Shown here: piece after piece, positions 1 to 64,000 of the stretch
How positions within the stretch are numbered: the first letter of the stretch is position 1
Layout of the letters: each line of letters starts with the position of its first letter
Source of the DNA: a virus
Direction: 5' to 3' (one strand)
Virus record (IMG/VR): IMGVR_UViG_3300032291_002524
Span: 1-64,000 of that record
DNA length: 64,000 bases
Program-made: the position numbers and the translations under genes
The notes under the pieces: generated by a model
Told to the model about the DNA's origin: nothing
Database searches by the model: none
What the model saw: the letters and a program-made list of their open reading frames with translations, nothing else

Positions 1-1161
1 AAATTTCGTTCTTTAGAACCTCACATATTTTTACAAAATCAATATCCTGACGATTTTTACGTTGATATTGATTATGAACCAAACTTAGACGATATCACAT
101 ATTGGCAAAAATATGATATGGTATGTTTTCATAGAAGTTTGAGTCATGATTTTGATAAATCATACGCAATAATTCAAATATTAAATAGTCTTGGAATTAT
201 AACGGTAATGGATTTAGATGATTATTGGTTACCAACCAAAGAACATCCTGCACATCACTTAGTTGTTCAAAATAAGATACACGAAAAAATAATCGCAAAT
301 CTTAAAGTTGCCAAATATGTAACAACAACAACTGAAATTTTCGCACAAGAAATTAAAAAATATAACAAAAATGTTTTTGTTTTACCAAACGCTATTAATC
401 CAAATGAACCACAATTTATGTCGGAAACTAAACCATCCGATAAGCTTAGATTTGGTTGGTTAGGTGGTTCTTCACATTTACATGATATTGAATTATTAAG
501 AGGTGCTACTGATGCACTTGGTAATGATTTAAGAAATAAGTCTGAATTCCACTTATGTGGTTTCGATATTCGTGGTACTATGACGGAAATTAATGCTCAA
601 ACAGGTGAGCAAAAGCAACGTCCAATTTTACCGAATGAAACTGTTTGGGCAAGATATGAAGAAATTTTTACAAAAAATTATGAATTTACAACGCCCGAAT
701 ATAAGAATTATTTAATGAAATTTAGACAAGAAAATTGGGACGGTGATTCGCAATTTTATAATCGAGTGTGGACCGAACCAGTAACATCATACGCTAAAAA
801 TTATTCAAAATTTGACGTATCGTTAGCACCATTGGTTAATCACGTTTTTAATCGTGTTAAGTCACAATTGAAAGTTATTGAAGCAGGTTTTTATAAAAAG
901 GCAATAATTGCTTCAAATATTGGTCCATACACAATCGACCTAAAACATTGTTTAAATAATGGTGATTTTGTTGATGGAAACGCAATATTAGTTGATGAAA
1001 AACGAAACCATTCCGATTGGACAAAAGCGATGAAAAAATTAATTAATAATCCGAACATGGCGTTTGACATGGGTCAACGATTATATGAAACCGTTAAAGA
1101 TAAATACGATTTAAATATTGTCACAAAACATAGAGCAGAATTATATAAAACTTTAAAATAA
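1..1161 (+). CDS. Glycosyltransferase, GT-B fold (5'-truncated by window edge)
   Basis: The reading frame is open from base 1, with no stop before the first ATG at 118, so the gene starts before the window and at least 386 residues are visible. The part after residue 39 looks like a GT4-type glycosyltransferase: a FGWLGGSSHLHD segment like the start of the nucleotide-sugar domain, then an SLAPL...KSQLKVIEAG segment, the usual donor-binding helix of family 4/1 enzymes. It would transfer a sugar from an activated donor; the acceptor is unknown. The stop overlaps the next ATG by one base (TAATG), so the two genes are translationally coupled. Family call is from motifs only. Confidence 0.75.
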   Translation, partial: KFRSLEPHIFLQNQYPDDFYVDIDYEPNLDDITYWQKYDMVCFHRSLSHDFDKSYAIIQILNSLGIITVMDLDDYWLPTKEHPAHHLVVQNKIHEKIIANLKVAKYVTTTTEIFAQEIKKYNKNVFVLPNAINPNEPQFMSETKPSDKLRFGWLGGSSHLHDIELLRGATDALGNDLRNKSEFHLCGFDIRGTMTEINAQTGEQKQRPILPNETVWARYEEIFTKNYEFTTPEYKNYLMKFRQENWDGDSQFYNRVWTEPVTSYAKNYSKFDVSLAPLVNHVFNRVKSQLKVIEAGFYKKAIIASNIGPYTIDLKHCLNNGDFVDGNAILVDEKRNHSDWTKAMKKLINNPNMAFDMGQRLYETVKDKYDLNIVTKHRAELYKTLK

Positions 1162-1871
1162 TGTTACCATACCCTAAAACTAAATTATTATTTTTTGATT
1201 TGGAAACCGTTGGTGAGTTTCCAACATTATCTGAATTTGAAAATTCAAAACCAACCTTACATAAAGTTTTTATGAAGTATCAAGATTGGTTTATTAAAAG
1301 ATTTCCTGAAGATAAAGATAAAACACCTGATGAGATTTATGAGACCCGTGCTGCGTTGGTTCCTGAATTTGCCAAAATCGTGGTTGCTAGCTTTTCATTT
1401 ATTTCACCTGACGGTTCTATTCAGACACAAACATTCGCTATGGATGATGAAAAGGAATTATTAAAGAATGTTATTCGACTTTTGAATAAAGTCCATAAAC
1501 TTAATTTCTATTTGTGTGGGCATAACATAAAAGGATTTGATATTCCTATGTTATACAAACGAATGATGATTAACGGATTTCAACCATCAGAAATGTTACC
1601 AACCGCAGACACCAAACCATGGGAAATCAAGGCAATGGACACCAAAGATTTTTGGAATGGTACCAATCCATTTACAATTGCACAGTTAGAGCTGATATCA
1701 ACCGCAATGGGTTGTGATTCATCAAAAAGTGGTCCAGTAACAGGTGGTGTTGTACATCATTCATATTGGGAATCAGGAATGTTAGATAAAATTGCTGAAT
1801 ATTGTGAACAAGATGTTAAAGCCCTTGTCGATTTAATAATTAAATTTGATAGTTTAGAATATGTACAATAA
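1161..1871 (+). CDS. DEDD-type 3'-5' exonuclease, PolB-exonuclease-like
   Basis: The 236-aa protein has the three acidic exonuclease motifs of the DnaQ/PolB exonuclease superfamily: Exo I FFDLETVG near residues 11-18, Exo II as GHNIKGFDIPML in the middle, and Exo III as YCEQDVKALVDL near the C-terminus. There is no polymerase domain. It resembles the stand-alone 'predicted 3'-5' exonuclease related to PolB' family. The likely role is trimming 3' ends during replication or repair. It sits between a glycosyltransferase and a dUTPase; its 3' end overlaps the dUTPase start by 11 bases in another frame. Confidence 0.85.
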   Translation: MLPYPKTKLLFFDLETVGEFPTLSEFENSKPTLHKVFMKYQDWFIKRFPEDKDKTPDEIYETRAALVPEFAKIVVASFSFISPDGSIQTQTFAMDDEKELLKNVIRLLNKVHKLNFYLCGHNIKGFDIPMLYKRMMINGFQPSEMLPTADTKPWEIKAMDTKDFWNGTNPFTIAQLELISTAMGCDSSKSGPVTGGVVHHSYWESGMLDKIAEYCEQDVKALVDLIIKFDSLEYVQ

Positions 1872-2457
1872 AATTAAAGAATTAAACAAAATGGTTAAAA
1901 CACTAAACAACCTTAAAAATGTTGGTGAAGTTAATAATGACCCGAAGTCCGTTTTCGAATCATTGGGAATTGATAAAGACGATTTTGAATCAAAATTTTC
2001 AGAAGCGTTAAAGTTTAAATCAACTCTTAAATTCACTAAATTAAGTGAAAACGCGGTTTCACCTAAATATGCTTATCTGTCAGATTCAGGATTTGACCTA
2101 CACTCAACCGAAGATGTGGTATTAGAACCTTTTGGACGAGGATTAGTACCGACGGGTTTATCGTTTGACATCCCTGAAGGGTTTGAAATTCAAGTTAGGT
2201 CCAAAAGTGGTTTATGTTTAAAACAAGGGTTAATGGTTTTAAATAGTCCCGGCACTGTCGACCGTGGTTATACCGGTGAAGTAAAAGTTATTATTATGAA
2301 TATGAATAACAATGCCGTGACAATACCTTCAGGTCAAAAAATTGCACAAGCGGTTTTATCTCCTGTTATGGATGGAACTCGTGTTGATTTACATGAGTCA
2401 ATCGAGATTAATGAAAAAGAACGTAGTGACAAAGGATTTGGGTCAACAGGAATATGA
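1861..2457 (+). CDS. dut: dUTP diphosphatase
   Basis: All five conserved dUTPase motifs are present in order: SDSGFDLHS, RSKSGL, a GTVDRGYTGE block carrying the catalytic Asp, GQKIAQ and the glycine-rich C-terminal RSDKGFGSTG. The enzyme hydrolyses dUTP to dUMP and keeps uracil out of phage DNA. At 198 aa it is longer than the usual ~150 because of a ~55-residue N-terminal extension of unknown role. The start at 1861 overlaps the upstream gene; an in-frame ATG at 1891 is an alternative. The stop overlaps the next start (ATGA). Confidence 0.95.
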   Translation: MYNKIKELNKMVKTLNNLKNVGEVNNDPKSVFESLGIDKDDFESKFSEALKFKSTLKFTKLSENAVSPKYAYLSDSGFDLHSTEDVVLEPFGRGLVPTGLSFDIPEGFEIQVRSKSGLCLKQGLMVLNSPGTVDRGYTGEVKVIIMNMNNNAVTIPSGQKIAQAVLSPVMDGTRVDLHESIEINEKERSDKGFGSTGI

Positions 2458-4094
2458 TAACAATAGGATATAGTACGAGAAAATCTAATCCTGAACTACA
2501 AGAGTATTTCAGAAAATCTTGTGGATTACCTAAAACACAAGTGATTGAAAAAGTTAATCCTGATGGTAGGTCACTAACTGAAATTTATAATGAAATTTTA
2601 AATGAATCAGAAAATGACATTGTAGTGCTTTGTCACGATGATATTTACTTTGAGACCAAAAGTTGGGGTAATAACATTTTATCCCATTTTAAAAAAACTA
2701 ATTTCGGTATTTTAGGGGTTGCCGGTTCAACAAGTATCCCATCTTCGGGTATGTGGTGGGAAGATAAGAGAAAAATGATTGGAATTGTTAATCATGAACA
2801 CGAAGGAAAAAAATGGGAATCAAAATATTCAAATAGTTTAGGTAAACAAATACATCCAACAATAATTGTTGACGGTTTGTTTATCGTAATAAGTAAAAAA
2901 AGAATTATACATCAATTTGACACTGAAGTTAAAGGATTTCATATGTATGATGTTGATTTTTGTTTTAAAAATTATTTGTCGGGTATTGAAGTTGGTGTTA
3001 TGTACGATATAAGAATCACCCATAAATCAATTGGTATGACGAATGATGAATGGGAAAAAAATAGAATTTTATTTTCTGAAAAGTTTAAAGAAAATTTACC
3101 AATCAAAATCAACAAAACTAAATCAGATAAGCTAAATATCCTAATTAGTTGTTTGTTTTTTAAAACATTTACCGGTTCTGAAATTTATGTATATGAATTA
3201 GCCAAAGGTTTGATAAAACAAGGTCATAATGTGTCCGTATTATCCGAAATTGGGGGGCCATTAACCGATATGGCAAAAAAAATTGGGATTAAAACTTTTT
3301 CATTAAAAGAACCTCCGGGTTATAAAATGGGGGACGGGGTTTGGGGTATTAACACACCTCACGGGTTTCAAATATCACAAGAAAACATGTTATATAAAAT
3401 TAACGATGTTAATTTTGATATCATCCATGTTCAACACGAACCCGTTACCAATATGATTTTACAGTTATATCCTGATATCGAAAAAATTTCAACAATACAT
3501 TCAGAAGTCATTGATTTGGAAAAACCAGTAAAACATGATTCCATCAAAAAATACATTGCAATTAGACCTGAAATTAAAGAACATATTGTTGAACATTATG
3601 ACATTAATGAAAATTTAGTTGATGTCATTTATAATCCTATCGATGAAAATAGATTTAAATCTGATAATATTAAGACGAAAAATTATGTTTTGTTTGTCGG
3701 TACTATTGATTACTTGAGAGAACAAACAATACGTGATTTAGTTGAATATACTAAAGAAAAAAACATGGAACTTTGGTTAGTCGGTGAAGATAAGTCTGAA
3801 TATTTAAATGAAATTTTAAGTCATATCCATGTTAAAAAAATAATACCAACTTGGAATACTGAAAAATATATAAAAGAATCACAAGAAACTGCGGGTATTT
3901 TATTAGGTAGAACGACCATTGAAAGTTGGATGTGTGGTAAAAAATCTTGGATTTATGATGTTGATAAATCAGGAACGATTCTTTCTAAGAAATTAACCGA
4001 ACCCCCACATGATATTCATAAATTTCATGCAAGTTCGGTAGTAGATAAACTGATTGATAATTATTTAACAATAATAAATGAAACTACTCATTAA
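2454..4094 (+). CDS. Two-domain glycosyltransferase: StrF-like GT2 plus GT4-like
   Basis: Residues 1 to ~215 resemble the StrF-type GT2 domain, with LCHDDIYFE as the acidic metal/nucleotide-binding patch and a conserved GVAGS...MWWED block. From about residue 227 a second Rossmann-like domain begins (SCLFFKTFTGSEIYVYELA), typical of the acceptor half of GT4 enzymes. It is followed by an FVGTIDY segment and a late ILLGRTTIESWMCG donor-site helix. The protein may therefore add two successive sugars. It overlaps both neighbours by a few bases inside the coupled cluster. Sugar specificity cannot be read from the sequence. Confidence 0.75.
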   Translation: MITIGYSTRKSNPELQEYFRKSCGLPKTQVIEKVNPDGRSLTEIYNEILNESENDIVVLCHDDIYFETKSWGNNILSHFKKTNFGILGVAGSTSIPSSGMWWEDKRKMIGIVNHEHEGKKWESKYSNSLGKQIHPTIIVDGLFIVISKKRIIHQFDTEVKGFHMYDVDFCFKNYLSGIEVGVMYDIRITHKSIGMTNDEWEKNRILFSEKFKENLPIKINKTKSDKLNILISCLFFKTFTGSEIYVYELAKGLIKQGHNVSVLSEIGGPLTDMAKKIGIKTFSLKEPPGYKMGDGVWGINTPHGFQISQENMLYKINDVNFDIIHVQHEPVTNMILQLYPDIEKISTIHSEVIDLEKPVKHDSIKKYIAIRPEIKEHIVEHYDINENLVDVIYNPIDENRFKSDNIKTKNYVLFVGTIDYLREQTIRDLVEYTKEKNMELWLVGEDKSEYLNEILSHIHVKKIIPTWNTEKYIKESQETAGILLGRTTIESWMCGKKSWIYDVDKSGTILSKKLTEPPHDIHKFHASSVVDKLIDNYLTIINETTH

Positions 4095-4740
4095 ATTTCC
4101 AACAAGAAATAGGAAGGAAAAATTTTTATCTACCTTTAAAAAATATCAAGAATTCATTATTGAAGATTCAACTAAATTGTTAATAACAATTGACGAGGAT
4201 GATGAATCAATGAATAATGAAGATGTTATAAATGAATTAACGTCTTATACTAATACTGAAGTTATTATTGGTACTAGTTCTTCAAAAATCCATGCAATTA
4301 ATCGAGATATTGATGTTAACTCAGAATGGGATATTATTCTTTTGGCGTCAGATGATATGATACCACAAATTAAAGGTTTTGATAAAATTATCAATACATT
4401 AATGTTAACTAACTATCCTGACACGGACGGAATTCTTTTTTTCAATGATGGATTTAAAGGTCGAGAGCTAAATACTCTTTGTATATTGGGGAAAAAATAT
4501 TATCAAAGATTTAACTATATTTATTATCCTGAATATAAATCAACATGGTGCGATAACGAGTTCATGATGGTTGGTGATGTTTTAAACAAACAAACATATT
4601 TTCCAATGGTCATAATTAAACATGAACATCCTGATTGGGGGTACGGTAATCACGATATGATACATCAAAAAAATCATTCAGACTTGATATTTGATAGAGA
4701 TTTATTCCATAAAAGAAAAAATATAAATTTTAATCTATAA
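4078..4740 (+). CDS. GT-A-like putative glycosyltransferase
   Basis: This 220-aa protein begins KLLIKFPTRNRKEKF, the first strand and loop of a GT2-like GT-A fold, and carries an acidic ILLASDDMIP patch in the DxD position. A C-terminal EHPDWGYGNHD segment supplies further conserved-looking His and Asp residues. It starts 17 bases inside the preceding gene and ends on a TAATG overlap with the next, so it belongs to the same polycistron. The family call is weak compared with its neighbours. Confidence 0.55.
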   Translation: MKLLIKFPTRNRKEKFLSTFKKYQEFIIEDSTKLLITIDEDDESMNNEDVINELTSYTNTEVIIGTSSSKIHAINRDIDVNSEWDIILLASDDMIPQIKGFDKIINTLMLTNYPDTDGILFFNDGFKGRELNTLCILGKKYYQRFNYIYYPEYKSTWCDNEFMMVGDVLNKQTYFPMVIIKHEHPDWGYGNHDMIHQKNHSDLIFDRDLFHKRKNINFNL

Positions 4741-5573
4741 TGAAAGCAAAAGTAGCAATAAATTGCATGGTAAAAAATGAAGAAATATTATTGGATACCA
4801 TATTACCAATATGGAAAAACTACCCTGTTGACCTTTTTATATTCTATAACGATATGTCAACAGATTCTACAGTTCAAGTAATAAAAAAACATTTAGACGA
4901 TAAAAAAACAATTATTTTAAATGATGAATTAGAAAATTTTAATGAAGGATACCAAAGACAAAAAATGATAGATATATCAAAATTAAATAATGTTGATTAT
5001 ATAATATCATTAGATTCTGACGAATTAATGACATCTAATTTTGTTAAAAATTTTGATAAATACTTGAAATTTTTTGAGTTTTCGGATACGTGGCTTTATT
5101 GGTATAATTGTGTTGATTCTTTAGAGTATTATAGAACTGACAACGCATACTTAAATAATTATCGTTCTTTTATCTTACCAACATCTAAAATATCCAATAT
5201 GGATATTTCACAATGGAAATATCACACACCAAGAACACCCATAGTAAATTTACCAAAACTACACACTAATGAGATTGGTATATTACATTTACAATCATGT
5301 AATCGTAGATATTATGCGCTAAAACAATTGTGGTATAAACATTATGAATTCATCAACTATAACCATAGTATTGAATTTATTAATAATAGATATGATAATG
5401 TTGTAAATAATTTAAATTTTAACCCACAAAAAATTAATCAGTCACTTATTGATGGGATTAATATTGATTTTTCAATCTTTGATTCTTTAGCCGAAAAAAA
5501 AGGGTATTTAGATTTTATTCGAAAACATTATAATGAGAACTTAGTAACTTTTGGAAAGGAATATATTTTATGA
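4740..5573 (+). CDS. Glycosyltransferase family 2-like (Glyco_tranf_2_4 type)
   Basis: The N-terminus reads INCMVKNEEILLDTILP, the classic start of the Glyco_tranf_2_4 group. It is followed by FIFYNDMSTDST and the DxD-type motif ISLDSDELM near residue 95. Length (277 aa) fits a single GT-A domain. The stop overlaps the next start by four bases (ATGA). Role: transfer of a sugar to an unknown glycan or protein; part of the glycosyltransferase polycistron. Confidence 0.7.
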   Translation: MKAKVAINCMVKNEEILLDTILPIWKNYPVDLFIFYNDMSTDSTVQVIKKHLDDKKTIILNDELENFNEGYQRQKMIDISKLNNVDYIISLDSDELMTSNFVKNFDKYLKFFEFSDTWLYWYNCVDSLEYYRTDNAYLNNYRSFILPTSKISNMDISQWKYHTPRTPIVNLPKLHTNEIGILHLQSCNRRYYALKQLWYKHYEFINYNHSIEFINNRYDNVVNNLNFNPQKINQSLIDGINIDFSIFDSLAEKKGYLDFIRKHYNENLVTFGKEYIL

Positions 5574-6310
5574 ATTATATAATAGGAATAACCACATTTT
5601 CTAAAAGATATAATCTTTTGGAAAACTTAGTAAGAAAAATTAGGAAATTTACCAATGTAAAAATATTATTATGTATAAATGGTGATGATGGGGGTGAAAT
5701 TTCTGAAGAATATAGATTAAAAGTACTTAATTTATGTATGACTAATCTGAATATATACCCTATATTCTTTACTGAAACCCGAGGATTATCAAAAATGTGG
5801 AATACTATAGTTATCCACTCGCATGAAAATAACGTTCTAATGTTAAATGACGATTTAGATATACATTCTAATAATTTTTTTGATTTATTATCGAAATATA
5901 TAATTGAAAATGGTGTTCAAGCTATAACTAGGATAAATAATTCATTTTCACATTTTTTAATTTCAAAAGAATTTTTAGACACAATTGGGTATTTTGATGA
6001 AAGACTTTTAGGTTTTGGGGAAGAAGATGGTGATATTATATATAGATGCATAAAAAATGGTTATAAATTAGATGACATTTATTTAGATGGTGTGACCAAT
6101 ATTATATCAGATTTGAGACATGACCACATTAAACCTGGTATTGGTAAATATTCTTTATTTAATAGAAATTTTATATATGAACAAAAATATGTTGAGGACC
6201 CTACAAGTACAAATAAAGGTATCTTTGACAACCATATGAGACAGGTTATTGATGATATTAATTGTTATCCATACGAGTCTTATTTTAGACATAATAAATC
6301 AAATTTATGA
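5570..6310 (+). CDS. Glycosyltransferase family 2-like
   Basis: The protein starts IIGITTFSKRYNLLENL, a GT2 opening strand, and has a VLMLNDDLDIH acidic motif near residue 95. Further on, GYFDERLLGFGEEDGDI matches the 'GxFDExFxxxxEDxD' acceptor loop seen in many GT2 enzymes. 246 aa, one domain, no membrane segment. ATGA overlaps at both ends couple it to its neighbours. Confidence 0.7.
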   Translation: MNYIIGITTFSKRYNLLENLVRKIRKFTNVKILLCINGDDGGEISEEYRLKVLNLCMTNLNIYPIFFTETRGLSKMWNTIVIHSHENNVLMLNDDLDIHSNNFFDLLSKYIIENGVQAITRINNSFSHFLISKEFLDTIGYFDERLLGFGEEDGDIIYRCIKNGYKLDDIYLDGVTNIISDLRHDHIKPGIGKYSLFNRNFIYEQKYVEDPTSTNKGIFDNHMRQVIDDINCYPYESYFRHNKSNL

Positions 6311-7521
6311 AGAATTATAACGATTTTAATGAATATATGTCACTATTTGATAGTGATGAAAATAATCGGAAAGTATCAATTTTTAATTTTAAAGATTTAA
6401 CACCATCAAGTAAAAATCTTTATTATCCAAACGTAAAATTTTTTTCTAAAAAATATGGCCATATAAACCCAAGTAATGAAAAAATAATGTCATTACAAAA
6501 GTTAGAAAACGTTATTGGTGAAAACTTAGATGTTGCCGAACAGTATATAACTTTTTCAAATCCTGTGTTTTTTTTTATTTATAATACCGATAATTATTTT
6601 CATTTTATTTATGATACATTACCATATTTGATTTCTTTTTTTGAATTGAGAAAAGAAATTCCAAACTTAAAATTATTAATGTCTAACCCTAATAAAGATA
6701 AAAATAAATTTTATCCATTTGTTTATGAATTTTTAGAAATATTAGGAATTACAAAAGAAGACGTAGTTCTTGTCACCCCTGATACTAAATATTCTGAAGT
6801 ATTTATTTCAGATTCATACACGCACGGTATCAATTCCAATTTACCACCTAGAAAAGAAGTGTATAGTTTTTTCAAAAAAATTGTTAATTCGGTTGACACT
6901 GATAATATTGACCGACCAAAATATATATATATATCACGTAGAAGTCATAAACATGGTGATTACTCAAATATCGGAACTAATTATACTGATAGACGAAAAT
7001 TAATGAATGAAGATGATTTAGTTATTTTTTTAGAAAAAATTGGATATACGGAAATTTTTACAGAACTGTTAACAACGAAAGAAAAAATACTTTTATTTTC
7101 TAATGCCGAACGTATTATCGGTCCAATTGGAGGGGGTCTATGTAATACTCTTTTTTGTAAAAAAGAAACTAAACTACTATCAATAATTTCGCCGAATTTT
7201 TTAGAAATAAACCAAAGATTTTCATTTTGTTTTGATAATATTGATACAATTTATTTTGAAGATACTTATCATTACGAAAAAACTAAATTTAAATCTAACA
7301 TGCGAGTAAAATGTGGTGATATTGTTGGTGAAGTAATCAATATCGACAATGACTATTTAAAAATACAATATTCTGATGATTTTGTATCAGGTTGGAATAA
7401 AGAATGTGATTTTAATATTAAAATAGAAAAATGTGAAAATTGTGAACCGTTGGATGACGGTTTAAATTCACCGTGGATTTTAAATCTTGAAAAATTTAAA
7501 AATTTAATACAAACAATATGA
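6307..7521 (+). CDS. GT61-like (DUF563) glycosyltransferase
   Basis: The region around residues 205-310 shows the GT61/DUF563 signature. IYISRRS is followed by a NEDDLVIFLEK segment, then a block ending NAERIIGPIGGGLCN that corresponds to the 'GxHGAGLxN' donor-site loop, although the usual His is replaced (GPIGGG). The upstream third contains NYFHFIYDTLPYL, typical of the family's N-terminal half. A ~95-residue C-terminal extension with a cysteine pair (CENC) is not part of the standard domain. The His replacement makes activity uncertain. Confidence 0.7.
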   Translation: MKNYNDFNEYMSLFDSDENNRKVSIFNFKDLTPSSKNLYYPNVKFFSKKYGHINPSNEKIMSLQKLENVIGENLDVAEQYITFSNPVFFFIYNTDNYFHFIYDTLPYLISFFELRKEIPNLKLLMSNPNKDKNKFYPFVYEFLEILGITKEDVVLVTPDTKYSEVFISDSYTHGINSNLPPRKEVYSFFKKIVNSVDTDNIDRPKYIYISRRSHKHGDYSNIGTNYTDRRKLMNEDDLVIFLEKIGYTEIFTELLTTKEKILLFSNAERIIGPIGGGLCNTLFCKKETKLLSIISPNFLEINQRFSFCFDNIDTIYFEDTYHYEKTKFKSNMRVKCGDIVGEVINIDNDYLKIQYSDDFVSGWNKECDFNIKIEKCENCEPLDDGLNSPWILNLEKFKNLIQTI

Positions 7522-8282
7522 AAATACCAATTATAATTTATTCACATTCGTCCTATTCTGACATATTAAAAATACAGACGGACTATATTCAAAACTTAGA
7601 TTTTAATAATAAAATTTTATTTATTAACAATAATGATGAAAATTTAAATGAAATATATGCGTCATATGATAAAATAATTTTTTACGATGATAAATTACCA
7701 TATGCAAGTAGAGTTTCAGATTGTTTAAAAGTTTGTGATTTTGATTATTTTTTATTTTCACATGATATTGATATACTATTAAATGTGAATATAGATTTTT
7801 TGGAAAAATTATTGGATTTTATAGTTAAAGAACAAATAGATAGAGTCGATTTAAAATATACTGAAAACGTTTTTGGTAAAGAAATTATCGAGTTGTCAAA
7901 TGGTATTAAACTAGTTAAGGAAATAATAGAGAAAGATTATATCTATAATGTTAATCCTTCTATATGGAAAAAAGAAACATTATTAGAGATTATGACTGAA
8001 TTTAAAGATAGAAATTATCGAACAATTGAAGACCTAATTGTACAATCTTTTTGTAAAAAATACAAAATATTTAAAATCAATACACAAACATTTTTCAAAT
8101 GTGGGTATTTCAACTGTATTCGAGAATATATGTTTTTACACATAAGTCATAACGGTAAGTTTTTACCCTTAAATGAAAATTTTGTTACAATTTATAATCA
8201 ATCTTACGAAGATATAAGTAATGAATATTTAAAAATAGTTGGTAAATATAACTTGATAAATTCAAATAAATGGTATAAATAA
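7518..8282 (+). CDS. Putative GT-A-like protein, paralogue of the gene at 9204
   Basis: I do not recognise a named family. The 254-aa protein opens IIIYSHSSYSDILKIQTDY and carries a DxD-like FSHDIDILL motif near residue 87. It shares long stretches with the protein at 9204-10013, including an identical YNVNPSIWKKETLL block and a similar RTIE segment, so the two arose by duplication, with the gene at 8284 between them. Fold and cluster context suggest a glycosyltransferase. It overlaps the upstream gene by four bases. Confidence 0.55.
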   Translation: MKIPIIIYSHSSYSDILKIQTDYIQNLDFNNKILFINNNDENLNEIYASYDKIIFYDDKLPYASRVSDCLKVCDFDYFLFSHDIDILLNVNIDFLEKLLDFIVKEQIDRVDLKYTENVFGKEIIELSNGIKLVKEIIEKDYIYNVNPSIWKKETLLEIMTEFKDRNYRTIEDLIVQSFCKKYKIFKINTQTFFKCGYFNCIREYMFLHISHNGKFLPLNENFVTIYNQSYEDISNEYLKIVGKYNLINSNKWYK

Positions 8283-8283
8283 T

Positions 8284-9201
8284 ATGAGCTTAACACAACT
8301 AAAAGAGTGTCGATATATAACCAGTGTAGGTATGTTATTATCTTTAGACGATAATAATATAATTACATATAATAAAGAACCTCACAAAATAACACACGAT
8401 TTCAATAAATTATTGAATGGGAAAGATGGTGATTGCATATATATAAAATTTGCTTTCTTTAGGGAGTTTGTATATAGAGTTTTCCCACAATTGAATTATA
8501 GATTTATCCTAATTACGGGTGATGGTGATGAGACAATGCCGGATGATTTGATAGATTTACAAACCTTTAATAATATTATTAATGATGATAAAGTGATTCA
8601 TTGGTATTCAGTAAATTGTAATGAAAATTATCATGAAAAATTTTCATTAATCCCAATTGGTGTTAACTTCCATTCACTCACGTTTGGTGAGTTTTGTGGT
8701 TGGAGTAGTACTTCTATGACACCTAAAGAACAAGAATCTATGTTAGATAACATCAGGATTAAATCCGGTAACTTCGATGAAAAAATCCCCAAATGTTATT
8801 CAAATTTTCATTTTGTTACCTATACCGAATTTAATAATCCAAGACAAGATGCGATTAATAAAATATCTAAAGAATTAATATATTACGAACCATCATTAGT
8901 TGATAGAGAAACTACATGGACAAAAAATTCAGAATATGCTTTCACAGTTTCACCTATGGGCCATGGTATGGATTGTCATAGAACTTGGGAAGCACTAATG
9001 CTAGGCACTATCGTAATTGTAAAAAAATCAAAACTCGACAGTCTATACGATGAATTACCTGTATTAATTGTTAATGATTGGGATGATATAACACAAGATT
9101 TACTATTTAAAACAATTGAGGAATTTAAAAAAAGAAAATTTAACTACGAAAAAATAACTCTTAAATATTGGGTTGATAAAATCCGTAATACAAAATATTA
9201 A
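8284..9201 (+). CDS. Exostosin/GT47-like putative glycosyltransferase
   Basis: The 305-aa protein ends with a HGMDCHRTWEALMLGTIVI segment followed by LPVLIVNDWDDI. That is the arrangement of the donor-binding half of exostosin-like and related GT-B enzymes (acidic Glu after an Arg, then a hydrophobic strand and a 'P(V/I)xVxDW' loop). The N-terminal half contains ILITGDGDETMP. It sits between two paralogous genes and starts two bases after the preceding stop. Confidence 0.6.
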   Translation: MSLTQLKECRYITSVGMLLSLDDNNIITYNKEPHKITHDFNKLLNGKDGDCIYIKFAFFREFVYRVFPQLNYRFILITGDGDETMPDDLIDLQTFNNIINDDKVIHWYSVNCNENYHEKFSLIPIGVNFHSLTFGEFCGWSSTSMTPKEQESMLDNIRIKSGNFDEKIPKCYSNFHFVTYTEFNNPRQDAINKISKELIYYEPSLVDRETTWTKNSEYAFTVSPMGHGMDCHRTWEALMLGTIVIVKKSKLDSLYDELPVLIVNDWDDITQDLLFKTIEEFKKRKFNYEKITLKYWVDKIRNTKY

Positions 9202-9203
9202 AA

Positions 9204-10013
9204 ATGATAAATTTTGAAATAAAAAGATTTGATTTGTCAGATGAATTATCCGATGAAAACCTTAAGATTGTCGTTTATAGTCACTCTTCATTTATTGAAG
9301 TATTAAAAATACAAATTGATTACTTATCGGGTGTTGGTGATATGATTTTAATCATTAATCAAAATGATGATGACTTAAATGAAATCTATAAAAATTTTGA
9401 ACAGGTTATTTTTTACGATGATAGATTACCATATGGTAATCGAATACTAACAACAATTAAAAATGTTCCATATGATTATTTTATTTTCATACACGATAAT
9501 GATATTGTTTTTCACATTGATAAACAAAAAGTAAAAAGTATGTTTTATTTTTTACGTAAAAATAATTATGACCGAATTGACTTTCAATTATCGTATGATT
9601 TCGACAGTATTTATGACCATAATAATTTAAACGATGAATTATATTACATTAAATCATCCAATACGGACACATCAAACAAAGGTTATCCATATAATGTAAA
9701 TCCGTCAATATGGAAAAAAGAAACATTGTTAAATATTATGGAAAAATTTTTTTTTAGGGATTATAGAACAATAGAACACCCTGAGACTCAAGAATACGCA
9801 GTTAAATATAATATCTTCAAACTTTTTTCTAAGAAAAAATATAAATGTGGATATTTTATTTGTTTGGAACCATTTAAATATATTCATATAACACACAGTC
9901 AAAAATATTTAAATATTAATTCGTTACCAAATGGGTCTTGTGACGATATAATTGATGAATATGAAAAAATAATAAATAAATATGATTTAAAAAAGTCAAC
10001 TAAATGGATATGA
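9204..10013 (+). CDS. Putative GT-A-like protein, paralogue of the gene at 7518
   Basis: 269 aa, with the same plan as the 7518 gene: VVYSHSSFIEVLKIQIDY near the start, IFYDDRLPYGNR, IHDNDIVFH as the DxD-like patch, then the identical YNVNPSIWKKETLL block and a RTIEHPETQEYA segment. It has a ~20-residue insertion before that block relative to its paralogue. The function is inferred from the glycosyltransferase cluster, not from a recognised family. The next gene starts inside its last ten bases. Confidence 0.55.
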   Translation: MINFEIKRFDLSDELSDENLKIVVYSHSSFIEVLKIQIDYLSGVGDMILIINQNDDDLNEIYKNFEQVIFYDDRLPYGNRILTTIKNVPYDYFIFIHDNDIVFHIDKQKVKSMFYFLRKNNYDRIDFQLSYDFDSIYDHNNLNDELYYIKSSNTDTSNKGYPYNVNPSIWKKETLLNIMEKFFFRDYRTIEHPETQEYAVKYNIFKLFSKKKYKCGYFICLEPFKYIHITHSQKYLNINSLPNGSCDDIIDEYEKIINKYDLKKSTKWI

Positions 10014-10795
10014 TTAAAAATATTAATAAACCAGTCTTTATTATTGCTCATAAATATTACAGAGGATACGACTCTTATTGTGAATATTATGTACAAACAA
10101 TACAAAAATTTTACGAAGAATCACTTATTATTATTGTTGATAATAATTCAACACATAAGGAAGACATTTTTGAAAAATTAAGACAATATGAAAACGTTAT
10201 ATTATTAGATAATAACATAGAATGTAAATTTGAAATTGGTGCATATCAAATTGGGTTAAAGTATTTGATAGATAATTCATTAACAAATGATTATTCATAT
10301 GTAGTATTAACTCAAGATACTTTTATTTTAAAAAATAAATTAGACTTTAACACTCTTCACAATCAAAATGTTAAAGCCTGTACTATTAATTCATATTTTC
10401 AAGATGGTGCGATGCAAGATATTTCTAATGAAGTTTTATCGAAATTAAAATTACTGAACAATTTAGATAAGTGCACATTTTGTTGGTGTTGTAGTTTTAT
10501 AATATCAACATCAAACGTTAATAAGTTATATGATTACTTTAAACAAATCGTAATTACAAATAGAACTCAAAGTTGTGCAGCTGAAAGATATTTAGCCAGA
10601 ATTTTGTGGGAATTAAATGACCATCAAAATTATGACATCGATGGTGATATTAGATATTTGGGTGATGTGTGGAATCATGTACCCAACCCTGACCCAAAAT
10701 ATGATTGTCACTCCGTAAACCCATTTGACGATAATATTAAAACTTTTTTTGTTAAAAGGGCACAACAAAAGACTGAATTAACTGTTGAAAAATGA
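10004..10795 (+). CDS. GT2-like putative glycosyltransferase
   Basis: 263 aa. It begins KPVFIIAHKYYRGYD and contains LIIIVDNNSTHKED, the second-strand motif of GT2 proteins (VDNxSxD), with LTQDTFIL in the place of the usual DxD. A cysteine-rich CTFCWCCSF stretch lies near residue 160. The start at 10004 overlaps the preceding gene by ten bases; a second Met two codons later is equally possible. The missing clear DxD leaves activity uncertain. Confidence 0.55.
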   Translation: MDMIKNINKPVFIIAHKYYRGYDSYCEYYVQTIQKFYEESLIIIVDNNSTHKEDIFEKLRQYENVILLDNNIECKFEIGAYQIGLKYLIDNSLTNDYSYVVLTQDTFILKNKLDFNTLHNQNVKACTINSYFQDGAMQDISNEVLSKLKLLNNLDKCTFCWCCSFIISTSNVNKLYDYFKQIVITNRTQSCAAERYLARILWELNDHQNYDIDGDIRYLGDVWNHVPNPDPKYDCHSVNPFDDNIKTFFVKRAQQKTELTVEK

Positions 10796-11679
10796 TAATT
10801 GATAAGATAAATAATAGTTATTTGTGTTACACAAATAATCAAGTTATACATACTAGAGAATATTACAATTATATTCTTGTATTATTAAAAGAATGGTTAT
10901 CTAAATCCGATGTTAATTTAAATGTGATTTTTGGTAATTATTTTTTTGATTTTAAGAACAATAACAAAACTTTAAAAATTGACATACAATGTGAGCACAC
11001 ACTTGTAAAAGAAGGTGGACGGTCAGTAAATGATATAATTTACGGTAATGTAGAAAATACGGATGGTTATTATTTAGTACGAATTGATAAATTTGATTAC
11101 CTAAATTCGTTAGACTATATTATAGAGTATAGTCAACCTAACATAGAAAACATTAAGTCGTGTAAAAAATTTGAAGATTTTCTATCAAAAGTAATTTATA
11201 TATCCCCAATGATATATCCTATCAAATTTTACGGTGAAAAATCCAAAGTAATAACTTTGTTCGAATCAAATTCAAATAATAGACGAAGAAATATTTTAGA
11301 ACAAATGAATAAGTTGAAAATTAATAATTATGAAGTTAATAACTGTTTTTCAAATGAATGTTTATTAGAATTATATAATGAAACTAAAATAATGGTGAAT
11401 GTTCATCAGACTGAACATCATCACACATTTGAAGAATTAAGAGTTCTTCCGGCACTAATTAATGGGGTAATTATTATTAGTGAAGATGTCCCATTAAAGG
11501 AAAAAATACCATACAATGAATTTATTGTATGGGCCGATTATGATAACATATCAAATAAAACTTTGGATGTTCTTAACAATTACGAATTATATTATGATAA
11601 AATATTTAAAAACCCTAAACTCACAAATATTTTAAATGAGATGATAAATAAAAATCAAAATATATTTAAAACAATTTGA
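10792..11679 (+). CDS. GT-B-like putative glycosyltransferase
   Basis: 295 aa. The C-terminal half contains VITLFESNSNNRRRNILEQM, like the start of a donor-binding Rossmann domain. It is followed by TKIMVNVHQTEHHHTFEELRVLPALINGVIIISE, the Glu-containing helix and strand pattern of GT-B sugar-nucleotide enzymes. The N-terminal half is not recognisable. The ATGA overlap with the preceding gene shows coupling. Confidence 0.55.
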   Translation: MIIDKINNSYLCYTNNQVIHTREYYNYILVLLKEWLSKSDVNLNVIFGNYFFDFKNNNKTLKIDIQCEHTLVKEGGRSVNDIIYGNVENTDGYYLVRIDKFDYLNSLDYIIEYSQPNIENIKSCKKFEDFLSKVIYISPMIYPIKFYGEKSKVITLFESNSNNRRRNILEQMNKLKINNYEVNNCFSNECLLELYNETKIMVNVHQTEHHHTFEELRVLPALINGVIIISEDVPLKEKIPYNEFIVWADYDNISNKTLDVLNNYELYYDKIFKNPKLTNILNEMINKNQNIFKTI

Positions 11680-11682
11680 TAT

Positions 11683-13125
11683 ATGAAAGTTGCGCTATTA
11701 ATTGCAGGGTATTTAAGAAATTACGAAAAAAGTATTCAATATATACAAAATGAAGTAATAAAAAAATTTGACGATGTTGACATTTATCTACATATCACAA
11801 AAAGTGAAAATTTTGAAGATAAATATCTTAATCGAATTGAAGATTCTGACATTAAAAAGATTGTAAACAGTCTTAACCCAATAACCACTATTGTTGAAAA
11901 TAATCAATTATATGTTGAGGATGTTCGAATTAATAATGTTATCAATCATTGGGCTAAACTTTATAAACTTAATAATATAAAATCTATACGGGAATCTGAA
12001 TCGTGTAAATACGATTTGGTTATTAGATATAGACTTGATTTAGAAATCACAACAAAAAATTTATTTGATGGTACCATTGATGATAATACAATTTATCTAC
12101 CGTCAGATTCAAAAATGGATAAATCACGACTCATTAATCCCAACGATGGATATCTTTGTGATGCCTTTGCGTTTGGTAAATCAAATATAATGGATAGATA
12201 TTTCGATATCTATAAATTTTATGTCAATAACTTTTTACCTGTTTCCGAAACCGCATTGTTCGAGTATTTAAAAAAATCATCAATACTGTTTAAAACAATA
12301 AATGTTGATTATAATTTTTTATTATCTAAATGTAATATTTTCGCAATTTGTGGAGATTCAGGGTCAGGAAAGTCAACTTTAAGTTCTTTATTGAAAAATT
12401 ATTACAATAATTCATTCACTTTGGAGTGCGATAGGTACCATAAATGGGAAAGAAATAATAAAAACTGGGAAACAACAACACATTTAAATCCTAATGCAAA
12501 TTATATCACTAAAATGGAAGAAGACATTTTTAACTTAAAGTTGGGTAATGAAATATATCAAGTAGATTATGACCATCAAAGTGGTAAATTTACGGAGAAA
12601 CAACTAATTAATCCATCGGACAATTTAATCGTATGTGGTTTACATAGTTTATATGGTAATAATAATCTTTATGATTTAAAGATTTTCATGGACACTGACG
12701 AAGATTTGAAAAAAAAATGGAAAATTAAACGAGATGTAATTGAAAGAGGTTATAGTATTGAAAAAGTCTTAAATAGTATTGAAAAAAGACGACAAGATTT
12801 TAATAAATTCATAAAACCTCAAAGAGACAATGCCGATATTATAATACGTTTTTTCAGTAAAAATGTAATCGATTTTGATAATTTAAATAAAAATGACCAA
12901 TTAAGTTTAGAGATTTCTATCGGAAAAAATTGTAAAAATTTGAATTTGGTTTTGAATTATTTTAATATTAATTATATAGTAAGTGAAAATGATAACTTCA
13001 CAAGTATCATATTTGACGAATATACTGAACTTGATGTTACAGAAAACGAATCTTTAAGTAATAAAACAAATAGTTTTTACGATTATATACTCTATTTTAT
13101 TTTTAATCTCAACTTTACTGTCTAA
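11683..13125 (+). CDS. Fusion of a GT-like domain and a uridine-kinase/PRK-type P-loop kinase
   Basis: Residues 1 to ~210 look like a capsule-type sugar-transfer domain: VALLIAGYLRNYEKS at the start, and YDLVIRYRLDLEI in the position of the catalytic acidic motif. From residue ~220 a P-loop kinase follows, with Walker A GDSGSGKST at residues 224-232. It continues with LECDRYHKWER and a late VIERGYSIEKVLNSIEKRR segment, as in uridine kinases and phosphoribulokinases. The last ~70 residues are unassigned. Such a protein could phosphorylate a sugar or nucleoside and help attach it. The fusion is read in one uninterrupted frame. Confidence 0.7.
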   Translation: MKVALLIAGYLRNYEKSIQYIQNEVIKKFDDVDIYLHITKSENFEDKYLNRIEDSDIKKIVNSLNPITTIVENNQLYVEDVRINNVINHWAKLYKLNNIKSIRESESCKYDLVIRYRLDLEITTKNLFDGTIDDNTIYLPSDSKMDKSRLINPNDGYLCDAFAFGKSNIMDRYFDIYKFYVNNFLPVSETALFEYLKKSSILFKTINVDYNFLLSKCNIFAICGDSGSGKSTLSSLLKNYYNNSFTLECDRYHKWERNNKNWETTTHLNPNANYITKMEEDIFNLKLGNEIYQVDYDHQSGKFTEKQLINPSDNLIVCGLHSLYGNNNLYDLKIFMDTDEDLKKKWKIKRDVIERGYSIEKVLNSIEKRRQDFNKFIKPQRDNADIIIRFFSKNVIDFDNLNKNDQLSLEISIGKNCKNLNLVLNYFNINYIVSENDNFTSIIFDEYTELDVTENESLSNKTNSFYDYILYFIFNLNFTV

Positions 13126-13150
13126 TTTTTTTACATTATTTTTTATTTAA

Positions 13151-13822
13151 ATGTTATTAATTAAAAATACAATTATTAAAAAACTTCTTAATTTGTCAAA
13201 ACAAGTTAGTAAATATTGTGTTGGTATGGAGGGTAATATATCAGGAAAATACGGTAATTACTTTTACATTAAATCAAGTGGTGGTAAGTTAAATAAGTTA
13301 AAATCGGACGATTTAATAAAATTTAATTTTGATGGTACACAGTTAAATAACTTTAAAAAAAAGGGTAGTATGGAAATAGGATTTCATACTTTTTTACTTG
13401 GACATGAAAATATAAATTTTATTTCACATACACACCCAATCAAAACACTTTCAATATTGTGCGGGGACAAAATTTCGGAATTTGCGAATAATCGTATGTT
13501 TCCGGACCAAGTTATTTTTAACGGGGAAAAATCATGTGTGATTCCATATGTAAAACCAGGTGAAGACCTATCTGAAGTTGTTAAAATTAAAGTTAATCAA
13601 TTCATTAAAGATAATGGATTTTTCCCAAAATTAATTTTATTAGAAAATCATGGTATTATTGCTTGTGGAAGTTCAATTGACGAGTGTGTGATGATAACCG
13701 ATATTTGTGAAAAATCTTCAGAAATATTTTTGAACACATCTAATATAAATTTTTTAACGATAAAAGAAATCACCGATTTATTGAAAGACACAAAAGAAAA
13801 ATATAGAAAGTCGTTATTATGA
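13151..13822 (+). CDS. Class II aldolase/adducin-family enzyme
   Basis: The 223-aa protein has the family signature in order: GNISGK near residue 29 (phosphate/substrate loop), HTHP near residue 95 (metal-binding His pair) and ENHGIIACG near residue 170 (third metal-binding His). Members are fuculose-phosphate aldolase, ribulose-phosphate 4-epimerase and relatives that cleave or epimerise phosphorylated sugars with a divalent metal. Which reaction is performed here is not readable. A 25-nt spacer separates it from the kinase fusion; the next gene overlaps by four bases. Confidence 0.85.
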   Translation: MLLIKNTIIKKLLNLSKQVSKYCVGMEGNISGKYGNYFYIKSSGGKLNKLKSDDLIKFNFDGTQLNNFKKKGSMEIGFHTFLLGHENINFISHTHPIKTLSILCGDKISEFANNRMFPDQVIFNGEKSCVIPYVKPGEDLSEVVKIKVNQFIKDNGFFPKLILLENHGIIACGSSIDECVMITDICEKSSEIFLNTSNINFLTIKEITDLLKDTKEKYRKSLL

Positions 13823-14538
13823 AAAGAGAAGGTATAAGTTTAGGGTGGAATTGCTCGGCAGCACAAGAAGGATTATATTTAGGGTTGAGAAAAGGTAAAT
13901 CAGATGGATATAACACCTGTCCTTTTGATATGATGATATCAAATTACATAGGTCTTTGTGAATGTATTAAAGATGATTTTAAATACTTTTGTAATCCAAA
14001 TTATTTAGAGTTACGACCAGCGCCCAAAATGAGTAATCACATCCCAAATCAAAAAGATGACGAACAATGGATTTACAACACATATTATAATTTCGTTTTT
14101 AATCATGAATCACCATATCACGGAAATTTACATTTAAATGAGATGTGGACCAGTCCTTACCATTTTGTTGAAAATAATTTTGAAAATTTCATAAAAAGAT
14201 ATTCAACTCGAATTAATAATTTTAGAAATTATCTAAATAGTGACAATTTTATAGACTTTATATTGGCTCGGTATAATTCAATACCTTATGAATTAGAAAA
14301 TACAATTAAAGAAAAATACCCAAATCTAATGTTTAAAATACATACTGTGTCAAGATTTACCAATAATAACATAGGACATCTTCATAATTGTACTATTGAT
14401 GGGGGGGTTAAATACGAGATAGATTATTTAGAATATATGGGTATAAATAAAATTAACAATCCGTTAGAGATACAAAGGTATTATGATGAATTTAACAATT
14501 TAACGGGTGACATTAATAATAATATAAAAATAATATGA
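13819..14538 (+). CDS. DUF1796-like putative papain-fold cysteine peptidase
   Basis: The N-terminus reads GISLGWNCSAA and is followed by a CPFDMM segment. This matches the pattern of the DUF1796 family (SLGxNC...PFDW), annotated as putative papain-like cysteine peptidases and often found in surface-glycan loci. Candidate catalytic Cys is in WNCSA. The rest (239 aa) is not distinctive. The ATGA overlaps at both ends place it in the sugar operon. Biochemical function of this family is not established. Confidence 0.65.
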   Translation: MKREGISLGWNCSAAQEGLYLGLRKGKSDGYNTCPFDMMISNYIGLCECIKDDFKYFCNPNYLELRPAPKMSNHIPNQKDDEQWIYNTYYNFVFNHESPYHGNLHLNEMWTSPYHFVENNFENFIKRYSTRINNFRNYLNSDNFIDFILARYNSIPYELENTIKEKYPNLMFKIHTVSRFTNNNIGHLHNCTIDGGVKYEIDYLEYMGINKINNPLEIQRYYDEFNNLTGDINNNIKII

Positions 14539-14837
14539 AATTAAAGATTATTTACGTTGACATAGATGAAACTATCTGTAAAACATCTGAAGATAGAAAA
14601 TATGAAAATTCAACACCGATTTATGAAAATATAAAAAAAATAAATGACTTATATGACCTCGGTCATACAATAGTTTATTGGACTGCAAGAGGTAGTAGAA
14701 AACAAATTAACTGGTACGATTTAACATATAAACAACTTAATGAATGGGGGGTTAAATTTCATGAACTTAGAGTTGATAAACCATATTATGATTTATTTAT
14801 CGACGATAAAACTTTAAAAATTGAAGATGTAAAATGA
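14535..14837 (+). CDS. Small HAD-superfamily phosphatase-like protein
   Basis: 100 aa. The HAD motif I is IYVDIDETI near residues 6-14 (nucleophile Asp plus general-acid Asp). Motif II is VYWTARG with the Thr, and motif IV is DLFIDDKTL with the acidic pair. It lacks a cap domain. Proteins of this size and pattern occur in capsule and lipopolysaccharide loci and probably dephosphorylate a sugar phosphate. It sits directly between the DUF1796 gene and an unassigned gene, with four-base overlaps. Confidence 0.8.
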   Translation: MKLKIIYVDIDETICKTSEDRKYENSTPIYENIKKINDLYDLGHTIVYWTARGSRKQINWYDLTYKQLNEWGVKFHELRVDKPYYDLFIDDKTLKIEDVK

Positions 14838-15736
14838 GAGACAATGTAATTTTAATACCCCCGCATTATACATATGGCGATACGTTTTCAGTAATTGGAT
14901 TATATTATTTCTTATTAAAATATTATAAAAGAGTATATCTATATCTTTTTGAAGGGTATAATGGCGGTAATAGACAATATTTGATTGATTATTTTACAGT
15001 TTATTTTGAGAATGAGCCATTATTTAATAAAAGACTTTTTTTCGCTCACAATCCTGAGGTAATGATTAACAATGGAGAATTTGGTGAATATGATATTGTT
15101 AATACTTTAACCGCTGGTTGGGATAAATCACAATTTAATTTTTATGATTTAAAAAATATTAATAAAGAATATTATTTTAATGATTTAAACCCAATATATA
15201 ATAAGTTAAATATAGATGAAAAATATCTTTGTAAACCAAACAAACATTTACCAAATACAATACTCACAACAAATCATGAATTTTATTATGAATTAATTGG
15301 ATTAAATAATAATGTCAGAATGGATTTTTTTCATTATAGTAGAAACTACGAAAAAGAATTACAAATTAAAAATAACATATTATCCGATAGAAATATTCGC
15401 GGTGAATATATCATAATTAATGACCCATTAAATCTTAATATACCCAATTCTTATTTTAATAGTGACCTACCAATGATAAATATAAGTTACATCTCGACAT
15501 GCGTTGGTCAATTATCATTACTAGTTGAGGACTCTAAAGAAATTAATTTTATTGAAGGTAATAACGTTAACTTTTTCTATCATTCACAGTACAAAGGTAT
15601 TTTTAATTATAATAAAAAAATTAATTTTCATGTTAACCTGAGAAATAGAGATTGGGCGGTGCCGAACATGATGTTAGACTCGGCATGGAAAATGATGGAT
15701 AAACCAAGATTAAATAATTGGAATTTTATATTTTAA
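14834..15736 (+). CDS. Unassigned sugar-locus protein, GT-B-like features
   Basis: I do not recognise the family. The 300-aa protein starts VILIPPHYTYGDTFSVIGL, which resembles the 'GDxL...P' opening of GT9-type heptosyltransferases, and contains ISYISTCVGQLSLLVEDS, similar to the C-terminal donor-site segment of that fold. A glycosyltransferase role fits these features and the cluster but is not secure. Four-base overlap upstream. Confidence 0.4.
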   Translation: MRDNVILIPPHYTYGDTFSVIGLYYFLLKYYKRVYLYLFEGYNGGNRQYLIDYFTVYFENEPLFNKRLFFAHNPEVMINNGEFGEYDIVNTLTAGWDKSQFNFYDLKNINKEYYFNDLNPIYNKLNIDEKYLCKPNKHLPNTILTTNHEFYYELIGLNNNVRMDFFHYSRNYEKELQIKNNILSDRNIRGEYIIINDPLNLNIPNSYFNSDLPMINISYISTCVGQLSLLVEDSKEINFIEGNNVNFFYHSQYKGIFNYNKKINFHVNLRNRDWAVPNMMLDSAWKMMDKPRLNNWNFIF

Positions 15737-15740
15737 ATTT

Positions 15741-16190
15741 ATGAAAATAATATCACACAGGGGTAACATATGTGGCTCAGTAATAGAAAAAGAAAACAAA
15801 CCATCTTATATTGATTCGGCAATACAATTAGGTTATGAAGTTGAGGTTGATTTAAGATACATAGATAACGAATTTTGGTTAGGTCACGATACCGCTCAAT
15901 ATAAAATAGAATTATCATGGATGGAACCTAGAAAAGAAATGCTTTGGTTTCATTGTAAAGATATCGATTCGGCTTTAGAATTAACAAAATTAAATGGTTA
16001 TAACTTCTTTTGTCATACGAATGATTCTTATGTATGTACAAACAATGGTTATCTTTGGGTTCATGATTTAAGTGGTAAAATTGATGTTAAATGCATTATA
16101 CCTCTTTTATCAGAACAAGATATTGAAAAATACGATAATAATAAAACACCATACGCTGTGTGTACTGATTTTGTAAATTATATCAAATGA
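15741..16190 (+). CDS. Glycerophosphodiester phosphodiesterase-like protein, short
   Basis: The motifs ISHRGN at the start, then YEVEVDLR, then FWLGHDT match the three catalytic blocks of the GDPD family (HRG, ExD, HD), so the active-site half of the TIM barrel is present. At 149 aa it is well short of the usual ~240. Either it is a minimal variant or it has lost the C-terminal part. In a sugar locus it could cut a phosphodiester-linked glycerol or sugar. It is the last gene before a 130-nt gap. Confidence 0.7.
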   Translation: MKIISHRGNICGSVIEKENKPSYIDSAIQLGYEVEVDLRYIDNEFWLGHDTAQYKIELSWMEPRKEMLWFHCKDIDSALELTKLNGYNFFCHTNDSYVCTNNGYLWVHDLSGKIDVKCIIPLLSEQDIEKYDNNKTPYAVCTDFVNYIK

Positions 16191-16320
16191 TTAATATGTA
16201 AAATTACCTTGAAGAATTGTAGGGATACTTATGATATTAATACATGTAAACAAAAATATAAATTTACATTATACCTACGATGATTATATTAATAATTTAA
16301 AAACTAAAATTTAAATAAAA
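16191..16320. other. Short intergenic gap in the sugar cluster
   Basis: A 130-nt AT-rich stretch between the GDPD-like gene and the tandem nucleotidyltransferase. It holds one 27-codon ATG frame (16231-16314), for which I see no support. No hairpin terminator or either of the two promoter motifs described for this window was found in it. Confidence 0.5.
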
Positions 16321-17883
16321 GTGAATAAAATACAATTAATCATTCCTATGTCTGGTATAGGTAAACGTTTTATAGATGCTGGTTATGAAGACCCTAAGCC
16401 ACTTATTGAAGTTGATGGGTTACCGATAATTGAGCATGTTATAAATCTTTTTGGTAAACCTGATGATGTAATATTCATCTGTAATGAAATTCACATTCTA
16501 TCTACTAATATGGCATTGGTACTAAAAAGAATTTCACCAAATTGTAAGATAGTGTCAGTACCAAATGAAAATAGGAAGGGACCTGTTGATGCTGTACTAA
16601 AAATATCAGATTATATAAACGATGATGATGAAATAATTGTAAGTTATTGTGATTATGGAACATCTTGGGATTATAACGAATTTTTAAAATATATCGATAA
16701 AACCAAACCTGATGGTTCAATTGTTTGTTATACTGGGTTTCACCCACATATGTTAGGTTCGGATAATTATGCATTTGTTAAAGTTGATAATAATAAGGTA
16801 TCTATGGTAAAAGAAAAAGAATCATTTACCAATGACAAAATGTCTGAACTAGCATCAAATGGAACCTATTATTTTAAAAATGGTAAAATACTTAAAAAGT
16901 ACTTCAGAAAACTTGTTGAATCAGGACAAACAATAAAAAATGAATTTTATGTTAGTTTAGTTTATAATTTAATGATAAATGATAATATGACTGTTTCCAC
17001 TTTTTTAATTGACAAAATGTTACAGTGGGGCACACCGTATGATTTAGAAGTTTATAAAGGATGGTCAAAATACTTCAACAGTGTTAAAGATTGGAATTCA
17101 ACGTCAACATGTCCTAAAAATACAACTTTGATATTACCCATGGCGGGTAAAGGTAGTCGTTTTTCAGAATTAGGATATGATATTCCAAAACCTATTTTAC
17201 CAGTTAATGGAAATCCAATGATAGTTGAAGCCGTTGATTGTCTACCTAAAACTGATAACAAAACATTCATTACATTATCAGAACATGTGACAAAATATCA
17301 AATAGATAATGTTCTTAAAGAAAAATATGATAAATGTAATGTTGTTAAAATTGATTCAGTAACTGAAGGACAGGCGTGCACTTGTGAAATAGGGATTAAT
17401 CACAGTAATTTAAATATGAACGACCCAATTTTAATTTCTGCCAGTGATAATGGGATTCTTTATGATAATGCTGAAATTCAAAAACTTTTAGATAATGAAA
17501 ATGTTGATGTCATTGTATGGTCATTCAGGAATAACCAATCTAGTAAAGTATCCCCAAACTCATACGCGTGGTTAGATGTGGACGATAATGGGAATATTCA
17601 ACATGTTTCATGTAAAAAATTTATATATGACGAGCCATTAAAAACACATGCAATCGTCGGTACTATGTTTTTTAGAAAGGCGAAATATTTTATGGACGGA
17701 CTTGAAAAAAATTACAAAAATAATATCAGAACAAATAATGAATTTTATGTTGACGACGTATTGAATCAAAACATTAAACAAGGATTGACAGTTAAAGTAT
17801 TTGAAGTTGAGAATTATATATGTTGGGGAACCCCTAATGATTTAAAAACATACGAATATTGGGAAAATTATTTCAAACAATAA
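16321..17883 (+). CDS. Tandem sugar-phosphate nucleotidyltransferase (two NTP-transferase domains)
   Basis: The protein starts at a GTG codon. Residues ~4-250 form one nucleotidyltransferase domain, opening LIIPMSGIGKRFIDAGYEDP with KPLIEV next. Residues ~264-520 form a second, opening LILPMAGKGSRFSELGYDIP with KPILPV next. Both have the G-x-G-x-R-F nucleotide-binding loop and the PKP(L/I) substrate loop, and both end with a WGTP(Y/N)DL motif. Such enzymes make NDP-sugars from sugar 1-phosphates and NTPs. The domains clearly derive from duplication and fusion; they may use different substrates. This gene could supply donors for the upstream glycosyltransferases. Confidence 0.85.
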   Translation: MNKIQLIIPMSGIGKRFIDAGYEDPKPLIEVDGLPIIEHVINLFGKPDDVIFICNEIHILSTNMALVLKRISPNCKIVSVPNENRKGPVDAVLKISDYINDDDEIIVSYCDYGTSWDYNEFLKYIDKTKPDGSIVCYTGFHPHMLGSDNYAFVKVDNNKVSMVKEKESFTNDKMSELASNGTYYFKNGKILKKYFRKLVESGQTIKNEFYVSLVYNLMINDNMTVSTFLIDKMLQWGTPYDLEVYKGWSKYFNSVKDWNSTSTCPKNTTLILPMAGKGSRFSELGYDIPKPILPVNGNPMIVEAVDCLPKTDNKTFITLSEHVTKYQIDNVLKEKYDKCNVVKIDSVTEGQACTCEIGINHSNLNMNDPILISASDNGILYDNAEIQKLLDNENVDVIVWSFRNNQSSKVSPNSYAWLDVDDNGNIQHVSCKKFIYDEPLKTHAIVGTMFFRKAKYFMDGLEKNYKNNIRTNNEFYVDDVLNQNIKQGLTVKVFEVENYICWGTPNDLKTYEYWENYFKQ

Positions 17884-17931
17884 AATATCAAAATTTACTT
17901 AAAAAAAAAAATAATTAACTTAACATTAAGT

Positions 17932-18678
17932 ATGGAAAAAAAACCAAGAAAAAAACTAACACCCTTAAATGAAGAAACCATGATTCCACCAAGGAGTAAA
18001 AAAGAATTAATTTCTCAAATAATCAAAAAACAAACAAAGGAGAAATTTTTAACGGAAAATCAAAAAAAATACTATGAAATTTTAAAGGAAAATCAAATCA
18101 CGATTTGTTCAGGACCTGCAGGTGTCGGTAAATCATACATTGCAATGAAGGCGGCCGTTGATTTATTACAAGACCCTTCAAATTCCTATGAAAAAATAAT
18201 GATTGTTAGACCCGCAGTTGAGGCGGAAGAAAAATTAGGTTCATTACCCGGTGATTTATCCGAAAAACTGGACCCATATATTAGCCCATCTTATTATCTT
18301 TTAAACAAATTAATAGGTAAAGAAAATCGTGAAAAATTAATACAATATGACCTAATTGAAGTTCAAGCATTGGCATATATTAGAGGGTGGAACATAGATA
18401 ACACAATTTTAATATTTGAAGAAGGTCAAAATAGTACTCCGAGACAGATGAAACTTTTATTAACTAGAATCGGATTCAATAGTAAGTTCTTCATTTCGGG
18501 TGACTTAGAACAAACTGATAGATATAAAGATAAAACACAATCAGGGTTATGGGATGCAATTTCCAAATTTAAAGATATGGACGACATCGGTGTGTTTGAA
18601 TTTGGTCAGCAAGACATTGTTAGAAACCCATTAATTACTAAAATTTTGAAAAAATACGAAGATGAAGTTCGCTTTTGA
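17932..18678 (+). CDS. phoH: PhoH-like P-loop ATPase
   Basis: 248 aa. Walker A is GPAGVGKS at residues 61-68, followed by MIVRPAVEAEEKLGSLPGD, the hallmark PhoH block. The Walker B region, LIFEEGQNSTPRQMKLLL, corresponds to the family's 'DEAQNxTxxQMK' with Glu-Glu in place of Asp-Glu, and a late FISGDLEQTD sensor motif is present. PhoH proteins are common in marine phages; they are ATPases with RNA-related roles. A charged N-terminus (KKPRKKL) is phage-specific. The next gene overlaps by 17 bases. Confidence 0.92.
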   Translation: MEKKPRKKLTPLNEETMIPPRSKKELISQIIKKQTKEKFLTENQKKYYEILKENQITICSGPAGVGKSYIAMKAAVDLLQDPSNSYEKIMIVRPAVEAEEKLGSLPGDLSEKLDPYISPSYYLLNKLIGKENREKLIQYDLIEVQALAYIRGWNIDNTILIFEEGQNSTPRQMKLLLTRIGFNSKFFISGDLEQTDRYKDKTQSGLWDAISKFKDMDDIGVFEFGQQDIVRNPLITKILKKYEDEVRF

Positions 18679-19270
18679 TACTGATGAAGTTTTAAGAGAT
18701 ACCCTTTCTAAAATGAAAGCAACATATGAAAAATTCTTCATTGATGATTACATTTCTGAAGAAAATGAAGAAGAATTCAAATATGAAATCATTGAACCTA
18801 TAACATCATCTGACTTTTCTAAACATTTTAAATTTCCGTCAGATAGCGATTATTTGAATTTCATGTATTTGGAATTTCCAATGATAATACATGGTCACGC
18901 ACCATCGGTTAATGTGAATACTTTTACGACACTGTCAGAAATTCAAAAAACAAAACTAAAAAAACGTGATAAATTAAGTGTTATTGGTAGTGCGGTAGCC
19001 AAACAAAAATCGGCATCATTATTCTTTTATTCGAAATATGGAATGGATATTGACCAAATAGTCTTTTACAATAAATTGACATTAAATAAAATGTGGAAAC
19101 AATTTGATGTTATTATAACCGCAAATCCCGAATTATTAGAAATTAAACCTGATAATAAAATATCAATTAAAGTAAATACGGATTATAATGTTAATTCACC
19201 ATCAGACTATTCAATAAATAGTATTGAAGATTTTACTTTAATATATAATGAATTAAAATTAAAAAAATGA
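18662..19270 (+). CDS. Conserved-type hypothetical protein, possible HAD-like N-terminus
   Basis: The start KFAFDTDEVLRDT resembles HAD motif I (DxD in FDTDEV), but I cannot identify the other HAD motifs with confidence; IITANPELLEI could be motif II or III. 202 aa, no membrane segments. It overlaps PhoH by 17 bases and the next gene by four, so it is co-translated with them. No function is assigned. Confidence 0.5.
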   Translation: MKFAFDTDEVLRDTLSKMKATYEKFFIDDYISEENEEEFKYEIIEPITSSDFSKHFKFPSDSDYLNFMYLEFPMIIHGHAPSVNVNTFTTLSEIQKTKLKKRDKLSVIGSAVAKQKSASLFFYSKYGMDIDQIVFYNKLTLNKMWKQFDVIITANPELLEIKPDNKISIKVNTDYNVNSPSDYSINSIEDFTLIYNELKLKK

Positions 19271-19536
19271 ACATGTTAAAAGTTTTAGGTGAAATGTATA
19301 TTATCGATTTAGATACTGTACAAGAAGTTATTAGTTTACCAGACGTTTCTGGTACGTCAGAACAAAATATTAGTATCGTAAAGTACGAACTAATTAAATC
19401 AATGATTGATGTCTTAATGACTGAAAATGAAGACCTTGATGAGAATTTAGGTACAAAAGGTCAGAACAATTTAAGTATACCCTTTAAATTGGCGTTTAAT
19501 ACATTACTCGCATATGAAATTTTAAAAAATATATAA
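19267..19536 (+). CDS. Small hypothetical protein
   Basis: 89 aa, acidic, no recognised motif. Overlap of four bases with the preceding gene and a two-base gap to the next support a real gene in this operon. A C-terminal FNTLLAYEIL helix is the only hydrophobic stretch. Confidence 0.6.
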   Translation: MNMLKVLGEMYIIDLDTVQEVISLPDVSGTSEQNISIVKYELIKSMIDVLMTENEDLDENLGTKGQNNLSIPFKLAFNTLLAYEILKNI

Positions 19537-19538
19537 GT

Positions 19539-20594
19539 ATGAATAATGAATTTATCGAGAAATTAGAACTGTCAATAGAGAATTTAAATACGAAAAAAAA
19601 TCGTATTTATTTTTTAGTACAAGACACCAAAGGTAATGCCAGAGCATCAATTAAGTATATTTATGACATGGCCTATACATTATTTAAAAATAATTTTAAT
19701 GTTATAGTAATACATGAACAAGAAGATTACAAAGGTGTTAGTTCATGGCTGTCTGAAAAATATAGTGAAATACCACATAAGGCAATTGAAGGTCAGAATT
19801 TGGAAATTTCCCCTGAAGATTTTGTGGTTATACCGGAATTATATGGTCACGTTATGGAACAAATTTCTAAACTACCATGTGCAAAAATAGTTTTATCACA
19901 ATCATATGATTATATTTTAGAAACACTACCACCTGGTAGTAGTTGGTCCCAATATGGATTTTTAAAATGTATCACAACAAGTGAAGAACAAAAACAATAT
20001 CTTAATGAGATTATGAAAAATGTTAGTTATGATGTTGTAAAACCATTTATATCTGATAATTTTAAGAAAAAAAGTCTACCACCAAAACCTATTGTTTCGG
20101 TTCACACTCGAGAACAAAGAGATACAATGAAGTTGATTAAATCTTTTTATCTTAAATATCCACAATTTAGATGGATAACATTTAGAGATATGAGAGGTTT
20201 ACCTGAACATGAATTCGCATCACTTTTACAAGATTCATTTGTTTCGGTTTGGATTGACGATATTTCGTCTTTCGGAACATTCCCATTAGAATCAATGACA
20301 ACAGGAACACCTGTTATTGGAAAAATACCAAACATTAAACCATCATGGATGAATGAAAAAAATGGTATTTGGGTAAATGATACATTATCAATGGTCGATA
20401 TATTGGCTGAATATATTCAGAATTGGTTAGAAGATAATATTTCAGAAACATTATACGAATCTGGATATGAAACTGTTTCCGAATTTTTAAACTCTGAAGA
20501 ATTTGAAAATGAAACATTGAATATATTCGGTGAATATATTAACAAACGACTTGAAAGTTTTAAACAACAATTAGAAAAAATTAAAGAACAATAA
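19539..20594 (+). CDS. GT-B-like glycosyltransferase
   Basis: 351 aa. The C-terminal half has IVSVHTREQRDTMKLIKSFY, then FGTFPLESMTTGTPVIGKIP. That is the donor-binding Glu loop of GT4/GT1 enzymes (EAxAxGxPVI), with Glu in PLESMTTG. The N-terminal half shows an acceptor-type IYFLVQDTKGNARASIKYI opening. It lies away from the main sugar cluster, next to a GT2 gene and just upstream of late functions, so it may glycosylate a virion component; that is inference. Confidence 0.7.
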   Translation: MNNEFIEKLELSIENLNTKKNRIYFLVQDTKGNARASIKYIYDMAYTLFKNNFNVIVIHEQEDYKGVSSWLSEKYSEIPHKAIEGQNLEISPEDFVVIPELYGHVMEQISKLPCAKIVLSQSYDYILETLPPGSSWSQYGFLKCITTSEEQKQYLNEIMKNVSYDVVKPFISDNFKKKSLPPKPIVSVHTREQRDTMKLIKSFYLKYPQFRWITFRDMRGLPEHEFASLLQDSFVSVWIDDISSFGTFPLESMTTGTPVIGKIPNIKPSWMNEKNGIWVNDTLSMVDILAEYIQNWLEDNISETLYESGYETVSEFLNSEEFENETLNIFGEYINKRLESFKQQLEKIKEQ

Positions 20595-20595
20595 T

Positions 20596-21405
20596 ATGGA
20601 AGAACAAATAAATTTATCGGTAATATTACCAGTATCGTCAACATTTTGTAAAGATTTTGAAGAACTTTTTACAAAGGCGATTGAGTCAATTAACAAACAA
20701 GTTGTTAAGGTTAATGAATTAGTTTTAGTTCACACTAACGAAGAACAGTTAGTTAAGTATATTGAAAATTTTGATTTTGGTGATTTAAATGTCGTTAAAG
20801 TATTGAACGATACTGAACATACAGATTATGCATCACAAATTAATTTAGGTGTTAGTAAATCATCGTCTGATTGGGTTAGTTTTTTTGAATTCGATGATGA
20901 ATATTCTTTTATTTGGTTTAAAAATGTTAAGAAATACATTGATGCTCATCCCGAATGTGACGGGTTTTTACCTATAGTTGTTGATGTTGACGATAAAGGT
21001 GTTTTTGCCGGGTATACCAACGAAGCAACATTTGCAGCATCATTTAACGTTGAAATAGGTGTTCTTACAGGTGATATTTTACAACAATATCAAAACTTCC
21101 AATCTAGTGGAATGGCAATTAAAAAATCAGTATTTACCGAATATGGTGGGTTTAAAAAATCAATGAAATTAACTTTTGTTTATGAATTTTTATTACGTAT
21201 GACGTATAATTCAGCAAAAATAATTACGATTCCTAGATTAGGTTACAAACATACCAACATGAGAGAATCTTCAATATTTTGGAACTACAAGAATGGTAAG
21301 GATGTTATGACGGAAAAAGAAGTTAAGTTTTGGATAGACACCGCTAAAAAAGAATATTTTTTCATTACTGATAGAAATATAAAATTTGATGATACCAATG
21401 CTTAA
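20596..21405 (+). CDS. Glycosyltransferase family 2
   Basis: LSVILPVSSTFCKDFEELF at the start, WVSFFEFDDEYSF around residue 100 as the DxD-type metal site, and GMAIKKSVFTEYGGF as the acceptor-loop region give a clear GT2 pattern over 269 aa. One base separates it from the preceding GT-B gene, and its stop overlaps the sigma-factor start by one base (TAATG). Confidence 0.75.
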   Translation: MEEQINLSVILPVSSTFCKDFEELFTKAIESINKQVVKVNELVLVHTNEEQLVKYIENFDFGDLNVVKVLNDTEHTDYASQINLGVSKSSSDWVSFFEFDDEYSFIWFKNVKKYIDAHPECDGFLPIVVDVDDKGVFAGYTNEATFAASFNVEIGVLTGDILQQYQNFQSSGMAIKKSVFTEYGGFKKSMKLTFVYEFLLRMTYNSAKIITIPRLGYKHTNMRESSIFWNYKNGKDVMTEKEVKFWIDTAKKEYFFITDRNIKFDDTNA

Positions 21406-22160
21406 TGTCGTTAACACCAATCTATTCAAGTGAAACGGGTAATAATCAAGTAAAAAAAGGGAAAAAGGTTAAAACCACGTCTAATTATTTTGACGTGAGA
21501 GAAGAACAGGCAGTCATTTTATTTTTAAATGCCGAAACAATAGAAGAAAGAAATATCATTTATAATGAATATTTAAAACACCCGATTGAAAAAATGGTAT
21601 CTTCAATAATAAGAAGATACAAACTTTATAGAAAAGATATGACGTTTGATGAAATATTGAACGATACTCATTCTTTTTTAATTACAAAATCTGACAGATT
21701 TGTACCGGATAAGAATAAGCGAGCTTATTCTTATTTCGGCACTATTTGTAAAAACTATTTAATGGGTCAAATTATTAAGGACCAAAAAGAAATTAATAGA
21801 AAAATATCGTATGAAGACATATCTTCTTCATTAGAAGAAAGACCTGATATGGTTTATTATTTAGATAGTGATGTGGTTGATACTGAAAAAATAATTGAAG
21901 AATATGTTCAAAAATTGAAAGATTATAATCAATTGTCATCACTGAATGATAATGAAAGAAAATTAGGAAAGTCGTTAATTGATTTGTTCGAAAATTATGA
22001 TAGTATTTTTGTTGGTAGTGATAATAAAAAATTTAATAAAAATTTAGTATTATTATCATTAAGGGAAATGACAAATTTATCGACAAAAGAAATACGGTTA
22101 AGTATGCGAAAATTTAAAAAATTGTATTTTGATTTCGTTAAAAAAATCGATAGTCGATAA
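21405..22160 (+). CDS. Late-transcription sigma factor, T4 gp55-like
   Basis: 251 aa. Residues ~25-140 look like a minimal sigma-70 region 2. NAETIEERNIIYNEYLKHPI is followed by a helix leading to RRYKLYR, and then KRAYSYFGTICKNYLMGQI, which matches the 'A(Y/F)xYFxxxxxNxxxxxI' core helix of T4-type gp55 sigma factors. Region 4 is not recognisable, as expected for gp55. A C-terminal SLREMTNLSTKEIR helix could contact polymerase. In T4 this factor, with gp33 and the clamp, reads a -10-only promoter; here the repeated TATTTAT motif is its candidate target. Placement just before the baseplate genes fits. Confidence 0.75.
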   Translation: MSLTPIYSSETGNNQVKKGKKVKTTSNYFDVREEQAVILFLNAETIEERNIIYNEYLKHPIEKMVSSIIRRYKLYRKDMTFDEILNDTHSFLITKSDRFVPDKNKRAYSYFGTICKNYLMGQIIKDQKEINRKISYEDISSSLEERPDMVYYLDSDVVDTEKIIEEYVQKLKDYNQLSSLNDNERKLGKSLIDLFENYDSIFVGSDNKKFNKNLVLLSLREMTNLSTKEIRLSMRKFKKLYFDFVKKIDSR

Positions 22161-22174
22161 AATATTATTTTTAA

Positions 22175-22182
22175 TATTTATA
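22175..22182 (+). promoter_or_regulatory. Candidate late promoter motif TATTTATA
   Basis: TATTTATA in sense orientation ends four nt before the ATG at 22187, in the short gap after the sigma gene. It matches the motif repeated upstream of most structural genes in this window. Confidence 0.55.
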
Positions 22183-22186
22183 ATAT

Positions 22187-22567
22187 ATGTCAAGACCTAA
22201 AAAAAAGGAAATATCATTAAATAAAGAATCTGTATTATCATTAATGCAGGAGATATATAATGAATTGGTAGAGCAAAGAGCGACAGCAATTAGAATTCAA
22301 AATAAAATGTTAAATTTAATGAATAACAGTACCGATATGGCAATTATCGGACCAATCATTAAAGAACAACAAAAAATAATTAACGATACTGTTGATAAAA
22401 AATTAGCACTGTCCAAATTACAATCAACAATTTGGGAAAAAGCAACGCAAAGAAACGATAATGAAAACTTTAGTATTACCGATATTGATGATTCATTAAT
22501 TCAAGATTTATTAAAACAAGATATATCCAAAGGTAACGATACTGACACATATTTAATGAATAAATAA
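22187..22567 (+). CDS. Small helical hypothetical protein next to the late sigma
   Basis: 126 aa, mostly charged helix, basic N-terminus (SRPKKKEISLN), no recognised domain. It is preceded by its own late-type motif and overlaps the next virion gene by one base. Its size and place after the gp55-like gene make a gp33-like RNA-polymerase coactivator conceivable, but nothing in the sequence shows that; a small virion or assembly protein is just as likely. Confidence 0.6.
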   Translation: MSRPKKKEISLNKESVLSLMQEIYNELVEQRATAIRIQNKMLNLMNNSTDMAIIGPIIKEQQKIINDTVDKKLALSKLQSTIWEKATQRNDNENFSITDIDDSLIQDLLKQDISKGNDTDTYLMNK

Positions 22568-24552
22568 TGGCAGAAGGACAATCAAATTCAGAACAAAATA
22601 AAGAAATTGAAGACAAAATCAATGTAAATAAGATTGCTCTAAAAATTTTAAAGGACAAAAAGAAAATTCAAAGTGATGTTAAGAGTTCGGTCGAAAATTA
22701 TTCATCTAATGGTGATGGTTTAGAAAAAAATCTAAAAGAAAAAATAGATAATTATTCATCAGAACAATTTAAAAATAAAAAAAAACAATTTAAATCACAA
22801 GGTAAAAGCCAATTAAATTCTTTAGTTAGTATATTAAAAACATCTATGTTCGGTACTGGTAATACATCAACTGAACAATTTGTTACTGATATTTTTATTA
22901 AAGCTGCAAATAATTCTAAAGGTAGAATTAAAAATATCTTAACAACGGAAACAATATCAGCACTAGGTTGTTCTCAAGAACAATCATATATACCGAGAGA
23001 TATATACATTAGTGTTTCATCATTAGATATTTTCGGTAAAACATTAACAAATTCACCAAACTCAGTACCAGGTAAATATTTATATGAAAATCAATCATTT
23101 TCACCGGTATCAATACCAAGAGCATTCAATCGGGAGTTGTATAATAGAATTCAAAATCAAGGTGTTAGTTATTCACAAGAATATGGTATTAATTATTTAG
23201 GAGTAACAAATCAACCACTTTTTGACATTACATATGTTACTAAAAGCGGTCAAACATCTGGTTTTTTTTATAAAGTTGATTTACAACAAAGATATACAGG
23301 TTATAAAGTTGTTGATTTTTTAGGTGATTATTTAGATTCGATTGATGTTGTTAACATAAAGGAAATATACAAAAATGTGTTAGATTTATTAACAGGTTCA
23401 GTATCATTTTCACTTAAAATGGGTGACGATTCCCTTCGTGACCAAACCAAATTTGAAAAAATATTACAAAGAATATTGGGTCTTTGTTTTGATAATAAAA
23501 CTGAAATTGATGTTTCAGGTGTTGGTAAATTGGACCAATTGGACCAAGTTGACGACCAAATTTTTACCATGGATGAAATTGATAACTTAGAAATTGAAAA
23601 TAAAATAAAAAACCTTTTATCAGGTGTTGTTGAATTTCAAGATTGTGGTCAGGTTCAACTACCAATTTCATCACCGACAATATTAAACTTATTAGACGGG
23701 TTTGATTCACCAAACTTAACAACCAAAGATTATGATTTCTTGGCTAAAAATATGTTAGATACTTTAAGTCAAAATCCTGAATGGAAAATTAAATTACCTA
23801 ATGTTCCAAATTTATCAGACATTATTAATTTAGAATTTATTAAATTAATCCCAATAGCAATTATTAATTCGTTGTTATCACCAAAACATTTATTCCCGTT
23901 ATACGTTATGAGTAAATCTTTAGGTAATAATTTATCGGATGATATTGAAACCCTTGATGATTTTTCAAGAATTTATAAAAAGTATTTAATACAAGTATCT
24001 TCTAAAATTTCATCGATTTTTATTGAAGAATTGGTAAAAGAAATAAAAACCCAAGTTAAGGACTTAATTGAATCAATAATAAATCAACAGTTGCTTGAGT
24101 TAGTAAATAAAAAAAACAAAACAATACAATCTGTTTTACTTTTAATAAACGCGGGTCTTAATGCTGCAGCATTAATTTCAGATTATCGACGATGTAAAAG
24201 TATTATTGATGAATTACAAAATCTGTTGCAGGTTGGAATACGATTAGCGTCATTAAGTGGTGCTCAAATACCACCTGTTATTAATTATTTGGCATTTGCA
24301 AAACCGGGTATGACCCCCACGTCAATTTTAAAACGATATGTTCAAAAATTGGAAGAATCTGGAATTCCAACCGGTGATTTACCTGATGGAAGTCCTAATT
24401 TAGGTTTAGTTGCCCAACAGGCATTCAACGAAGCCTTATTAGATGAGATTGCCGAAAACGGTAAAGTATCTGTGGCAATTTCAACAAAAGAAGTTGCGGG
24501 GGCGTTATACGGACCAAACCCAATTATAAATTTATCAGGTAACTTAGAGTAA
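22567..24552 (+). CDS. Large virion-type protein, probable baseplate/tail component
   Basis: 661 aa. The N-terminal ~90 residues are a charged, coiled-coil-like region rich in Lys and Glu. The rest mixes beta-type segments with long helices near the C-terminus (LINAGLNAAALISDYRRCKS). No named domain is recognised. It lies between the late sigma and a baseplate OB-fold gene, in the same operon as proteins of clear tail type, and follows a late motif. Role is assigned by position only. Confidence 0.6.
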   Translation: MAEGQSNSEQNKEIEDKINVNKIALKILKDKKKIQSDVKSSVENYSSNGDGLEKNLKEKIDNYSSEQFKNKKKQFKSQGKSQLNSLVSILKTSMFGTGNTSTEQFVTDIFIKAANNSKGRIKNILTTETISALGCSQEQSYIPRDIYISVSSLDIFGKTLTNSPNSVPGKYLYENQSFSPVSIPRAFNRELYNRIQNQGVSYSQEYGINYLGVTNQPLFDITYVTKSGQTSGFFYKVDLQQRYTGYKVVDFLGDYLDSIDVVNIKEIYKNVLDLLTGSVSFSLKMGDDSLRDQTKFEKILQRILGLCFDNKTEIDVSGVGKLDQLDQVDDQIFTMDEIDNLEIENKIKNLLSGVVEFQDCGQVQLPISSPTILNLLDGFDSPNLTTKDYDFLAKNMLDTLSQNPEWKIKLPNVPNLSDIINLEFIKLIPIAIINSLLSPKHLFPLYVMSKSLGNNLSDDIETLDDFSRIYKKYLIQVSSKISSIFIEELVKEIKTQVKDLIESIINQQLLELVNKKNKTIQSVLLLINAGLNAAALISDYRRCKSIIDELQNLLQVGIRLASLSGAQIPPVINYLAFAKPGMTPTSILKRYVQKLEESGIPTGDLPDGSPNLGLVAQQAFNEALLDEIAENGKVSVAISTKEVAGALYGPNPIINLSGNLE

Positions 24553-24553
24553 T

Positions 24554-24754
24554 ATGGATAAGAATAAATTAAAAATCATAATTTCTGACGTTAAAAATCA
24601 AACCAATAAAGATTTATTAGAATCTTTAGAATTTTTATCGTTTGAACATGAAATTCTAAAAAATGATTTGTTAGAAAAGACAAAATATTTGGACGAGATT
24701 ACTAATATATACAACACAATATTAACTGAATATAAATTAAGAAGTAAAAAATAA
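24554..24754 (+). CDS. Small coiled-coil hypothetical protein
   Basis: 66 aa, heptad-like Leu/Ile spacing across LEFLSFEHEILKNDLLEK, no other features. One base after the preceding stop and seven before the next start, so it is part of the baseplate operon. Possibly an assembly or tail chaperone; not assignable. Confidence 0.55.
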   Translation: MDKNKLKIIISDVKNQTNKDLLESLEFLSFEHEILKNDLLEKTKYLDEITNIYNTILTEYKLRSKK

Positions 24755-24761
24755 TTAATCA

Positions 24762-26321
24762 ATGGATAGTTTAGAAGTTAAAAACATTATCTATGACACA
24801 ATTGATAAGTTAGGATTAGGTAGTGTTATTTTTTATGGTCAGGTTGTTGATGTTGACGACCCCTTAAATTTGGGTCGTGTTAGAATAGAACCCAAAGATT
24901 GGGTTATTGAATCGTATAAAAGGGCGTATGATGTTAGAACATCCGATTTATGGACAAATAAAGACCCTTTTGTTTTTTTACCACTATTACCAATTTTCTT
25001 CTACCAAGTTCCAAAAAAGGATGAATGGTGTCATGTTATATTTTATAACACAGCATATACCGATAGAAATAAGTATTACATACAAGGGGGATTTTCATCA
25101 CCTAATAAAATAAAAAACGAACCATTAAGTTCATCGATAGTTAATAGTGCACTTGGTGAACGAAATAAAAAGGAAGAAAACTTAACACAAGGAACATTCG
25201 TAAAAAATCCTGAAAATAAAGACTTATATCCCGAACCAGGTACAATCGCTCTTTTAGGTAGATATAATTCAGATATTCTATTACCTGAAGGTGGATTTGT
25301 ATCAAGAGTTAATAAGATTGGTAATAGTTCTGACATTAACCCCACGTTTAATAAACGACATAGTTTTAACATGTTTCAAAACTATAAAACTAGAAAGGTT
25401 AAAAATGGTAAAACCAAATTTACTGAAAATGGTGAAGTAATACAGAATCTACAATATCTTATCGAATACAATGTCTATGGTGGTTTAGGAAGTGAAAACG
25501 GTTTATTCTCGGGGTATATTAACGTATATAAAATATCACCGTACCGACCAATAACCACAGCAGAAATTGACGAGAATACGTATAACGAAATACCTGAAGA
25601 TTCTAAAATCGGACCAATTTATCGTGAAGATTTTACATTCGAGACATTTGACAATATAACCAACGGTTTTAGGAACGCGATTAATAATATGAATAATTCC
25701 AAATTAATAGTTGGGAATTCAATAATTTCACAACCTTTTCCATTTATTTTTCAACCTGAAAAATCTTTTTTTGATAACTATAACCCTTCGGTAACAATGG
25801 TTAACACAGACCCTACAATATTTAATACAAGTGCATTCATATTAAATGTTTATTTAAATCAATTAACAAGTTTAAGAGGTTTTGGATTGGTATCCGAAAA
25901 AGACCGATTGGGTAAGTTAACGGAAGTATCAAATGTTGAATTGGAAAATATCGCAGAAGAACCTATTAATATAACTTACGGTATTAATGTTTCAGACACT
26001 CAATTTATATTATCACATGAATCCCAACCAATACCAGGTCTAAATAAGATTGATTTTCAAGACGCAACCTATGATAAGAATATCTTAAATCAAGATTTTA
26101 TTAATGATGTTTTATTACCAAATACTAACTCAATGGTTAGGGGTGAAAGATTATTAGAATTATTAGAATTAATGGTTAAATTTATGATTAATCATGTTCA
26201 CCCGTATCATGGTATGGTACCAAATAATACATCTGTTGATGGAACTACAACCCAAAAATTACTTGGTGAAATGTTAAACGCATATAATAACATGTTAAAT
26301 CAAAATTTGCGAATAAATTGA
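24762..26321 (+). CDS. Baseplate hub/spike-type protein with gp5-like OB domain
   Basis: The N-terminal ~100 residues contain FYGQVVDVDDPLNLGRVRIE, then a PKKDEWCHVIF strand and KYYIQGGF. This is the OB-fold pattern of T4 gp5/VgrG-type baseplate proteins ('GxVxxxxDPxxxGRVRV...P..G..V.V.F..G'). The C-terminus has a His-rich INHVHPYHGMVP segment also seen in phage baseplate spikes. No lysozyme domain is visible. 519 aa. Predicted to sit in the centre of the baseplate and take part in membrane piercing. Confidence 0.75.
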   Translation: MDSLEVKNIIYDTIDKLGLGSVIFYGQVVDVDDPLNLGRVRIEPKDWVIESYKRAYDVRTSDLWTNKDPFVFLPLLPIFFYQVPKKDEWCHVIFYNTAYTDRNKYYIQGGFSSPNKIKNEPLSSSIVNSALGERNKKEENLTQGTFVKNPENKDLYPEPGTIALLGRYNSDILLPEGGFVSRVNKIGNSSDINPTFNKRHSFNMFQNYKTRKVKNGKTKFTENGEVIQNLQYLIEYNVYGGLGSENGLFSGYINVYKISPYRPITTAEIDENTYNEIPEDSKIGPIYREDFTFETFDNITNGFRNAINNMNNSKLIVGNSIISQPFPFIFQPEKSFFDNYNPSVTMVNTDPTIFNTSAFILNVYLNQLTSLRGFGLVSEKDRLGKLTEVSNVELENIAEEPINITYGINVSDTQFILSHESQPIPGLNKIDFQDATYDKNILNQDFINDVLLPNTNSMVRGERLLELLELMVKFMINHVHPYHGMVPNNTSVDGTTTQKLLGEMLNAYNNMLNQNLRIN

Positions 26322-26329
26322 TATTTATA
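26322..26329 (+). promoter_or_regulatory. Candidate late promoter motif TATTTATA
   Basis: TATTTATA begins at the base after the preceding stop codon and ends five nt before the ATG at 26335, in sense orientation. Confidence 0.55.
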
Positions 26330-26334
26330 TATAG

Positions 26335-27828
26335 ATGTCAATTCATAGGTCATATTTTTCAAAAAACAATACTATAATATATAATAGTTCAGGAAACACG
26401 GGTCTTAATCCCGTGACCGAATTATTTTTTGGTAGAACCAATAATACACTATCAACTCCGGGATTTTCAAGATTCATATTCGATATTGATTTAACCCAAT
26501 TACAATCAAAAATAAATGATGGTGTTGTTTACACGGGTAGTCCAATGACTCATGTGCTTAAAATGACAAACACCTTAATGTTTAATTATGATTTATTAAA
26601 CACAACCACAACGGATAATAGACGAAGAGCATCATCTTTCGATTTATATGTTTTTAGAATACCTAAAATTGGGAATACGGGTCAAACATGGGATGAAGGT
26701 GTAGGATATGATTATTACGATAGTGATAGTTTACAATCGTCAAATGCAAGTCTAATAGGTAGTTCATATCGTGACAATGATAAAAATTATTCAAATAGAC
26801 CTTCAAATTGGTTCACTAGAAGTGTTTTTAATTCATGGTCAACACCGGGTATTTATGTAAATAATAATACAGGTATTGGTAATCAAGTCAATTTTTCTGC
26901 ATTAACCTTAGTATCTAGTCAACATTTCGATTTAGGTAATGAAAACTTAGAAATCGATATGACCAATGAAATTAATGGTGTTCTAACAGGGTCAACCACA
27001 GGGGTGACAGGTTGGATAATCGCATTTAGCCCCGAAGTTGAAAATATATCAGGTTTAACTGAAAATTATTCAGTTGGGTTTTATACTCGACACACCCAAA
27101 CTTTTTACGAGCCTTATCTTGAAACGACTTACAATGATTTAATCTTAGATAATCGTGATACTTTTTATGAGAATAAGGAAAACAAATTATATCTTTATTC
27201 GTATATTGATGGTGTTCCTCAGAATTTTGACAGTAATCCAACGGTTACTATTTATGATAACAATGACGATGAAATATCCTCGTGTGTTAATCTACCCACA
27301 ATTAGACGAACTGAAGGTGTTTATGAAGTAACAGTTCCCGTGTTAAGTGGGTATACAACACCAAATCAGTTTATGGATATATGGTCAAATATATCAATAA
27401 ATGGGGTTCAAATAAATAATGTTGAAAATAACTTTATTTTATTACCACCAAACAATTATTATCAAATTGGAACACAATCTAAAATACCTGAAAAATACGG
27501 ATTTACTTTTTCGGGGATTAAACAAGATGAAAAAGTTTTAAATAGTGATATTCGTAAAATAATACTAACAATCAAAAAAGCCTACACATCGAATGTTGTG
27601 TTACCACAATTTAAAGCTTATTATAGGATTTATGTTAGTGAAGGCCCTACCGAGGTTATCGTCCAAGATTGGACAAGAATAAATCAAACTCCAAATGAAT
27701 ATTATTTTATGTTTGATACTCGTGATAAAGTACCAAATGAATATTATGTGGACATTAAAGTTCTAACATCGGGTGAAATTGATACATATAAAAGACAATT
27801 AAAATTTCAAATAGTTAATAAAAAATGA
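26335..27828 (+). CDS. Virion structural protein (tail/baseplate type)
   Basis: 497 aa, beta-rich and Asn/Thr/Gly-rich, with no signal peptide. Segments such as FYTRHTQTFYEPYLETTYND and VTIYDNNDDE resemble repetitive beta proteins annotated as structural in marine T4-like phages. The C-terminal ~200 residues look like two Ig-like beta domains. It follows the baseplate spike gene and has its own late motif. It could be a fibre or baseplate-decorating protein. Confidence 0.6.
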   Translation: MSIHRSYFSKNNTIIYNSSGNTGLNPVTELFFGRTNNTLSTPGFSRFIFDIDLTQLQSKINDGVVYTGSPMTHVLKMTNTLMFNYDLLNTTTTDNRRRASSFDLYVFRIPKIGNTGQTWDEGVGYDYYDSDSLQSSNASLIGSSYRDNDKNYSNRPSNWFTRSVFNSWSTPGIYVNNNTGIGNQVNFSALTLVSSQHFDLGNENLEIDMTNEINGVLTGSTTGVTGWIIAFSPEVENISGLTENYSVGFYTRHTQTFYEPYLETTYNDLILDNRDTFYENKENKLYLYSYIDGVPQNFDSNPTVTIYDNNDDEISSCVNLPTIRRTEGVYEVTVPVLSGYTTPNQFMDIWSNISINGVQINNVENNFILLPPNNYYQIGTQSKIPEKYGFTFSGIKQDEKVLNSDIRKIILTIKKAYTSNVVLPQFKAYYRIYVSEGPTEVIVQDWTRINQTPNEYYFMFDTRDKVPNEYYVDIKVLTSGEIDTYKRQLKFQIVNKK

Positions 27829-28526
27829 AAAATTTAAACGAATTTAAATTAACAGATATTTTACAAAATATCGCGGGGGATAAACTAAGGGCGGCAATAT
27901 CATCAATTCCTGGAATTGGAACTGCGGCTGGTGTTGGTGCAATAGTACTAAATTATTCAGAATTAAATGATGATTTAGAAAGATTTTCAGAATTAAAAAA
28001 AGATTTTGAAGATGGTAAAGGTGATAATGAAAATATGTTAGATGAATTCATTAAAATCGAAGAAGAATTAAAGACAGATTTTATAGATATGTTACAAGCT
28101 GCCGGTGAGATTGCAATACCGGGATTCAAAATTTTCAACATTATTGGTATGCCGTTATTAACGTCTTTATCAATTGAAAGTATTTTGGATGAAATTAGTA
28201 ATGTATTACCTTTTGATGAAAATGTTGAAGACTCTATGGTACCGTATTTGGCAGCAATTAAAGATATTTCAAGAATTAAGAAAAAATTAACAAACGAAAA
28301 AAGTAATGTTGATAACCCTGATAATTTTATGGATGACATTTTAGAACCTGTAATGGAGGGTAAGAAAAAAACGGGAACCAAACTTTGTTCAAGAGGTATT
28401 TCAGCGGCTAAATCAAAGTTTGACGTATGGCCAAGTGCGTACAGTTCGGGATATGCCGTTCAAGTATGTAAGGGTAAAATTAAAGGTTTGGATGGTAAAA
28501 AGAAATGTTCTGGCGTGTATTGTTAA
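27825..28526 (+). CDS. Phage protein with hydrophobic middle and cysteine-containing C-terminal module
   Basis: 233 aa. Residues ~22-45 are hydrophobic and Gly/Ala-rich (SIPGIGTAAGVGAIVL), and a second such stretch lies near residue 95. The C-terminal ~50 residues (GTKLCSRGISAAKSKFDVWP, then AYSSGYAVQVCKG, ending CSGVYC) match a short module seen in many marine phage proteins ('LCxRGxxAAKxKFxxxPSAYAxxYAxxVCKG'). Four-base overlap with the preceding structural gene suggests a virion-associated role. Function of the module is unknown to me. Confidence 0.6.
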   Translation: MKNLNEFKLTDILQNIAGDKLRAAISSIPGIGTAAGVGAIVLNYSELNDDLERFSELKKDFEDGKGDNENMLDEFIKIEEELKTDFIDMLQAAGEIAIPGFKIFNIIGMPLLTSLSIESILDEISNVLPFDENVEDSMVPYLAAIKDISRIKKKLTNEKSNVDNPDNFMDDILEPVMEGKKKTGTKLCSRGISAAKSKFDVWPSAYSSGYAVQVCKGKIKGLDGKKKCSGVYC

Positions 28527-29432
28527 TTATTTATCAGTGCTGTCGTCCAAATCAGTTGTTTTAAATTTATTATTTGAATATTCCATAAATAAATTTAAAA
28601 TCATTGATAATTTACCGTATAGGTTTTCTCTATCGAATTTATTACCTAATAATTTACTGCTCATAGGATTATTGTTATCATCGTAAATAACAAGACCTAA
28701 TGGTGCAGGAAATCTACCACCTAAATAATTAGCATTTGGTTTATTTATAAAAATACCATATTTGGTACTACCTAATTTATCCGATAAATCTTTATTTTTA
28801 ATAATCAGATACCCAAGACTTCCTGATTTGATGTGTTTATTAAACCATTCTGAACCTTTTTCATCTCTTCCTGTTGTACACCATTTAGTTCCAGCACCGT
28901 ATTTACAAGATGCGTTATGTGTATAAGGAATTACCATTAAAAAATTATCGTCTTCATATATTTTATTATATTCTTCAAAATCAACTTTAAATTTTTCAGA
29001 TAATACTTTTTTATTAATTAATGATTCTTTTTTACTTTTAGGTTTATATGAAGTGTAGACGGGTTTCTGACCTTTACCTGTTTGAGTATCTTTCTTTTCT
29101 GCTCTTCTTTTTTGTGAACACGCTGCCCTTTTTTGAGCATCTGTCATTTTACTGGCAACACCCGCGGCTCGACATTTTGGATACGCACCTTTATCCGCAT
29201 TATCACGACCACAAGGAGGATGACCACCACCTTCTTTTTTTCTACAAATATTTACCCAAGGACCCTTAGGTTGTTTAGAACCCTTAGGCTTCTTTTTTGT
29301 TCCAAACCAAACCGCTAAATCTTCAACTATTTTGGTTTTATCGATAGTCTCTACAATAGAATCTTTATTGTTTGACCAAACAATAATATCATTGTTTTTA
29401 ACATCTTTAATTGACACTTTATTTGTTAACAT
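28527..29432 (-). CDS. Two-module phage protein: DUF5872-like and THNASC-TKWC modules
   Basis: 301 aa. The first module (~residues 50-115) is basic and cysteine-rich: PWVNICRKKEGGGHPPCGR, then KGAYPKCRAAGVASKM, the DUF5872-type pattern of marine phages. The second (~residues 150-265) contains PYTHNASCKYGAGTKWCTTG, a motif shared with the 717-aa protein at 48521-50674. A Lys-rich linker joins them. It is convergent with the gene at 27825, one base apart, and a late motif lies 20 nt upstream. No catalytic role is known. Confidence 0.6.
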   Translation of the reverse strand: MLTNKVSIKDVKNNDIIVWSNNKDSIVETIDKTKIVEDLAVWFGTKKKPKGSKQPKGPWVNICRKKEGGGHPPCGRDNADKGAYPKCRAAGVASKMTDAQKRAACSQKRRAEKKDTQTGKGQKPVYTSYKPKSKKESLINKKVLSEKFKVDFEEYNKIYEDDNFLMVIPYTHNASCKYGAGTKWCTTGRDEKGSEWFNKHIKSGSLGYLIIKNKDLSDKLGSTKYGIFINKPNANYLGGRFPAPLGLVIYDDNNNPMSSKLLGNKFDRENLYGKLSMILNLFMEYSNNKFKTTDLDDSTDK

Positions 29433-29451
29433 TAATTAAGTATATTTTAAT

Positions 29452-29460
29452 TATAAATAT
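29452..29460. promoter_or_regulatory. Candidate late promoter motif in a divergent gap
   Basis: TATAAATAT on the plus strand, so ATATTTATA in sense for the minus-strand gene starting at 29432 (20 nt away). The plus-strand gene at 29466 starts five nt downstream, so the site lies between two divergent genes. The sense-orientation match favours the minus-strand gene. Confidence 0.5.
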
Positions 29461-29465
29461 CACGT

Positions 29466-29711
29466 ATGGCAAATAGATTTAATATTTTTGAGAAATATCC
29501 CATTGAAAATAATATCGAATTTGAAATGTTATTATCGACCATCGAAAAAGAACAATCATTATTTTATTTGATAGAGTCAGTTAAATATGCCAATAGTTGT
29601 GGCGTTTTCTCAATGGAAGAAACTGAATTAATTTCAAAATGTATTCGAAAATTATACGAACCGCCGAAAACAATTATTGAAACTGATGAAAATAAAAAAG
29701 GGACGAATTAA
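29466..29711 (+). CDS. Small hypothetical protein
   Basis: 81 aa, acidic helical protein with one cysteine pair context (NSCGVFSMEETELISKC). No family recognised. Its stop codon lies inside the loop of the shared hairpin terminator that separates it from the capsid gene. Confidence 0.55.
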   Translation: MANRFNIFEKYPIENNIEFEMLLSTIEKEQSLFYLIESVKYANSCGVFSMEETELISKCIRKLYEPPKTIIETDENKKGTN

Positions 29712-29728
29712 TCGTCCCTTTAATTTTT
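29694..29728. terminator. Bidirectional hairpin terminator
   Basis: GGGACGA / TCGTCCC stem (29701-29707 with 29713-29719) with a 5-nt loop, flanked by an A-run on the left and T-rich DNA on the right. It can end transcripts of both the plus gene at 29466 and the minus capsid gene. Confidence 0.8.
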
Positions 29729-29743
29729 TTATTAAGATTATGA

Positions 29744-31549
29744 TTATCTCAATTCTCTTAAATCGAATGTACGAACACCATCCACAGTAATTCTACCATA
29801 GAATCTGTTGTTCACCATCTTCTTAGCGTATCTTGTCATGATACCTTTGATTGGTGTGAAGTTAAATGGATTGTACATTGTTGGTGTTAATTGTAATGGT
29901 ACGTATGGTGCGTAAACATAACCTGTATCCAACAAAGAGTTACCTTTATGACCCAACAAAACAGTATTAGGTGGGAAGTAAGGGTCTCTATACACTTGGT
30001 ATCTACCTGCCAAAGTACCTACTCTTTCAATACCCATGTTATATTGGTCTTGCTCAGGAGAAGCGTTTGACACGTGGAAGTATTCCAAATCATCAAAGAT
30101 TGCACTGATTTCAGAAGAAACAACAATCCAGTTTGCTCCACCTCTCAAAGTTGATTTGTGGATTTGAGCTGAAATTTGGTTGATAGCTGTAATCAATGTT
30201 TGATTCCAATCTTTTTGTGTATATTGTGTTAATGGGTTAGAAGCTGTACCTCTTTTCCATCCGTTGTAATCCCATCTCAAGTTCCAAGCCGCACCTTTTC
30301 TCAAATCTCTTAAGATTTCTCTATCGATTTCTGCTGCAACTTGCTCAGACAATAAAGCTGTTAATTCAGCCTCAGCGTCGATGTTATGGAATGCTGCAAC
30401 GTCTTGTGCCAATTCAGGTGACCATTGAGCTCTTAATTTTCTTTCAGTTACAGAAACAGTTACAGATTCTAAATCAAAAGAAACTTCACCAATTTGGTCA
30501 TCAAATTCCAATTCTCTGTATGCTCTAAATGTGGTTGTAAATTGTGTATTAATCGTAGCAGTTCCAGCAATTGTCGTTGTTAAACCTGAATAACCATCTA
30601 GTGAATTTGCTCCGATTGAACAAGGTCTTTGTAAATCAGCTTCTAAGTAGATGAATCCATTAGCATCACAAAGGTTATCATATGTACCACCATTTGCGCC
30701 ACCTGTTGGGAATGTTGTAGTTGTTTGAGAACCGTATTGAACGATACCTTTACCATATTTTTGAGTTACAACTCTAAATAATAGGTTTGAAGAACCCATA
30801 CCTGAAAATGCTCCACCAGCTGTTGTAACCGCTTTAACAGTCAAATCAGATAAGAATGACTCATTATCCATAACTTGACCATCAGGACCGATTAATTTAC
30901 CAGCACCTGCGTTACTGAAACCTGACATAACAAGTAACACTTTTCTATATTCACCAGCACCGTAACCTGATGTTACTAAATCTGAACCTGACCATGCAAC
31001 AGTTGAGTTAGAAGCTGTAACAGCACTGAAAGCTCCTTTAGAATAATCGAATATTCCTGGAGGGTCTAAAGTTGCTTCGTCACCTTCGTAGAATCTGTCA
31101 TACAAATTCTTATCGTTTGCAGCGTAACCAGTATCAGGTGATGCAGGTCCGTTTGGTGCTCCAAAAGGTGCGTAGTGGTTACCACCAGCTGTTGGGTCTT
31201 GACCCGTAGTGTAAGCTTGAATTTTAGGTACGAAGTAGAACAATTTACCGATAGGTAAGTTCATAGCTTGTACAGACACGATGTCGTTTGCTAACAATTT
31301 AGAGAAAACTCTTCTTACGATTGGGAAAACAACCGTTTCGAAAGAACCATCTGATGATGTGCTAGCCGCTTCGTTAATTAAGTGAGATGCTTGGTTTTCA
31401 TAAAGTTGAGCGATGTTTTCTTTAACATGACCTCTCAAATTTTCTAAGAAACCTAATTTATCCCATTTGTTGATTGTATCTTCTTTGATAACTTTAAGGT
31501 GCTTAAGACCGATATTACCAACAAGACCTGATTCTAATAATGCTCCCAT
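29744..31549 (-). CDS. Major capsid protein, T4 gp23-like
   Basis: 601 aa. The N-terminal ~60 residues are helical, then VFPIVRRVFSKLLANDIVSV and QAMNLPIGKLFYFVPK give the gp23-type HK97-fold core. A candidate maturation site HLINE/A follows residue 60, matching the T4 protease consensus (L/I)-x-E before a small residue, close to the position used in T4 gp23. Sequence is less AT-rich and more regular in codon use than its neighbours, as for a highly expressed gene. It follows the scaffold gene on the same strand with a 39-nt gap and no motif of its own. Confidence 0.88.
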   Translation of the reverse strand: MGALLESGLVGNIGLKHLKVIKEDTINKWDKLGFLENLRGHVKENIAQLYENQASHLINEAASTSSDGSFETVVFPIVRRVFSKLLANDIVSVQAMNLPIGKLFYFVPKIQAYTTGQDPTAGGNHYAPFGAPNGPASPDTGYAANDKNLYDRFYEGDEATLDPPGIFDYSKGAFSAVTASNSTVAWSGSDLVTSGYGAGEYRKVLLVMSGFSNAGAGKLIGPDGQVMDNESFLSDLTVKAVTTAGGAFSGMGSSNLLFRVVTQKYGKGIVQYGSQTTTTFPTGGANGGTYDNLCDANGFIYLEADLQRPCSIGANSLDGYSGLTTTIAGTATINTQFTTTFRAYRELEFDDQIGEVSFDLESVTVSVTERKLRAQWSPELAQDVAAFHNIDAEAELTALLSEQVAAEIDREILRDLRKGAAWNLRWDYNGWKRGTASNPLTQYTQKDWNQTLITAINQISAQIHKSTLRGGANWIVVSSEISAIFDDLEYFHVSNASPEQDQYNMGIERVGTLAGRYQVYRDPYFPPNTVLLGHKGNSLLDTGYVYAPYVPLQLTPTMYNPFNFTPIKGIMTRYAKKMVNNRFYGRITVDGVRTFDLRELR

Positions 31550-31588
31550 TGTATTTAATTTTTATTTTTTTAGTTTATTTTTATTTAT

Positions 31589-33100
31589 TTATTTTATTTT
31601 TGACATAAGGTCCTTCATTCTTAAGAACTGTGGATTTTCATATGTCTTACTTTCAATCAAATTTGTTGAACCTTTTGAAGGTGTTCTATCGATATTTTCA
31701 ACAATTGATTCTTTAACCACTGTTGTTTTTTTACCATCTAACTCACCCTTAATCTGTGTATAAAGATTTTTAGATTCTTTGATTGTTTCGACGTTATCGA
31801 AACGTCTCATTATGTTTATTTTTTCTTGTTTAGTTGTTGAATGTTCAGTGAACAATTTAGTAGCGTAAGCTAAATTTGAATTGAATACAGCCACTTCGTT
31901 TAATTTTTCTCTGAAAATATTTAACGCTTTTCTATATTCATCATTTTTAGTTCTTAAAGTTTCAACTTCCTCTTTTAATGCGGAATTAGTTACAACTTTC
32001 ATTTTTGGAAGACCTCTCTTAGGGTAATTTCTACTACCATTTCCAAAAGTTCTTGACGCTTCTGTAGTTTCTTCTTCTTCAAAAGCCTTTCTCTTCAAAG
32101 TATCACCTTCTTTAAATTCACCTTTTACGAATTTTTTAGCATCTGAAGATATTTTTCCTTTAGGTCCTTTGTGAATGTTTTCACCTTTGAATACAACCTT
32201 TTTAGGTCCGTTACCTGTCAAACCTTTTGGTTTTACGGTCATTAACTCGTTCATTTCGTTTTCGCTCATTGGTTTTCTTTTACGAACTTTAAAAGGTTTT
32301 TGATATTTGTCTTTATACGCATTAAAGAGATTTTTATCACTGTCACTTTCAGGTTTAAACCATCTTTGTTTATCACCATACTTCGATACTAAGTCATCAT
32401 AAGAGTCAATATCTTCTTCATCATAGTCAAAATCAAAACCACCTTTATATTGTCTATCATTCTTATCGTACCAACCATGTTCATCGTCAATACTCATAAA
32501 CATATCATCTTCGTCTTCCATTTCAATTTCATAGACGATTTCTTCATCACCATCTTCAAATTCAACTTCATCATATGACTCATCATCCATATCTAATTCA
32601 TCATCACCATCAATTGGGAATGACATAGAATCTGTTTGTGTTAACATGTCAACGTCGGCATTATTACCATTCTTTTGAATGATAAGTCTGTCTTCGTCAC
32701 CCATACCCATAACAACTTTTAGGATTTCATCATCTGATGCTTGTGTTAAATCTAACGGTGATAATTCATCTTCGTCGTCCATCATATCTTCATCTGACAT
32801 TTCATCACCCATGTCTGACATAGGTAATTCCATTTCATCATCTGACATGTCGATTTCTAATGAATCTTCCTCTTCTTGTTCATCCATACTCATGTGAGTA
32901 CCTTCTTCCATTTCAGGAGACATTTCATCTTCCATCATTTCATTTCCAGCCTCATCTTCCAAAGACTCTTTTACTAATTCTTCGATTTCACCCTTCATTA
33001 TAGAAGAGAGTATTCCTTTTGAGTTTTCAGTTACTACCTGTTGCAAATTTTTCATTTGTAATAAGGCATCTTCAACTAATGATTTTTTTTCTGTGCTCAT
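31589..33100 (-). CDS. Prohead core/scaffolding protein (gp22-type by position)
   Basis: 503 aa. Residues ~40-215 are extremely acidic, with runs of Asp, Glu and Met (MSDDEMELPMSDMGDEM). The middle (~220-370) is mixed and basic in places, and the C-terminal third is helical (ALKEEVETLRTKNDEYRKAL, a probable coiled coil). Acidic helical proteins encoded between the capsid protein and the prohead protease are scaffolding cores in T4-like phages. The fold itself is not recognisable, so the call rests on position and composition. A late motif lies 31 nt upstream. Confidence 0.65.
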   Translation of the reverse strand: MSTEKKSLVEDALLQMKNLQQVVTENSKGILSSIMKGEIEELVKESLEDEAGNEMMEDEMSPEMEEGTHMSMDEQEEEDSLEIDMSDDEMELPMSDMGDEMSDEDMMDDEDELSPLDLTQASDDEILKVVMGMGDEDRLIIQKNGNNADVDMLTQTDSMSFPIDGDDELDMDDESYDEVEFEDGDEEIVYEIEMEDEDDMFMSIDDEHGWYDKNDRQYKGGFDFDYDEEDIDSYDDLVSKYGDKQRWFKPESDSDKNLFNAYKDKYQKPFKVRKRKPMSENEMNELMTVKPKGLTGNGPKKVVFKGENIHKGPKGKISSDAKKFVKGEFKEGDTLKRKAFEEEETTEASRTFGNGSRNYPKRGLPKMKVVTNSALKEEVETLRTKNDEYRKALNIFREKLNEVAVFNSNLAYATKLFTEHSTTKQEKINIMRRFDNVETIKESKNLYTQIKGELDGKKTTVVKESIVENIDRTPSKGSTNLIESKTYENPQFLRMKDLMSKIK

Positions 33101-33131
33101 TTTTTAGCAATAAAAATTGTTTTATTTTCAT

Positions 33132-33139
33132 TATAAATA
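33132..33139 (-). promoter_or_regulatory. Candidate late promoter motif
   Basis: Sense-strand ATATTTATAA, 31 nt upstream of the scaffold start at 33100; it could drive scaffold and capsid together. Confidence 0.5.
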
Positions 33140-33182
33140 TGTTCAATTTAGAAAAAGTTATATTTGGAAATAGATTAAAATA

Positions 33183-33211
33183 AAAAAAACCCGATTTCTC
33201 GGGTTTTTAGT
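33183..33211 (-). terminator. Hairpin terminator
   Basis: CCCGA / TCGGG stem (around 33190-33203) flanked by A-run and T-run; on the minus strand the stem is followed by T residues. It lies just downstream of the DUF4494-type gene and upstream of the scaffold promoter. Confidence 0.75.
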
Positions 33212-33233
33212 TTTAAATTAATAAGTTTTTTAA

Positions 33234-33443
33234 TTAATCGAACACTTCATCGATTTTACTTTCAGATACTGATGTTATTCTCCAATCATGTTGAAATCCT
33301 TTAAATTTGTCAGTGACTTTGGCTTCAACATCGGTAACGGAATACCCTTTAACCAATTTCTGTTCTGCGATTTTTTTAATCTTACCTGAATTTTCATCAA
33401 TTAAATCGTACTGAATTTTTGCTACAAAATATTTTTGGTCCAT
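33234..33443 (-). CDS. DUF4494-type small protein
   Basis: 69 aa. The pattern YFVAKIQYD...GKIKKIAEQKLVKGYSVTDVEAKV...WRITSVSESKIDEVF follows that of DUF4494, a family found in Bacteroidota and their phages, including the 'F..AE.(V/I)' core and the 'I.....S...E(I/V)' end. Function unknown. Encoded eight bases downstream of the protease gene on the same strand. Confidence 0.7.
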   Translation of the reverse strand: MDQKYFVAKIQYDLIDENSGKIKKIAEQKLVKGYSVTDVEAKVTDKFKGFQHDWRITSVSESKIDEVFD

Positions 33444-33451
33444 ATTATATA

Positions 33452-34165
33452 TTATCTATTTCCCAAAAAATCGTTTAATTTTGTCATTAAGTCAAGTGAT
33501 TTCGATAATCCTCCGTAATTTTTTGGTTCGTTAACCTTTTTTTCTTCTTCTAACTTCTCATCATATAATTGTCTATCATCTTTATTTAAGTAAAGATACG
33601 CGCCAGGTGTTGATGGATTCATAACTAAGTCAAAACATATAAATTCATAGTCATCTTTAACTTCATTATATTCACCTTTCTTTTCTAATGAACCAACACC
33701 ACGAGATGATACACCCATAGTGACACCTTGTCTCATTAGATTAGCCGCTATGTCCCCCTTGGTTGAAACAATCCCTCTTTCGTGAAACCCTGGTGATGTT
33801 AATAATCTTAACTTACCCATCAATACATTATCATCCCACCATACTTCATCAATAATATGTGAAACACGGTCCAAATCAATTAATGATGATTCGGGGTGAT
33901 TTAATTCCGAAGTGGACAAACCTTTTTCAATTAAATGTTGATATTTTTCAGCTTCTCTTCTTAGGATTTTTTCAGGATAAATTCTACCGTTTCTATTTGG
34001 TATTCCATACTTTTGTAATGTTGCATAAAAAACAAATGGTTTAGAATGGTCCAATTGAGTCTTTTTCCCAAAATTTTCATTAAGTGAATTTTTCCAAGAC
34101 ACAGAACCTGCATCATATTCGATTAATATCCCTTTACCAATTTCATTAGGTCCTAATATTTTCAT
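33452..34165 (-). CDS. Prohead maturation protease, T4 gp21-like
   Basis: The frame extends to 34282, but the start at 34165 (MKILGPNEIGKG) is preferred: it begins at the conserved domain, and a late motif lies 15 nt upstream inside the longer frame. From this start the protein is 237 aa. The motifs TSELNHPESSLIDLDRVSHI (catalytic His in LNHP) and TMGVSSRGVGSL (catalytic Ser) are the gp21-type serine protease signature. The enzyme cleaves scaffold and capsid N-termini at (I/L)-x-E sites during head maturation. Encoded close to scaffold, capsid and portal, as in T4. Confidence 0.88.
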   Translation of the reverse strand: MKILGPNEIGKGILIEYDAGSVSWKNSLNENFGKKTQLDHSKPFVFYATLQKYGIPNRNGRIYPEKILRREAEKYQHLIEKGLSTSELNHPESSLIDLDRVSHIIDEVWWDDNVLMGKLRLLTSPGFHERGIVSTKGDIAANLMRQGVTMGVSSRGVGSLEKKGEYNEVKDDYEFICFDLVMNPSTPGAYLYLNKDDRQLYDEKLEEEKKVNEPKNYGGLSKSLDLMTKLNDFLGNR

Positions 34166-34179
34166 AAATTGTTTTTTAT

Positions 34180-34187
34180 AATAAATA
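34180..34187 (-). promoter_or_regulatory. Candidate late promoter motif
   Basis: Sense TATTTATT, 14-15 nt upstream of the preferred protease start at 34165. Confidence 0.5.
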
Positions 34188-34193
34188 TAAGGT

Positions 34194-34652
34194 TCAAATA
34201 AAGTTTTTGTTTTTTGTTGTATCTTTAGATAGTTGAATGTCAAAATATTTTGACTTAGATAGAATATTATTATGAATTTCATTCATAATAAGTTCAACTT
34301 CATTTTTAATTTTTTCAGATTTGAAGTCACACGGTTCTTTTAAAAATAATGTTATTTCTAAATTTAAGAAACTCGATTTTGATAATTTAATACCACTTGT
34401 TCTTAAATCCATGTCAACAATAAAATTATCTTTAAATAATTTTCTATTACAAATATTTAATATTTTATGTTTTATGGTTCTTGATATTGAACCTACTGTT
34501 AAATTCCAATTTCCTCTTTCTTCTTTTGGTACCACCCAAGTTTGAATTACGATGTAAATTGATTTTAAATCTGTTGTATCAACACTACCATAATAACATT
34601 TAGCGTCACGAAACAAATTTAAACTAATCGTCTTTCCTTTTTTCATCCTCAA
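34194..34652 (-). CDS. Hypothetical protein
   Basis: 152 aa, Lys/Asn/Ile-rich, with no recognised motif. It contains IYIVIQTWVVPKEERGNWN near residue 32, suggesting a beta-sheet domain. No late motif upstream; it is divergent from the bS21 gene with a 100-nt gap. Unassigned. Confidence 0.55.
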   Translation of the reverse strand: MRMKKGKTISLNLFRDAKCYYGSVDTTDLKSIYIVIQTWVVPKEERGNWNLTVGSISRTIKHKILNICNRKLFKDNFIVDMDLRTSGIKLSKSSFLNLEITLFLKEPCDFKSEKIKNEVELIMNEIHNNILSKSKYFDIQLSKDTTKNKNFI

Positions 34653-34727
34653 ATCATAATAATTACATGTTTATTTTGGTTAAAATATACGAAAAAAAAA
34701 CTTATTAACAAAATTTATTTTAAATTG

Positions 34728-34735
34728 TATTTATA
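34728..34735 (+). promoter_or_regulatory. Candidate late promoter motif for bS21
   Basis: GTATTTATAA in sense orientation, 17 nt upstream of the bS21 start at 34753. This places a ribosomal protein gene under the same signal as structural genes. Confidence 0.5.
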
Positions 34736-34752
34736 ATTAAAACAGATTAAAC

Positions 34753-34941
34753 ATGATTTACATTGAAATAAATAAGGGTGAAAATTTAGAAAAAGCATTA
34801 AAGATTTATAAAAATAAAATTAAATCGACAAAACAAACCGAACGAATTAGAAAAAAACAAGAATTTATTAAAAAATCAGTTATTAAACGTAATATGATTA
34901 ACAAGGCAAAGTATAAACAAAAATTTATAAATAACGATTAA
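34753..34941 (+). CDS. rpsU: Ribosomal protein bS21
   Basis: 62 aa. The sequence follows Bacteroidota bS21 along its length: IEINKGENLEKALKIYKNKI, then a basic helix with RIRKKQEFIKKSVIKR and a NKAKYKQKF C-terminal helix. The usual family features, an N-terminal strand followed by two basic helices, are all there, and the length fits. bS21 sits near the 3' end of 16S rRNA in the 30S subunit and influences initiation. A phage copy could exchange into host ribosomes. It has a late-type motif and shares an operon with a membrane protein. Confidence 0.88.
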   Translation: MIYIEINKGENLEKALKIYKNKIKSTKQTERIRKKQEFIKKSVIKRNMINKAKYKQKFINND

Positions 34942-34942
34942 A

Positions 34943-35239
34943 ATGATTAAAAAGAAATTATTTTTTGGATGGACAAATATTAAATGGTTTATAACTGAAA
35001 TTATTAATTTATATACAGGTAAACCTTCCTATTTTTCGAAAAAAAGGGTTGAATCAGGTATCGCATTTTTCATCGGTCAATGGGGTATGATATATTTCGT
35101 AATTGAAAACTTATCAAAAATGACAACATCTGATATGGTACTTTGGGCCGGTGTTGAATTTGCAGTTAGTGGTTATATGGTTAACCAAATACAAAAAGAA
35201 AAAAAGAATTTAAAAGAAGATATCGAAGAAGAAGTTTAA
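34943..35239 (+). CDS. Small membrane protein, holin-like by topology
   Basis: 98 aa with two hydrophobic segments, ~residues 40-60 (AFFIGQWGMIYFVIENL) and ~65-82 (MVLWAGVEFAVSGYMV), and a charged C-terminal tail (KEKKNLKEDIEEEV). Two-helix proteins of this size are often phage holins, but no holin family is recognised. It starts one base after bS21 and is followed by a terminator. Confidence 0.5.
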   Translation: MIKKKLFFGWTNIKWFITEIINLYTGKPSYFSKKRVESGIAFFIGQWGMIYFVIENLSKMTTSDMVLWAGVEFAVSGYMVNQIQKEKKNLKEDIEEEV

Positions 35240-35240
35240 C

Positions 35241-35269
35241 AAAAAACCCCCATATTTGGGGGTTTTTTT
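35241..35269. terminator. Bidirectional hairpin terminator
   Basis: CCCCCA / TGGGGG stem (35247-35262) with a TATT loop, flanked by six A and seven T residues. It ends the bS21 operon on the plus strand and the minus-strand gene at 35268-35999. Confidence 0.88.
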
Positions 35270-35999
35270 ATATTGATTCTGATAATTTTTTTAATCGATA
35301 ATATGATAAAGAATCAATTGATGTGTTTTCCACTTTTACCTTAGTACTGTTAATTGTTTTCTCAATTACATCATCATCGATTTGTACCGAATCTAATTTA
35401 TTAAGAATTTCGGTTTTTAATCTTGAAATGCCTTCATTTAATTCATTTGAATCCATTCTCAAAATAGATTTTAATTCAAACAATTCCGATTCAGATAACT
35501 CACTGTATTCTTTTGCGAAAGTTTCCGACACAATATTAAGCATATCTGATATTGGAATATTGATGGTTTCCGTTAATTGACTTTCGTTTTCAACATCTTT
35601 CGAAATTAACTGTAATGTTAATTTATTTTTTGATTCAATTAGATTAATAAAATCCGACGCATTTTTAGCGTTCACCATATTATCAATATCTTGATAATCA
35701 TTAGTAACATCTTCATTTAATGTTTCAACCCAAGAATCAAATTCTTCAAATTGTCTTTTATTGTTGTTAATTTTTGTTTTAATTGTTTCCACACTATATT
35801 CCAAAAAATCTTTAGCAACATCTTCATTAAGGTTATTTGTTTTCATGATTGTTCCATAATCAATAAAAACCTCACCAACTTCCTTATTATTATCTATAAA
35901 TTCTTTAAACTCTTTAACAATTCTTTTAAAATCATCAGTTTTATAAGTTGAAACAAAAGAGTTTTCAACAATACTTTTTAATAATCCAAAATTTCTCAT
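35268..35999 (-). CDS. Hypothetical helical protein in the head gene region
   Basis: 243 aa, acidic, almost entirely helical, with repeated Asn-Glu-rich segments and no recognised motif. It has a late motif three nt upstream and follows the portal gene on the same strand, so it is probably expressed late. An assembly or virion role is inferred from position only. Confidence 0.55.
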   Translation of the reverse strand: MRNFGLLKSIVENSFVSTYKTDDFKRIVKEFKEFIDNNKEVGEVFIDYGTIMKTNNLNEDVAKDFLEYSVETIKTKINNNKRQFEEFDSWVETLNEDVTNDYQDIDNMVNAKNASDFINLIESKNKLTLQLISKDVENESQLTETINIPISDMLNIVSETFAKEYSELSESELFELKSILRMDSNELNEGISRLKTEILNKLDSVQIDDDVIEKTINSTKVKVENTSIDSLSYYRLKKLSESI

Positions 36000-36002
36000 A
36001 TC

Positions 36003-36010
36003 AATAAATA
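36003..36010 (-). promoter_or_regulatory. Candidate late promoter motif
   Basis: Sense TATTTATT within AGTTAAGATATTTATT, three nt upstream of the start at 35999 and inside the 13-nt gap after the portal stop. The same 16-nt string recurs at 53835-53850. Confidence 0.5.
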
Positions 36011-36012
36011 TC

Positions 36013-37854
36013 TTAACTATTTAATAGTTTATCTAACTCATTTTCAATTTCTTGAATTGACTCTCTACCCTTAGATAGTTTAATACTATCAATACCTTCT
36101 GTCATATTTTCTTCTAAAATTAAATTTAAATAATCTAATTGACTTTCAGGTGTTACTTCACTTGTTGGTGGTGAGGTAGATTCACCACCAAGTCCACCTA
36201 AATCAGATGAAGACGGTACACTTCCTAAGTCACTACCTAAACCACCTAAATCAGGTGAAGGGGAACCACCACCTAAATCATCAGTTTCGGATGGAGGTGT
36301 TGCGGCTTCGCCAGGTTTTTTACCGTATAACTTATCAAGATTATCAAATAAACCTGTATGAATAATAACTTCAGGAGTTTTTTGTAATTCGGCCCCAACA
36401 GCTCTTTCAATTCTTTGTTGTTGAATATCCAACTTAATTTCTTCATCTGAAAATCCAAGAATATGTTTTTTTGCCCATGTCGTTGAAACAGGTGCAATAC
36501 CATTTCCGGGGTCGGCAACCGCTGATTTATAAAGTTCGACTTTTTCTTTCCAAGTTTCCAATTTTAATAAATCTGCCTGAGATGATGGGTTTGTTAATCC
36601 TAATGTAAAATTGGTTAATTCGTCTTCAAAACCTAATATGAATAAGTGAATAATCGCAATTTTATTCAATTCTTGAATCATCGATTTTTGAATACGATTA
36701 ATTGTTCTGGCAAATCGAATATCTTGTAATGATAAATTTTTACCGTCACCAGCAGGTTCCTCAAAACCTAAGAACGCTTTTGGTACTCGAAGAGCTGTTA
36801 ATAATTTCTTTTGAATATATTCGATATCCGCAATCTCAGATAAATTTGTCGCCCCCGCCAATGTTTCAATTGGACTTGTTTGTGCAGCATCTCTTACAGG
36901 TACAAAGAAATCTTGGTCAACAGCCATCTGATTCATTCGTAAATCAACATTACCTGTTGATGGGTCAACAACTTGGTCTCTTTTAAATTTGTTGGCAATT
37001 CTTTGAATATATGGTTCAACATCTTTGTCATCCATATTTCCGACAAATATCTTAAAAACTCGTCTTTCGGGTGCTCTTGATGTACGATAAACCAACATGG
37101 CGTCCTCAGATAATAATAATTGTTTCCAAACTCTTCTTGCCTTTTCCAACATGGAAGTACCATAAGGTAATTTTCGGTCATCACCCAATAATCTAAAATG
37201 GGCAATTTCCCATGTGTTGAACTCCATGTCTTTAACCTTCCACACAAATTTTAAAGAAGTTGCTTCTTCTGATGTATTATGTGAAGGTTTTACTTTCATC
37301 CCCCTCTCCAATCGTTCCATTTCAATGTTAGGTAATTGTTGACATCCAACGATACCTTTTTCAGGGTCTAATTTCATATAGACAAAATTATCACCGTATT
37401 TACAAGTATTGCGTGTCCACATTGGGAGATTTGTATTGATATCTAACCTGTTATTAAATAAATCCGCCAATACCCCCTTAATACGATTTGATTCAGAATA
37501 TATTTGTAATATAAAACCATCTTCATTCGTCGTTGTTGATTCTTCGGCATAAATGTCCAACGCTGCGGAAATTTCGGGTGTATATTCCATGGATTCATAA
37601 TCATAATACGATGCCAATCGTGTTGGTTCATAATAGATTGCTTGGGAATATAAATTATTCTCAATCTTACCCCATTGTTGTCCTAAGTAATAACTTTGCT
37701 GAGCTTGGAGCTTTTCCTTTTCAAATTCTTGTTTATCTGTTGTCTTTAATAGTTCTTTTTTGTCGAACTTATATATTGGCGGTTGTTGTCCTAAAGTTGA
37801 ATCAGGTCCAAAAACTTTCGAAAGTCGTTGCCAAAGTGTAAATTGTTGTGCCAT
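36013..37854 (-). CDS. Portal vertex protein, T4 gp20-like
   Basis: 613 aa. N-terminal YLGQQWGKIENNLYS and PEISAALDIYAEES, a central MWTRNTCKYGDNFVYMKL, then YRTSRAPERRVFKI, DPSTGNVDL and RVPKAFLGF follow the order of T4-type portals. The C-terminal ~90 residues are Gly/Ser/Pro-rich, then a short helix. The portal forms the dodecameric ring through which DNA enters. It lies 37 nt downstream of the terminase gene on the same strand with no late motif of its own, so the two are likely co-transcribed. Confidence 0.88.
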   Translation of the reverse strand: MAQQFTLWQRLSKVFGPDSTLGQQPPIYKFDKKELLKTTDKQEFEKEKLQAQQSYYLGQQWGKIENNLYSQAIYYEPTRLASYYDYESMEYTPEISAALDIYAEESTTTNEDGFILQIYSESNRIKGVLADLFNNRLDINTNLPMWTRNTCKYGDNFVYMKLDPEKGIVGCQQLPNIEMERLERGMKVKPSHNTSEEATSLKFVWKVKDMEFNTWEIAHFRLLGDDRKLPYGTSMLEKARRVWKQLLLSEDAMLVYRTSRAPERRVFKIFVGNMDDKDVEPYIQRIANKFKRDQVVDPSTGNVDLRMNQMAVDQDFFVPVRDAAQTSPIETLAGATNLSEIADIEYIQKKLLTALRVPKAFLGFEEPAGDGKNLSLQDIRFARTINRIQKSMIQELNKIAIIHLFILGFEDELTNFTLGLTNPSSQADLLKLETWKEKVELYKSAVADPGNGIAPVSTTWAKKHILGFSDEEIKLDIQQQRIERAVGAELQKTPEVIIHTGLFDNLDKLYGKKPGEAATPPSETDDLGGGSPSPDLGGLGSDLGSVPSSSDLGGLGGESTSPPTSEVTPESQLDYLNLILEENMTEGIDSIKLSKGRESIQEIENELDKLLNS

Positions 37855-37891
37855 TTTATTAATTATAATTCATTTATCATCGATTTAAAGA

Positions 37892-39664
37892 TTATCTTCT
37901 TCCGTTGAATAACCATAAATAGTTTTGATAATCCGTTTTAGTTGGATTGGTACCAAAACTAGTCCCATATGATGATGGTGACATAACCGGAAGACCAGGG
38001 TTAAATTCTAACATTTTTTGTGATGAATCATTTTTCACAACATCCCAAGAATTTAACATCGCCTTTGTTTGTTCTGTTACTTTTTCTAATTGACTATATG
38101 AATGTTGTCCAACATATAGTGCCATTGATATTGACATAATCAAATCGTCGTGATGACCTTTCATGTGGTCAGGTCTACCATTTATAAATACAAATGTGTT
38201 TAATTCACCAAGTAATCGCGATGAATAAACTTTAAAACCATGTCTTAACGATTCCTCAAATGCATTAATGATTTGTACACGTTTAGAGTTAAAGTTAATT
38301 CCCGGTATTTTTTCCATAGCCTTTGAGTTATATTCCCAAACATTAGCATAATTAACACCATCAACATATAGATTTCTATAACCCATTTCTTGTAATTTTC
38401 TGGAGGTTGAAACGCCCATACCACCTGTAATATCAATTACAATGAAAGCGTCATAATATGTTCCCCACTTATATGCAATCTCGGCAGCAACATCAGGAGG
38501 TACCTTTCCAAGATATTCGGCAACTTGTTCCCTTTCGTCAAAATCAATGATTTGAAATGATGTATAATCTTCAGAATCACCTCGTGACACATCAATACCC
38601 ATTATGTATTTATGACCAACCTGAGGTTCTTTCCAAATCCATAATTGATTTTGTACCATTTTACTCTCGGGGTTACACACAAATTCAGTTCTTATTTTTT
38701 CGATAATTCCACTATCAATAACATTATCACCTGAACCTAGAAAATTACATTCCAATTCCTGTGATATTTTTCTTTTGTCGAATTTTAATTTTTTGGCCAT
38801 TTTTTCATACCACTCTGAATGTGGTTTATAACCATCTTTCATTAATTTTTTAAAATCGTCAAAATTTCTTTGGTCTTGTGGAACATTTTCGTAAGAAATT
38901 ATTTCAACATCTGTATATTCTTCTCTATTAAGATAATAATGAACAAGGTCTTTAACTTTAATAAACTGAATATCTTTTGTATATCGTGGGTCTCGCCACC
39001 AAAACATTTCAGTTACTTTAAAATCATTCATTCCTTTAATTGATTGGTCATATATTGGATAATATATCGAATCATAACCATTTGGTGTTGAAATAACTAT
39101 AACTTTACCACCTGTTGAAAGTGACGCCATACACGCCGCCCAAAAATCGTCACCAGCGTCAATATACGCAGCCTCATCAAATATCAATATAGTGGGGGTG
39201 TATCCTCTAAGAGCGTCGTTAGATGTTGCCACGGCCTTTACCTCACAACCATTAGTTATTTTCCAATGTCGAGCGGCATTTTTTTCAGGAGCAAAATTAA
39301 CACCCATCCAATCTGGCCATTGTTCAGTAAATTGTCTGATTTTGTTTGCAAACTCAACAGAAGTATCTAATTTGTTTGCGATTATTAGAATTTTCTCAGG
39401 TTTTTCTTTTTTTGCAAATACAATTTTTTTAGATGCCCAAGCCGCGGTTACTGTGGATACTCCGGCCTGTCGGTATTTTAATGCAATATTTTCATCAAAA
39501 TTATCATAATCATCCACCAATTGAATTTGGTCGGAAAATAAGTCTAAAGGTACGAATTTTTGAACAGTATTATCATATGTTTGTAAATACGTTCTCAACG
39601 AATATGGTGTACTTTTAATACACTTAGCATATTCGATTAGTACTTGTTCTCTTGTTAATCCCAT
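37892..39664 (-). CDS. Terminase large subunit, T4 gp17-like
   Basis: 590 aa. The ATPase half has the Walker A-type loop KYRQAGVSTVTAAW near residue 62 and Walker B ILIFDEAAYI with catalytic Glu near residue 170. VISTPNGYDS is motif III. The nuclease half has GIDVSRGDSEDYTSF, VIDITGGMG and HMKGHHDDLIMS carrying the metal-binding acidic residues. The enzyme cuts and packages phage DNA. A candidate late promoter lies five nt upstream. The small terminase subunit was not identified. Confidence 0.92.
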   Translation of the reverse strand: MGLTREQVLIEYAKCIKSTPYSLRTYLQTYDNTVQKFVPLDLFSDQIQLVDDYDNFDENIALKYRQAGVSTVTAAWASKKIVFAKKEKPEKILIIANKLDTSVEFANKIRQFTEQWPDWMGVNFAPEKNAARHWKITNGCEVKAVATSNDALRGYTPTILIFDEAAYIDAGDDFWAACMASLSTGGKVIVISTPNGYDSIYYPIYDQSIKGMNDFKVTEMFWWRDPRYTKDIQFIKVKDLVHYYLNREEYTDVEIISYENVPQDQRNFDDFKKLMKDGYKPHSEWYEKMAKKLKFDKRKISQELECNFLGSGDNVIDSGIIEKIRTEFVCNPESKMVQNQLWIWKEPQVGHKYIMGIDVSRGDSEDYTSFQIIDFDEREQVAEYLGKVPPDVAAEIAYKWGTYYDAFIVIDITGGMGVSTSRKLQEMGYRNLYVDGVNYANVWEYNSKAMEKIPGINFNSKRVQIINAFEESLRHGFKVYSSRLLGELNTFVFINGRPDHMKGHHDDLIMSISMALYVGQHSYSQLEKVTEQTKAMLNSWDVVKNDSSQKMLEFNPGLPVMSPSSYGTSFGTNPTKTDYQNYLWLFNGRR

Positions 39665-39669
39665 TAAAT

Positions 39670-39677
39670 ATAAATAC
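39670..39677 (-). promoter_or_regulatory. Candidate late promoter motif for terminase/portal
   Basis: Sense TATTTATA five nt upstream of the terminase ATG at 39664, in the gap after the 39688 gene. Confidence 0.55.
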
Positions 39678-39687
39678 GCCGAAAAGA

Positions 39688-41010
39688 TTATTTCGACGTA
39701 TCTATACCTAAATCATCAAGAAAACTTAAATCAATATCATCGTCATCATCATTATCTGATGAATATGATGGATAATCATCGTCATCATCACCTTCGTAAG
39801 ATGAGTCTAAAATTTCATCTAAATCTTGTTGATTTAATCTGTTAATAATATCATCAGCAATTTTTTCCATATCACGGTATGCGGATGTATCACCACTATT
39901 AATTCTTTGAGCTAAAGATGTGAATTTATTTTTAGGTAACATTGAAAATTCTCTAAAAATAAGACTTTGTACTATTTTCATATTTTCAATAAGAACTTTC
40001 TCAGGATAAGATTCTAATAGTTTTTCCCACAAGTAAGCCCCGATAATTATGTCAAAGATTTCATTAGTTATAATGTCAGCCTTAGCCTTAACCATTTGAC
40101 CTTGTACAGGGTCTTCAGGTATTGAACCGGCCCCTAAAATATCATAATAACCTTTAATCAATTCATGGACTAATATTGGAAACATAACCGCCTTTGCCTT
40201 AACAACAAAATTACCAGTCTCATTTCCTTCTTCATCGGTTTCCATTTCAATTTCTTCTGAACCACCCATGCTTTGACCTGCTGCGGCCATTTGTTCCATC
40301 ATATCAGGTGGTAATAACCAATACAAATAATCATTCATCGCCATCAATGCCCCATATTTGTCTGTAATACCAGGCTCCATTTCTTCAAGACTATCTCTAA
40401 TCAATTCGAACATATAATGTCCTTTTTTAGCTGCTCCTTGAATAATTGCGTTCATAAATCTTCTTTTAGCGACTAAGAAATCGAAATGTTCGAACGCATC
40501 CACAAAATCTTCTAAATCTTCACCTGAATCTTCAAACGCCAATTCGATATCTTCAGACGAAAATTCATCAGGTTCTGATTGAAAGTTTTCACTTCCCGCT
40601 TGTCCCATACCTACTAATTTTGGGTCGAACTTTATAAATTCAGCGTATTTTGGGTCAACTAATTCACCTGAAACTAATTCAACTGCCAAATTTTCCAATT
40701 CTTCTTTTCTTGTTGATTCAAATGTTGAAACCTCATTAAATAATCGCATTAACATCATTTGAAGTCCCATCATATTATTAGGTACATTCATACCTAAATA
40801 TCTTTCTAACTTTTGTACAACATCTCTAAATCTTTTAGACGCAGCAATTTCCTCAAACGATTGATTGTCATTTTCACCTTTTTTTGGTATAAAAGGACTT
40901 TGTGACATCGGTGTTTCACCTCTCTCAATTTTACTTTTCAATTCAGGATTCATTCTAAAACCCTGAGGTTCGTCGATAGGCGCTTCAAATATTTTTCTAT
41001 TTTTTTTCAT
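39688..41010 (-). CDS. Acidic virion-type hypothetical protein
   Basis: 440 aa, acidic, with a helical core and a C-terminal run rich in Asp and Ser (residues ~400-430, many consecutive Asp). Methionine-rich segments (NNMMGLQMMLMRLF) and no known motif. It overlaps its neighbour by one base (stop/start) and shares the operon with other acidic, low-complexity proteins. Structural or head-assembly role by position; not recognised. Confidence 0.6.
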   Translation of the reverse strand: MKKNRKIFEAPIDEPQGFRMNPELKSKIERGETPMSQSPFIPKKGENDNQSFEEIAASKRFRDVVQKLERYLGMNVPNNMMGLQMMLMRLFNEVSTFESTRKEELENLAVELVSGELVDPKYAEFIKFDPKLVGMGQAGSENFQSEPDEFSSEDIELAFEDSGEDLEDFVDAFEHFDFLVAKRRFMNAIIQGAAKKGHYMFELIRDSLEEMEPGITDKYGALMAMNDYLYWLLPPDMMEQMAAAGQSMGGSEEIEMETDEEGNETGNFVVKAKAVMFPILVHELIKGYYDILGAGSIPEDPVQGQMVKAKADIITNEIFDIIIGAYLWEKLLESYPEKVLIENMKIVQSLIFREFSMLPKNKFTSLAQRINSGDTSAYRDMEKIADDIINRLNQQDLDEILDSSYEGDDDDDYPSYSSDNDDDDDIDLSFLDDLGIDTSK

Positions 41011-41924
41011 TACTTCAATTTAAAACCTTGTGATATAAATGTATTATAACTTAACCATTCAGGAGCTTTACCTGCCTTAGGACCGGGTAATGGACCTGGC
41101 TTTGTAAACGGATTTGCTTTACCGGGTCTTGTTGTTGGTTTTGTTGTTGGTTTTGTTGTTGGTTTTGTCGGTGCTGTTTGTGTATCACCCGCCTTAGGAC
41201 CGGGTAATGGACCTGGCTTTGTAAACGGATTTGCTTTACCGGGTCTTACGCCTGGTTTTGTTGTCGTTCTTTCTTTTTCTTTCGGTTTAGCCGGTGCAGA
41301 TGCCTGTTCAATCATAAACATTAATTGTTTTTTACTAATTGACTCAGGTATATACTTTTTAACTAACTTTGTCAAGCCCTCTTCGATTTCTTTGGTATCT
41401 TTCTTTTCGGGTAACTTTTTAAAATCAGGTGTTTTATCTGAAAATTCCTTAGCCCATTTACACCATTTCTTTTTAGCCTTTGGACTTTTTGTGTTTTCAC
41501 ATTTTGACCAAAAAAATTTTTGTTGTGACTTTGATTGGAACTTTTCAGTCATTTCCATTTCACCCACCATTTTTCTATCATTATTTTCAGGTGATGTATC
41601 ATCATCCATACCATCATCAGCCGATTGGTACTCATCATGTGAACCATATTGACCGGTATAATCTTGGTCATAATCCAATCCAAAATCATCCTCATCTATA
41701 TTTTTTTCAGATAAACCTATTTTTTTCATTTTTGACTCAACATCTGTTAGTTTTTTATCCAATAAATCCAATCCCTGAATTTTTTTTTCTATGTTAGGAT
41801 TTGTCGATTGTTCAATCAATCTTGTGTATAATAAGTTAATTTGAGATTCTGATAAACCTCTTAAAGTATTATAACTAAGACCTCCCGATATTAATTTTTC
41901 AATTTTATTACCTATATTACGCAT
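41010..41924 (-). CDS. Repeat-bearing, proline-rich virion-type protein
   Basis: 304 aa. The middle (~residues 125-170) is Lys/Trp/Cys-rich (QQKFFWSKCENTKSPKAKKK), a pattern seen in phage virion proteins. The C-terminal third carries two perfect copies of a 19-codon repeat (GKANPFTKPGPLPGPKAG core) separated by repeated TKPT units. The DNA repeat is identical between copies (57/57 bases), so it is recent or held by recombination. Overlaps the next gene by eight bases. Function unassigned. Confidence 0.6.
   Translation of the reverse strand: MRNIGNKIEKLISGGLSYNTLRGLSESQINLLYTRLIEQSTNPNIEKKIQGLDLLDKKLTDVESKMKKIGLSEKNIDEDDFGLDYDQDYTGQYGSHDEYQSADDGMDDDTSPENNDRKMVGEMEMTEKFQSKSQQKFFWSKCENTKSPKAKKKWCKWAKEFSDKTPDFKKLPEKKDTKEIEEGLTKLVKKYIPESISKKQLMFMIEQASAPAKPKEKERTTTKPGVRPGKANPFTKPGPLPGPKAGDTQTAPTKPTTKPTTKPTTRPGKANPFTKPGPLPGPKAGKAPEWLSYNTFISQGFKLK
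41074..41247 (-). repeat. Perfect 57-bp direct repeat flanking 12-mer repeats
   Basis: Copies at 41074-41130 and 41191-41247 are identical base for base. The 60 bp between them are mostly three near-identical 12-mer units (gttggttttgtt type) that encode TKPT repeats. Confidence 0.9.
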
Positions 41925-42321
41925 GTGTTAAATCTTTTTCCATTTTTAATATTATATCTCTTTCATATAATTTGTCGATTACTTTATCTTCCGAATCACC
42001 ATAATGAAACACCAATCGGATGTCATTCTCATTATAATGTTCATTTTCAATATCTTCCCAAGCCAATGCAATTACATTATCTACCGCATCATAAAAAGAA
42101 AAAAAATCAGAGTTTTGAATAACATTAAGTTTTATTTTATCATTTTTCAAAACTCCAACTTTCGAAATGTAATCTATATGTGGTGGTTGGGGGTTTCCTC
42201 CGGCAGGGAATGAATCCCATCCTTCGGCATCTATATTTGTTTCATTAGAAAAAATAAATTCATAAAGGTTATCACCTTTAAAATTAGGTCCTAATTCATT
42301 AACAAATACTAATCGACTCAT
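41917..42321 (-). CDS. Hypothetical protein
   Basis: 134 aa, acidic and aromatic-rich, ending DLTHA. LVFVNELGPNFKGDNLYEFIF at the N-terminus resembles the opening of some marine phage virion proteins, but no domain is identified. Overlaps neighbours by 8 and 4 bases, so it is read from the same polycistron. Confidence 0.55.
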   Translation of the reverse strand: MSRLVFVNELGPNFKGDNLYEFIFSNETNIDAEGWDSFPAGGNPQPPHIDYISKVGVLKNDKIKLNVIQNSDFFSFYDAVDNVIALAWEDIENEHYNENDIRLVFHYGDSEDKVIDKLYERDIILKMEKDLTHA

Positions 42322-43544
42322 AAAATTTCGCCTCTTGGAGATACTTTAATTTGTTTTCCTTCTGATTCAAATATTAAATTTTTCAAATTAGTTTTACCCA
42401 AAAATTTAATATTTTGATTTTCACTTAAAATAAATTCAGATGTTAATTCTTGTTCGATAGTTTCTGATAAATTTTTAATTTCATCTAAAACACCAACTTT
42501 ATTTATTTTCTTTTTAATAAAGTTATTAACTTTTTTAGTTTCAATTTGTTTTTGTTCTTCTTCAGTTATTACGAAGTACTTAGATAATACTTTATCAACT
42601 TTAGATTCATTAAACATTTCATCCATTACTCTATGTAAAGGGTTCGCAGCTTCACCGACTTCAGGTTCAACACTAATTTCATCGGAACCCATCTCATCAC
42701 CCAAATCCATTGGCGGATTAGAATCTGACGGTGTCATAGCAATATCTAAATCGTAATTTGAATCATCTTCATCACCTTCAAATTTAGACATAATATCTTC
42801 AACATCTTCATCAGTTAAACTTGATAAATCAAGTGCTGACAATATCGAATTAATGACATATTTAATATCTTCAGATGTCATTTCTTCTTTTTCACTATAA
42901 CTTCTAATTTTTTGACCTAACTTCCCGGTTATCTTTTGAATCGTTTTAAATGTAGTAACATCATCACCATTTTCATCAGACCCCGCATCAACATTAGTAT
43001 CATCCATAGACGGCTCATCAATTGATAAATCGTCCATACCCATATCGTCACCCATGTCCATATCTGAATCCATTTCAGGTTCAGAAACTTCAGGTGATGG
43101 TGTCATTTCAGGTTCAGAAACTTCAGGTGATGGTGTCATTTCAGGTTCCATCTGTGGTGCTGATTGTTTAGGAAGTCTTAAAACTTTTTTTTGTTCACCA
43201 AACATTTCAGTTCCCGATTCATTTTCATTCAATCTGTTCAGTTCACCAGCAATTAAATTTAATTTCTTTAATGCTTGTGAATATGATGAATGATATTTTC
43301 TATTTTTCATAGGTTCTGAATAATCTAACGAAGACTCATCAAGACCTTTCTTAATTATATATCCTTGTCTTTCTTTAACAATTCCATATGTATAACCATC
43401 AACTAAAACACGTGAATAGTTTAAAGTTTGATTTTCGTTTATTTCCTTATGAGGTTTTTCACCATATGTTGCAATTTCCATAATACGGGAAATTTTATCG
43501 ATTCCTTGAAGTTTTTCACTTCCTATTGGTTTTAAATCTGCCAT
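42318..43544 (-). CDS. Acidic virion-type protein with internal repeat
   Basis: 408 aa. Residues ~130-200 are low complexity: two and a third copies of an 11-residue Glu/Pro/Ser unit (EMTPSPEVSEP) and then Met/Asp-rich segments. The C-terminus (~290-408) is helical with a basic KKVNNFIKKKINKV patch. No enzyme motif. Similar acidic composition to the genes at 31589 and 39688 suggests related structural roles. Confidence 0.6.
   Translation of the reverse strand: MADLKPIGSEKLQGIDKISRIMEIATYGEKPHKEINENQTLNYSRVLVDGYTYGIVKERQGYIIKKGLDESSLDYSEPMKNRKYHSSYSQALKKLNLIAGELNRLNENESGTEMFGEQKKVLRLPKQSAPQMEPEMTPSPEVSEPEMTPSPEVSEPEMDSDMDMGDDMGMDDLSIDEPSMDDTNVDAGSDENGDDVTTFKTIQKITGKLGQKIRSYSEKEEMTSEDIKYVINSILSALDLSSLTDEDVEDIMSKFEGDEDDSNYDLDIAMTPSDSNPPMDLGDEMGSDEISVEPEVGEAANPLHRVMDEMFNESKVDKVLSKYFVITEEEQKQIETKKVNNFIKKKINKVGVLDEIKNLSETIEQELTSEFILSENQNIKFLGKTNLKNLIFESEGKQIKVSPRGEIL
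43071..43148 (-). repeat. 33-bp tandem repeat
   Basis: Two identical 33-bp units at 43071-43103 and 43104-43136 plus 12 bp of a third copy; in frame, encoding an 11-residue Pro/Glu/Ser repeat of the gene above. Confidence 0.85.
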
Positions 43545-43568
43545 TATCTATATATATATTTTTCTAGT

Positions 43569-43757
43569 TTAAGAATTTAATCCGTTAAATCCGCCAATTG
43601 CAACTGACATACATTGAAGTGAGACTTGATTATCACTGTCAGTCCACACAGGTTTAGGCGTGTTAAACGTAACCACAGAACCTGGTGTTGTCCCAGAACC
43701 TTCAACAATCCCTCTCAATACGTAGGTATAATTGGATGTACATGCCGTTGTTGCCAT
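43569..43757 (-). CDS. Small hypothetical protein
   Basis: 62 aa, Thr/Gly/Ser-rich (YVLRGIVEGSGTTPGSVVTF), beta-type composition, no signal peptide. A late motif lies 14 nt upstream, inside the end of the neighbouring gene. It could be a small virion decoration protein; unassigned. Confidence 0.55.
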   Translation of the reverse strand: MATTACTSNYTYVLRGIVEGSGTTPGSVVTFNTPKPVWTDSDNQVSLQCMSVAIGGFNGLNS

Positions 43758-43759
43758 AA

Positions 43760-44563
43760 TTATTTTTTCTTTATAAATATATTATTTTGTTTATAAAGTT
43801 CATTTTCTTTTAATGATAATTTCTTATCTATAATGTTATTTTCCAATTTTTGCAATTTTTCCAAATATCCATTTCTTCTTAAAACTTTATATACCAAGTT
43901 TTCATAAGAATATTCACCACCATTGTTTAATCCTGACGTTCTATAATTTCTTAATTTTTCTTTATGTTTGTTAATAACATCTTTTGCAACATCGATTTCT
44001 TCATCTTCAAGATTTCTTACCAATTCATCAATGATTGACATCCAATTTTCAGTCTTTTCTTTAAGTTTTTTATTATCTATTACGACTTCTTCTTTTTTGG
44101 GTTTTTCAATCCATTCATCATTCATTACCGAATAAACGCCTGTGGAAAAATGAGGTTCAGTTGCGTTCTGAACATATAGTTCAACATCAAAACCTTTTAT
44201 TTTAATGTCATGCATTAAATTGAAATAATTTTTCTTTAACCTAAAAAGGTCTTCATAAAGGTCTTTGTTTTCATCATAATTGTCAAAATCACTAATAATG
44301 TGTAAATCAACATCTGAAAACTCTGACCAATTATAATTTGAAAGGGAACCCGTCATAATAATATCTTCAATAAAGATATCAACATTAAGAAACTCGATAA
44401 ATTCTATCGCTATTTCTATTAACCTTTCACGAATTTCGGGTTTCATTTTTTCGCTCTGAGCGTCAGAATCACCCGTAAATTTTCCATTTGGCGTATACCA
44501 AATATCTGGACATAAATTATCCTGTACTTTAAAACTTTGTGCTATTGTTTTGAAATCACTCAC
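43760..44563 (-). CDS. Nucleotidyltransferase-fold protein
   Basis: 267 aa. The start is GTG. The motif MTGSLSNYNWSEFSDVDLHI at residues ~70-90 is the pol-beta-type nucleotidyltransferase signature (GS...DxD), with a third acidic position likely in FDVELYV near residue 128. A helical C-terminal half follows. Members transfer nucleotides to proteins, RNA or small molecules; the substrate is unknown. Such genes recur in large marine phages. Three nt upstream is a late motif. Confidence 0.75.
   Translation of the reverse strand: MSDFKTIAQSFKVQDNLCPDIWYTPNGKFTGDSDAQSEKMKPEIRERLIEIAIEFIEFLNVDIFIEDIIMTGSLSNYNWSEFSDVDLHIISDFDNYDENKDLYEDLFRLKKNYFNLMHDIKIKGFDVELYVQNATEPHFSTGVYSVMNDEWIEKPKKEEVVIDNKKLKEKTENWMSIIDELVRNLEDEEIDVAKDVINKHKEKLRNYRTSGLNNGGEYSYENLVYKVLRRNGYLEKLQKLENNIIDKKLSLKENELYKQNNIFIKKK
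43772..43779 (-). promoter_or_regulatory. Candidate late promoter motif
   Basis: Sense TATTTATA 14 nt upstream of the gene starting at 43757; it lies within the 3' end of the nucleotidyltransferase gene. Confidence 0.45.
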
Positions 44564-44566
44564 AAA

Positions 44567-44574
44567 TATAAATA
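44567..44574 (-). promoter_or_regulatory. Candidate late promoter motif
   Basis: Sense TATTTATA three nt upstream of the GTG start at 44563. Confidence 0.5.
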
Positions 44575-44583
44575 CATCAAATA

Positions 44584-44826
44584 TTATAATTTTCTAAATT
44601 CATAATTTTTACTAATCTCATTTGTAAAAAATTTACCTTGGGATTCCGATAATCTGAATTGGGCATAAACTTTATGTGGAACATTTTTATATTCATATTG
44701 TAACCCGTTGTTAAAGGTTACTGTCATGATTTGTGTTGAAACATTGTAGGTACTTTCCTTAATGTTTGATGACTTAATGATATTATAAATCATATCGCCT
44801 TTGATTTCTTCTTTAATAATACTCAT
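44584..44826 (-). CDS. KTSC-domain protein
   Basis: 80 aa consisting of one KTSC domain: SSNIKESTYNVSTQIMTVTF, NNGLQYEYKNVPHKVYAQF and a SQGKFFTNEI end follow the family pattern (SSxI...Y..x..L.V.F..G..Y.Y..VP...). The domain, named after its conserved residues, is found in phages and bacteria; its function is not established. A late motif lies three nt upstream. Confidence 0.8.
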   Translation of the reverse strand: MSIIKEEIKGDMIYNIIKSSNIKESTYNVSTQIMTVTFNNGLQYEYKNVPHKVYAQFRLSESQGKFFTNEISKNYEFRKL

Positions 44827-44829
44827 GTC

Positions 44830-44837
44830 AATAAATA
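44830..44837 (-). promoter_or_regulatory. Candidate late promoter motif
   Basis: Sense TATTTATT three nt upstream of the KTSC start at 44826. Confidence 0.5.
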
Positions 44838-44857
44838 TAGAATCAATTTAAAATAAG

Positions 44858-44885
44858 AAACCCCTTCTTTTGAAAGGGGTTTTTC
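44858..44885 (-). terminator. Hairpin terminator
   Basis: CCCCTTC / GAAAGGGG stem with a tttt loop, flanked by A and T runs. It lies just downstream of the UVR-motif gene on the minus strand. Confidence 0.8.
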
Positions 44886-44889
44886 ATTG

Positions 44890-45348
44890 TTATTCGTATT
44901 TTTTAAGTTCGTCCCTAACCTTAATGGCTTCTTCGAATTCTTGTTTTTCAATATGAGATTTTAATTTTTCTTGTAATTCATTAATTAAACCTTCATTTTC
45001 TTCAAGGTCTTTAATTGTATCACGAAGTTTAATCGCCAATAGAAAATCTTCATTCTTAACCGCAATATCCAATTCTTTCTTTAAAGATTCGATTTTTGAT
45101 GTTGGTTTGTTTTCTTTTCTTTTATCACTACCATCATATGTTTTTATATAAGTTGTGATTTTATAAAAACCATCTTTTGATGTGTATGTTTGTTTGGTCC
45201 AATCCCCATTAGAATCTGAACCATTTTCGGTTTTTGTTTCACCTTTAAAAGTTAATGGTGAATCATAACCACCAATCATTTCATTTAATTCATCCATAAG
45301 TTCTTTTAAACTTTTACTGTTTCTTCCAAATAAATCGAACATATTCAT
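44890..45348 (-). CDS. UVR-motif protein, McsA-like
   Basis: 152 aa. The C-terminal half carries two UVR motifs, KKELDIAVKNEDFLLAIKLR near residue 90 and KLKSHIEKQEFEEAIKVRDE near residue 130. The first ~75 residues are unrelated and lack the CxxC zinc fingers of true McsA. UVR motifs mediate protein contacts in UvrB/UvrC, ClpC and the ClpC adaptor McsA. Its divergent neighbour is a ClpC-like unfoldase that itself has a UVR segment, so an adaptor role is plausible but inferred. Start is immediately beyond an AT-rich leader without either promoter motif. Confidence 0.7.
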   Translation of the reverse strand: MNMFDLFGRNSKSLKELMDELNEMIGGYDSPLTFKGETKTENGSDSNGDWTKQTYTSKDGFYKITTYIKTYDGSDKRKENKPTSKIESLKKELDIAVKNEDFLLAIKLRDTIKDLEENEGLINELQEKLKSHIEKQEFEEAIKVRDELKKYE

Positions 45349-45424
45349 AATATTATTATTTTTGTTTATATTTTTTTTTCAGGTTTACTAAAACCGTGCC
45401 AAAAGATTTTTGTATGGAAAAAAT

Positions 45425-45435
45425 GACATAATGTC
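45425..45435. promoter_or_regulatory. Palindromic site A upstream of clpC-like gene
   Basis: GACATAATGTC, a perfect inverted repeat around a central A. Together with site B (centre 32 bp away) it suggests a pair of operator sites. Confidence 0.5.
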
Positions 45436-45455
45436 GTATTATCATTATTTTATAC

Positions 45456-45468
45456 TGACATATTGTCA
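45456..45468. promoter_or_regulatory. Palindromic site B upstream of clpC-like gene
   Basis: TGACATATTGTCA, arms TGACA/TGTCA. It shares the half-site (T)GACAT/TGTC with site A and abuts the -33 region of the predicted promoter (45470-45473). Confidence 0.5.
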
Positions 45469-45469
45469 T

Positions 45470-45500
45470 GTTGATTATCTAAAAATTAATTTTATATTTG
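45470..45500 (+). promoter_or_regulatory. Host-type promoter of the clpC-like gene
   Basis: GTTG at 45470-45473, 19 nt, then TATATTTG at 45493-45500, matching the Bacteroidota TTTG / TAnnTTTG arrangement. The predicted transcription start falls at or just before the ATG at 45507, so the mRNA would be leaderless or nearly so. Confidence 0.6.
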
Positions 45501-45506
45501 TGGTGT

Positions 45507-47567
45507 ATGATAGATTTTGACGATAATCAAGAAGCAGGAAAGAAGAAAACTTCCAAATCAGAAAATACGGGAAGTTCAACCCCCGTTTTAGATAATTTTT
45601 CTCGTGATTTAATTAAATTGGCATCCGAAGGTAAATTAGACCCCGTTATTGGTCGAGATATTGAAATTAATAGACTTGCCCAAATTATATCAAGGAGAAA
45701 GAAAAATAACCCAATATTAATCGGTGAGCCCGGTTGTGGAAAAACAGCTGTGGTTGAAGGATTGGCCATCAAAATTTTTGAAGGTAATTGCCCTCAAAAT
45801 TTGTTAGATAAACGAATTGTTAGTTTGGATATGACATCAATCGTTGCAGGTACCAAATATCGTGGTCAATTTGAAGAACGTTTAAAAGTTATTTTAGATG
45901 AACTTCGAGATAATCATGAAACCATTGTGTTTATTGATGAAATTCACACAATTATAGGTGCGGGTAATTCTTCGGGGTCACTTGACGCATCCAACATCTT
46001 TAAACCTGCACTTGCACGTGGAGAACTCCAATGTATCGGAGCAACAACCTTGGACGAATATCGGGAACATATTGAAAAGGACGGAGCATTGGAAAGACGG
46101 TTCCAAAAGGTTTTAGTTGAACCATCTTCAATTGAAGATACAATCACAATCCTAATGAGAGCCAAGGAAAACTATGAAAAACACCATAAAGTTTTCTTCA
46201 GTGAAGAATCAATTAAAGCATGTGTTCATTTGGCCGATAGGTATATAACTGACCGAAGTTTTCCTGATAAAGCAATTGATATCATGGATGAAGTCGGAGC
46301 TCGTAGTCAAATCGCTGTTAAATTACCGGAAGTTATTGAACAGTTAAAAGAAGAAGCTGAAAAAATAAAACAGAGTAAGTTAGATGTTGTTAGAAATCAG
46401 AGATTTGAGGAAGCCGCAGAACTTCGTGACCGTGAACGAAAAGTGTTAAAACAATTACAAGAAGAAAAAGAAAAGTTTGAAAATGACCGTTTAACAAATA
46501 AAAAACTTGTCGATGAGAACATGGTGTATGAAGTGGTTGCATCAATGACAAAGATACCAATCACCAAATTGACACAGTCAGAATCAGAATCACTACTTCA
46601 ATTAGAACAAAATTTACAAAATTCAGTTATTGGTCAAGATGATGCTGTTAGTAAAATTGCAAAGGCAATCCGACGAAATCGTGTTGGGATTAAAGAACCT
46701 AACAAACCAATTGGTTCATTTATTTTTCTTGGGTCCACAGGTATTGGTAAAACCCATTTGGCTAAACAATTAGCAAAAGAAGTTTTTGGTGATTCGGACG
46801 CATTAATTCGAATGGATATGTCAGAATATCAAGAAAAATTTACAATGTCTCGTTTGATTGGTTCACCTCCGGGTTATGTTGGATTTAATGAAGGAGGTCA
46901 ATTGACTGAACAGGTTAGAAATAAACCATATTCGGTAATATTATTTGACGAAATCGAAAAGGCCCATAAAGATATCTTCACTTTATTGTTACAAACAATG
47001 GACGAAGGGTTCTTAACCGATAGTAATGGTAGAAAAATTAATTTCAAAAATACCGTTATTATTATGACATCTAACATTGGTGCTAGAAAAGTTCAAGAAT
47101 TCGGTGCTGGTGTTGGTTTTGGCACAAGTGCTAAAATGGATAAAGAACTTGAAATAAAGAAAATGGCAGTAGAGGATGAACTGAAGAAGTTTTTCCCACC
47201 TGAATTTATAAATCGTGTTGATGATATTGTATTCTTTAATTCATTAAAAGAAGATGAAGTGAATCAGATTGTTAAAATTGAATTATCAAAATTAACCAAC
47301 AGACTTTCATCTATGAACTATAAAATCGAAATAGGTGACGAAATGTTGAAACATATTTGTGAAATTGGTTTCGATGAAAAGTTTGGGGCCAGACCTATTA
47401 AAAGAGCAATTCAAAGTCAAATTGAAGACTTTATTTCCGATGAAATATTAAAAGGTAATTTAATCACTGATATTGAATATACTGTGGATTATATAGATGG
47501 TTCACCTTTATTAATAACCAAAGATTCAAAACCGAAACGAGTAAAGAAAAAGAAAGAAACTGAATAA
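45507..47567 (+). CDS. ClpC/ClpA-type AAA+ unfoldase without N-terminal repeat domain
   Basis: 686 aa from the ATG at 45507 (a TTG nine bases earlier lies in the promoter). There is a ~28-residue low-complexity leader, then two AAA+ modules. The first has Walker A GEPGCGKT at residues 73-80, TIVFIDEIHTIIGAG as Walker B, and the RRFQK arginine region. The second has GSTGIGKT at ~409-416 and VILFDEIEKAH. Between them lies a UVR-like segment (RNQRFEEAAELRDRE). The VGF tripeptide at residues 536-538 is the ClpP-docking loop of ClpC/ClpA enzymes. The Clp_N substrate/adaptor domain is absent. Expected to feed substrates to ClpP, possibly the phage ClpP at 62181. Confidence 0.9.
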   Translation: MIDFDDNQEAGKKKTSKSENTGSSTPVLDNFSRDLIKLASEGKLDPVIGRDIEINRLAQIISRRKKNNPILIGEPGCGKTAVVEGLAIKIFEGNCPQNLLDKRIVSLDMTSIVAGTKYRGQFEERLKVILDELRDNHETIVFIDEIHTIIGAGNSSGSLDASNIFKPALARGELQCIGATTLDEYREHIEKDGALERRFQKVLVEPSSIEDTITILMRAKENYEKHHKVFFSEESIKACVHLADRYITDRSFPDKAIDIMDEVGARSQIAVKLPEVIEQLKEEAEKIKQSKLDVVRNQRFEEAAELRDRERKVLKQLQEEKEKFENDRLTNKKLVDENMVYEVVASMTKIPITKLTQSESESLLQLEQNLQNSVIGQDDAVSKIAKAIRRNRVGIKEPNKPIGSFIFLGSTGIGKTHLAKQLAKEVFGDSDALIRMDMSEYQEKFTMSRLIGSPPGYVGFNEGGQLTEQVRNKPYSVILFDEIEKAHKDIFTLLLQTMDEGFLTDSNGRKINFKNTVIIMTSNIGARKVQEFGAGVGFGTSAKMDKELEIKKMAVEDELKKFFPPEFINRVDDIVFFNSLKEDEVNQIVKIELSKLTNRLSSMNYKIEIGDEMLKHICEIGFDEKFGARPIKRAIQSQIEDFISDEILKGNLITDIEYTVDYIDGSPLLITKDSKPKRVKKKKETE

Positions 47568-47597
47568 AAAAAGGGGGTTGAAAAACCCCCTTTTTTT
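47565..47597 (+). terminator. Hairpin terminator after the clpC-like gene
   Basis: GGGGGTT / AACCCCC stem (47573-47590) flanked by A and T runs, directly after the stop codon. Confidence 0.88.
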
Positions 47598-47637
47598 ATT
47601 CTTAATATTAAACTTTTTGATAAAAATACCGCACAAA

Positions 47638-47665
47638 AAAAAGGGTCGTAATCGACCCTTTTTAT
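47638..47665 (-). terminator. Hairpin terminator after the peptidase gene
   Basis: AAGGGTCG / CGACCCTT stem (47641-47660) with TAAT loop and flanking A/T runs, immediately downstream of the minus-strand peptidase stop. Confidence 0.85.
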
Positions 47666-48487
47666 TTAACTAAATAACATCCACCGTTCCATTTTTGGTT
47701 GATGGTCGTATTTAACATTACCCAAAGATTCAATCATTTTTTTACCCATTTCAATCGAGTTAAATAAATCTTCAATTACCACATATTCATTCGGTGTGTG
47801 ATAATCATAATACCCACAAGATACATTAATACATGAAATGTTAAATTTACCTGTAATCTGAGATACATCGGTATAAGGATGTTTCATCAATTCATGTTTA
47901 GGTCCCATGTATTGTTCTAATAATGGACCAACTTTTTCGAAAAATTCAGAATCACGGTCAAATAACTTAACCCCCCAACAATATTCAGTAACCATCCAAG
48001 ATTCGGGTGCGTCGTATTGAATTGCATATCCAACATTCGAAAAGAATTCAGGGTCTGCTTTTCTTGAACCGTGACAACCTGTTTCTTCCGCTACGAAAAA
48101 TGCGACTTTTAAAACATCTAATTGTTCTAAAAGGTCTAAACCTGCGTAAACACCACATTTATCGTCACCACCAATACCAACTGGTCTTCCTGTATATTTG
48201 TGATATGCTTTAAATGAAGGTTTTTCAACACCATATACATTTGGTAACATTTCTTCTCTAACAACCATATCGGTTATTGAGTGTACAGTATCTGTGTGAG
48301 CAATAACACATGGGTACCACTCAGCAGTACCTTTGGTTACATAAATGTTTCCATTTTCTTGAACTTTGTAATCGTAATTTTTTGATTGCAAGTACTCAAC
48401 CAAGTATTGAATCATCAAATCTTCTTGATAAGTTTTTGTAGGTATGGATAATACCTCTTTCAGGTGGGCAATTTTTTCTTCTGTCAT
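47666..48487 (-). CDS. M20/M28-superfamily zinc peptidase
   Basis: 273 aa. Metal and catalytic motifs of co-catalytic zinc exopeptidases occur in order: IAHTDTVHS near residue 63, GIGGDDKCGVYAGLDLLE near residue 105, FFVAEETGCHGSRKA near residue 130 (general-base Glu in EET), and YHTPNEYV near residue 235. It lacks the separate dimerisation domain of many M20 enzymes. Substrates are probably small peptides. Preceded by a host-type promoter, and neighbour of the clpC-like gene, so it may process peptides released by Clp proteolysis (inference). Confidence 0.85.
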   Translation of the reverse strand: MTEEKIAHLKEVLSIPTKTYQEDLMIQYLVEYLQSKNYDYKVQENGNIYVTKGTAEWYPCVIAHTDTVHSITDMVVREEMLPNVYGVEKPSFKAYHKYTGRPVGIGGDDKCGVYAGLDLLEQLDVLKVAFFVAEETGCHGSRKADPEFFSNVGYAIQYDAPESWMVTEYCWGVKLFDRDSEFFEKVGPLLEQYMGPKHELMKHPYTDVSQITGKFNISCINVSCGYYDYHTPNEYVVIEDLFNSIEMGKKMIESLGNVKYDHQPKMERWMLFS

Positions 48488-48494
48488 TTATCCA

Positions 48495-48525
48495 CAAATA
48501 TACGACAAAATTACAACTTATCAAA
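48495..48525 (-). promoter_or_regulatory. Host-type promoter of the peptidase gene
   Basis: On the minus strand TTTG (48525-48522), 19 nt, then TATATTTG (48502-48495). The -33 element overlaps the 3' end of the gene at 48521. Predicted start lies within a few bases of the ATG at 48487. Confidence 0.6.
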
Positions 48526-50674
48526 ATAATTTATAGTTTCTCATTAAAGATTCCAACTGTTCCAAAGATAATGAATATCTTTTTTTAGTATAAGAACCTG
48601 ATGATGACATTTCAATAATCACATCATTGTCAGGTTCAACACTTACAACAGACATGTATGTACCTGGCATTGTTTTAACTTCTTTTTTAACATTAAATCC
48701 AAAATTCTTAATTACGTAATCAATTGTCTCTTTATATTGGTCTATATTATCAAATATACCATCTTCATCATCAACTAAAGACTCATAAAATTCTTTTAAA
48801 TAATATGTTGACTCTTTATGCCAAGATTCAATGAATTTAGTATCATCTCTATGTTCCCAATAATTTTCAGTAACATCGGTAGGACCATAATCTTCAACTT
48901 TTATTGCCAATAATTTACGTACTGAATAATTTGGGTCTTTACCATCTATTTTTTTATCTTCATAGAGTTTTAAAATATTATCGACCGTACTTACATAGTG
49001 TCTATATAGTTTCACTTTATTAACACCAAACGCAGACATTACATCACCGTATTCTGTATTAATTGCATCTTTAACACCGGATTGAAATCCTATTTCCATT
49101 GAATATGTGTATTCATCAACTAATCGACTATATAATTTTTCATTTGATGATAATAAATTTGCAACTTCTGAATAATATTTTGTTGAATCTTTATCTGATT
49201 TAGTTGAAAAAAGTTTTGGGTCCAATAATTTTACGATGTTATCCAAAATATCATTACCCTCATCACTTAAATACTCAAGAGCGTATCCTGCATCAAAATC
49301 TTGTTCAGCAGTGTAACTATCAAAAAACTCATAATCACTACCATAATGACCAATTATACTTTGTATTACCGATATCGAATGTGAGTAAATTGAATATTTA
49401 AGAATGCTTTCTAAATAATCATTACTTGATTCAAAAAATATGTGTAAATCATTACCATCAATTTCCAAATTTTCATCATACGCAAAGGCCTCATCCGCAC
49501 TAATTTTTCCCGATTTAAAATTCAATAAAGTCTTATAATCGTTTGTGTTTATATTTAAAACATTAGAAATGATATCATCCATTCCTGGCATATTTGAATA
49601 TAACGTATCAAAATTACTTCTATTGTCTTGTTGGTCCCAAACCTCAATAGACTTTATCGACCCACGTTCATTTTTATTTACAGGTATCCTTAGGGCAAAT
49701 TTTGAATATTTGTCATCTCTTCCTTTTTTATTGATAACATAATAAAATTTAGAATTAGAGGTATAATCGTCAAAATATCTCGATGAATCCTTAGACGCGA
49801 CACACCATTTGGTTTCACGACCATAGACACATGACGCATTATGTGTTAATGGTTGAACTATTAAATAATTTGAATCTTCATATATTTTTTTAGATTCTTT
49901 CTTTGCATTTTTTATTTGTTCTCTTGTTGCCGTAAATTGTTTTAAGTGGTTGTAAAATTCTCTAAGAGATTGTATATCAGGATACGAATTAATGTCTTTT
50001 GGGGCTTTGCCAATTTTATCCCAAATATTTCCATAATTTGTTAAATCACCATTTTTAATTCGATTATTCCAATCATCAATTGAATACTGGTTGGTTTTAT
50101 TTTCGATAAAATCCATATATTCCGATACTCGCCTTAATGTTGTATCCAATCCTACGGGTGCTGGCTTGTTTCTTTCATCTTTTATTCGTTTAAAAAACCA
50201 AGGAATGTATTTTTTGTTATTTGATAAATCGGCAGCCCAAAGAGCATCAAAGAAAGATTTCTTAACCAATTCATCATCCCTTTCTTCCCAATCGATAGGT
50301 AATTCCAAATATTTTTGAAAAAAGTCGGACCGTTTATCTTCTCTAATTAAACCTTCAAATAGATTACTTAAATCTTCATCAGGACCATTTAGTATTACGT
50401 CGATATAATGTGATGTTTCAGAAATATCATCATTAATATCACCAATAAACTCTGTTTTATCACCATATTCGACGTAATATTTTCCGTCATTATCAATTAT
50501 TAGTGTAAATATATCATCGCCCTCAATAACATATTGTTCAGTACCAAGTGAATATATACCATCATAAACACAAGTTATATTTTTAGGTATAAAATCAAAA
50601 TATTCAAGAATATCTAAAACTCTATCTAAATGTGAAAAATATGATTGGTCCTGTCCGTAATAAGTAATTTCCAT
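48521..50674 (-). CDS. Large hypothetical protein with THNASC-TKWC module
   Basis: 717 aa, acidic and Tyr/Asp-rich, no membrane segments. Around residues 270-300 is PLTHNASCVYGRETKWCVAS, then SRYFDDYTSNSKFYYVINKK; this block is shared with the protein at 28527-29432 (there PYTHNASCKYGAGTKWC). The block's two cysteines and invariant His could bind metal or form an active site. The C-terminal 300 residues are helical repeats of no known family. A late motif lies five nt upstream, so late expression is likely. Confidence 0.6.
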   Translation of the reverse strand: MEITYYGQDQSYFSHLDRVLDILEYFDFIPKNITCVYDGIYSLGTEQYVIEGDDIFTLIIDNDGKYYVEYGDKTEFIGDINDDISETSHYIDVILNGPDEDLSNLFEGLIREDKRSDFFQKYLELPIDWEERDDELVKKSFFDALWAADLSNNKKYIPWFFKRIKDERNKPAPVGLDTTLRRVSEYMDFIENKTNQYSIDDWNNRIKNGDLTNYGNIWDKIGKAPKDINSYPDIQSLREFYNHLKQFTATREQIKNAKKESKKIYEDSNYLIVQPLTHNASCVYGRETKWCVASKDSSRYFDDYTSNSKFYYVINKKGRDDKYSKFALRIPVNKNERGSIKSIEVWDQQDNRSNFDTLYSNMPGMDDIISNVLNINTNDYKTLLNFKSGKISADEAFAYDENLEIDGNDLHIFFESSNDYLESILKYSIYSHSISVIQSIIGHYGSDYEFFDSYTAEQDFDAGYALEYLSDEGNDILDNIVKLLDPKLFSTKSDKDSTKYYSEVANLLSSNEKLYSRLVDEYTYSMEIGFQSGVKDAINTEYGDVMSAFGVNKVKLYRHYVSTVDNILKLYEDKKIDGKDPNYSVRKLLAIKVEDYGPTDVTENYWEHRDDTKFIESWHKESTYYLKEFYESLVDDEDGIFDNIDQYKETIDYVIKNFGFNVKKEVKTMPGTYMSVVSVEPDNDVIIEMSSSGSYTKKRYSLSLEQLESLMRNYKLF

Positions 50675-50679
50675 ATATA

Positions 50680-50687
50680 AATAAATA
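50680..50687 (-). promoter_or_regulatory. Candidate late promoter motif
   Basis: Sense GTATTTATTTAT, five nt upstream of the start at 50674. Confidence 0.5.
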
Positions 50688-50693
50688 CTTGTA

Positions 50694-50725
50694 TTTGGAA
50701 GTTTAATAAAGTATTTATATATTTG
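50694..50725 (+). promoter_or_regulatory. Host-type promoter of the tmRNA locus, overlapped by a late motif
   Basis: TTTG at 50694-50697, 20 nt, TATATTTG at 50718-50725, a full Bacteroidota-type promoter. A plus-sense TATTTATA (50712-50719) overlaps its -7 element by two bases, so the locus could be read both early and late. Predicted start is near 50731-50733, at the first base of the structured leader. Confidence 0.65.
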
Positions 50726-50731
50726 TATAAG

Positions 50732-50812
50732 AAATCACGGGTGGCTCCCTTAATAGTTAAGGCTGACCTTAAGCATCTGACGTTATGTCTATACAGGGGG
50801 CGAAAGTGATTT
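50732..50812 (+). ncRNA. Structured leader RNA upstream of the tmRNA
   Basis: An ~81-nt element begins where transcription is predicted to start. Outer helix AAATCAC (50732-50738) with GTGATTT (50806-50812). Second helix GCTCCC (50744-50749) with GGGGGC (50796-50801). Inside, TTAAGG ctga CCTTAA (50757-50772) forms a hairpin, and an upstream CCTTAA (50748-50753) can pair with the same TTAAGG as an alternative. It is not a tRNA: no T-arm or anticodon arm can be drawn. The element is 21 nt upstream of the tmRNA 5' end. Function unknown. Confidence 0.5.
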
Positions 50813-50833
50813 TCATAAGTTCTTTGAAAATAT

Positions 50834-51216
50834 GGGGATGACACAGAATTGATTGGCGTGGTTAGTCAATTGGTGCACGTATGAGCTGAATTAACTCATT
50901 AAAAACTGATTTAAAAACACAAACGGCAACGTTTTAAATAAAATGGCTGCTTGCGGTTTAATCCGTGAAGACGCTGCTGTTGTAGCTTAATCAGCACAAC
51001 ACACTCAGGTCGGGGGACATATAACCTAGGAACAGAAGTCTTTAGAGGTGTGGTTTCTATCTTAAAAGAAACAAGTGGAGGATTAGTTCTCAGTAAACCG
51101 AACCACTATAAAATAAGGGAATTGTGAATTTCGGAACATTAGCAAATGTTGACCTAAACGTGTAGGACCTTTTGGTTAAGACGAACAAGACCGCGGGGCA
51201 GTGCCGCGCATCTCCA
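50834..51216 (+). ncRNA. ssrA: tmRNA (transfer-messenger RNA), one-piece
   Basis: 383 nt. Acceptor helix GGGGATG (50834-50840) with CATCTCC (51209-51215), then unpaired A; CCA is not encoded. T-arm helix CGCGG/CCGCG is directly adjacent. Long helix: TTAGTCAA (50862-50869) with TTGGTTAA (51172-51179) and TGCACGT (50874-50880) with ACGTGTA (51158-51164), matching the conserved GGUGCAUG region of other tmRNAs. ATGAG/CTCAT hairpin at 50881-50899. The tag frame runs 50919-50990, with its stop in the loop of a GCTG/CAGC helix, the normal arrangement. tmRNA with SmpB frees stalled ribosomes and tags the product for proteolysis. The T-loop is atypical. Confidence 0.9.
50919..50990 (+). other. tmRNA tag reading frame, 23 codons
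   Basis: Aligning the tmRNA with that of E. coli places the resume codon at ACA (50919). The frame reads TNGNVLNKMAACGLIREDAA, then VVA and stop TAA at 50988-50990. It is about twice the length of common tags and ends AAVVA, hydrophobic like the usual ALAA degron but not identical. The resume codon is inferred by alignment and could be off by one codon. Confidence 0.7.
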
Positions 51217-51270
51217 GGCTCACAATTGAATACCTCCACGTGGTGTGAGCTGGGTAACGCTAAATTCAAT
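51217..51270 (+). other. H-type pseudoknot in the tmRNA 3' trailer
   Basis: Stem 1 is GGCTCACA (51217-51224) with TGTGAGCT (51244-51251), one G-U pair. Its loop contains ATTGAAT (51225-51231), which is perfectly complementary to ATTCAAT (51264-51270). It begins at the first base after the tmRNA discriminator. It may guide 3' processing or block exonucleases (inference). Confidence 0.55.
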
Positions 51271-51296
51271 AATCATTACAGTTATTAATTAAAAAT

Positions 51297-51329
51297 TAAA
51301 GTGGTCAAATTCGACCACTTTTTTTTTGT
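51297..51329 (+). terminator. Rho-independent terminator of the tmRNA transcript
   Basis: AAAGTGGTC / GACCACTTT stem (51298-51321) with a 6-nt loop, then a T-run. Its T-run also supplies the -33 element of the next promoter. Confidence 0.9.
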
Positions 51330-51356
51330 GCATTTAAAATCTATTTAGTATCTTTG
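51325..51356 (+). promoter_or_regulatory. Host-type promoter of the 51.4-kb operon
   Basis: TTTG (51325-51328), 20 nt, TATCTTTG (51349-51356), a full Bacteroidota-type promoter. ATG follows 20 nt later. Confidence 0.65.
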
Positions 51357-51376
51357 TATTACTAAACACCACCACT

Positions 51377-52114
51377 ATGAACACAATCATTAAACACAAC
51401 ACAAGAGTAAGAAATTACAACGGGCAAAACGATTTTATCCGTAAAATGAAAGAAGTTGTATATCAGTACGGAGGATTAACAGAAAAACAAGCATTGGCAG
51501 TTGAAAAGGCACTTAGTGAGAAAACAAATGTCGATACTCGTTCCTTACCAGATAATCTAAAATCGATTGCCGATTATTCGGGGGATAATGTATTCGTGTT
51601 GGATGTTAAAAGTAAATTCCTTAAATATGGTACTTTAACAGATGCCCAAGTATCTGCGGCGAATAAACAAATTAAAAAAGAAGACGAATCAAAACAACGT
51701 ATTGATGTCAATATTGATGTGATTGGTGAAACAGTAATTGTTGGTCGAAACACGGGTGAAAAGTTGAAGAAAGATAAAGGTTTAAATTTTAACCCTGTTC
51801 TATTGGATATTACCGAAGTTATGACCTTAACTGCTAAGGCAATTAAATTTAAAGGTAAATTAACAACTAAAAACGGTAACATTTGTAAGTCTTGCGGACG
51901 AGTATTAACTGATGAATTTTCACGGTTAACGGGTTATGGTAAGACTTGTGCGAAACATTTGGGTGTTGAATATATTAAAGACGAATCTGAAGTTGAGCGT
52001 TTTAATCAGGAAGCACTTCAAAAAGTTGAAGAAATTGGTGAAATGGAATTTTGGGTTCCTCGTCGTCAAATCAAAGTATGGAATGGTGAAAGTGCAATTT
52101 TAATGAAAATGTAA
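51377..52114 (+). CDS. DUF6011-like zinc-finger protein
   Basis: 245 aa. Near residue 170 the motif NICKSCGRVLTDEFSRLTGY followed by GKTCAKHLG matches the DUF6011 zinc finger (CxxCGRxL...GxGxxCxxH), with three Cys and one His as ligands. The N-terminal 160 residues are unassigned; they include a repeated pattern (GGLTEKQALAVEKAL and YGTLTDAQVSAANKQI). Likely nucleic-acid binding. The next gene starts at the base after its stop. Confidence 0.7.
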   Translation: MNTIIKHNTRVRNYNGQNDFIRKMKEVVYQYGGLTEKQALAVEKALSEKTNVDTRSLPDNLKSIADYSGDNVFVLDVKSKFLKYGTLTDAQVSAANKQIKKEDESKQRIDVNIDVIGETVIVGRNTGEKLKKDKGLNFNPVLLDITEVMTLTAKAIKFKGKLTTKNGNICKSCGRVLTDEFSRLTGYGKTCAKHLGVEYIKDESEVERFNQEALQKVEEIGEMEFWVPRRQIKVWNGESAILMKM

Positions 52115-52594
52115 ATGCAGACGTTCCTACCTTATCCCGATTTTAAAGAAAGTTTCCGAGCCTTAGATAATAAAAGACTCGGAAAACAAAGAGTTGAATC
52201 ATTTCAAATTTTAAATGCGATATTAGGTCGACCAAAAAAAGACGGTAAACCATATAAAGGGTGGTTAAATCATCCGTGTTCGATTATGTGGAAAGAGCAC
52301 GTTCCGGCCCTTCAAATGTATTTTAATGAATGTATTGATGTATGGATTGAACGCGGATTTAAAAATTCGATGGAATATGAAGAATATGTTGGTGAAATAA
52401 TCTTACCTGATTGGATAGGATACGAAGCATTTCACGCATCTCACAGAGCCAATTTACTTAGGAAGGATTTAACATATTATTCACAACATAATTGGGATGA
52501 AAATCCTGATGACCCATACTTATGGCTAGACGATAACAAAACTTGGTATCAACAAATAGTTGGGTCGAAAAAAAGGGTTTATTTGATTAAATAA
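52115..52594 (+). CDS. Pyrimidine-dimer glycosylase-like protein (MSMEG_6728 type)
   Basis: 159 aa. The start QTFLPYPDFKESFRALDNKR, LGKQRVES, HPCSIMWKEHVPALQMYFNE and EAFHASHRANLLRKD follow the MSMEG_6728-type family, related to T4 endonuclease V. In that family the N-terminal residue after Met removal and a conserved Arg/Glu set act in excision of pyrimidine dimers. Activity here is expected from family, not shown. Directly after the zinc-finger gene. Confidence 0.8.
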   Translation: MQTFLPYPDFKESFRALDNKRLGKQRVESFQILNAILGRPKKDGKPYKGWLNHPCSIMWKEHVPALQMYFNECIDVWIERGFKNSMEYEEYVGEIILPDWIGYEAFHASHRANLLRKDLTYYSQHNWDENPDDPYLWLDDNKTWYQQIVGSKKRVYLIK

Positions 52595-52622
52595 ACAAAA
52601 ACAATTAACATTACTCTGAATT

Positions 52623-53120
52623 ATGGAGACTGTAATAGTATTAAATTTTGATTATACACCATTAAACGTAACTTCTATACGTAGAGGTTTTGTATTAGTG
52701 GACAAAGGAAAGGCGGAGATTTTAAAAGAATATGATGACCCAATTATCACAACAGTTGGTAGGTTGGTGAAACCATTAATTATACGATTATTAAAATTTA
52801 TCAATTATCATAATAAGAAAGATTTAAAAATTTCAAGACAAAGAATCTATCAAAGGGATGGATTTCAATGTGTGTATTGCGGTACGTATAAAAATTTAAC
52901 AATTGACCATGTAATGCCTAAGTCACGTGGTGGTGCCAATTCTTGGGAAAATATGGTTACTTGTTGTTTTACTTGTAATTCAAAAAAAGGTAGTAAAACA
53001 CCTGAAGAGGCAAATATGTCAATGAGAGTTCGTCCGTATAAACCATCGGTATTCTCAGAATTGGTTGCAGGAAGGGCTGCAAATATTTGGCAAAGTCTTC
53101 AGAAAGAAATTTTTAATTAA
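52623..53120 (+). CDS. HNH endonuclease
   Basis: 165 aa. The HNH core is KISRQRIYQRDGFQCVYCGT, then TIDHVMPKSRGGANSWENMV and CCFTCNSKKGS. It carries the catalytic His in DHV, the Asn in SWENM and two CxxC zinc knuckles. The preceding ~60 residues (VLNFDYTPLNVTSIRRGFVL) are the standard N-terminal extension of this free-standing bacterial HNH type. Probably not an intron homing enzyme, as the region shows no split gene. Confidence 0.9.
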   Translation: METVIVLNFDYTPLNVTSIRRGFVLVDKGKAEILKEYDDPIITTVGRLVKPLIIRLLKFINYHNKKDLKISRQRIYQRDGFQCVYCGTYKNLTIDHVMPKSRGGANSWENMVTCCFTCNSKKGSKTPEEANMSMRVRPYKPSVFSELVAGRAANIWQSLQKEIFN

Positions 53121-53150
53121 AAAAAAAAGGTGTCTCACGACACCTTCTTT
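53121..53150 (+). terminator. Hairpin terminator
   Basis: AAGGTGTC / GACACCTT stem (53127-53146) with TCAC loop, preceded by an A-run and followed by T-rich DNA, at the end of the 51.4-kb operon. Confidence 0.85.
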
Positions 53151-53183
53151 TTAGATTTGGACCCCTCCTCCCTGTTAGACAGT

Positions 53184-53831
53184 TTATCCGATAACAGTAC
53201 TTCTAATCTGTTCGGCTTTTGAATCCATTTTATCATTAATTTTGTTCAAATCGTCTCCAATTTGTGAACTGATTTTACCTGATAAATTTGCCAAGTATCT
53301 TTCATCGTTCATTAATGACATAACAGTATTTTTAAATACTTGTCCGGTTTTACCCCCTAACTGTTGGTCGATTCCTGATGTTACTATATTATCTTGAAAT
53401 CCTTTAATGTATCCTTTCGCAATTTTATCGGCAATAAAATCATTATCAGAAAAAAGTTTTGGTACTTCTTCATTCGGAGTTGAAACAATTTCGGTTTTAA
53501 CTGATTCAGATGCCCATGGGTCGATATCCATTTTTGTTGTTACCCAATCACCCATTCTATTTTTAACTGTGTCCCAAAAATCTGAATCAAAATCACCAAA
53601 TAAAGATTGTAATATATTGAATAACGATTCGTTAATATTTTGTTTATTGAATTTCTTATTATTGAACTTAACAACTTTATATTGTATCTGTTCGAATAAT
53701 GAATCCAAATCATCACATGATTTTAAAGTTGAGAATTGGTTATTCAATATTTTTGTTTCCAAAATAAAAGAACTTTTTTTTTGGTTATTCTCTTTTAATA
53801 ATTCTTTATGAATTTTCCCTTTTAAGTCCAT
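53184..53831 (-). CDS. Hypothetical protein in the virion gene block
   Basis: 215 aa, helical, mixed charge, no signal peptide or membrane segment. FGDFDSDFWDTVKNRMGDWV near residue 75 is the most aromatic part. A late motif lies three nt upstream. It is encoded downstream of a 954-aa virion-type gene with only 13 nt between them. Unassigned. Confidence 0.55.
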   Translation of the reverse strand: MDLKGKIHKELLKENNQKKSSFILETKILNNQFSTLKSCDDLDSLFEQIQYKVVKFNNKKFNKQNINESLFNILQSLFGDFDSDFWDTVKNRMGDWVTTKMDIDPWASESVKTEIVSTPNEEVPKLFSDNDFIADKIAKGYIKGFQDNIVTSGIDQQLGGKTGQVFKNTVMSLMNDERYLANLSGKISSQIGDDLNKINDKMDSKAEQIRSTVIG

Positions 53832-53834
53832 AAT

Positions 53835-53842
53835 AATAAATA
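53835..53842 (-). promoter_or_regulatory. Candidate late promoter motif
   Basis: Sense TATTTATT within AGTTAAGATATTTATT, three nt upstream of the start at 53831; identical 16-nt context to the site at 36003. Confidence 0.5.
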
Positions 53843-53844
53843 TC

Positions 53845-56709
53845 TTAACTTGTTGAATTATTTACTGTGGGTGTTTCGGGTTTATTAAAAATATCTTTAT
53901 TAATGTTGAATGGGTTTTGTAAATTACCAATTCTATTCATGTCAGATATTTTTAATCTGAATTTATTTCTGTGTTTGGCAATACACCACTCAACCGAGTT
54001 TTTAATACTTGTCAAAGTAACATCAGTTTCAATACCCTTCATATTACCAACTGATATTGATTGTTGTATAACAGGTATTTTCTTAGAATATGTATCAATC
54101 AACATTCTACACGTATCCCAATCAGGGTTACCTGTTAAATCAACTCGTTTGGAATATATTAAAATGTCTTTAACATTTTTATTGTTCGCAAATTCTGAAG
54201 ATACTATTGGTTTTTGATTACTTGTTGGAGGTGTTTCAGATGTTGTTTTTGGTTTCGATTTTAAATTTGGGTAGAGATTAATAACTAAATCAGTATCAAT
54301 TTCACCTGTCACGGGTAATTGATTTTGTTTCTGATATTCAATAATAAAATTAGAAAACTCTTTTGTCATCACAGGACCTTGTTCGGTCTCATAACCCATT
54401 TGTGTTTTAATTTTCGAAATAGTATCTGATTTATCTGGATATTGATAGTTATCACTATTGGTTTTTAGTGATATATTACCATCGTTGGCGATAGTATTAA
54501 TGGTTATGTTAGATTTATCATTATATGACTTTGGTACCAACACATTATTAATAATCCTTAAAACAACGTATTCATCGGATTGTTCCAAAATTAAATTTAA
54601 TAGACTATTAAACCTTTCTAATTGTAAGTCTATTGATATTTTTTTCCCCGATAAATCTTTTTCATATTCTTTGGGTATTGCAATTTGATAAATATTATTT
54701 CCATATTTTTCATAAATTGTTCTAACATATGCTAATGGAACTGATATATTTAAATCTTTAGATTTTGTAAGAATTTCGGTAATTAGATTTGTATCTAATG
54801 GAATAGTAATCGGTTCTCTCGAATTTTTAGTGTAAAACTTAAATAATCTGTTTAATTTTTCAATTTCAGAACCACCAGTTATGTTGGTATCATCTTTAAC
54901 ATTAGATTTAACCGATAAATAATCATCTTTATATAGATTCCAAGCTTTTGACGTTGATGGCCCGTAATAACCATATCCCTGACCTTTATTTAATTTACCA
55001 CCCTTTAACCATGTTGGGTAATTAGTGTCTAGCCAATCTTGAAATTGTTGTACTTTACCCGGACCTGGAAAAGTTTTAACATCACCACCTGATGTTTTAA
55101 CTTTATTTAATTTTGTATTATCTTTTTTTTTTGTTTTGTTTAAAACAGGTTGTTCTTTTAATATTCTAGCCAAACCAATAACATTTTCGTTCATTTTTTG
55201 AACCCAAGGCCAAGTAAATATAATTTTACTAAACTCAGGATGGTCTTTCATTAATTCAGTAGAAACTTCAGTATATACTGTTTCTGGGTCTAATGATAAT
55301 TCTAATAAATCTTGGTTATTTGGTACTTTTTTATTTTTAATAATTTCATTAAATAAATTACTAATCTTTTCATTTTCCTTATTTGTACCTGCTTTTGACC
55401 AAATTCTATCAACATATCTTTTTAAATCATTAAGAATTTTAGTTCTTGTATTATAATCAAAAGTAATTGTTTCACCATCACGATTTATGGCTTTTAATAT
55501 CACATTTTTATCGGAATTATTGAATGGAATCCAATCAGAATTTTCATTTCTTGAATCTAATTTAATTTGCATTTGTGAGTATCCATCGACACCACCATAA
55601 GATTTTGTAACTGCCTTCATAACAGTGTTTATGGATTCTAATGTTGAAACATCACTTGTCATAACCGTTAAAAATTGAAAGTCAGGATTTATACTATTTT
55701 CACTAAAAACAATATTATCAATATTTTTAATATTTTGTTCACGTAAAAACCTTAAAAGACTTTGTCCTCCTGAAAGTTCTTGAAATTTTGATAAAAAATA
55801 AATAAAATTAATTCCGTCAAAATTTGTCGTTATATTGTTAAATAACTCCTCAACTTCACCTGTTGTTGTTTTAAACCAACTTTTTGTGTTGAAAAAATCT
55901 TGAGCGTATTTATCCATTTCCGCTTTATTTTCTTCTGTAATGCCATAAATATTTGATATTTCTTCAGGTGATAAACCTGATGTTAAAATATCTTGATTAT
56001 TTAAAAGTAGTTTAAATAACTTAGCTCCTTTTGTTTTTAACGACTCATCAATAATAGTATTTAAAGAACTTCCACCTTCATTAAGAAGTCTATATAACGG
56101 TTTTAGAAGACCCGTAGACGCTAAAATAGACAAACCCCAAAAATATTTTGATTTTAACATTGGAACAACCAATTCTTTTGAGCCTTTAATAACATCTTTT
56201 AAAATTGGTAATATACCAACTTTAAGTGTAAATCCTTGTATTTCCTTTTCAAATCTACCATATTGTTCTCCCTCTAATAATTGTTTAAAAGTACTTAAAA
56301 ATTTTCCTTTAGTTAAATCATCAGAATTTTTAAAATCACTTTTAAATGTTTCCGCTAATTCTTTAATATACTTAGGGTCAATGTCATCTAACCTACTATT
56401 TAATTCTTTAATAAAATTTTTTTGATTTGTATTAAAATTTTTAATATCAATATTATCTAATTTATTTAATTCATCTAACAATTTTGTTTTAGTATCTATT
56501 TTTTCGGTAACTTCAACGCCACTTCTATATGGTGATTCTTTCTTTATTTCAAGATTAAAACCTTTCACATCGTTATCGTCAAGAGCATTTAACTTATTAA
56601 TTAGTTTTGGCTTAATTCCGTCTGAGAATTTAAATTTAATTATTGACGCTTCATTAATTGCCATCAAATTTTTTATATGAGTTATTTCATTAATAATATT
56701 ATTTTTCAT
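53845..56709 (-). CDS. Large virion-type protein with peptidoglycan-binding-like segments
   Basis: 954 aa, the longest gene here. Two segments resemble PG_binding_1-type modules: around residue 550 (KVQQFQDWLDTNYPTWLKGG, then GYGYYGPSTSKAW) and residues ~775-810 (FIIEYQKQNQLPVTGEIDTD), each with the 'Q..L...P.TGxid..T' type core. A hydrophobic stretch (FWGLSILASTGLLKPLY) lies near residue 190. No catalytic peptidase or glycosidase motif is seen. A tail or injection role at the host envelope is plausible. A late motif lies four nt upstream. Confidence 0.55.
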   Translation of the reverse strand: MKNNIINEITHIKNLMAINEASIIKFKFSDGIKPKLINKLNALDDNDVKGFNLEIKKESPYRSGVEVTEKIDTKTKLLDELNKLDNIDIKNFNTNQKNFIKELNSRLDDIDPKYIKELAETFKSDFKNSDDLTKGKFLSTFKQLLEGEQYGRFEKEIQGFTLKVGILPILKDVIKGSKELVVPMLKSKYFWGLSILASTGLLKPLYRLLNEGGSSLNTIIDESLKTKGAKLFKLLLNNQDILTSGLSPEEISNIYGITEENKAEMDKYAQDFFNTKSWFKTTTGEVEELFNNITTNFDGINFIYFLSKFQELSGGQSLLRFLREQNIKNIDNIVFSENSINPDFQFLTVMTSDVSTLESINTVMKAVTKSYGGVDGYSQMQIKLDSRNENSDWIPFNNSDKNVILKAINRDGETITFDYNTRTKILNDLKRYVDRIWSKAGTNKENEKISNLFNEIIKNKKVPNNQDLLELSLDPETVYTEVSTELMKDHPEFSKIIFTWPWVQKMNENVIGLARILKEQPVLNKTKKKDNTKLNKVKTSGGDVKTFPGPGKVQQFQDWLDTNYPTWLKGGKLNKGQGYGYYGPSTSKAWNLYKDDYLSVKSNVKDDTNITGGSEIEKLNRLFKFYTKNSREPITIPLDTNLITEILTKSKDLNISVPLAYVRTIYEKYGNNIYQIAIPKEYEKDLSGKKISIDLQLERFNSLLNLILEQSDEYVVLRIINNVLVPKSYNDKSNITINTIANDGNISLKTNSDNYQYPDKSDTISKIKTQMGYETEQGPVMTKEFSNFIIEYQKQNQLPVTGEIDTDLVINLYPNLKSKPKTTSETPPTSNQKPIVSSEFANNKNVKDILIYSKRVDLTGNPDWDTCRMLIDTYSKKIPVIQQSISVGNMKGIETDVTLTSIKNSVEWCIAKHRNKFRLKISDMNRIGNLQNPFNINKDIFNKPETPTVNNSTS

Positions 56710-56713
56710 ATTT

Positions 56714-56721
56714 TATAAATA
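56714..56721 (-). promoter_or_regulatory. Candidate late promoter motif
   Basis: Sense TATTTATA four nt upstream of the start at 56709. Confidence 0.5.
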
Positions 56722-56761
56722 TATATTTTTTTTATTTAGTGTACCTATTAAACTTTAGAAA

Positions 56762-58216
56762 TTAAACACAAACATTTTTACCATTAATTTGAATTGAGTC
56801 TGGGTCACCATAAATTAAAGACGCCGGAATATTGTTTATCATTAAAATAGTTCCTTTTTCACCTCCTAAAACATACTTAGCACTACCTTTCTTATATTGG
56901 TTTTGTAAATATTGATTACAAGGTGAATCAATTACTTGTAAAACTTCCTCCATATATGTGTTTGGATTTTCATTTGCAATTTTAATAGATTCTTCTTTCA
57001 ACTCAGATAATAATTCATTTCCTTTACTTATTATAATTTCTTTTGTTGGATTTTCTAAGTTTTTAACTTCATCATTTGAAGTATTACCTAAATTAATAAT
57101 GTTTGTTGTGTCTTTTTCAGGTACTATTTTACCAGCTAATCTAAATTGTTCAGATGACGGTGTAACACCTTTTTTCTGCCATAAATCAGGTCCTCCTGCA
57201 ATTAATCTTAATTCATCAATACCTAAACCAATTGTTGAATTTAATAATGGACTAACCGTTTGTGAGATTTTTTCTTCATTAATTTTAATTAATGCAACCA
57301 TAGCACCTGCAACAGGTAATGCATTTAAAAATAAAATACTAACATATCCGGCAATTGCGGTACCAAGTAATTGAGATAATTTTTTATTAATGTATTCTAC
57401 AACTTTTTTAATTGGTTCTGTTATTGGTTTACCAATGTTACCAAAACTTTTAATAAATTTTGTTATCCAAACTTTAATGGTTTGAATTAACCCATCAATT
57501 TGTTTTACATTTTTTCTAATCCATTGTGAAGCGTTTTTAGCCCCTTTAAATGACGCACCTATTGTACCAAATAACGCAACGGTATATGCACTTTCTTTAA
57601 CTCTATTCCATTTTTCATCACTATTCGGGTCATTAATCGCATATAAAAAATCAATTAATAATATTAAAACGTCAACACCCCAATCAATTATTTGAACTGC
57701 AAGAAATCCAAGACCTTCTGTGACTGAACCAAATGCAACACTAATTGCTGTTTGCATAACCTGCATGGATGTTGATTGCCATATACTTCTAAATTCTAAA
57801 AACCATTTATATAGTGTTGATATGTCTGATGGAATAGTTCTTAGTGGTTTTAATTTGCTGGCAATTTCTAAAGTTTGTTTATCAATACCTAAACTTCTTG
57901 GGTACCATCCTTGTGGACCTAAAACATCTGATTGTGGTATTTCAGGTTCATTAATCGGTATCGGTTTTGCAATTATACCTAAAGAAGGCTGTATTTTTTT
58001 AGGATATTGTGACGGTGTTAAATTAGGATATAATGTTGACGCTCTACGAACATTCGAAGGTATTTGTATTGGTCCACCACCTTTTAAATTACCTGAATTA
58101 TCATAATAAAAAGTATTTTGTTCTAAAATTAATATTTTATTTTCCGATAATGTTTTTGATGAATCATAATTCATCTTTAATAAAATATCTCTTAAAATTT
58201 CTTGATGATTGTTCAT
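56762..58216 (-). CDS. Hydrophobic-centre virion-type protein
   Basis: 484 aa. The N-terminal 140 residues are Pro/Gly-rich; the centre (~150-310) has several long hydrophobic helices (TEGLGFLAVQIIDWGVDVLI, LFLNALPVAGAMVALIKI), and the C-terminal third is polar. Proteins with this plan in large phages are often ejected or inner-tail proteins that enter the membrane, but no family is recognised. Its start overlaps the end of the 100-aa repeat gene by four bases. Confidence 0.55.
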   Translation of the reverse strand: MNNHQEILRDILLKMNYDSSKTLSENKILILEQNTFYYDNSGNLKGGGPIQIPSNVRRASTLYPNLTPSQYPKKIQPSLGIIAKPIPINEPEIPQSDVLGPQGWYPRSLGIDKQTLEIASKLKPLRTIPSDISTLYKWFLEFRSIWQSTSMQVMQTAISVAFGSVTEGLGFLAVQIIDWGVDVLILLIDFLYAINDPNSDEKWNRVKESAYTVALFGTIGASFKGAKNASQWIRKNVKQIDGLIQTIKVWITKFIKSFGNIGKPITEPIKKVVEYINKKLSQLLGTAIAGYVSILFLNALPVAGAMVALIKINEEKISQTVSPLLNSTIGLGIDELRLIAGGPDLWQKKGVTPSSEQFRLAGKIVPEKDTTNIINLGNTSNDEVKNLENPTKEIIISKGNELLSELKEESIKIANENPNTYMEEVLQVIDSPCNQYLQNQYKKGSAKYVLGGEKGTILMINNIPASLIYGDPDSIQINGKNVCV

Positions 58217-58515
58217 AATAATGTATTTCCTTTACCTCTGACAACACCTGAATCCCATTTAGTGTTACCAATTTGGTTCCCTTTACCTCTTTTAACACCC
58301 GACTCCCATTTAGTATTACCAATTTGATTACCTTTACCTCTTTTAACACCCGAATCCCACTTTGTCACAGTTGGATAACCTTCTTTTCCCCCACCACTAG
58401 ATGGCGTTGGTGTTTCAATCTCATCTTCTGATAATTCTTCATCTTCTGATAATTCTTCATCTTCAGATAGAAATCTAATCAAATCTTTAATTTTTTTTAT
58501 TTCGTCATTTATCAT
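58213..58515 (-). CDS. Small repeat protein
   Basis: 100 aa. The N-terminal ~35 residues include an acidic ELSEDEELSEDE tandem; then a glycine-rich linker; then two full and one partial 17-residue repeats built on KW(D/E)SGVKRGKGNQIGNT. The basic repeats could bind nucleic acid or the acidic surface of another protein. Late motif four nt upstream; coupled to the 484-aa gene by a four-base overlap. Confidence 0.6.
   Translation of the reverse strand: MINDEIKKIKDLIRFLSEDEELSEDEELSEDEIETPTPSSGGGKEGYPTVTKWDSGVKRGKGNQIGNTKWESGVKRGKGNQIGNTKWDSGVVRGKGNTLL
58229..58363 (-). repeat. 51-bp tandem repeat
   Basis: Units start at 58229, 58280 and 58331, exactly 51 bp apart; the third is partial (~33 bp). 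In frame, encoding the 17-residue basic repeat of the gene above. Confidence 0.88.
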
Positions 58516-58519
58516 TAAA

Positions 58520-58527
58520 TATAAATA
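58520..58527 (-). promoter_or_regulatory. Candidate late promoter motif
   Basis: Sense TATTTATA four nt upstream of the start at 58515. Confidence 0.5.
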
Positions 58528-58542
58528 TCGTTCAACAATTAA

Positions 58543-58836
58543 TTATTCATATTCTAATGATGGTAACTTATCAGGATAGACAACGTAGAACTCATTTAAA
58601 AAAGATATCAATTCATCTTCATCGATATAATCAAAAAAATCATTGTCATCCGATGAATCATCATCTTCAAATAAAAACTCAGTTATAGGTGTTAAAAATC
58701 CATATCCAAATTCATCAAAGTATGTATTTTCGATTTCATCGATTCTAACCATATCTTCATCGTCATTAACTAATCTAAAAACAACCTCAGTTGTTTTTTC
58801 ATTTTGATTATATGATAATAGTTCTAAAATTTCCAT
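58543..58836 (-). CDS. Small acidic hypothetical protein
   Basis: 97 aa, strongly acidic in the centre (FLFEDDDSSDDNDFFDYIDE), no motif. Starts after a 58-nt gap without a late motif, so it may be read from the 59551 promoter. Unassigned. Confidence 0.55.
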   Translation of the reverse strand: MEILELLSYNQNEKTTEVVFRLVNDDEDMVRIDEIENTYFDEFGYGFLTPITEFLFEDDDSSDDNDFFDYIDEDELISFLNEFYVVYPDKLPSLEYE

Positions 58837-58894
58837 TTTTAGTTTTATTATTGTGTTCTAAGTAAAATATTTAGTTTTTATCTAAAAGATAGGT

Positions 58895-59551
58895 TTAATT
58901 ATAATTAGTAAATCTTTTAAACCAATTTAACGATTCTTTAATTGATTCTTTAACGTCTTCAATTTGTTCATCGTCTTCCATTTCGGCGAACATTCCATCT
59001 GTTGCCAAAGGTCCGTCAGAATCGAATTCATAGGCCGGTTTTTCGTTAGGATACATTTCCATACCGTCGGCAGATAAATCCAAACTTAGGTCATCTTTAT
59101 CTTCTAATGAATATTTTAAATCATCATCGAATTGTTCAGGACCTTTTGAATCAAAGTCATATGCACCGAAATCAATATCACCGTAAGGTTCTTGAATACC
59201 AGCATAAACTTCTTCATCAACTTCCTGTTCAACATAATCAAATGAACCATATTTAGGTTCAGCAACCTGCCCTTCCATTTTATACCCACATTTCATACAT
59301 TCACCTTCATACATTGTGCCGCCACATTCGCATGTCATTTCTTTACTTTCGCGTAAGTTCAGATTCGAGTATGTTCTTACATTACCATTAGAAGTAACTT
59401 GAACTCCGTTTTTATCACCTGCAGGGTCATAAACACGAATTCTATTATCGGGTTTGGGTAGTTGCATGGTTTGATAACCATTATATATTGAACTGTGTTG
59501 TGATAACAACGCTTGTTTTTCTTCTTCTGATATATTTAACATGTATTTCAT
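58895..59551 (-). CDS. Acidic protein with a zinc-ribbon-like knuckle
   Basis: 218 aa. MTCECGGTMYEGECMKCGYK near residues 72-91 has two CxC/CxxC pairs spaced like a zinc ribbon. The rest is acidic (Asp/Glu/Tyr) with no enzyme motif. Similar in composition to the acidic virion proteins. A late motif is three nt upstream. Probably structural or assembly-related; unassigned. Confidence 0.55.
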   Translation of the reverse strand: MKYMLNISEEEKQALLSQHSSIYNGYQTMQLPKPDNRIRVYDPAGDKNGVQVTSNGNVRTYSNLNLRESKEMTCECGGTMYEGECMKCGYKMEGQVAEPKYGSFDYVEQEVDEEVYAGIQEPYGDIDFGAYDFDSKGPEQFDDDLKYSLEDKDDLSLDLSADGMEMYPNEKPAYEFDSDGPLATDGMFAEMEDDEQIEDVKESIKESLNWFKRFTNYN

Positions 59552-59554
59552 AAC

Positions 59555-59562
59555 AATAAATA
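59555..59562 (-). promoter_or_regulatory. Candidate late promoter motif
   Basis: Sense TATTTATT three nt upstream of the start at 59551. Confidence 0.5.
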
Positions 59563-59601
59563 TAGTTGATTATGATAAATGTATTTCATATCATTTTTCT
59601 T

Positions 59602-59997
59602 ATGAAAAAATATTTACTATTACTTTTTAGTTTTCTAACCACAAGTGTATTCGCACAATATTCAACATCTAAAATTAAAACCAATTTCATCAGCTCATCG
59701 AAAATGATTTGGAACTACCAAGAAGATAAATGGGATTTTAAACCAAATAATGACATTGAAAGTTTTACCACAAATTGGACATTTTCTGTGAATAGTTCAA
59801 ACCAAGGAATGGTGACTAATGGGACAATAAATTATGATATTTTAGAATATAACTATGTGGATGAAACCACGGTCTTATTAAGACTTTATAATGTTAATGT
59901 TTCAAGAGAAATGCATATGGTCGTTTTGAAAAAAGACGGTAAATTTGTAATATCCATTTTTGACTATAACCAAAGAATTGCCTACTTTTTCTTATGA
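59602..59997 (+). CDS. Small secreted protein
   Basis: The frame can begin at 59566, but the start at 59602 gives a normal signal peptide (KKYLLLLFSFLTTSVFAQ) with cleavage expected before the Gln. The mature part (~113 aa) is beta-rich, with no family recognised. It is exported to the periplasm or beyond. Overlaps the next gene by four bases. Confidence 0.65.
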   Translation: MKKYLLLLFSFLTTSVFAQYSTSKIKTNFISSSKMIWNYQEDKWDFKPNNDIESFTTNWTFSVNSSNQGMVTNGTINYDILEYNYVDETTVLLRLYNVNVSREMHMVVLKKDGKFVISIFDYNQRIAYFFL

Positions 59998-60293
59998 TTA
60001 ATAAAGAAATAGATTTAGACGATTACGCCGAAGGTGCGGTAATGCTTGATGGATTTGAAGATTGTATAATTGGAGTTGTTGAAGAATTTGGCAATGGTCG
60101 AAGATTATTATATGATAAACAAAAAATGATTAATAAACTTTGTTCAGATAATTTAATGACCAAACATGAATCCGAAGAGTTTTTCATTTATAACATATTG
60201 GGGTTACATGTTAACGAACAAAACGCGTTGTTCTTAGACCAAAAGATAACACCAGTAATTTCTGAAGGTCATATAACTTATAATGTTGAATGA
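59994..60293 (+). CDS. Small hypothetical protein
   Basis: 99 aa, acidic. The segment EGAVMLDGFEDCIIGVVEEF recurs in phage proteins of unknown function; no catalytic motif. ATGA overlap upstream, four-base overlap downstream, so it is co-translated with its neighbours. Confidence 0.6.
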   Translation: MINKEIDLDDYAEGAVMLDGFEDCIIGVVEEFGNGRRLLYDKQKMINKLCSDNLMTKHESEEFFIYNILGLHVNEQNALFLDQKITPVISEGHITYNVE

Positions 60294-60649
60294 AACGAAA
60301 TCAATTAACATATGGGACTGAAATCGGTTCACAACTTGTTAAAGTTGATTTAAATATGTTTGAACTATATAAAGAACAAAAATTAAATATAACCGACAAA
60401 CATTATCATCAAAAAATCGAAGACATAAAACAAGATATAATTGATTTATTGAATGAAAAAAAATGGAACGATATTGTGTGGATGACAATCAAATTCAAAC
60501 CACAAGAAACCGTAAAAGTTCATTTATATATTAAAGAAGATGGTGAATATTTAACATCTTTAATAGGTCCAAAAGAATGGAATAAGAATTACGAGCATAT
60601 TGGTCAATTTGTTTTATCATCAGAATCAAATACTTTTAGGAAAATTTAA
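60290..60649 (+). CDS. Small hypothetical protein
   Basis: 119 aa with a mixed alpha/beta composition and no recognised motif. Its four-base overlap with the preceding gene supports it as real. Unassigned. Confidence 0.55.
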   Translation: MKRNQLTYGTEIGSQLVKVDLNMFELYKEQKLNITDKHYHQKIEDIKQDIIDLLNEKKWNDIVWMTIKFKPQETVKVHLYIKEDGEYLTSLIGPKEWNKNYEHIGQFVLSSESNTFRKI

Positions 60650-60659
60650 TTTTTTTGAT

Positions 60660-60667
60660 TAACTTTG
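60660..60667 (+). promoter_or_regulatory. Host-type -7 element before the metallophosphoesterase
   Basis: TAACTTTG four nt before the ATG at 60672; a weak -33 candidate (TTTA) lies 21 nt upstream. If used, the transcript would be leaderless. Confidence 0.4.
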
Positions 60668-60671
60668 TAAT

Positions 60672-61322
60672 ATGAAATTAGTTTTAAAACCAGGACAAAA
60701 ATTATTTTTTACCAGTGATACGCATTATAATCACTCAAATATTTGTCGAGCGACCACAAATTGGGTTGGTTCTGAAAATTTGACTCGTGATTTTAAATCT
60801 TTGGAGCACATGAATTCAACTTTGGTTAATAATATTAATGAAGTTGTTGGTGAAGATGATATTTTAATCCACTTGGGAGACTGGTCTTTCGGCGGATTTG
60901 AACAAATTGAAGAATTTAGAAATAAAATCTTGTGTAAGAATATTCATTTGATTTATGGTAATCATGACCATCACATTAGAAGAAATAAAGAAAATATTCA
61001 ACGATTATTTTCTTCAACCCAAGATTATTTAAATCTTGATTTAAGAATTCCTAATGGGAAAAATACTGATAAATTAACATTAGTTTGTATGCACTACCCA
61101 ATCGCAAGTTGGGACAGCATGAACAACGGTGTTATACATTTACACGGTCACGTTCACTTACCACCAAACCTGAGAATTGCGGAAGGTAGAGCCATGGATG
61201 TCGGTGTTGATGGTAATAACCTATATCCAATTTCGATTCAAGAAATCAAATCTTTAATGAAAGGTAGACCGGTTAAAAAATTGGTTTTACCGAAAGACCA
61301 TCACGAAACAAATAATAAATAA
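60672..61322 (+). CDS. Calcineurin-like metallophosphoesterase
   Basis: 216 aa. Motifs of the metallophosphoesterase fold occur in order: LFFTSDTHYNHSN (DxH), LIHLGDWSFGG (GD), LIYGNHDHHI (GNHD), VCMHYPIASW (H) and HLHGHVHLPP (GHxH). All metal ligands are present. The substrate is unknown: phage members cleave nucleotides or RNA ends. It is followed 12 nt later by a P-loop kinase, suggesting a phosphate-handling pair. Confidence 0.9.
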   Translation: MKLVLKPGQKLFFTSDTHYNHSNICRATTNWVGSENLTRDFKSLEHMNSTLVNNINEVVGEDDILIHLGDWSFGGFEQIEEFRNKILCKNIHLIYGNHDHHIRRNKENIQRLFSSTQDYLNLDLRIPNGKNTDKLTLVCMHYPIASWDSMNNGVIHLHGHVHLPPNLRIAEGRAMDVGVDGNNLYPISIQEIKSLMKGRPVKKLVLPKDHHETNNK

Positions 61323-61334
61323 TAAAATTAAAAC

Positions 61335-61754
61335 ATGGAAAATATCACAAACGATAAAGTAATTATACTATTGCGTGGAATTCCTGGCTCGGGCAAATCC
61401 ACTATAGCTAAAATGATTGTGGGAAATGAAAAAGAGTACCGTCACAAAGAAGCTGACATGTATTTTGTTGACGAAAATGGTGATTATAAGTTTAAACCAA
61501 GTCAAATAAGAGATGCTCATCAATGGTGTCAAGAAAGTGTTGATTTTTTAATGAGTCATTCTCATTCCCCTGTCGTGGTATCAAACACATTCACACAAGA
61601 ATGGGAAATGGAACCATATTACAAAATGGCTGAAAAGTATGGTTATAGAGTTCACTCACTAATTGTTGAAAACCGCCACGGTGGTATAAATGAACACGGT
61701 GTTCCTGAAGACAAGTTACAAGCGATGAGAGACCGATTTGAAGTAAAATTATAA
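61335..61754 (+). CDS. P-loop kinase, polynucleotide-kinase-like
   Basis: 139 aa. Walker A LLRGIPGSGKSTIA at the start, an EADMYFVDENGDY segment near residue 45 with the family's acidic residues, SNTFTQEW as the lid-side motif near residue 90, and a late MRDRFE. This resembles the NEDD4BP2-like/T4-PNK kinase domain that phosphorylates nucleic-acid or small-molecule hydroxyls. With the metallophosphoesterase it could heal RNA or DNA ends; that is inference. Confidence 0.8.
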   Translation: MENITNDKVIILLRGIPGSGKSTIAKMIVGNEKEYRHKEADMYFVDENGDYKFKPSQIRDAHQWCQESVDFLMSHSHSPVVVSNTFTQEWEMEPYYKMAEKYGYRVHSLIVENRHGGINEHGVPEDKLQAMRDRFEVKL

Positions 61755-61772
61755 AAAAATTATAAAAAAATT

Positions 61773-62171
61773 ATGAAAAAAATATTATTTCTATTATTCT
61801 TGTTACCCATGTCTATATTTGGACAATATGTAATGACACCAACCCATTATGATTCGGAGCACGCGGCCAAACATATAATGAAAGGACATATTAAAATGTT
61901 TGTTTCAGACACTGTAAAGTTTGTGACTGAAAAAAAACGTGAGAGATATATTACTGATTGCGACGCAACACCAAATCAAGTAAAGACCAAATTAGATAAA
62001 GTATTTAAACAAGGTATTCTTGAACATGTTAGCAAACGAGATGGTGGATACATTTTTACCATTGCTGTTATTGACCCAAACGATAATACCAAAATTATTA
62101 ATTATTGTACCTTTCATGTTGATGAATTAAATCAAAAAATTACTGAAATTGAAATTTTACTAGGAGAATAA
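61773..62171 (+). CDS. Small secreted protein
   Basis: 132 aa. A clear signal peptide (KKILFLLFLLPMSIFGQ) with cleavage expected before Gln, typical of Bacteroidota. The mature 115 residues have no recognised domain. Exported to the periplasm; role unknown. Confidence 0.65.
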   Translation: MKKILFLLFLLPMSIFGQYVMTPTHYDSEHAAKHIMKGHIKMFVSDTVKFVTEKKRERYITDCDATPNQVKTKLDKVFKQGILEHVSKRDGGYIFTIAVIDPNDNTKIINYCTFHVDELNQKITEIEILLGE

Positions 62172-62180
62172 AAACAAACT

Positions 62181-62861
62181 ATGAACAATACAGATTTTAA
62201 AAACTATTTTACCAAACACTTGGGTAAAGGCTCATTAATGTTGGATTATTACAACCAAAGAATTGAAGATTCGATGACACCTTATATTTTGGAAGAAAGA
62301 GAGATGAGAGTGACCCAGATGGATATTTTTTCACGATTAATGAGGGACCGTTTACTATGGGTGGCGGGGCCTGTTGATGATAACATGTCCACAGTTGTCC
62401 AAGCACAATTAATGTATTTAGATTCGGTTAATAATATGGACATAACGATGCACATTGATTCGCCAGGTGGCTCTGTTAAATCCGGTTTATCGATGATTGA
62501 CGTTATGGATTATATATCATGTGATATTCACACCATTAATACCGGTATGGCAGCATCCATGGGTTCCGTGTTGTTAGGCGCTGGAACCAAAGGTAAACGT
62601 TCGTCTTTAAGATTTTCACGTACCATGTTACACCAATCTTCAGGGGGTTTCCGTGGAAATATCCAAGACGCTAAGATTGATATGATTGAGTGGGAGAAAG
62701 TGAATAAGATTTTATTTGATTTGTTAGGTTCATATTGTGATAAATCGGCAGAACAAGTAATGGAAGACGCTTCTCGTGACCTGTGGTTAGATTCCAAATC
62801 TGCGTTAGAATACGGAATTATTGACGAAATTATTACATCAAAAAATAAAATGAAAAAATAA
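62181..62861 (+). CDS. clpP: ClpP-type serine protease
   Basis: 226 aa. Catalytic Ser126 in GMAASMGS, His151 in TMLHQSS and Asp200 in SRDLWL; the Ser-His and His-Asp spacings (25 and 49) are the same as in E. coli ClpP. HIDSPGGSVKSGLSM is the conserved oxyanion region. The N-terminal ~50 residues are longer than the usual ClpP N-terminus and could shape interaction with an unfoldase. An AGGAGA lies 16-11 nt upstream of the ATG, inside the end of the preceding gene, but this spacing is too long for a normal Shine-Dalgarno. It is a natural partner of the clpC-like gene 15 kb away. Confidence 0.92.
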   Translation: MNNTDFKNYFTKHLGKGSLMLDYYNQRIEDSMTPYILEEREMRVTQMDIFSRLMRDRLLWVAGPVDDNMSTVVQAQLMYLDSVNNMDITMHIDSPGGSVKSGLSMIDVMDYISCDIHTINTGMAASMGSVLLGAGTKGKRSSLRFSRTMLHQSSGGFRGNIQDAKIDMIEWEKVNKILFDLLGSYCDKSAEQVMEDASRDLWLDSKSALEYGIIDEIITSKNKMKK

Positions 62862-62862
62862 A

Positions 62863-63714
62863 ATGAAAAAGTTATTATTAGGGTTGCTAATGATGTTGTC
62901 GATGACAGCACAAGCACAGACAAAATGCGATTGGTCAGGGTATGAAATGAGAAAAACTTATCAAAGTTATAATCATTTTGAATTTAGAACTAACTTATAT
63001 GATGATACTTGTATCACATACAACTGGTTAGTTTATGATTATCAGACAAGAAAAGTAGATACATTATATGAGATTATTACAGGAGCTGTTCAAGTACGGT
63101 TTAACGTAAAAGGAAGATATAAATTAGGAATCAGAGCATACAATCGATGTACTGATTGTGATACTACATTCCAAACAGAAATTGATATTACAGTGTATGG
63201 TGAAAAAGCTAAATTGAGTTATAAACCATCAATTAAAGACTGTAAAACATATACCTTTGAAATGGAGAATATGAAGGATTCTTGTATGTCTTATATGTAT
63301 GAAATTTGGGATGCTACTGAATATGCATCTAAAATGACAGATAAGGAATGGAAATCGCATTCAGATAGTATGTTTTATTTTGATTACGAGTTTAATGAAA
63401 ATAATATAGAATACTACTCTCAGAAATCAGAACGAGTGCTGGACTTTACATTTCCTGATTCAGGACGTTATATGATTTTAACATACTTACAAAATGCCTG
63501 TACTGAAATTGACACGTTTATTTTTACTAAAATTGTGGTATGTCCATCTGAAGTAACTACTAGTGTTAAAAATATTGTTAAAAACAATGATATTAAAATT
63601 ATCGGGTATTATGACCTAATGGGTAGACAAGTTGATTATATGAGACCTAATGAGGTATATATCGTACTATATAGTAATGGACATCGTAGAAAAGTAATGC
63701 AAGTACAGAACTAA
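62863..63714 (+). CDS. Secreted protein with type IX secretion-type C-terminal domain
   Basis: 283 aa. Signal peptide KKLLLGLLMMLSMTAQAQ, then two beta-rich domains with conserved cysteines (WSGYE...TCITYNW, CTDCDTTF). The C-terminal ~45 residues read IKIIGYYDLMGRQVDYMRPN, then EVYIVLYSNGHRRKVMQ, close to the type A T9SS sorting domain ('(I/V)Y(D/N)xxGRxV...(G/N)xYxVxxxxGxxxxxKxxV'). Such domains send proteins across the outer membrane in Bacteroidota. Both parts together strongly suggest export by the host's T9SS. Confidence 0.75.
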   Translation: MKKLLLGLLMMLSMTAQAQTKCDWSGYEMRKTYQSYNHFEFRTNLYDDTCITYNWLVYDYQTRKVDTLYEIITGAVQVRFNVKGRYKLGIRAYNRCTDCDTTFQTEIDITVYGEKAKLSYKPSIKDCKTYTFEMENMKDSCMSYMYEIWDATEYASKMTDKEWKSHSDSMFYFDYEFNENNIEYYSQKSERVLDFTFPDSGRYMILTYLQNACTEIDTFIFTKIVVCPSEVTTSVKNIVKNNDIKIIGYYDLMGRQVDYMRPNEVYIVLYSNGHRRKVMQVQN

Positions 63715-63726
63715 ATAAATTTTTAC

Positions 63727-63758
63727 AAACCCCAATCTTTAAAGGTTGGGGTTTTTTT
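63727..63758 (+). terminator. Hairpin terminator
   Basis: CCCCAA / TTGGGG stem (63730-63751) with a partly self-complementary CTTTAAAG loop, followed by a T-run, directly after the T9SS-type gene. Confidence 0.85.
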
Positions 63759-63772
63759 CTTATATTTTAAAT

Positions 63773-64000
63773 ATGATGAAAAATTCACCAACAATAACTG
63801 TAATGTTTGCATACCTACTAACGATATTTTCTTTAGTTATGGTATCATCTTACGTTTCACCAACCAATACGACACGGTTAGATAAAATTGACACAATTAA
63901 AGTTATTGATACAATAAAACAAATCGATGTTAAAAACAAAGTATCACTTTTTATTGGTGATTCACATACAACAAATTTTAAAAATGGTTGGCAGAAGATT
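63773..64000 (+). CDS. Membrane-anchored protein with GDSH motif, 3'-truncated
   Basis: Open to the window end; 76 codons visible from ATGATG. A hydrophobic N-terminal segment (TVMFAYLLTIFSLVMVSSYV) anchors or exports it, then a short linker, then LFIGDSHTTNFKNGWQ. That is the block I motif of SGNH/GDSL-type hydrolases (GDSx), with Ser as candidate nucleophile. Such enzymes deacylate glycans or lipids. Only the first block is in the window. Confidence 0.5.
   Translation, partial: MMKNSPTITVMFAYLLTIFSLVMVSSYVSPTNTTRLDKIDTIKVIDTIKQIDVKNKVSLFIGDSHTTNFKNGWQKI

Follow-up and report, generated by a model that had tools for sequence, protein, structure and literature searches.

The bS21 gene of this phage is predicted to lie outside the feedback loop by which a Bacteroidota host controls its own bS21. 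The gene (rpsU-like, 62 aa, ATG start) occupies positions 34753 to 34941 on the + strand of the window, the 64,000-nucleotide stretch of DNA that was analysed, and its leader (34736 to 34752, +) is without any Shine-Dalgarno (SD) sequence. The new element of the present analysis is the contrast in SD between phage bS21 leaders and the leaders of Flavobacteriales rpsU genes. The prediction is the same whether the absence of the SD is a default of the genome or a selected loss.

The Pfam S21 family (PF01165) matched the open reading frame at 34753 to 34941 with 31.3 bits (cut-off 27), over profile positions 2 to 54 of 55, and this is the sole PF01165 match across the full 106,315-bp viral record. 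The top match in the PDB was F. johnsoniae bS21 (7jil_z, E 7e-10, aligned over residues 1 to 57) and the second was another bS21. A chance open reading frame is ruled out by the Pfam match, by synteny at 75 viral loci and by selection (see below), and the preliminary description was correct in placing a Bacteroidota-type bS21 here. Against the NCBI cellular equivalog TIGR00030 (cut-off 28.95) the phage protein scored 23.8. Three viral relatives were also below this cut-off (24.2, 26.8 and one without a listing), and a Flavobacterium host bS21 scored 54.7. Since it passes PF01165 and, like the viral relatives but unlike the Flavobacterium host, misses TIGR00030, the phage protein is, on profile scores, a homolog within a diverged viral bS21 subfamily outside the cellular equivalog.

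Residues were compared across aligned bS21 proteins, 78 viral and 100 from hosts. At positions 21, 23, 24, 27 and 28 hosts and viruses had nearly separate sets of residues. Position 27 is Gly in 99 of the 100 hosts, and every one of the 78 viral proteins has Lys or Arg there; position 28 is Thr, Val or Ile in hosts and Gln in 76 of the 78. Host Phe or Tyr at position 23 is replaced by Val, Ile, Leu or Ala, and host Asp or Glu at position 24 mostly by Ile or Tyr. The phage protein shares its length, Tyr54 and alignment over residues 1 to 57 with F. johnsoniae bS21 (7JIL; PMC9976891) and differs from it by Phe23 to Ile, Asp24 to Lys, Gly27 to Lys and Thr28 to Gln. Position 54 is Tyr in 74 viral proteins (the 34753 to 34941 protein among them), His in three and Phe in one. 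Tyr or another aromatic residue at this position, which stacks on the 16S tail, was taken as the mark of a Bacteroidia-type bS21 that occludes the anti-SD, and the phage protein carries it. The earlier expectation that this bS21 would occupy the pocket in which the anti-SD is hidden is thereby supported as a prediction from sequence. Keeping Tyr54, the phage protein should preserve occlusion of the anti-SD and not remove it. Any change in selectivity is more likely to arise via the altered 23–28 segment or via an effect on host rpsU; selectivity for phage mRNAs through the 23–28 segment is a possible consequence of its altered residues.

A phylogeny of viral versus host bS21 had been proposed as a check in the preliminary description. 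In the tree obtained here the viral proteins formed a single clade (support 100/99) apart from the hosts, with the 34753 to 34941 protein as its deepest branch under a midpoint root. The inner branches are unsure because the tree was made from 64 columns; an E. coli bS21 row served as a distant row only. Pooled pN/pS over close pairs of viral bS21 genes was approximately 0.08, indicating purifying selection.

Synthesis of bS21 in F. johnsoniae is under feedback from the protein itself: ribosomes free of bS21 have an exposed anti-SD and translate rpsU via an extended SD of 9 to 13 pairs, and this autoregulation has been established experimentally (PMC9976891). SD strength was scored here as the pairing energy of the 25 nt 5′ of the start with the 16S tail UCACCUCCUUUCU; this one common tail was used for all energies and may differ from each host's own. 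All 51 distinct Flavobacteriales leaders of host rpsU had an extended SD (−17.5 to −22.1 kcal/mol, 11 to 13 bp). The 70 distinct viral bS21 leaders (150 genes) had a median of −0.5 kcal/mol and a strongest value of −7.2 kcal/mol, so that an extended SD at or below −9 kcal/mol was found in none of the 70. The leader under study, unlike that of F. johnsoniae, lacks the extended SD: it scored −0.5 kcal/mol for the 25 nt before its ATG, against the threshold of below −13 kcal/mol that was used to define an autoregulated rpsU. In a wider Bacteroidota sample, approximately 20 of 30 rpsU genes were at or below −13 kcal/mol, the total of 33 for this sample counting L163, which is viral, and two genomes (L161 and L162) that came in via host loci. 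Two Tyr54-type hosts of the wider sample (L167 and L190) had rpsU genes without a strong SD.

Avoidance of the SD extends across the phage genome. Values at or below −7 kcal/mol were obtained for 11 of 153 genes, compared with 22 in mock windows, and the statement in the preliminary description that the genes of this phage lack SD sequences therefore stands. Because SD-less leaders are the rule for all phage genes, the absence of an SD before bS21 need not be an adaptation, and it could reflect a genome-wide default rather than a selected loss. Phage bS21 is considered in relation to the feedback loop by McNutt et al. 2023 (PMC9976891); phage bS21 leaders are not reported in the text consulted. 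Promoters and autoregulation are not mentioned by Chen et al. 2022 (PMC9723584). No literature on phage bS21 leaders and autoregulation was found in a search made largely outside subscription papers.

The working model, which is considered somewhat more probable than its negation, is that phage bS21 replaces host bS21 on the 30S subunit during infection, with consequences for the host feedback loop. Entry of phage bS21 into host ribosomes has been proposed by Chen et al. (PMC9723584), and the model is favoured by the entry of a pelagiphage bS21 into E. coli 70S ribosomes (PMC6375957) and by the late transcription of bS21 genes of this kind with capsid genes in a lake (PMC9723584). The phage protein, being of the Bacteroidota type, would take the place of host bS21 on 30S subunits. 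As its mRNA has no SD, translation would not depend on bS21-free ribosomes and would not be shut off as ribosomes fill. Ribosomes with phage bS21 would count as 'replete' in the host loop, because the phage protein keeps the C-terminal part that covers the anti-SD. With the anti-SD covered, less host rpsU would be translated, since its translation requires that sequence to be free, and the bS21 pool would drift towards the phage version. A covered anti-SD would also support SD-less initiation. More weakly, the 23–28 segment might shift initiation towards phage mRNAs in late infection. The feedback part taken by itself, namely that phage bS21 turns down host rpsU, is put forward tentatively and given less than even weight. 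An extended version is more doubtful again. Here an old viral lineage without the SD switch of rpsU would keep the part of the protein that is sensed, fill ribosomes freely and silence host bS21 via the host's own circuit; the altered 23–28 segment, tmRNA and Clp would then round off the capture of initiation, rescue and turnover. The question bears on whether a virus makes 'specialised ribosomes' by swapping one protein, and the relevant bS21 circuit has already been worked out in Bacteroidota. The model predicts that phage bS21 silences an SD-bearing rpsU reporter and that its own mRNA is immune.

Phage bS21 could alternatively serve in ribosome maintenance, replenishing a subunit that is limiting and loosely bound, and so keeping ribosomes replete and SD-less phage mRNAs well initiated, with selectivity unchanged. 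This is the best of the alternatives, and is judged unlikely. It draws support from the poor initiation of F. johnsoniae ribosomes without bS21 on SD-less mRNAs (PMC9976891), from the SD-less phage genes, and from the retention of Tyr54 and the C-terminal part. Maintenance explains neither the fixed viral-specific changes at 23–28 nor the fact that the viral clade has long stood apart.

The tmRNA given in the preliminary description is present at full length at 50834 to 51216 (+), with the predicted tag GNVLNKMAACGLIREDAAVVA. Rfam with permissive settings returned it at 47.2 bits (cut-off 47, E 1.4e-15); ARAGORN and the fast filters of Rfam gave no match. The tmRNA of a close relative (L369) has 82% identity and a compensated T-stem pair, and its tag GNVLNKMAACGLIREEAAVVA differs from GNVLNKMAACGLIREDAAVVA by one residue amid silent changes. 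Both tags were translated by hand from the tmRNA sequences. The tag (50930 to 50992, +) is conserved in the phage family, at approximately 21 residues ending in VVA or similar. The T-loop (51190 to 51208, +) is GGCAGUG and not of the usual UUCGA type. As L369 has a similar loop (GGCAGUA) together with the compensated stem pair, the odd T-loop looks like a feature of the clade and not an error.

Among 15 long relatives, a full tmRNA was found in 14 and a match to a Clp-type unfoldase also in 14. The unfoldase of the window (45498 to 47567, +) is of the ClpA/B/C type without an N-domain and has a VGF loop; a VGF or IGF loop was kept in all ten unfoldases read among relatives. In ClpC/ClpA-type proteins this loop binds ClpP. 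A ClpP gene lies at 62313 to 62840 (+), with a counterpart in one of the 15 long relatives. No SmpB was found in the 64-kb window, and approximately 30 tRNAs lie at 74 to 94 kb of the viral record. The set of tmRNA, Clp and tRNAs is in keeping with a phage investing in translation, and a link between this set and bS21 function may be inferred. Huge phages with tmRNA and S21 were already known (PMC7162821); Chen et al. mention the Clp protease and not tmRNA (PMC9723584). A protease against host bS21 has been suggested (PMC9976891). A dedicated protease of this kind was rejected here: despite conservation of the Clp unfoldase, ClpP occurs only in the window and in one of 15 relatives, and nothing points to host bS21 as the target.

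Conservation of tmRNA and the Clp unfoldase in 14 of 15 long relatives would also suit host shut-off by ribosome modification, in which ribosomes carrying viral bS21 would be impaired selectively on host mRNAs, with the stalled products cleared by tmRNA and Clp. The bS21 of pelagiphage HTVC008M (Mizuno et al. 2019, PMC6375957), likewise encoded by a phage, of a different host phylum, enters E. coli 70S ribosomes and strongly impairs them in vitro. A poisoning role is possible because those ribosomes were left nearly inactive (~5%). The phage behind that result infects a different host, so that the effect may reflect incompatibility; the phage mRNAs require the same ribosomes, and tmRNA and SmpB are generally known from huge phages (PMC7162821). 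Shut-off is accordingly considered improbable.

An HDV-like ribozyme (51217 to 51275, +) starts directly after the discriminator base of the tmRNA (A51216). It was matched by RF01787 (31.8 bits against a cut-off of 37; local E 6e-5) and, from the same first base at 51217, by RF02682 (27.5 bits). By eye it has P1 (GGCUCAC/GUGAGCU), P2 (AUUGAAU/AUUCAAU), P3 (ACC/GGU), a GGGUAAC joint and GCUAA; an HDV-like ribozyme is a pseudoknot, and a nested fold is therefore uninformative. Theta ribozymes are known next to tRNAs of phages (PMC10879173, a paper without mention of tmRNA); by analogy, cleavage here would form the mature 3′ end of the tmRNA. The ribozyme was absent from the 11 relatives' tmRNAs that were read. 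The ribozyme core was matched four times in a scan of viral contigs, in no case with an evident upstream tmRNA in the adjoining sequence read. Between tRNA genes of another contig (L003:4248-4310, +), the Rfam family 'freshwater-1' was matched at 70.1 bits (cut-off 72).

With bS21 as query, 75 viral loci were found in IMG/VR, all of which share the place and orientation of bS21. Within reach of the contigs, one flank consists of the major capsid protein (MCP), scaffold, 69-aa, protease and 152-aa genes, and the other of the 243-aa, portal and terminase large subunit (TerL) genes; both flanks are on the strand opposite bS21. In the window these include the major capsid protein gp23 (29744 to 31549, −; PF07068, E 9e-73), a gp21-like prohead core protease whose true start is probably internal (33452 to 34282, −; PF03420, E 3e-21), the portal gp20 (36013 to 37854, −; PF07230, E 5e-77) and TerL (37892 to 39664, −; PF03237, E 8e-11). 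These Pfam matches on the minus strand bear out the earlier assignment of T4-like structural genes. The nearest annotated phages for capsid and terminase were Immutovirus immuto (a Flavobacterium phage, NC_055915), an uncultured huge phage and a Microcystis phage. Immuto, one of the closest records whose Bacteroidota host is named (MCP ~41%, TerL ~27%), has the same TerL-portal-protease-MCP order but, unlike the phage here, has no bS21 and carries all head genes on one strand.

The use of bS21 by a T4-like Bacteroidota phage had been put forward as notable. The same arrangement and use were given by Chen et al. 2022 (PMC9723584) for 47 Bacteroidetes phages, and because that work and Mizuno et al. 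(PMC6375957) precede it, the phage bS21 here is not new in kind. Compared by layout description, the phages of Chen et al. (clades a–e) also have bS21 on the opposite strand inside TerL/portal/protease/MCP, a conserved divergent gene and Bacteroidetes hosts, and share Tyr54 and a divergent N-terminal half of bS21. The 106-kb record differs from them in an extra co-directional 98-aa gene behind bS21. Lake data showed late transcription of such bS21 genes alongside capsid genes (PMC9723584). An extra-ribosomal or virion role, in which a small basic protein produced next to the head genes would be packaged or would bind nucleic acid, has in its favour the net charge of +13, the fixed place among head genes and the packaging suggested by Chen et al. 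(PMC9723584), and is very improbable given that a mere structural role would not require the anti-SD-contacting Tyr54 of 74 of 78 viral proteins, the rest having His or Phe.

The conserved divergent neighbour of bS21 is a 152-aa open reading frame (150 aa from ATG; 34194 to 34646, −), whose position and orientation are those of 'bS21_CN' in Chen et al. Used as query, it gave 80 loci, of which 73 had bS21, three were cut by a contig end and four were cleanly without bS21. These four (L249, L252, L266 and L272) keep the 152-aa gene, with approximately 70 nt between the neighbours. As related loci lack it cleanly, bS21 is not always needed, and the candidacy of the 152-aa protein as its functional partner is weakened. 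An AlphaFold model of this protein (pLDDT 87) gave no confident fold match against the PDB (best E 6e-3, query-normalised TM at most ~0.4).

The 98-aa gene (34943 to 35239, +) encodes a small membrane-like protein with a weak holin match (phrog_4237, E 0.008). Its ATG lies one base past the bS21 stop, it is probably co-transcribed with bS21, and an intrinsic terminator (35241 to 35268, +) ends the operon. Homologs are mostly distant from bS21, adjoining it in only two (L005 and L274) of 71 encoding loci. On these counts and a modest hydropathy, the 98-aa gene was rejected as a dedicated bS21 partner or lysis gene; no obvious lysis gene lay beside it in six neighbourhoods read. The family motif (YFSKKRVESGIAF..GQWGMIYF...NQIQKEKK) is present in many large phages, and in one lineage (L336) the family gene adjoins a gene resembling glutamine synthetase.

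A −10-like element, TATTTATA (34728 to 34735, +), ends 17 nt 5′ of the bS21 ATG. It is conserved before viral bS21 genes and enriched before the genes of this phage. ATATTTA was found upstream of 56 of 70 distinct viral bS21 genes (7.2 expected) and its reverse complement upstream of only four. Sense TATTTAT occurred within 40 nt upstream of 38 of 153 genes, compared with 6.8 in shuffles; its reverse complement ATAAATA, the core of the T4 late motif, was not clearly enriched (14 compared with 10 in shuffles). TTAACA, a −35-like element 17 nt before TATTTATA (34705 to 34710, +), appears from leader sequences to be present in the nearest relatives too; it was not returned by a generic sigma-70 scan. 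The late motif of T4 is sense TATAAATA, approximately 10 nt before the transcription start. The sense motif here, TATTTATA, is the reverse complement of TATAAATA and also stands upstream of many genes beyond the structural block, so the 'late-type' label of the preliminary description is unsupported, although the promoter-like element itself is real, enriched and conserved. In many genes of the 106-kb record, TATTTAT(A) ends 4 to 5 nt before the ATG. So near the start, it could act as a −10 element giving almost leaderless transcripts, or possibly as a translation signal in an SD-less phage.

Follow-up and report, generated by a model that had tools for sequence, protein, structure and literature searches.

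Does the stretch at positions 50834 to 51216 of a viral genome encode a genuine transfer-messenger RNA (tmRNA), and if so, how would the 3′ end of this RNA be made? The stretch lies in the window analysed here, the 64,000 nucleotides at positions 1 to 64,000 of IMG/VR record IMGVR_UViG_3300032291_002524 (the whole record is referred to as G000). A first-pass annotation had described a complete tmRNA gene, and all the parts that it named were found at exactly the bases given. At the first base past the gene as annotated there begins a candidate HDV-like ribozyme, which that annotation did not contain. We consider it highly likely that the locus is a one-piece phage tmRNA gene whose 3′ end is the product of this cis-acting ribozyme.

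The tmRNA gene and its parts

The gene comprises the following features.

50834..51216, plus strand: one-piece tmRNA, mature part without CCA (RF00023 and family comparison)
50834..50840, plus strand: acceptor stem 5′ strand GGGGATG, pairing with 51209-51215
50925..50990, plus strand: tag reading frame GNVLNKMAACGLIREDAAVVA (50925-50987) and stop TAA (50988-50990)
51192..51208, plus strand: T-arm, CGCGG / loop GGCAGTG / CCGCG
51209..51216, plus strand: acceptor stem 3′ strand CATCTCC (51209-51215) and discriminator A (51216), no CCA encoded

The acceptor stem has seven pairs including G3-U70, which together with the discriminator A gives the RNA an alanine identity. Joined to it is a T-stem of 5 bp with a 7-nt loop that reads GGCAGTG and not TTCRANN. 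The tag is 21 amino acids long and ends in VVA, and its stop codon, as read from the sequence, sits in the loop of a TGTTGT...ACAACA hairpin. Acceptor, P2, tag, stop-codon loop, T-arm and G3-U70 are common to this gene and the one-piece tmRNAs of RF00023; the window gene differs from them in its predicted ribozyme-made 3′ end, the missing CCA, the GGCAGTG loop and the VVA-ending tag.

The Rfam comparison that had been proposed as a check came out at the limit. With permissive filters only, RF00023 matches 50834-51217 over its full length (model positions 1-374 of 374) at 47.2 bits (E 1.7e-17), where the gathering score is 47, and the posterior is low in the middle of the alignment, the pseudoknot region of the tmRNA. 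The score barely reaches the cut-off, which counts against the assignment. A fast, default-filter Rfam run over the whole window gave 0 matches, ARAGORN called 0 genes in the window, and in an RF00023 search of the window's own record this place was not among the matches listed. RF04321, the model of the permuted two-piece tmRNA, gave 10.8 against 47, and the order is 5′ half then 3′ half, so the gene is not permuted. The fold energy of the stretch is unremarkable (z -1.51, with 7 of 100 shuffles equally good), and proof of a tmRNA must therefore be comparative.

Related phage tmRNAs

In four related loci, found via the neighbouring protein, a tmRNA occupies the corresponding position next to the 717-aa neighbour and scores 53.6-100.8 bits with RF00023; two of these loci (L130 and L131) gave identical results. 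Two DNA patterns, together with the window and L129, brought the related phage tmRNAs to 50 distinct ones (64 placements), and a second extraction, in which the boxA-like string and full stem pairing were required, led to 54 distinct tmRNAs in 71 placements. Among these 54, acceptor pairs 5-7 and T-stem pairs 1-5 vary yet stay paired; as pairing was a condition of the extraction, only the variety counts as evidence. G3-U70 is present in 54/54, although any pair was allowed there.

The tags were compared by codon position. In 189 pairs of similar tags, 740 differences fall at the first, 209 at the second and 1050 at the third position, a pattern best read as the coding signature of the tag frame. 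Four of the 54 tmRNAs, those without a parsed tag (L229, L236, L242 and L248), were left out of this comparison; by eye, the tags of L229 and L236 are of the same type, with a GGA resume codon. Judged by its parts and by this family comparison, the stretch at 50834-51216 is a real phage tmRNA. A CCA is encoded in 32 of the 50 distinct tmRNAs, and the ribozyme is found in 0/32 of these; it is found in 3 of the 18 where CCA is absent.

ARAGORN gives no tmRNA call for the window, L195, L221, L229, L233, L236 or L251, and these misses show how annotation overlooks such tmRNA genes. A blastn search of the RNA locus against GenBank phages returned three short matches, to LR756500 and to two gut-phage ribozymes behind tRNAs. 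LR756500 has its own tmRNA with a boxA-like string before it, and no such ribozyme in the stretch examined. By DNA similarity, no GenBank phage record was found with the window's tmRNA gene, and L183, L235 and L248 likewise had no matches among GenBank phages; L234 has a 32-nt match in Synechococcus phage S-CRM01.

The T-loop and D-loop variant

The window tmRNA and three related groups (L130, L132 and L197) have the T-loop GGC[AG]GT[AG] instead of TTCRANN. All four of these tmRNAs have AG in the D-loop, versus GG in 48/48 parsed TTC-type tmRNAs; the script failed to parse 2 of the 54 D-loops, both of which are GG by eye. A fifth one-piece tmRNA with the variant T-loop (L431/L508) encodes CCA and has AG in its D-loop too.

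A T-arm scan yielded, among the matches listed, mostly permuted tmRNAs, and ARAGORN called 8 of 12 sampled loci permuted two-piece tmRNAs (its tmRNA* class). Among the matches listed, the D-loop of permuted tmRNAs starts with A in 18/18 distinct parsed cases, a count that excludes 11 placements without a D-loop parse. The T-arm type GACCGnnGGGCRGTRCnnCGC is common to permuted two-piece tmRNAs and the window tmRNA, as is the A replacing the first D-loop G, whereas the order is permuted in the former and the window gene is in one piece. Permuted two-piece tmRNAs also occur in marine phages, according to the available text of PMC9004378. The altered T-loop was considered as the mark of a pseudogene, and this was dropped because the loop is usual in permuted tmRNAs and the D-loop changes along with it. 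Rather than decay, the variant loop, with the D-loop altered to match, is better seen as a tmRNA type that already exists and is here found, unusually, in a one-piece gene; the one-piece cases may go back to a single event.

An HDV-like ribozyme at the 3′ end

51217..51270, plus strand: HDV-like (theta-type) ribozyme, predicted cleavage 51216/51217 (RF01787, RF02682, descriptor and blastn)

The ribozyme starts at the base after the tmRNA discriminator, and the predicted site is between the discriminator A and G1. Its parts are P1 GGCTCAC/GTGAGCT (7 pairs), P2 ATTGAAT/ATTCAAT (7), P3 ACC/GGT (3) and L3 TCCACGT, with a predicted catalytic C at the start of J4/2, in CTAAA; the descriptor finds the nested double pseudoknot of P1, P2 and P3 with the conserved L3. 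The matches of two Rfam families start exactly at 51217 and lie below their gathering scores, RF01787 (drz-agam-1) at 31.8 bits (E 2.4e-4; gathering 37) and RF02682 (HDV-F-prausnitzii) at 27.5 bits (gathering 44). The extended P4 of these families is absent from the window copy. By blastn, the window ribozyme matches two human-gut phage records (E 1e-4 and 4e-4), where it stands behind tRNA-Leu and tRNA-Met. HDV-like ribozymes cut just 5′ of their own first base, and the tmRNA would therefore end ...CATCTCCA, with CCA to be added. Self-cleavage at the 3′ end of the window tmRNA is probable.

The abutment of the two RNAs was assessed by a descriptor search of 2.07 Mb, comprising G000 (106,315 bases), L129-L228 (956,382; collected via the neighbour protein, leader and tag patterns) and L396-L510 (1,005,737; collected via the T-arm pattern, matches listed). 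These loci had been chosen without regard to ribozymes, and some share a contig. When the L3 motif is included in the full descriptor there are three matches (window, L195 and L221), and in 3/3 the ribozyme starts immediately past a tmRNA discriminator, which argues firmly that the abutment is not chance. Dropping the L3 motif leaves a loose descriptor: it fits 22 of the 18,745 window positions that carry a G (one of them the true site) and also 4 of 5,500 shuffles.

Under the rule for tRNA-associated ribozymes the cleavage site is at most 5 nt from a tRNA 3′ end; here the adjoining RNA is a tmRNA, and the window ribozyme is accordingly classed, by motif and position, as theta-type but not tRNA-associated. 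No theta ribozyme was found after any of the 32 listed tRNA genes of G000. L130, L132 and L197, the window's closest tmRNA relatives that share its T-loop, have no ribozyme, and it is therefore dispensable in this clade.

Recurrence of ribozyme-bearing tmRNAs

A pattern joining a tmRNA-type T-arm to the ribozyme gave 24 loci, of which 12 are tmRNA ends and the other 12 are unrelated by eye, mostly GC-rich. The tmRNA ends are those of L195, L229, L233, L234, L235, L236, L239, L248 and L251 and copies (L238 and L240 identical to L235, L242 differing from L236 by one base). This set together with the window, L221 and L389 makes 12 distinct ribozyme-bearing phage tmRNAs, and the predicted cut is exactly at the discriminator in 12/12. 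In the 11 tmRNA-flanking candidates, which were picked by pattern or eye, P1, P2, P3, L3 and the catalytic C are complete in every case, with differing stem sequences. The motif C[TCA]AA[AG] is also found in 11/11, the C itself being demanded by the descriptor. L389 has A, not G, at ribozyme position 1.

With RF00023 the ribozyme-bearing tmRNAs score 54.3 (L195), 67.1 (L221), 63.4 (L229), 64.3 (L233), 64.7 (L236), 108 (L239), 119.5 (L248) and 81.1 bits (L389), and 46.9 bits, just under the cut-off, for L251; the identity of the L234 and L235 tmRNAs comes from an ARAGORN call. The Rfam HDV model scores 27.6, 31.4 and 37.1 bits at L195, L229 and L236, all below 44, and has no match at L221 (E up to 1) or at L233, L239, L248, L251 and L389 (E up to 0.1). 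The P1/P3 geometry fits 13 of 152 matches (in the loci collected at that stage, the window itself left out). Ten of these are tmRNA ends, with L242 (a near-copy) and L001 (a copy of the window) counted in, and the other three (L100, L273 and L282) are GC-rich coincidences. The ribozyme-bearing tmRNAs have at least six tag types, namely the GNVL type (window, L195, L221, L229 and L236) and those of L234, L235, L239, L248 and L389, and repeated acquisition of the ribozyme is therefore argued.

A scan for the strict theta core gave 22 loci, of which 9 adjoin a tRNA (L395 by offset reading), 3 adjoin a tmRNA, 2 follow tRNA-like 3′ ends outside the ARAGORN calls, 7 have no RNA gene called beside them and 1 is at a locus edge. 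A scan of genome contigs with a strict pattern requiring the TTCGA loop gave one match, a tRNA-Ala with a ribozyme, and two broad viral pattern scans gave mostly GC-rich coincidences among the matches listed. As a separate observation, the theta ribozymes at L378 (near 6258) and L388 (near 672) come after tRNA-like 3′ ends without an ARAGORN call, which may belong to tRNAs that are split or interrupted.

Relation to known systems

Phage tmRNAs are known from 402 of 18,146 phage genomes in the available text of PMC9004378, and are also described in the part of PMC12656738 that could be consulted. Huge phages encode tmRNA and SmpB (PMC7162821, available text), so that both trans-translation partners are phage-encoded, as in some relatives of the window phage; that text mentions no ribozyme at the tmRNA, and G000 differs in having no SmpB match. 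Theta ribozymes at gut-phage tRNA ends were described by Kienbeck et al. (2024; PMC10879173). In the accessible text of that study, as here, the minimal HDV-like fold belongs to Caudoviricetes and has its cleavage site where a CCA-less phage RNA has its 3′ end, the RNA being a tRNA there and a tmRNA in the window. The same text places 42% of theta ribozymes away from a tRNA, and some of these could be unrecognised tmRNA cases; its main text does not contain ‘tmRNA’, ‘transfer-messenger’ or ‘ssrA’.

The 3′ end of E. coli tmRNA is made by several host ribonucleases, according to the available text of PMC3968760. The main text of the 2025 tmRNA database paper (PMC11915505), as far as it is accessible, does not contain ‘ribozyme’, and the open-licence literature, including the available texts of PMC8040213 and PMC10085705, yielded no description of a tmRNA that ends at a ribozyme. 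A ribozyme-ended phage tmRNA joins two already known kinds, the phage tmRNA and the theta ribozyme.

Putative transcription signals and neighbouring genes

50694..50725, plus strand: promoter-like TTTG (50694-50697), 20 nt, TATATTTG (50718-50725)
50732..50812, plus strand: structured 5′ leader RNA module, 81 nt, four helices, very high sequence conservation
50819..50830, plus strand: boxA-like GTTCTTTGAAAA immediately ahead of the tmRNA 5′ end
51298..51327, plus strand: intrinsic terminator-like hairpin and T-run, read from the sequence
52115-52594: pyrimidine-dimer glycosylase, downstream of the tmRNA
52623-53120: HNH endonuclease, downstream of the tmRNA

The promoter and terminator that the gene had been credited with are both there as resemblances. 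The promoter-like element is one that we take to be the Bacteroidetes-type -33/-7 consensus, and from the promoter type only, the hosts of the window lineage would be Bacteroidetes. TAnnTTTG is found within 135 nt upstream in 50/50 family tmRNAs. The boxA-like string presumably resembles rrn boxA, and GTT[CA][TA]TT lies within 25 nt upstream of the 5′ end in 49/50. About 28 nt separate the ribozyme from the terminator-like hairpin, the next listed same-strand reading frame starts at 51377, and the tmRNAs of L129-L132 are followed by a similar hairpin and T-run.

The leader module occurs as 35 distinct 108-nt stretches. In alignment A1 (19 sequences) 98.6% of cells are paired, and 6 pairs are changed on both sides, compared with 1.2 in shuffles; Rfam searched at E up to 10 gave chance-level matches only for the module. 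It lies upstream of tmRNAs and of tRNA arrays (L140, L144 and L175 by ARAGORN; L141, L145, L164 and L176 by likeness), and once inside a tmRNA (L169:3182-3268, in the ARAGORN tmRNA at 2972-3443). A tie between the module and the altered T-loop proved wrong, as the T-loop is TTCGA in most tmRNAs that carry the leader, and the leader is missing from the L197 group despite its variant loop. Antitermination, 5′ protection and ligand sensing are guesses at its role. Apart from this, L129/L183 have a different leader sequence at the position of the module upstream of the tmRNA, and L215, L206 and L210 have a short hairpin in its place.

The gene had also been placed between a late-type gene and an HNH operon. 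Downstream are a DUF6011 protein, the glycosylase and indeed an HNH endonuclease; the upstream neighbour is the 717-aa protein without assigned function, and nothing marks it as late.

Protein partners

44890-45348: UVR-motif protein in the window
45498..47567, plus strand: ClpA/C-like double AAA+ unfoldase (phrog_4871, ‘ATP-dependent protease’)
47666..48487, minus strand: M20-like peptidase (phrog_4191)
62181..62861, plus strand: ClpP-like protease (PF00574, 183 bits)
L514:5230-5664, L515:5099-5533 and L516:618-1052: phage SmpB genes near a tmRNA

The UVR-motif protein, the unfoldase, which has no N-domain call, and ClpP form a possible phage Clp protease. Neither SmpB nor a CCA-adding enzyme was found in G000, a record that may be incomplete. 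Among 18 related or ribozyme-bearing records, ClpP is present in 6, SmpB in 3 and a CCA-adding enzyme in 1, the last in a ribozyme-bearing record (G012). The distances between SmpB gene and tmRNA are 90, 650 and 710 nt, and G014 is the ribozyme-bearing one of the three records; the SmpB proteins of L514 and L515 match phrog_6791, whose function is unknown in PHROGs and which is SmpB by Pfam.

G008 and G014 have in common the order unfoldase, peptidase, unknown protein, tmRNA, SmpB, and the window has the same order without SmpB. G011 has reading frames of the same size in the same order, of which only SmpB was profile-checked. The unfoldases of the window and G014 are 64% identical, and the unknown proteins of the window and G008 are weakly alike.

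Proposed mechanism and alternative explanations

The RNA parts, their conservation and their exact abutment can be read in the DNA itself, and from them we infer expression, cleavage, healing, charging, tagging and a protease that reads the tag. Transcription would run from the Bacteroidetes-type promoter through leader, boxA-like signal, tmRNA and ribozyme to the terminator. The theta-type ribozyme would fold once transcribed and cut between 51216 and 51217, leaving a tmRNA that ends at the discriminator A with a 2′,3′-cyclic phosphate. This end would be healed, and CCA added, by host enzymes or by phage enzymes that were not seen. AlaRS could then charge the phage tmRNA with alanine through G3-U70. 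SmpB would presumably be host-supplied here and phage-encoded in some relatives, and stalled nascent chains would be tagged with GNVLNKMAACGLIREDAAVVA for Clp-type proteolysis. The idea that the phage tmRNA tags stalled products or overrides the host tmRNA, put forward in the first-pass annotation, is plausible on this evidence. Real trans-translation is favoured because the tag frame is conserved and SmpB lies near the tmRNA in three relatives.

The tmRNA could be functional and the ribozyme a decayed or slow passenger, the 3′ end being made by endonuclease, exonuclease and CCA addition. Such processing must serve in the same-T-loop relatives that lack the ribozyme, and the Rfam HDV scores are sub-threshold, but the ribozyme retains all its helices, L3 and the catalytic C, and its site falls at the exact base in 12 distinct tmRNAs, which makes a passenger improbable. 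It is similarly doubtful that the RNA is a decoy that, by binding to SmpB or to ribosomes, would block host trans-translation or redirect it, an explanation compatible with ribozyme processing. For a decoy speak the odd T-loop, the failure to find SmpB in the window's record and the window tag, which we take to be unlike ALAA-type tags; the coding signature of the tag frame, the presence of SmpB close to the tmRNA in 3 relatives, and the phage ClpP and unfoldase speak against it. A precedent is phage DS6A, whose CDS-less tmRNA-like RNA inhibits E. coli tmRNA (PMC11915505, available text).

There is only a slim chance that the ribozyme serves another task, such as removal of the terminator hairpin or generation of the 5′ end of a downstream RNA. 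Although 7 of the 22 strict-motif theta loci have no adjacent RNA gene called, the cut is exactly at the discriminator in 12/12 cases, and neither the terminator hairpin, about 28 nt past the ribozyme, nor the next same-strand frame, from 51377, adjoins it. A remnant of host ssrA, left by integration or imprecise excision, would draw on the known use of ssrA as an integration site (PMC11915505 and PMC12656738, available texts). It is already contradicted and hardly credible, given the full-length gene with its own promoter-like element, its distinct tag within a phage-wide family and a gene order common to phage records.

The self-cutting phage tmRNA is thus the preferred reading. If it is true, the 3′-end step would be autonomous from host ribonucleases, and the known work of HDV-like ribozymes would be widened from tRNA to ribosome rescue. 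The catalytic C offers a one-base switch for testing tmRNA maturation in infected cells. We also lean, with moderate confidence, towards a broader interpretation in which tmRNAs finished by a ribozyme form a general class in phages, acquired repeatedly, and belong here to a phage-owned trans-translation kit that keeps rescue under phage control. As part of this interpretation, a cis HDV-like ribozyme would replace the encoded CCA or host 3′ processing in diverse phages, and the kit, consisting of tmRNA, sometimes SmpB, a ClpA/C-like unfoldase, ClpP and a dedicated 21-aa tag, would be used when host RNA processing is failing.

Other RNA elements

GOLLD RNA was seen 0.7 to 2.5 kb from the ribozyme-bearing tmRNAs of L195, L221, L229 and L236. 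At 74-94 kb of G000 (L002 and L003) there is a cluster of about 30 tRNA genes, many of them without an encoded CCA. Five odd tRNA-like genes (within L002:14315-14968, L003:2347-2440 and L003:5554-5640) start with AGTCAGGTGG and end near TGACTA, and have abnormal lengths or anticodons. Among the tRNAs is also a freshwater-1 RNA at L003:4248-4310, with 70.1 bits (gathering 72).
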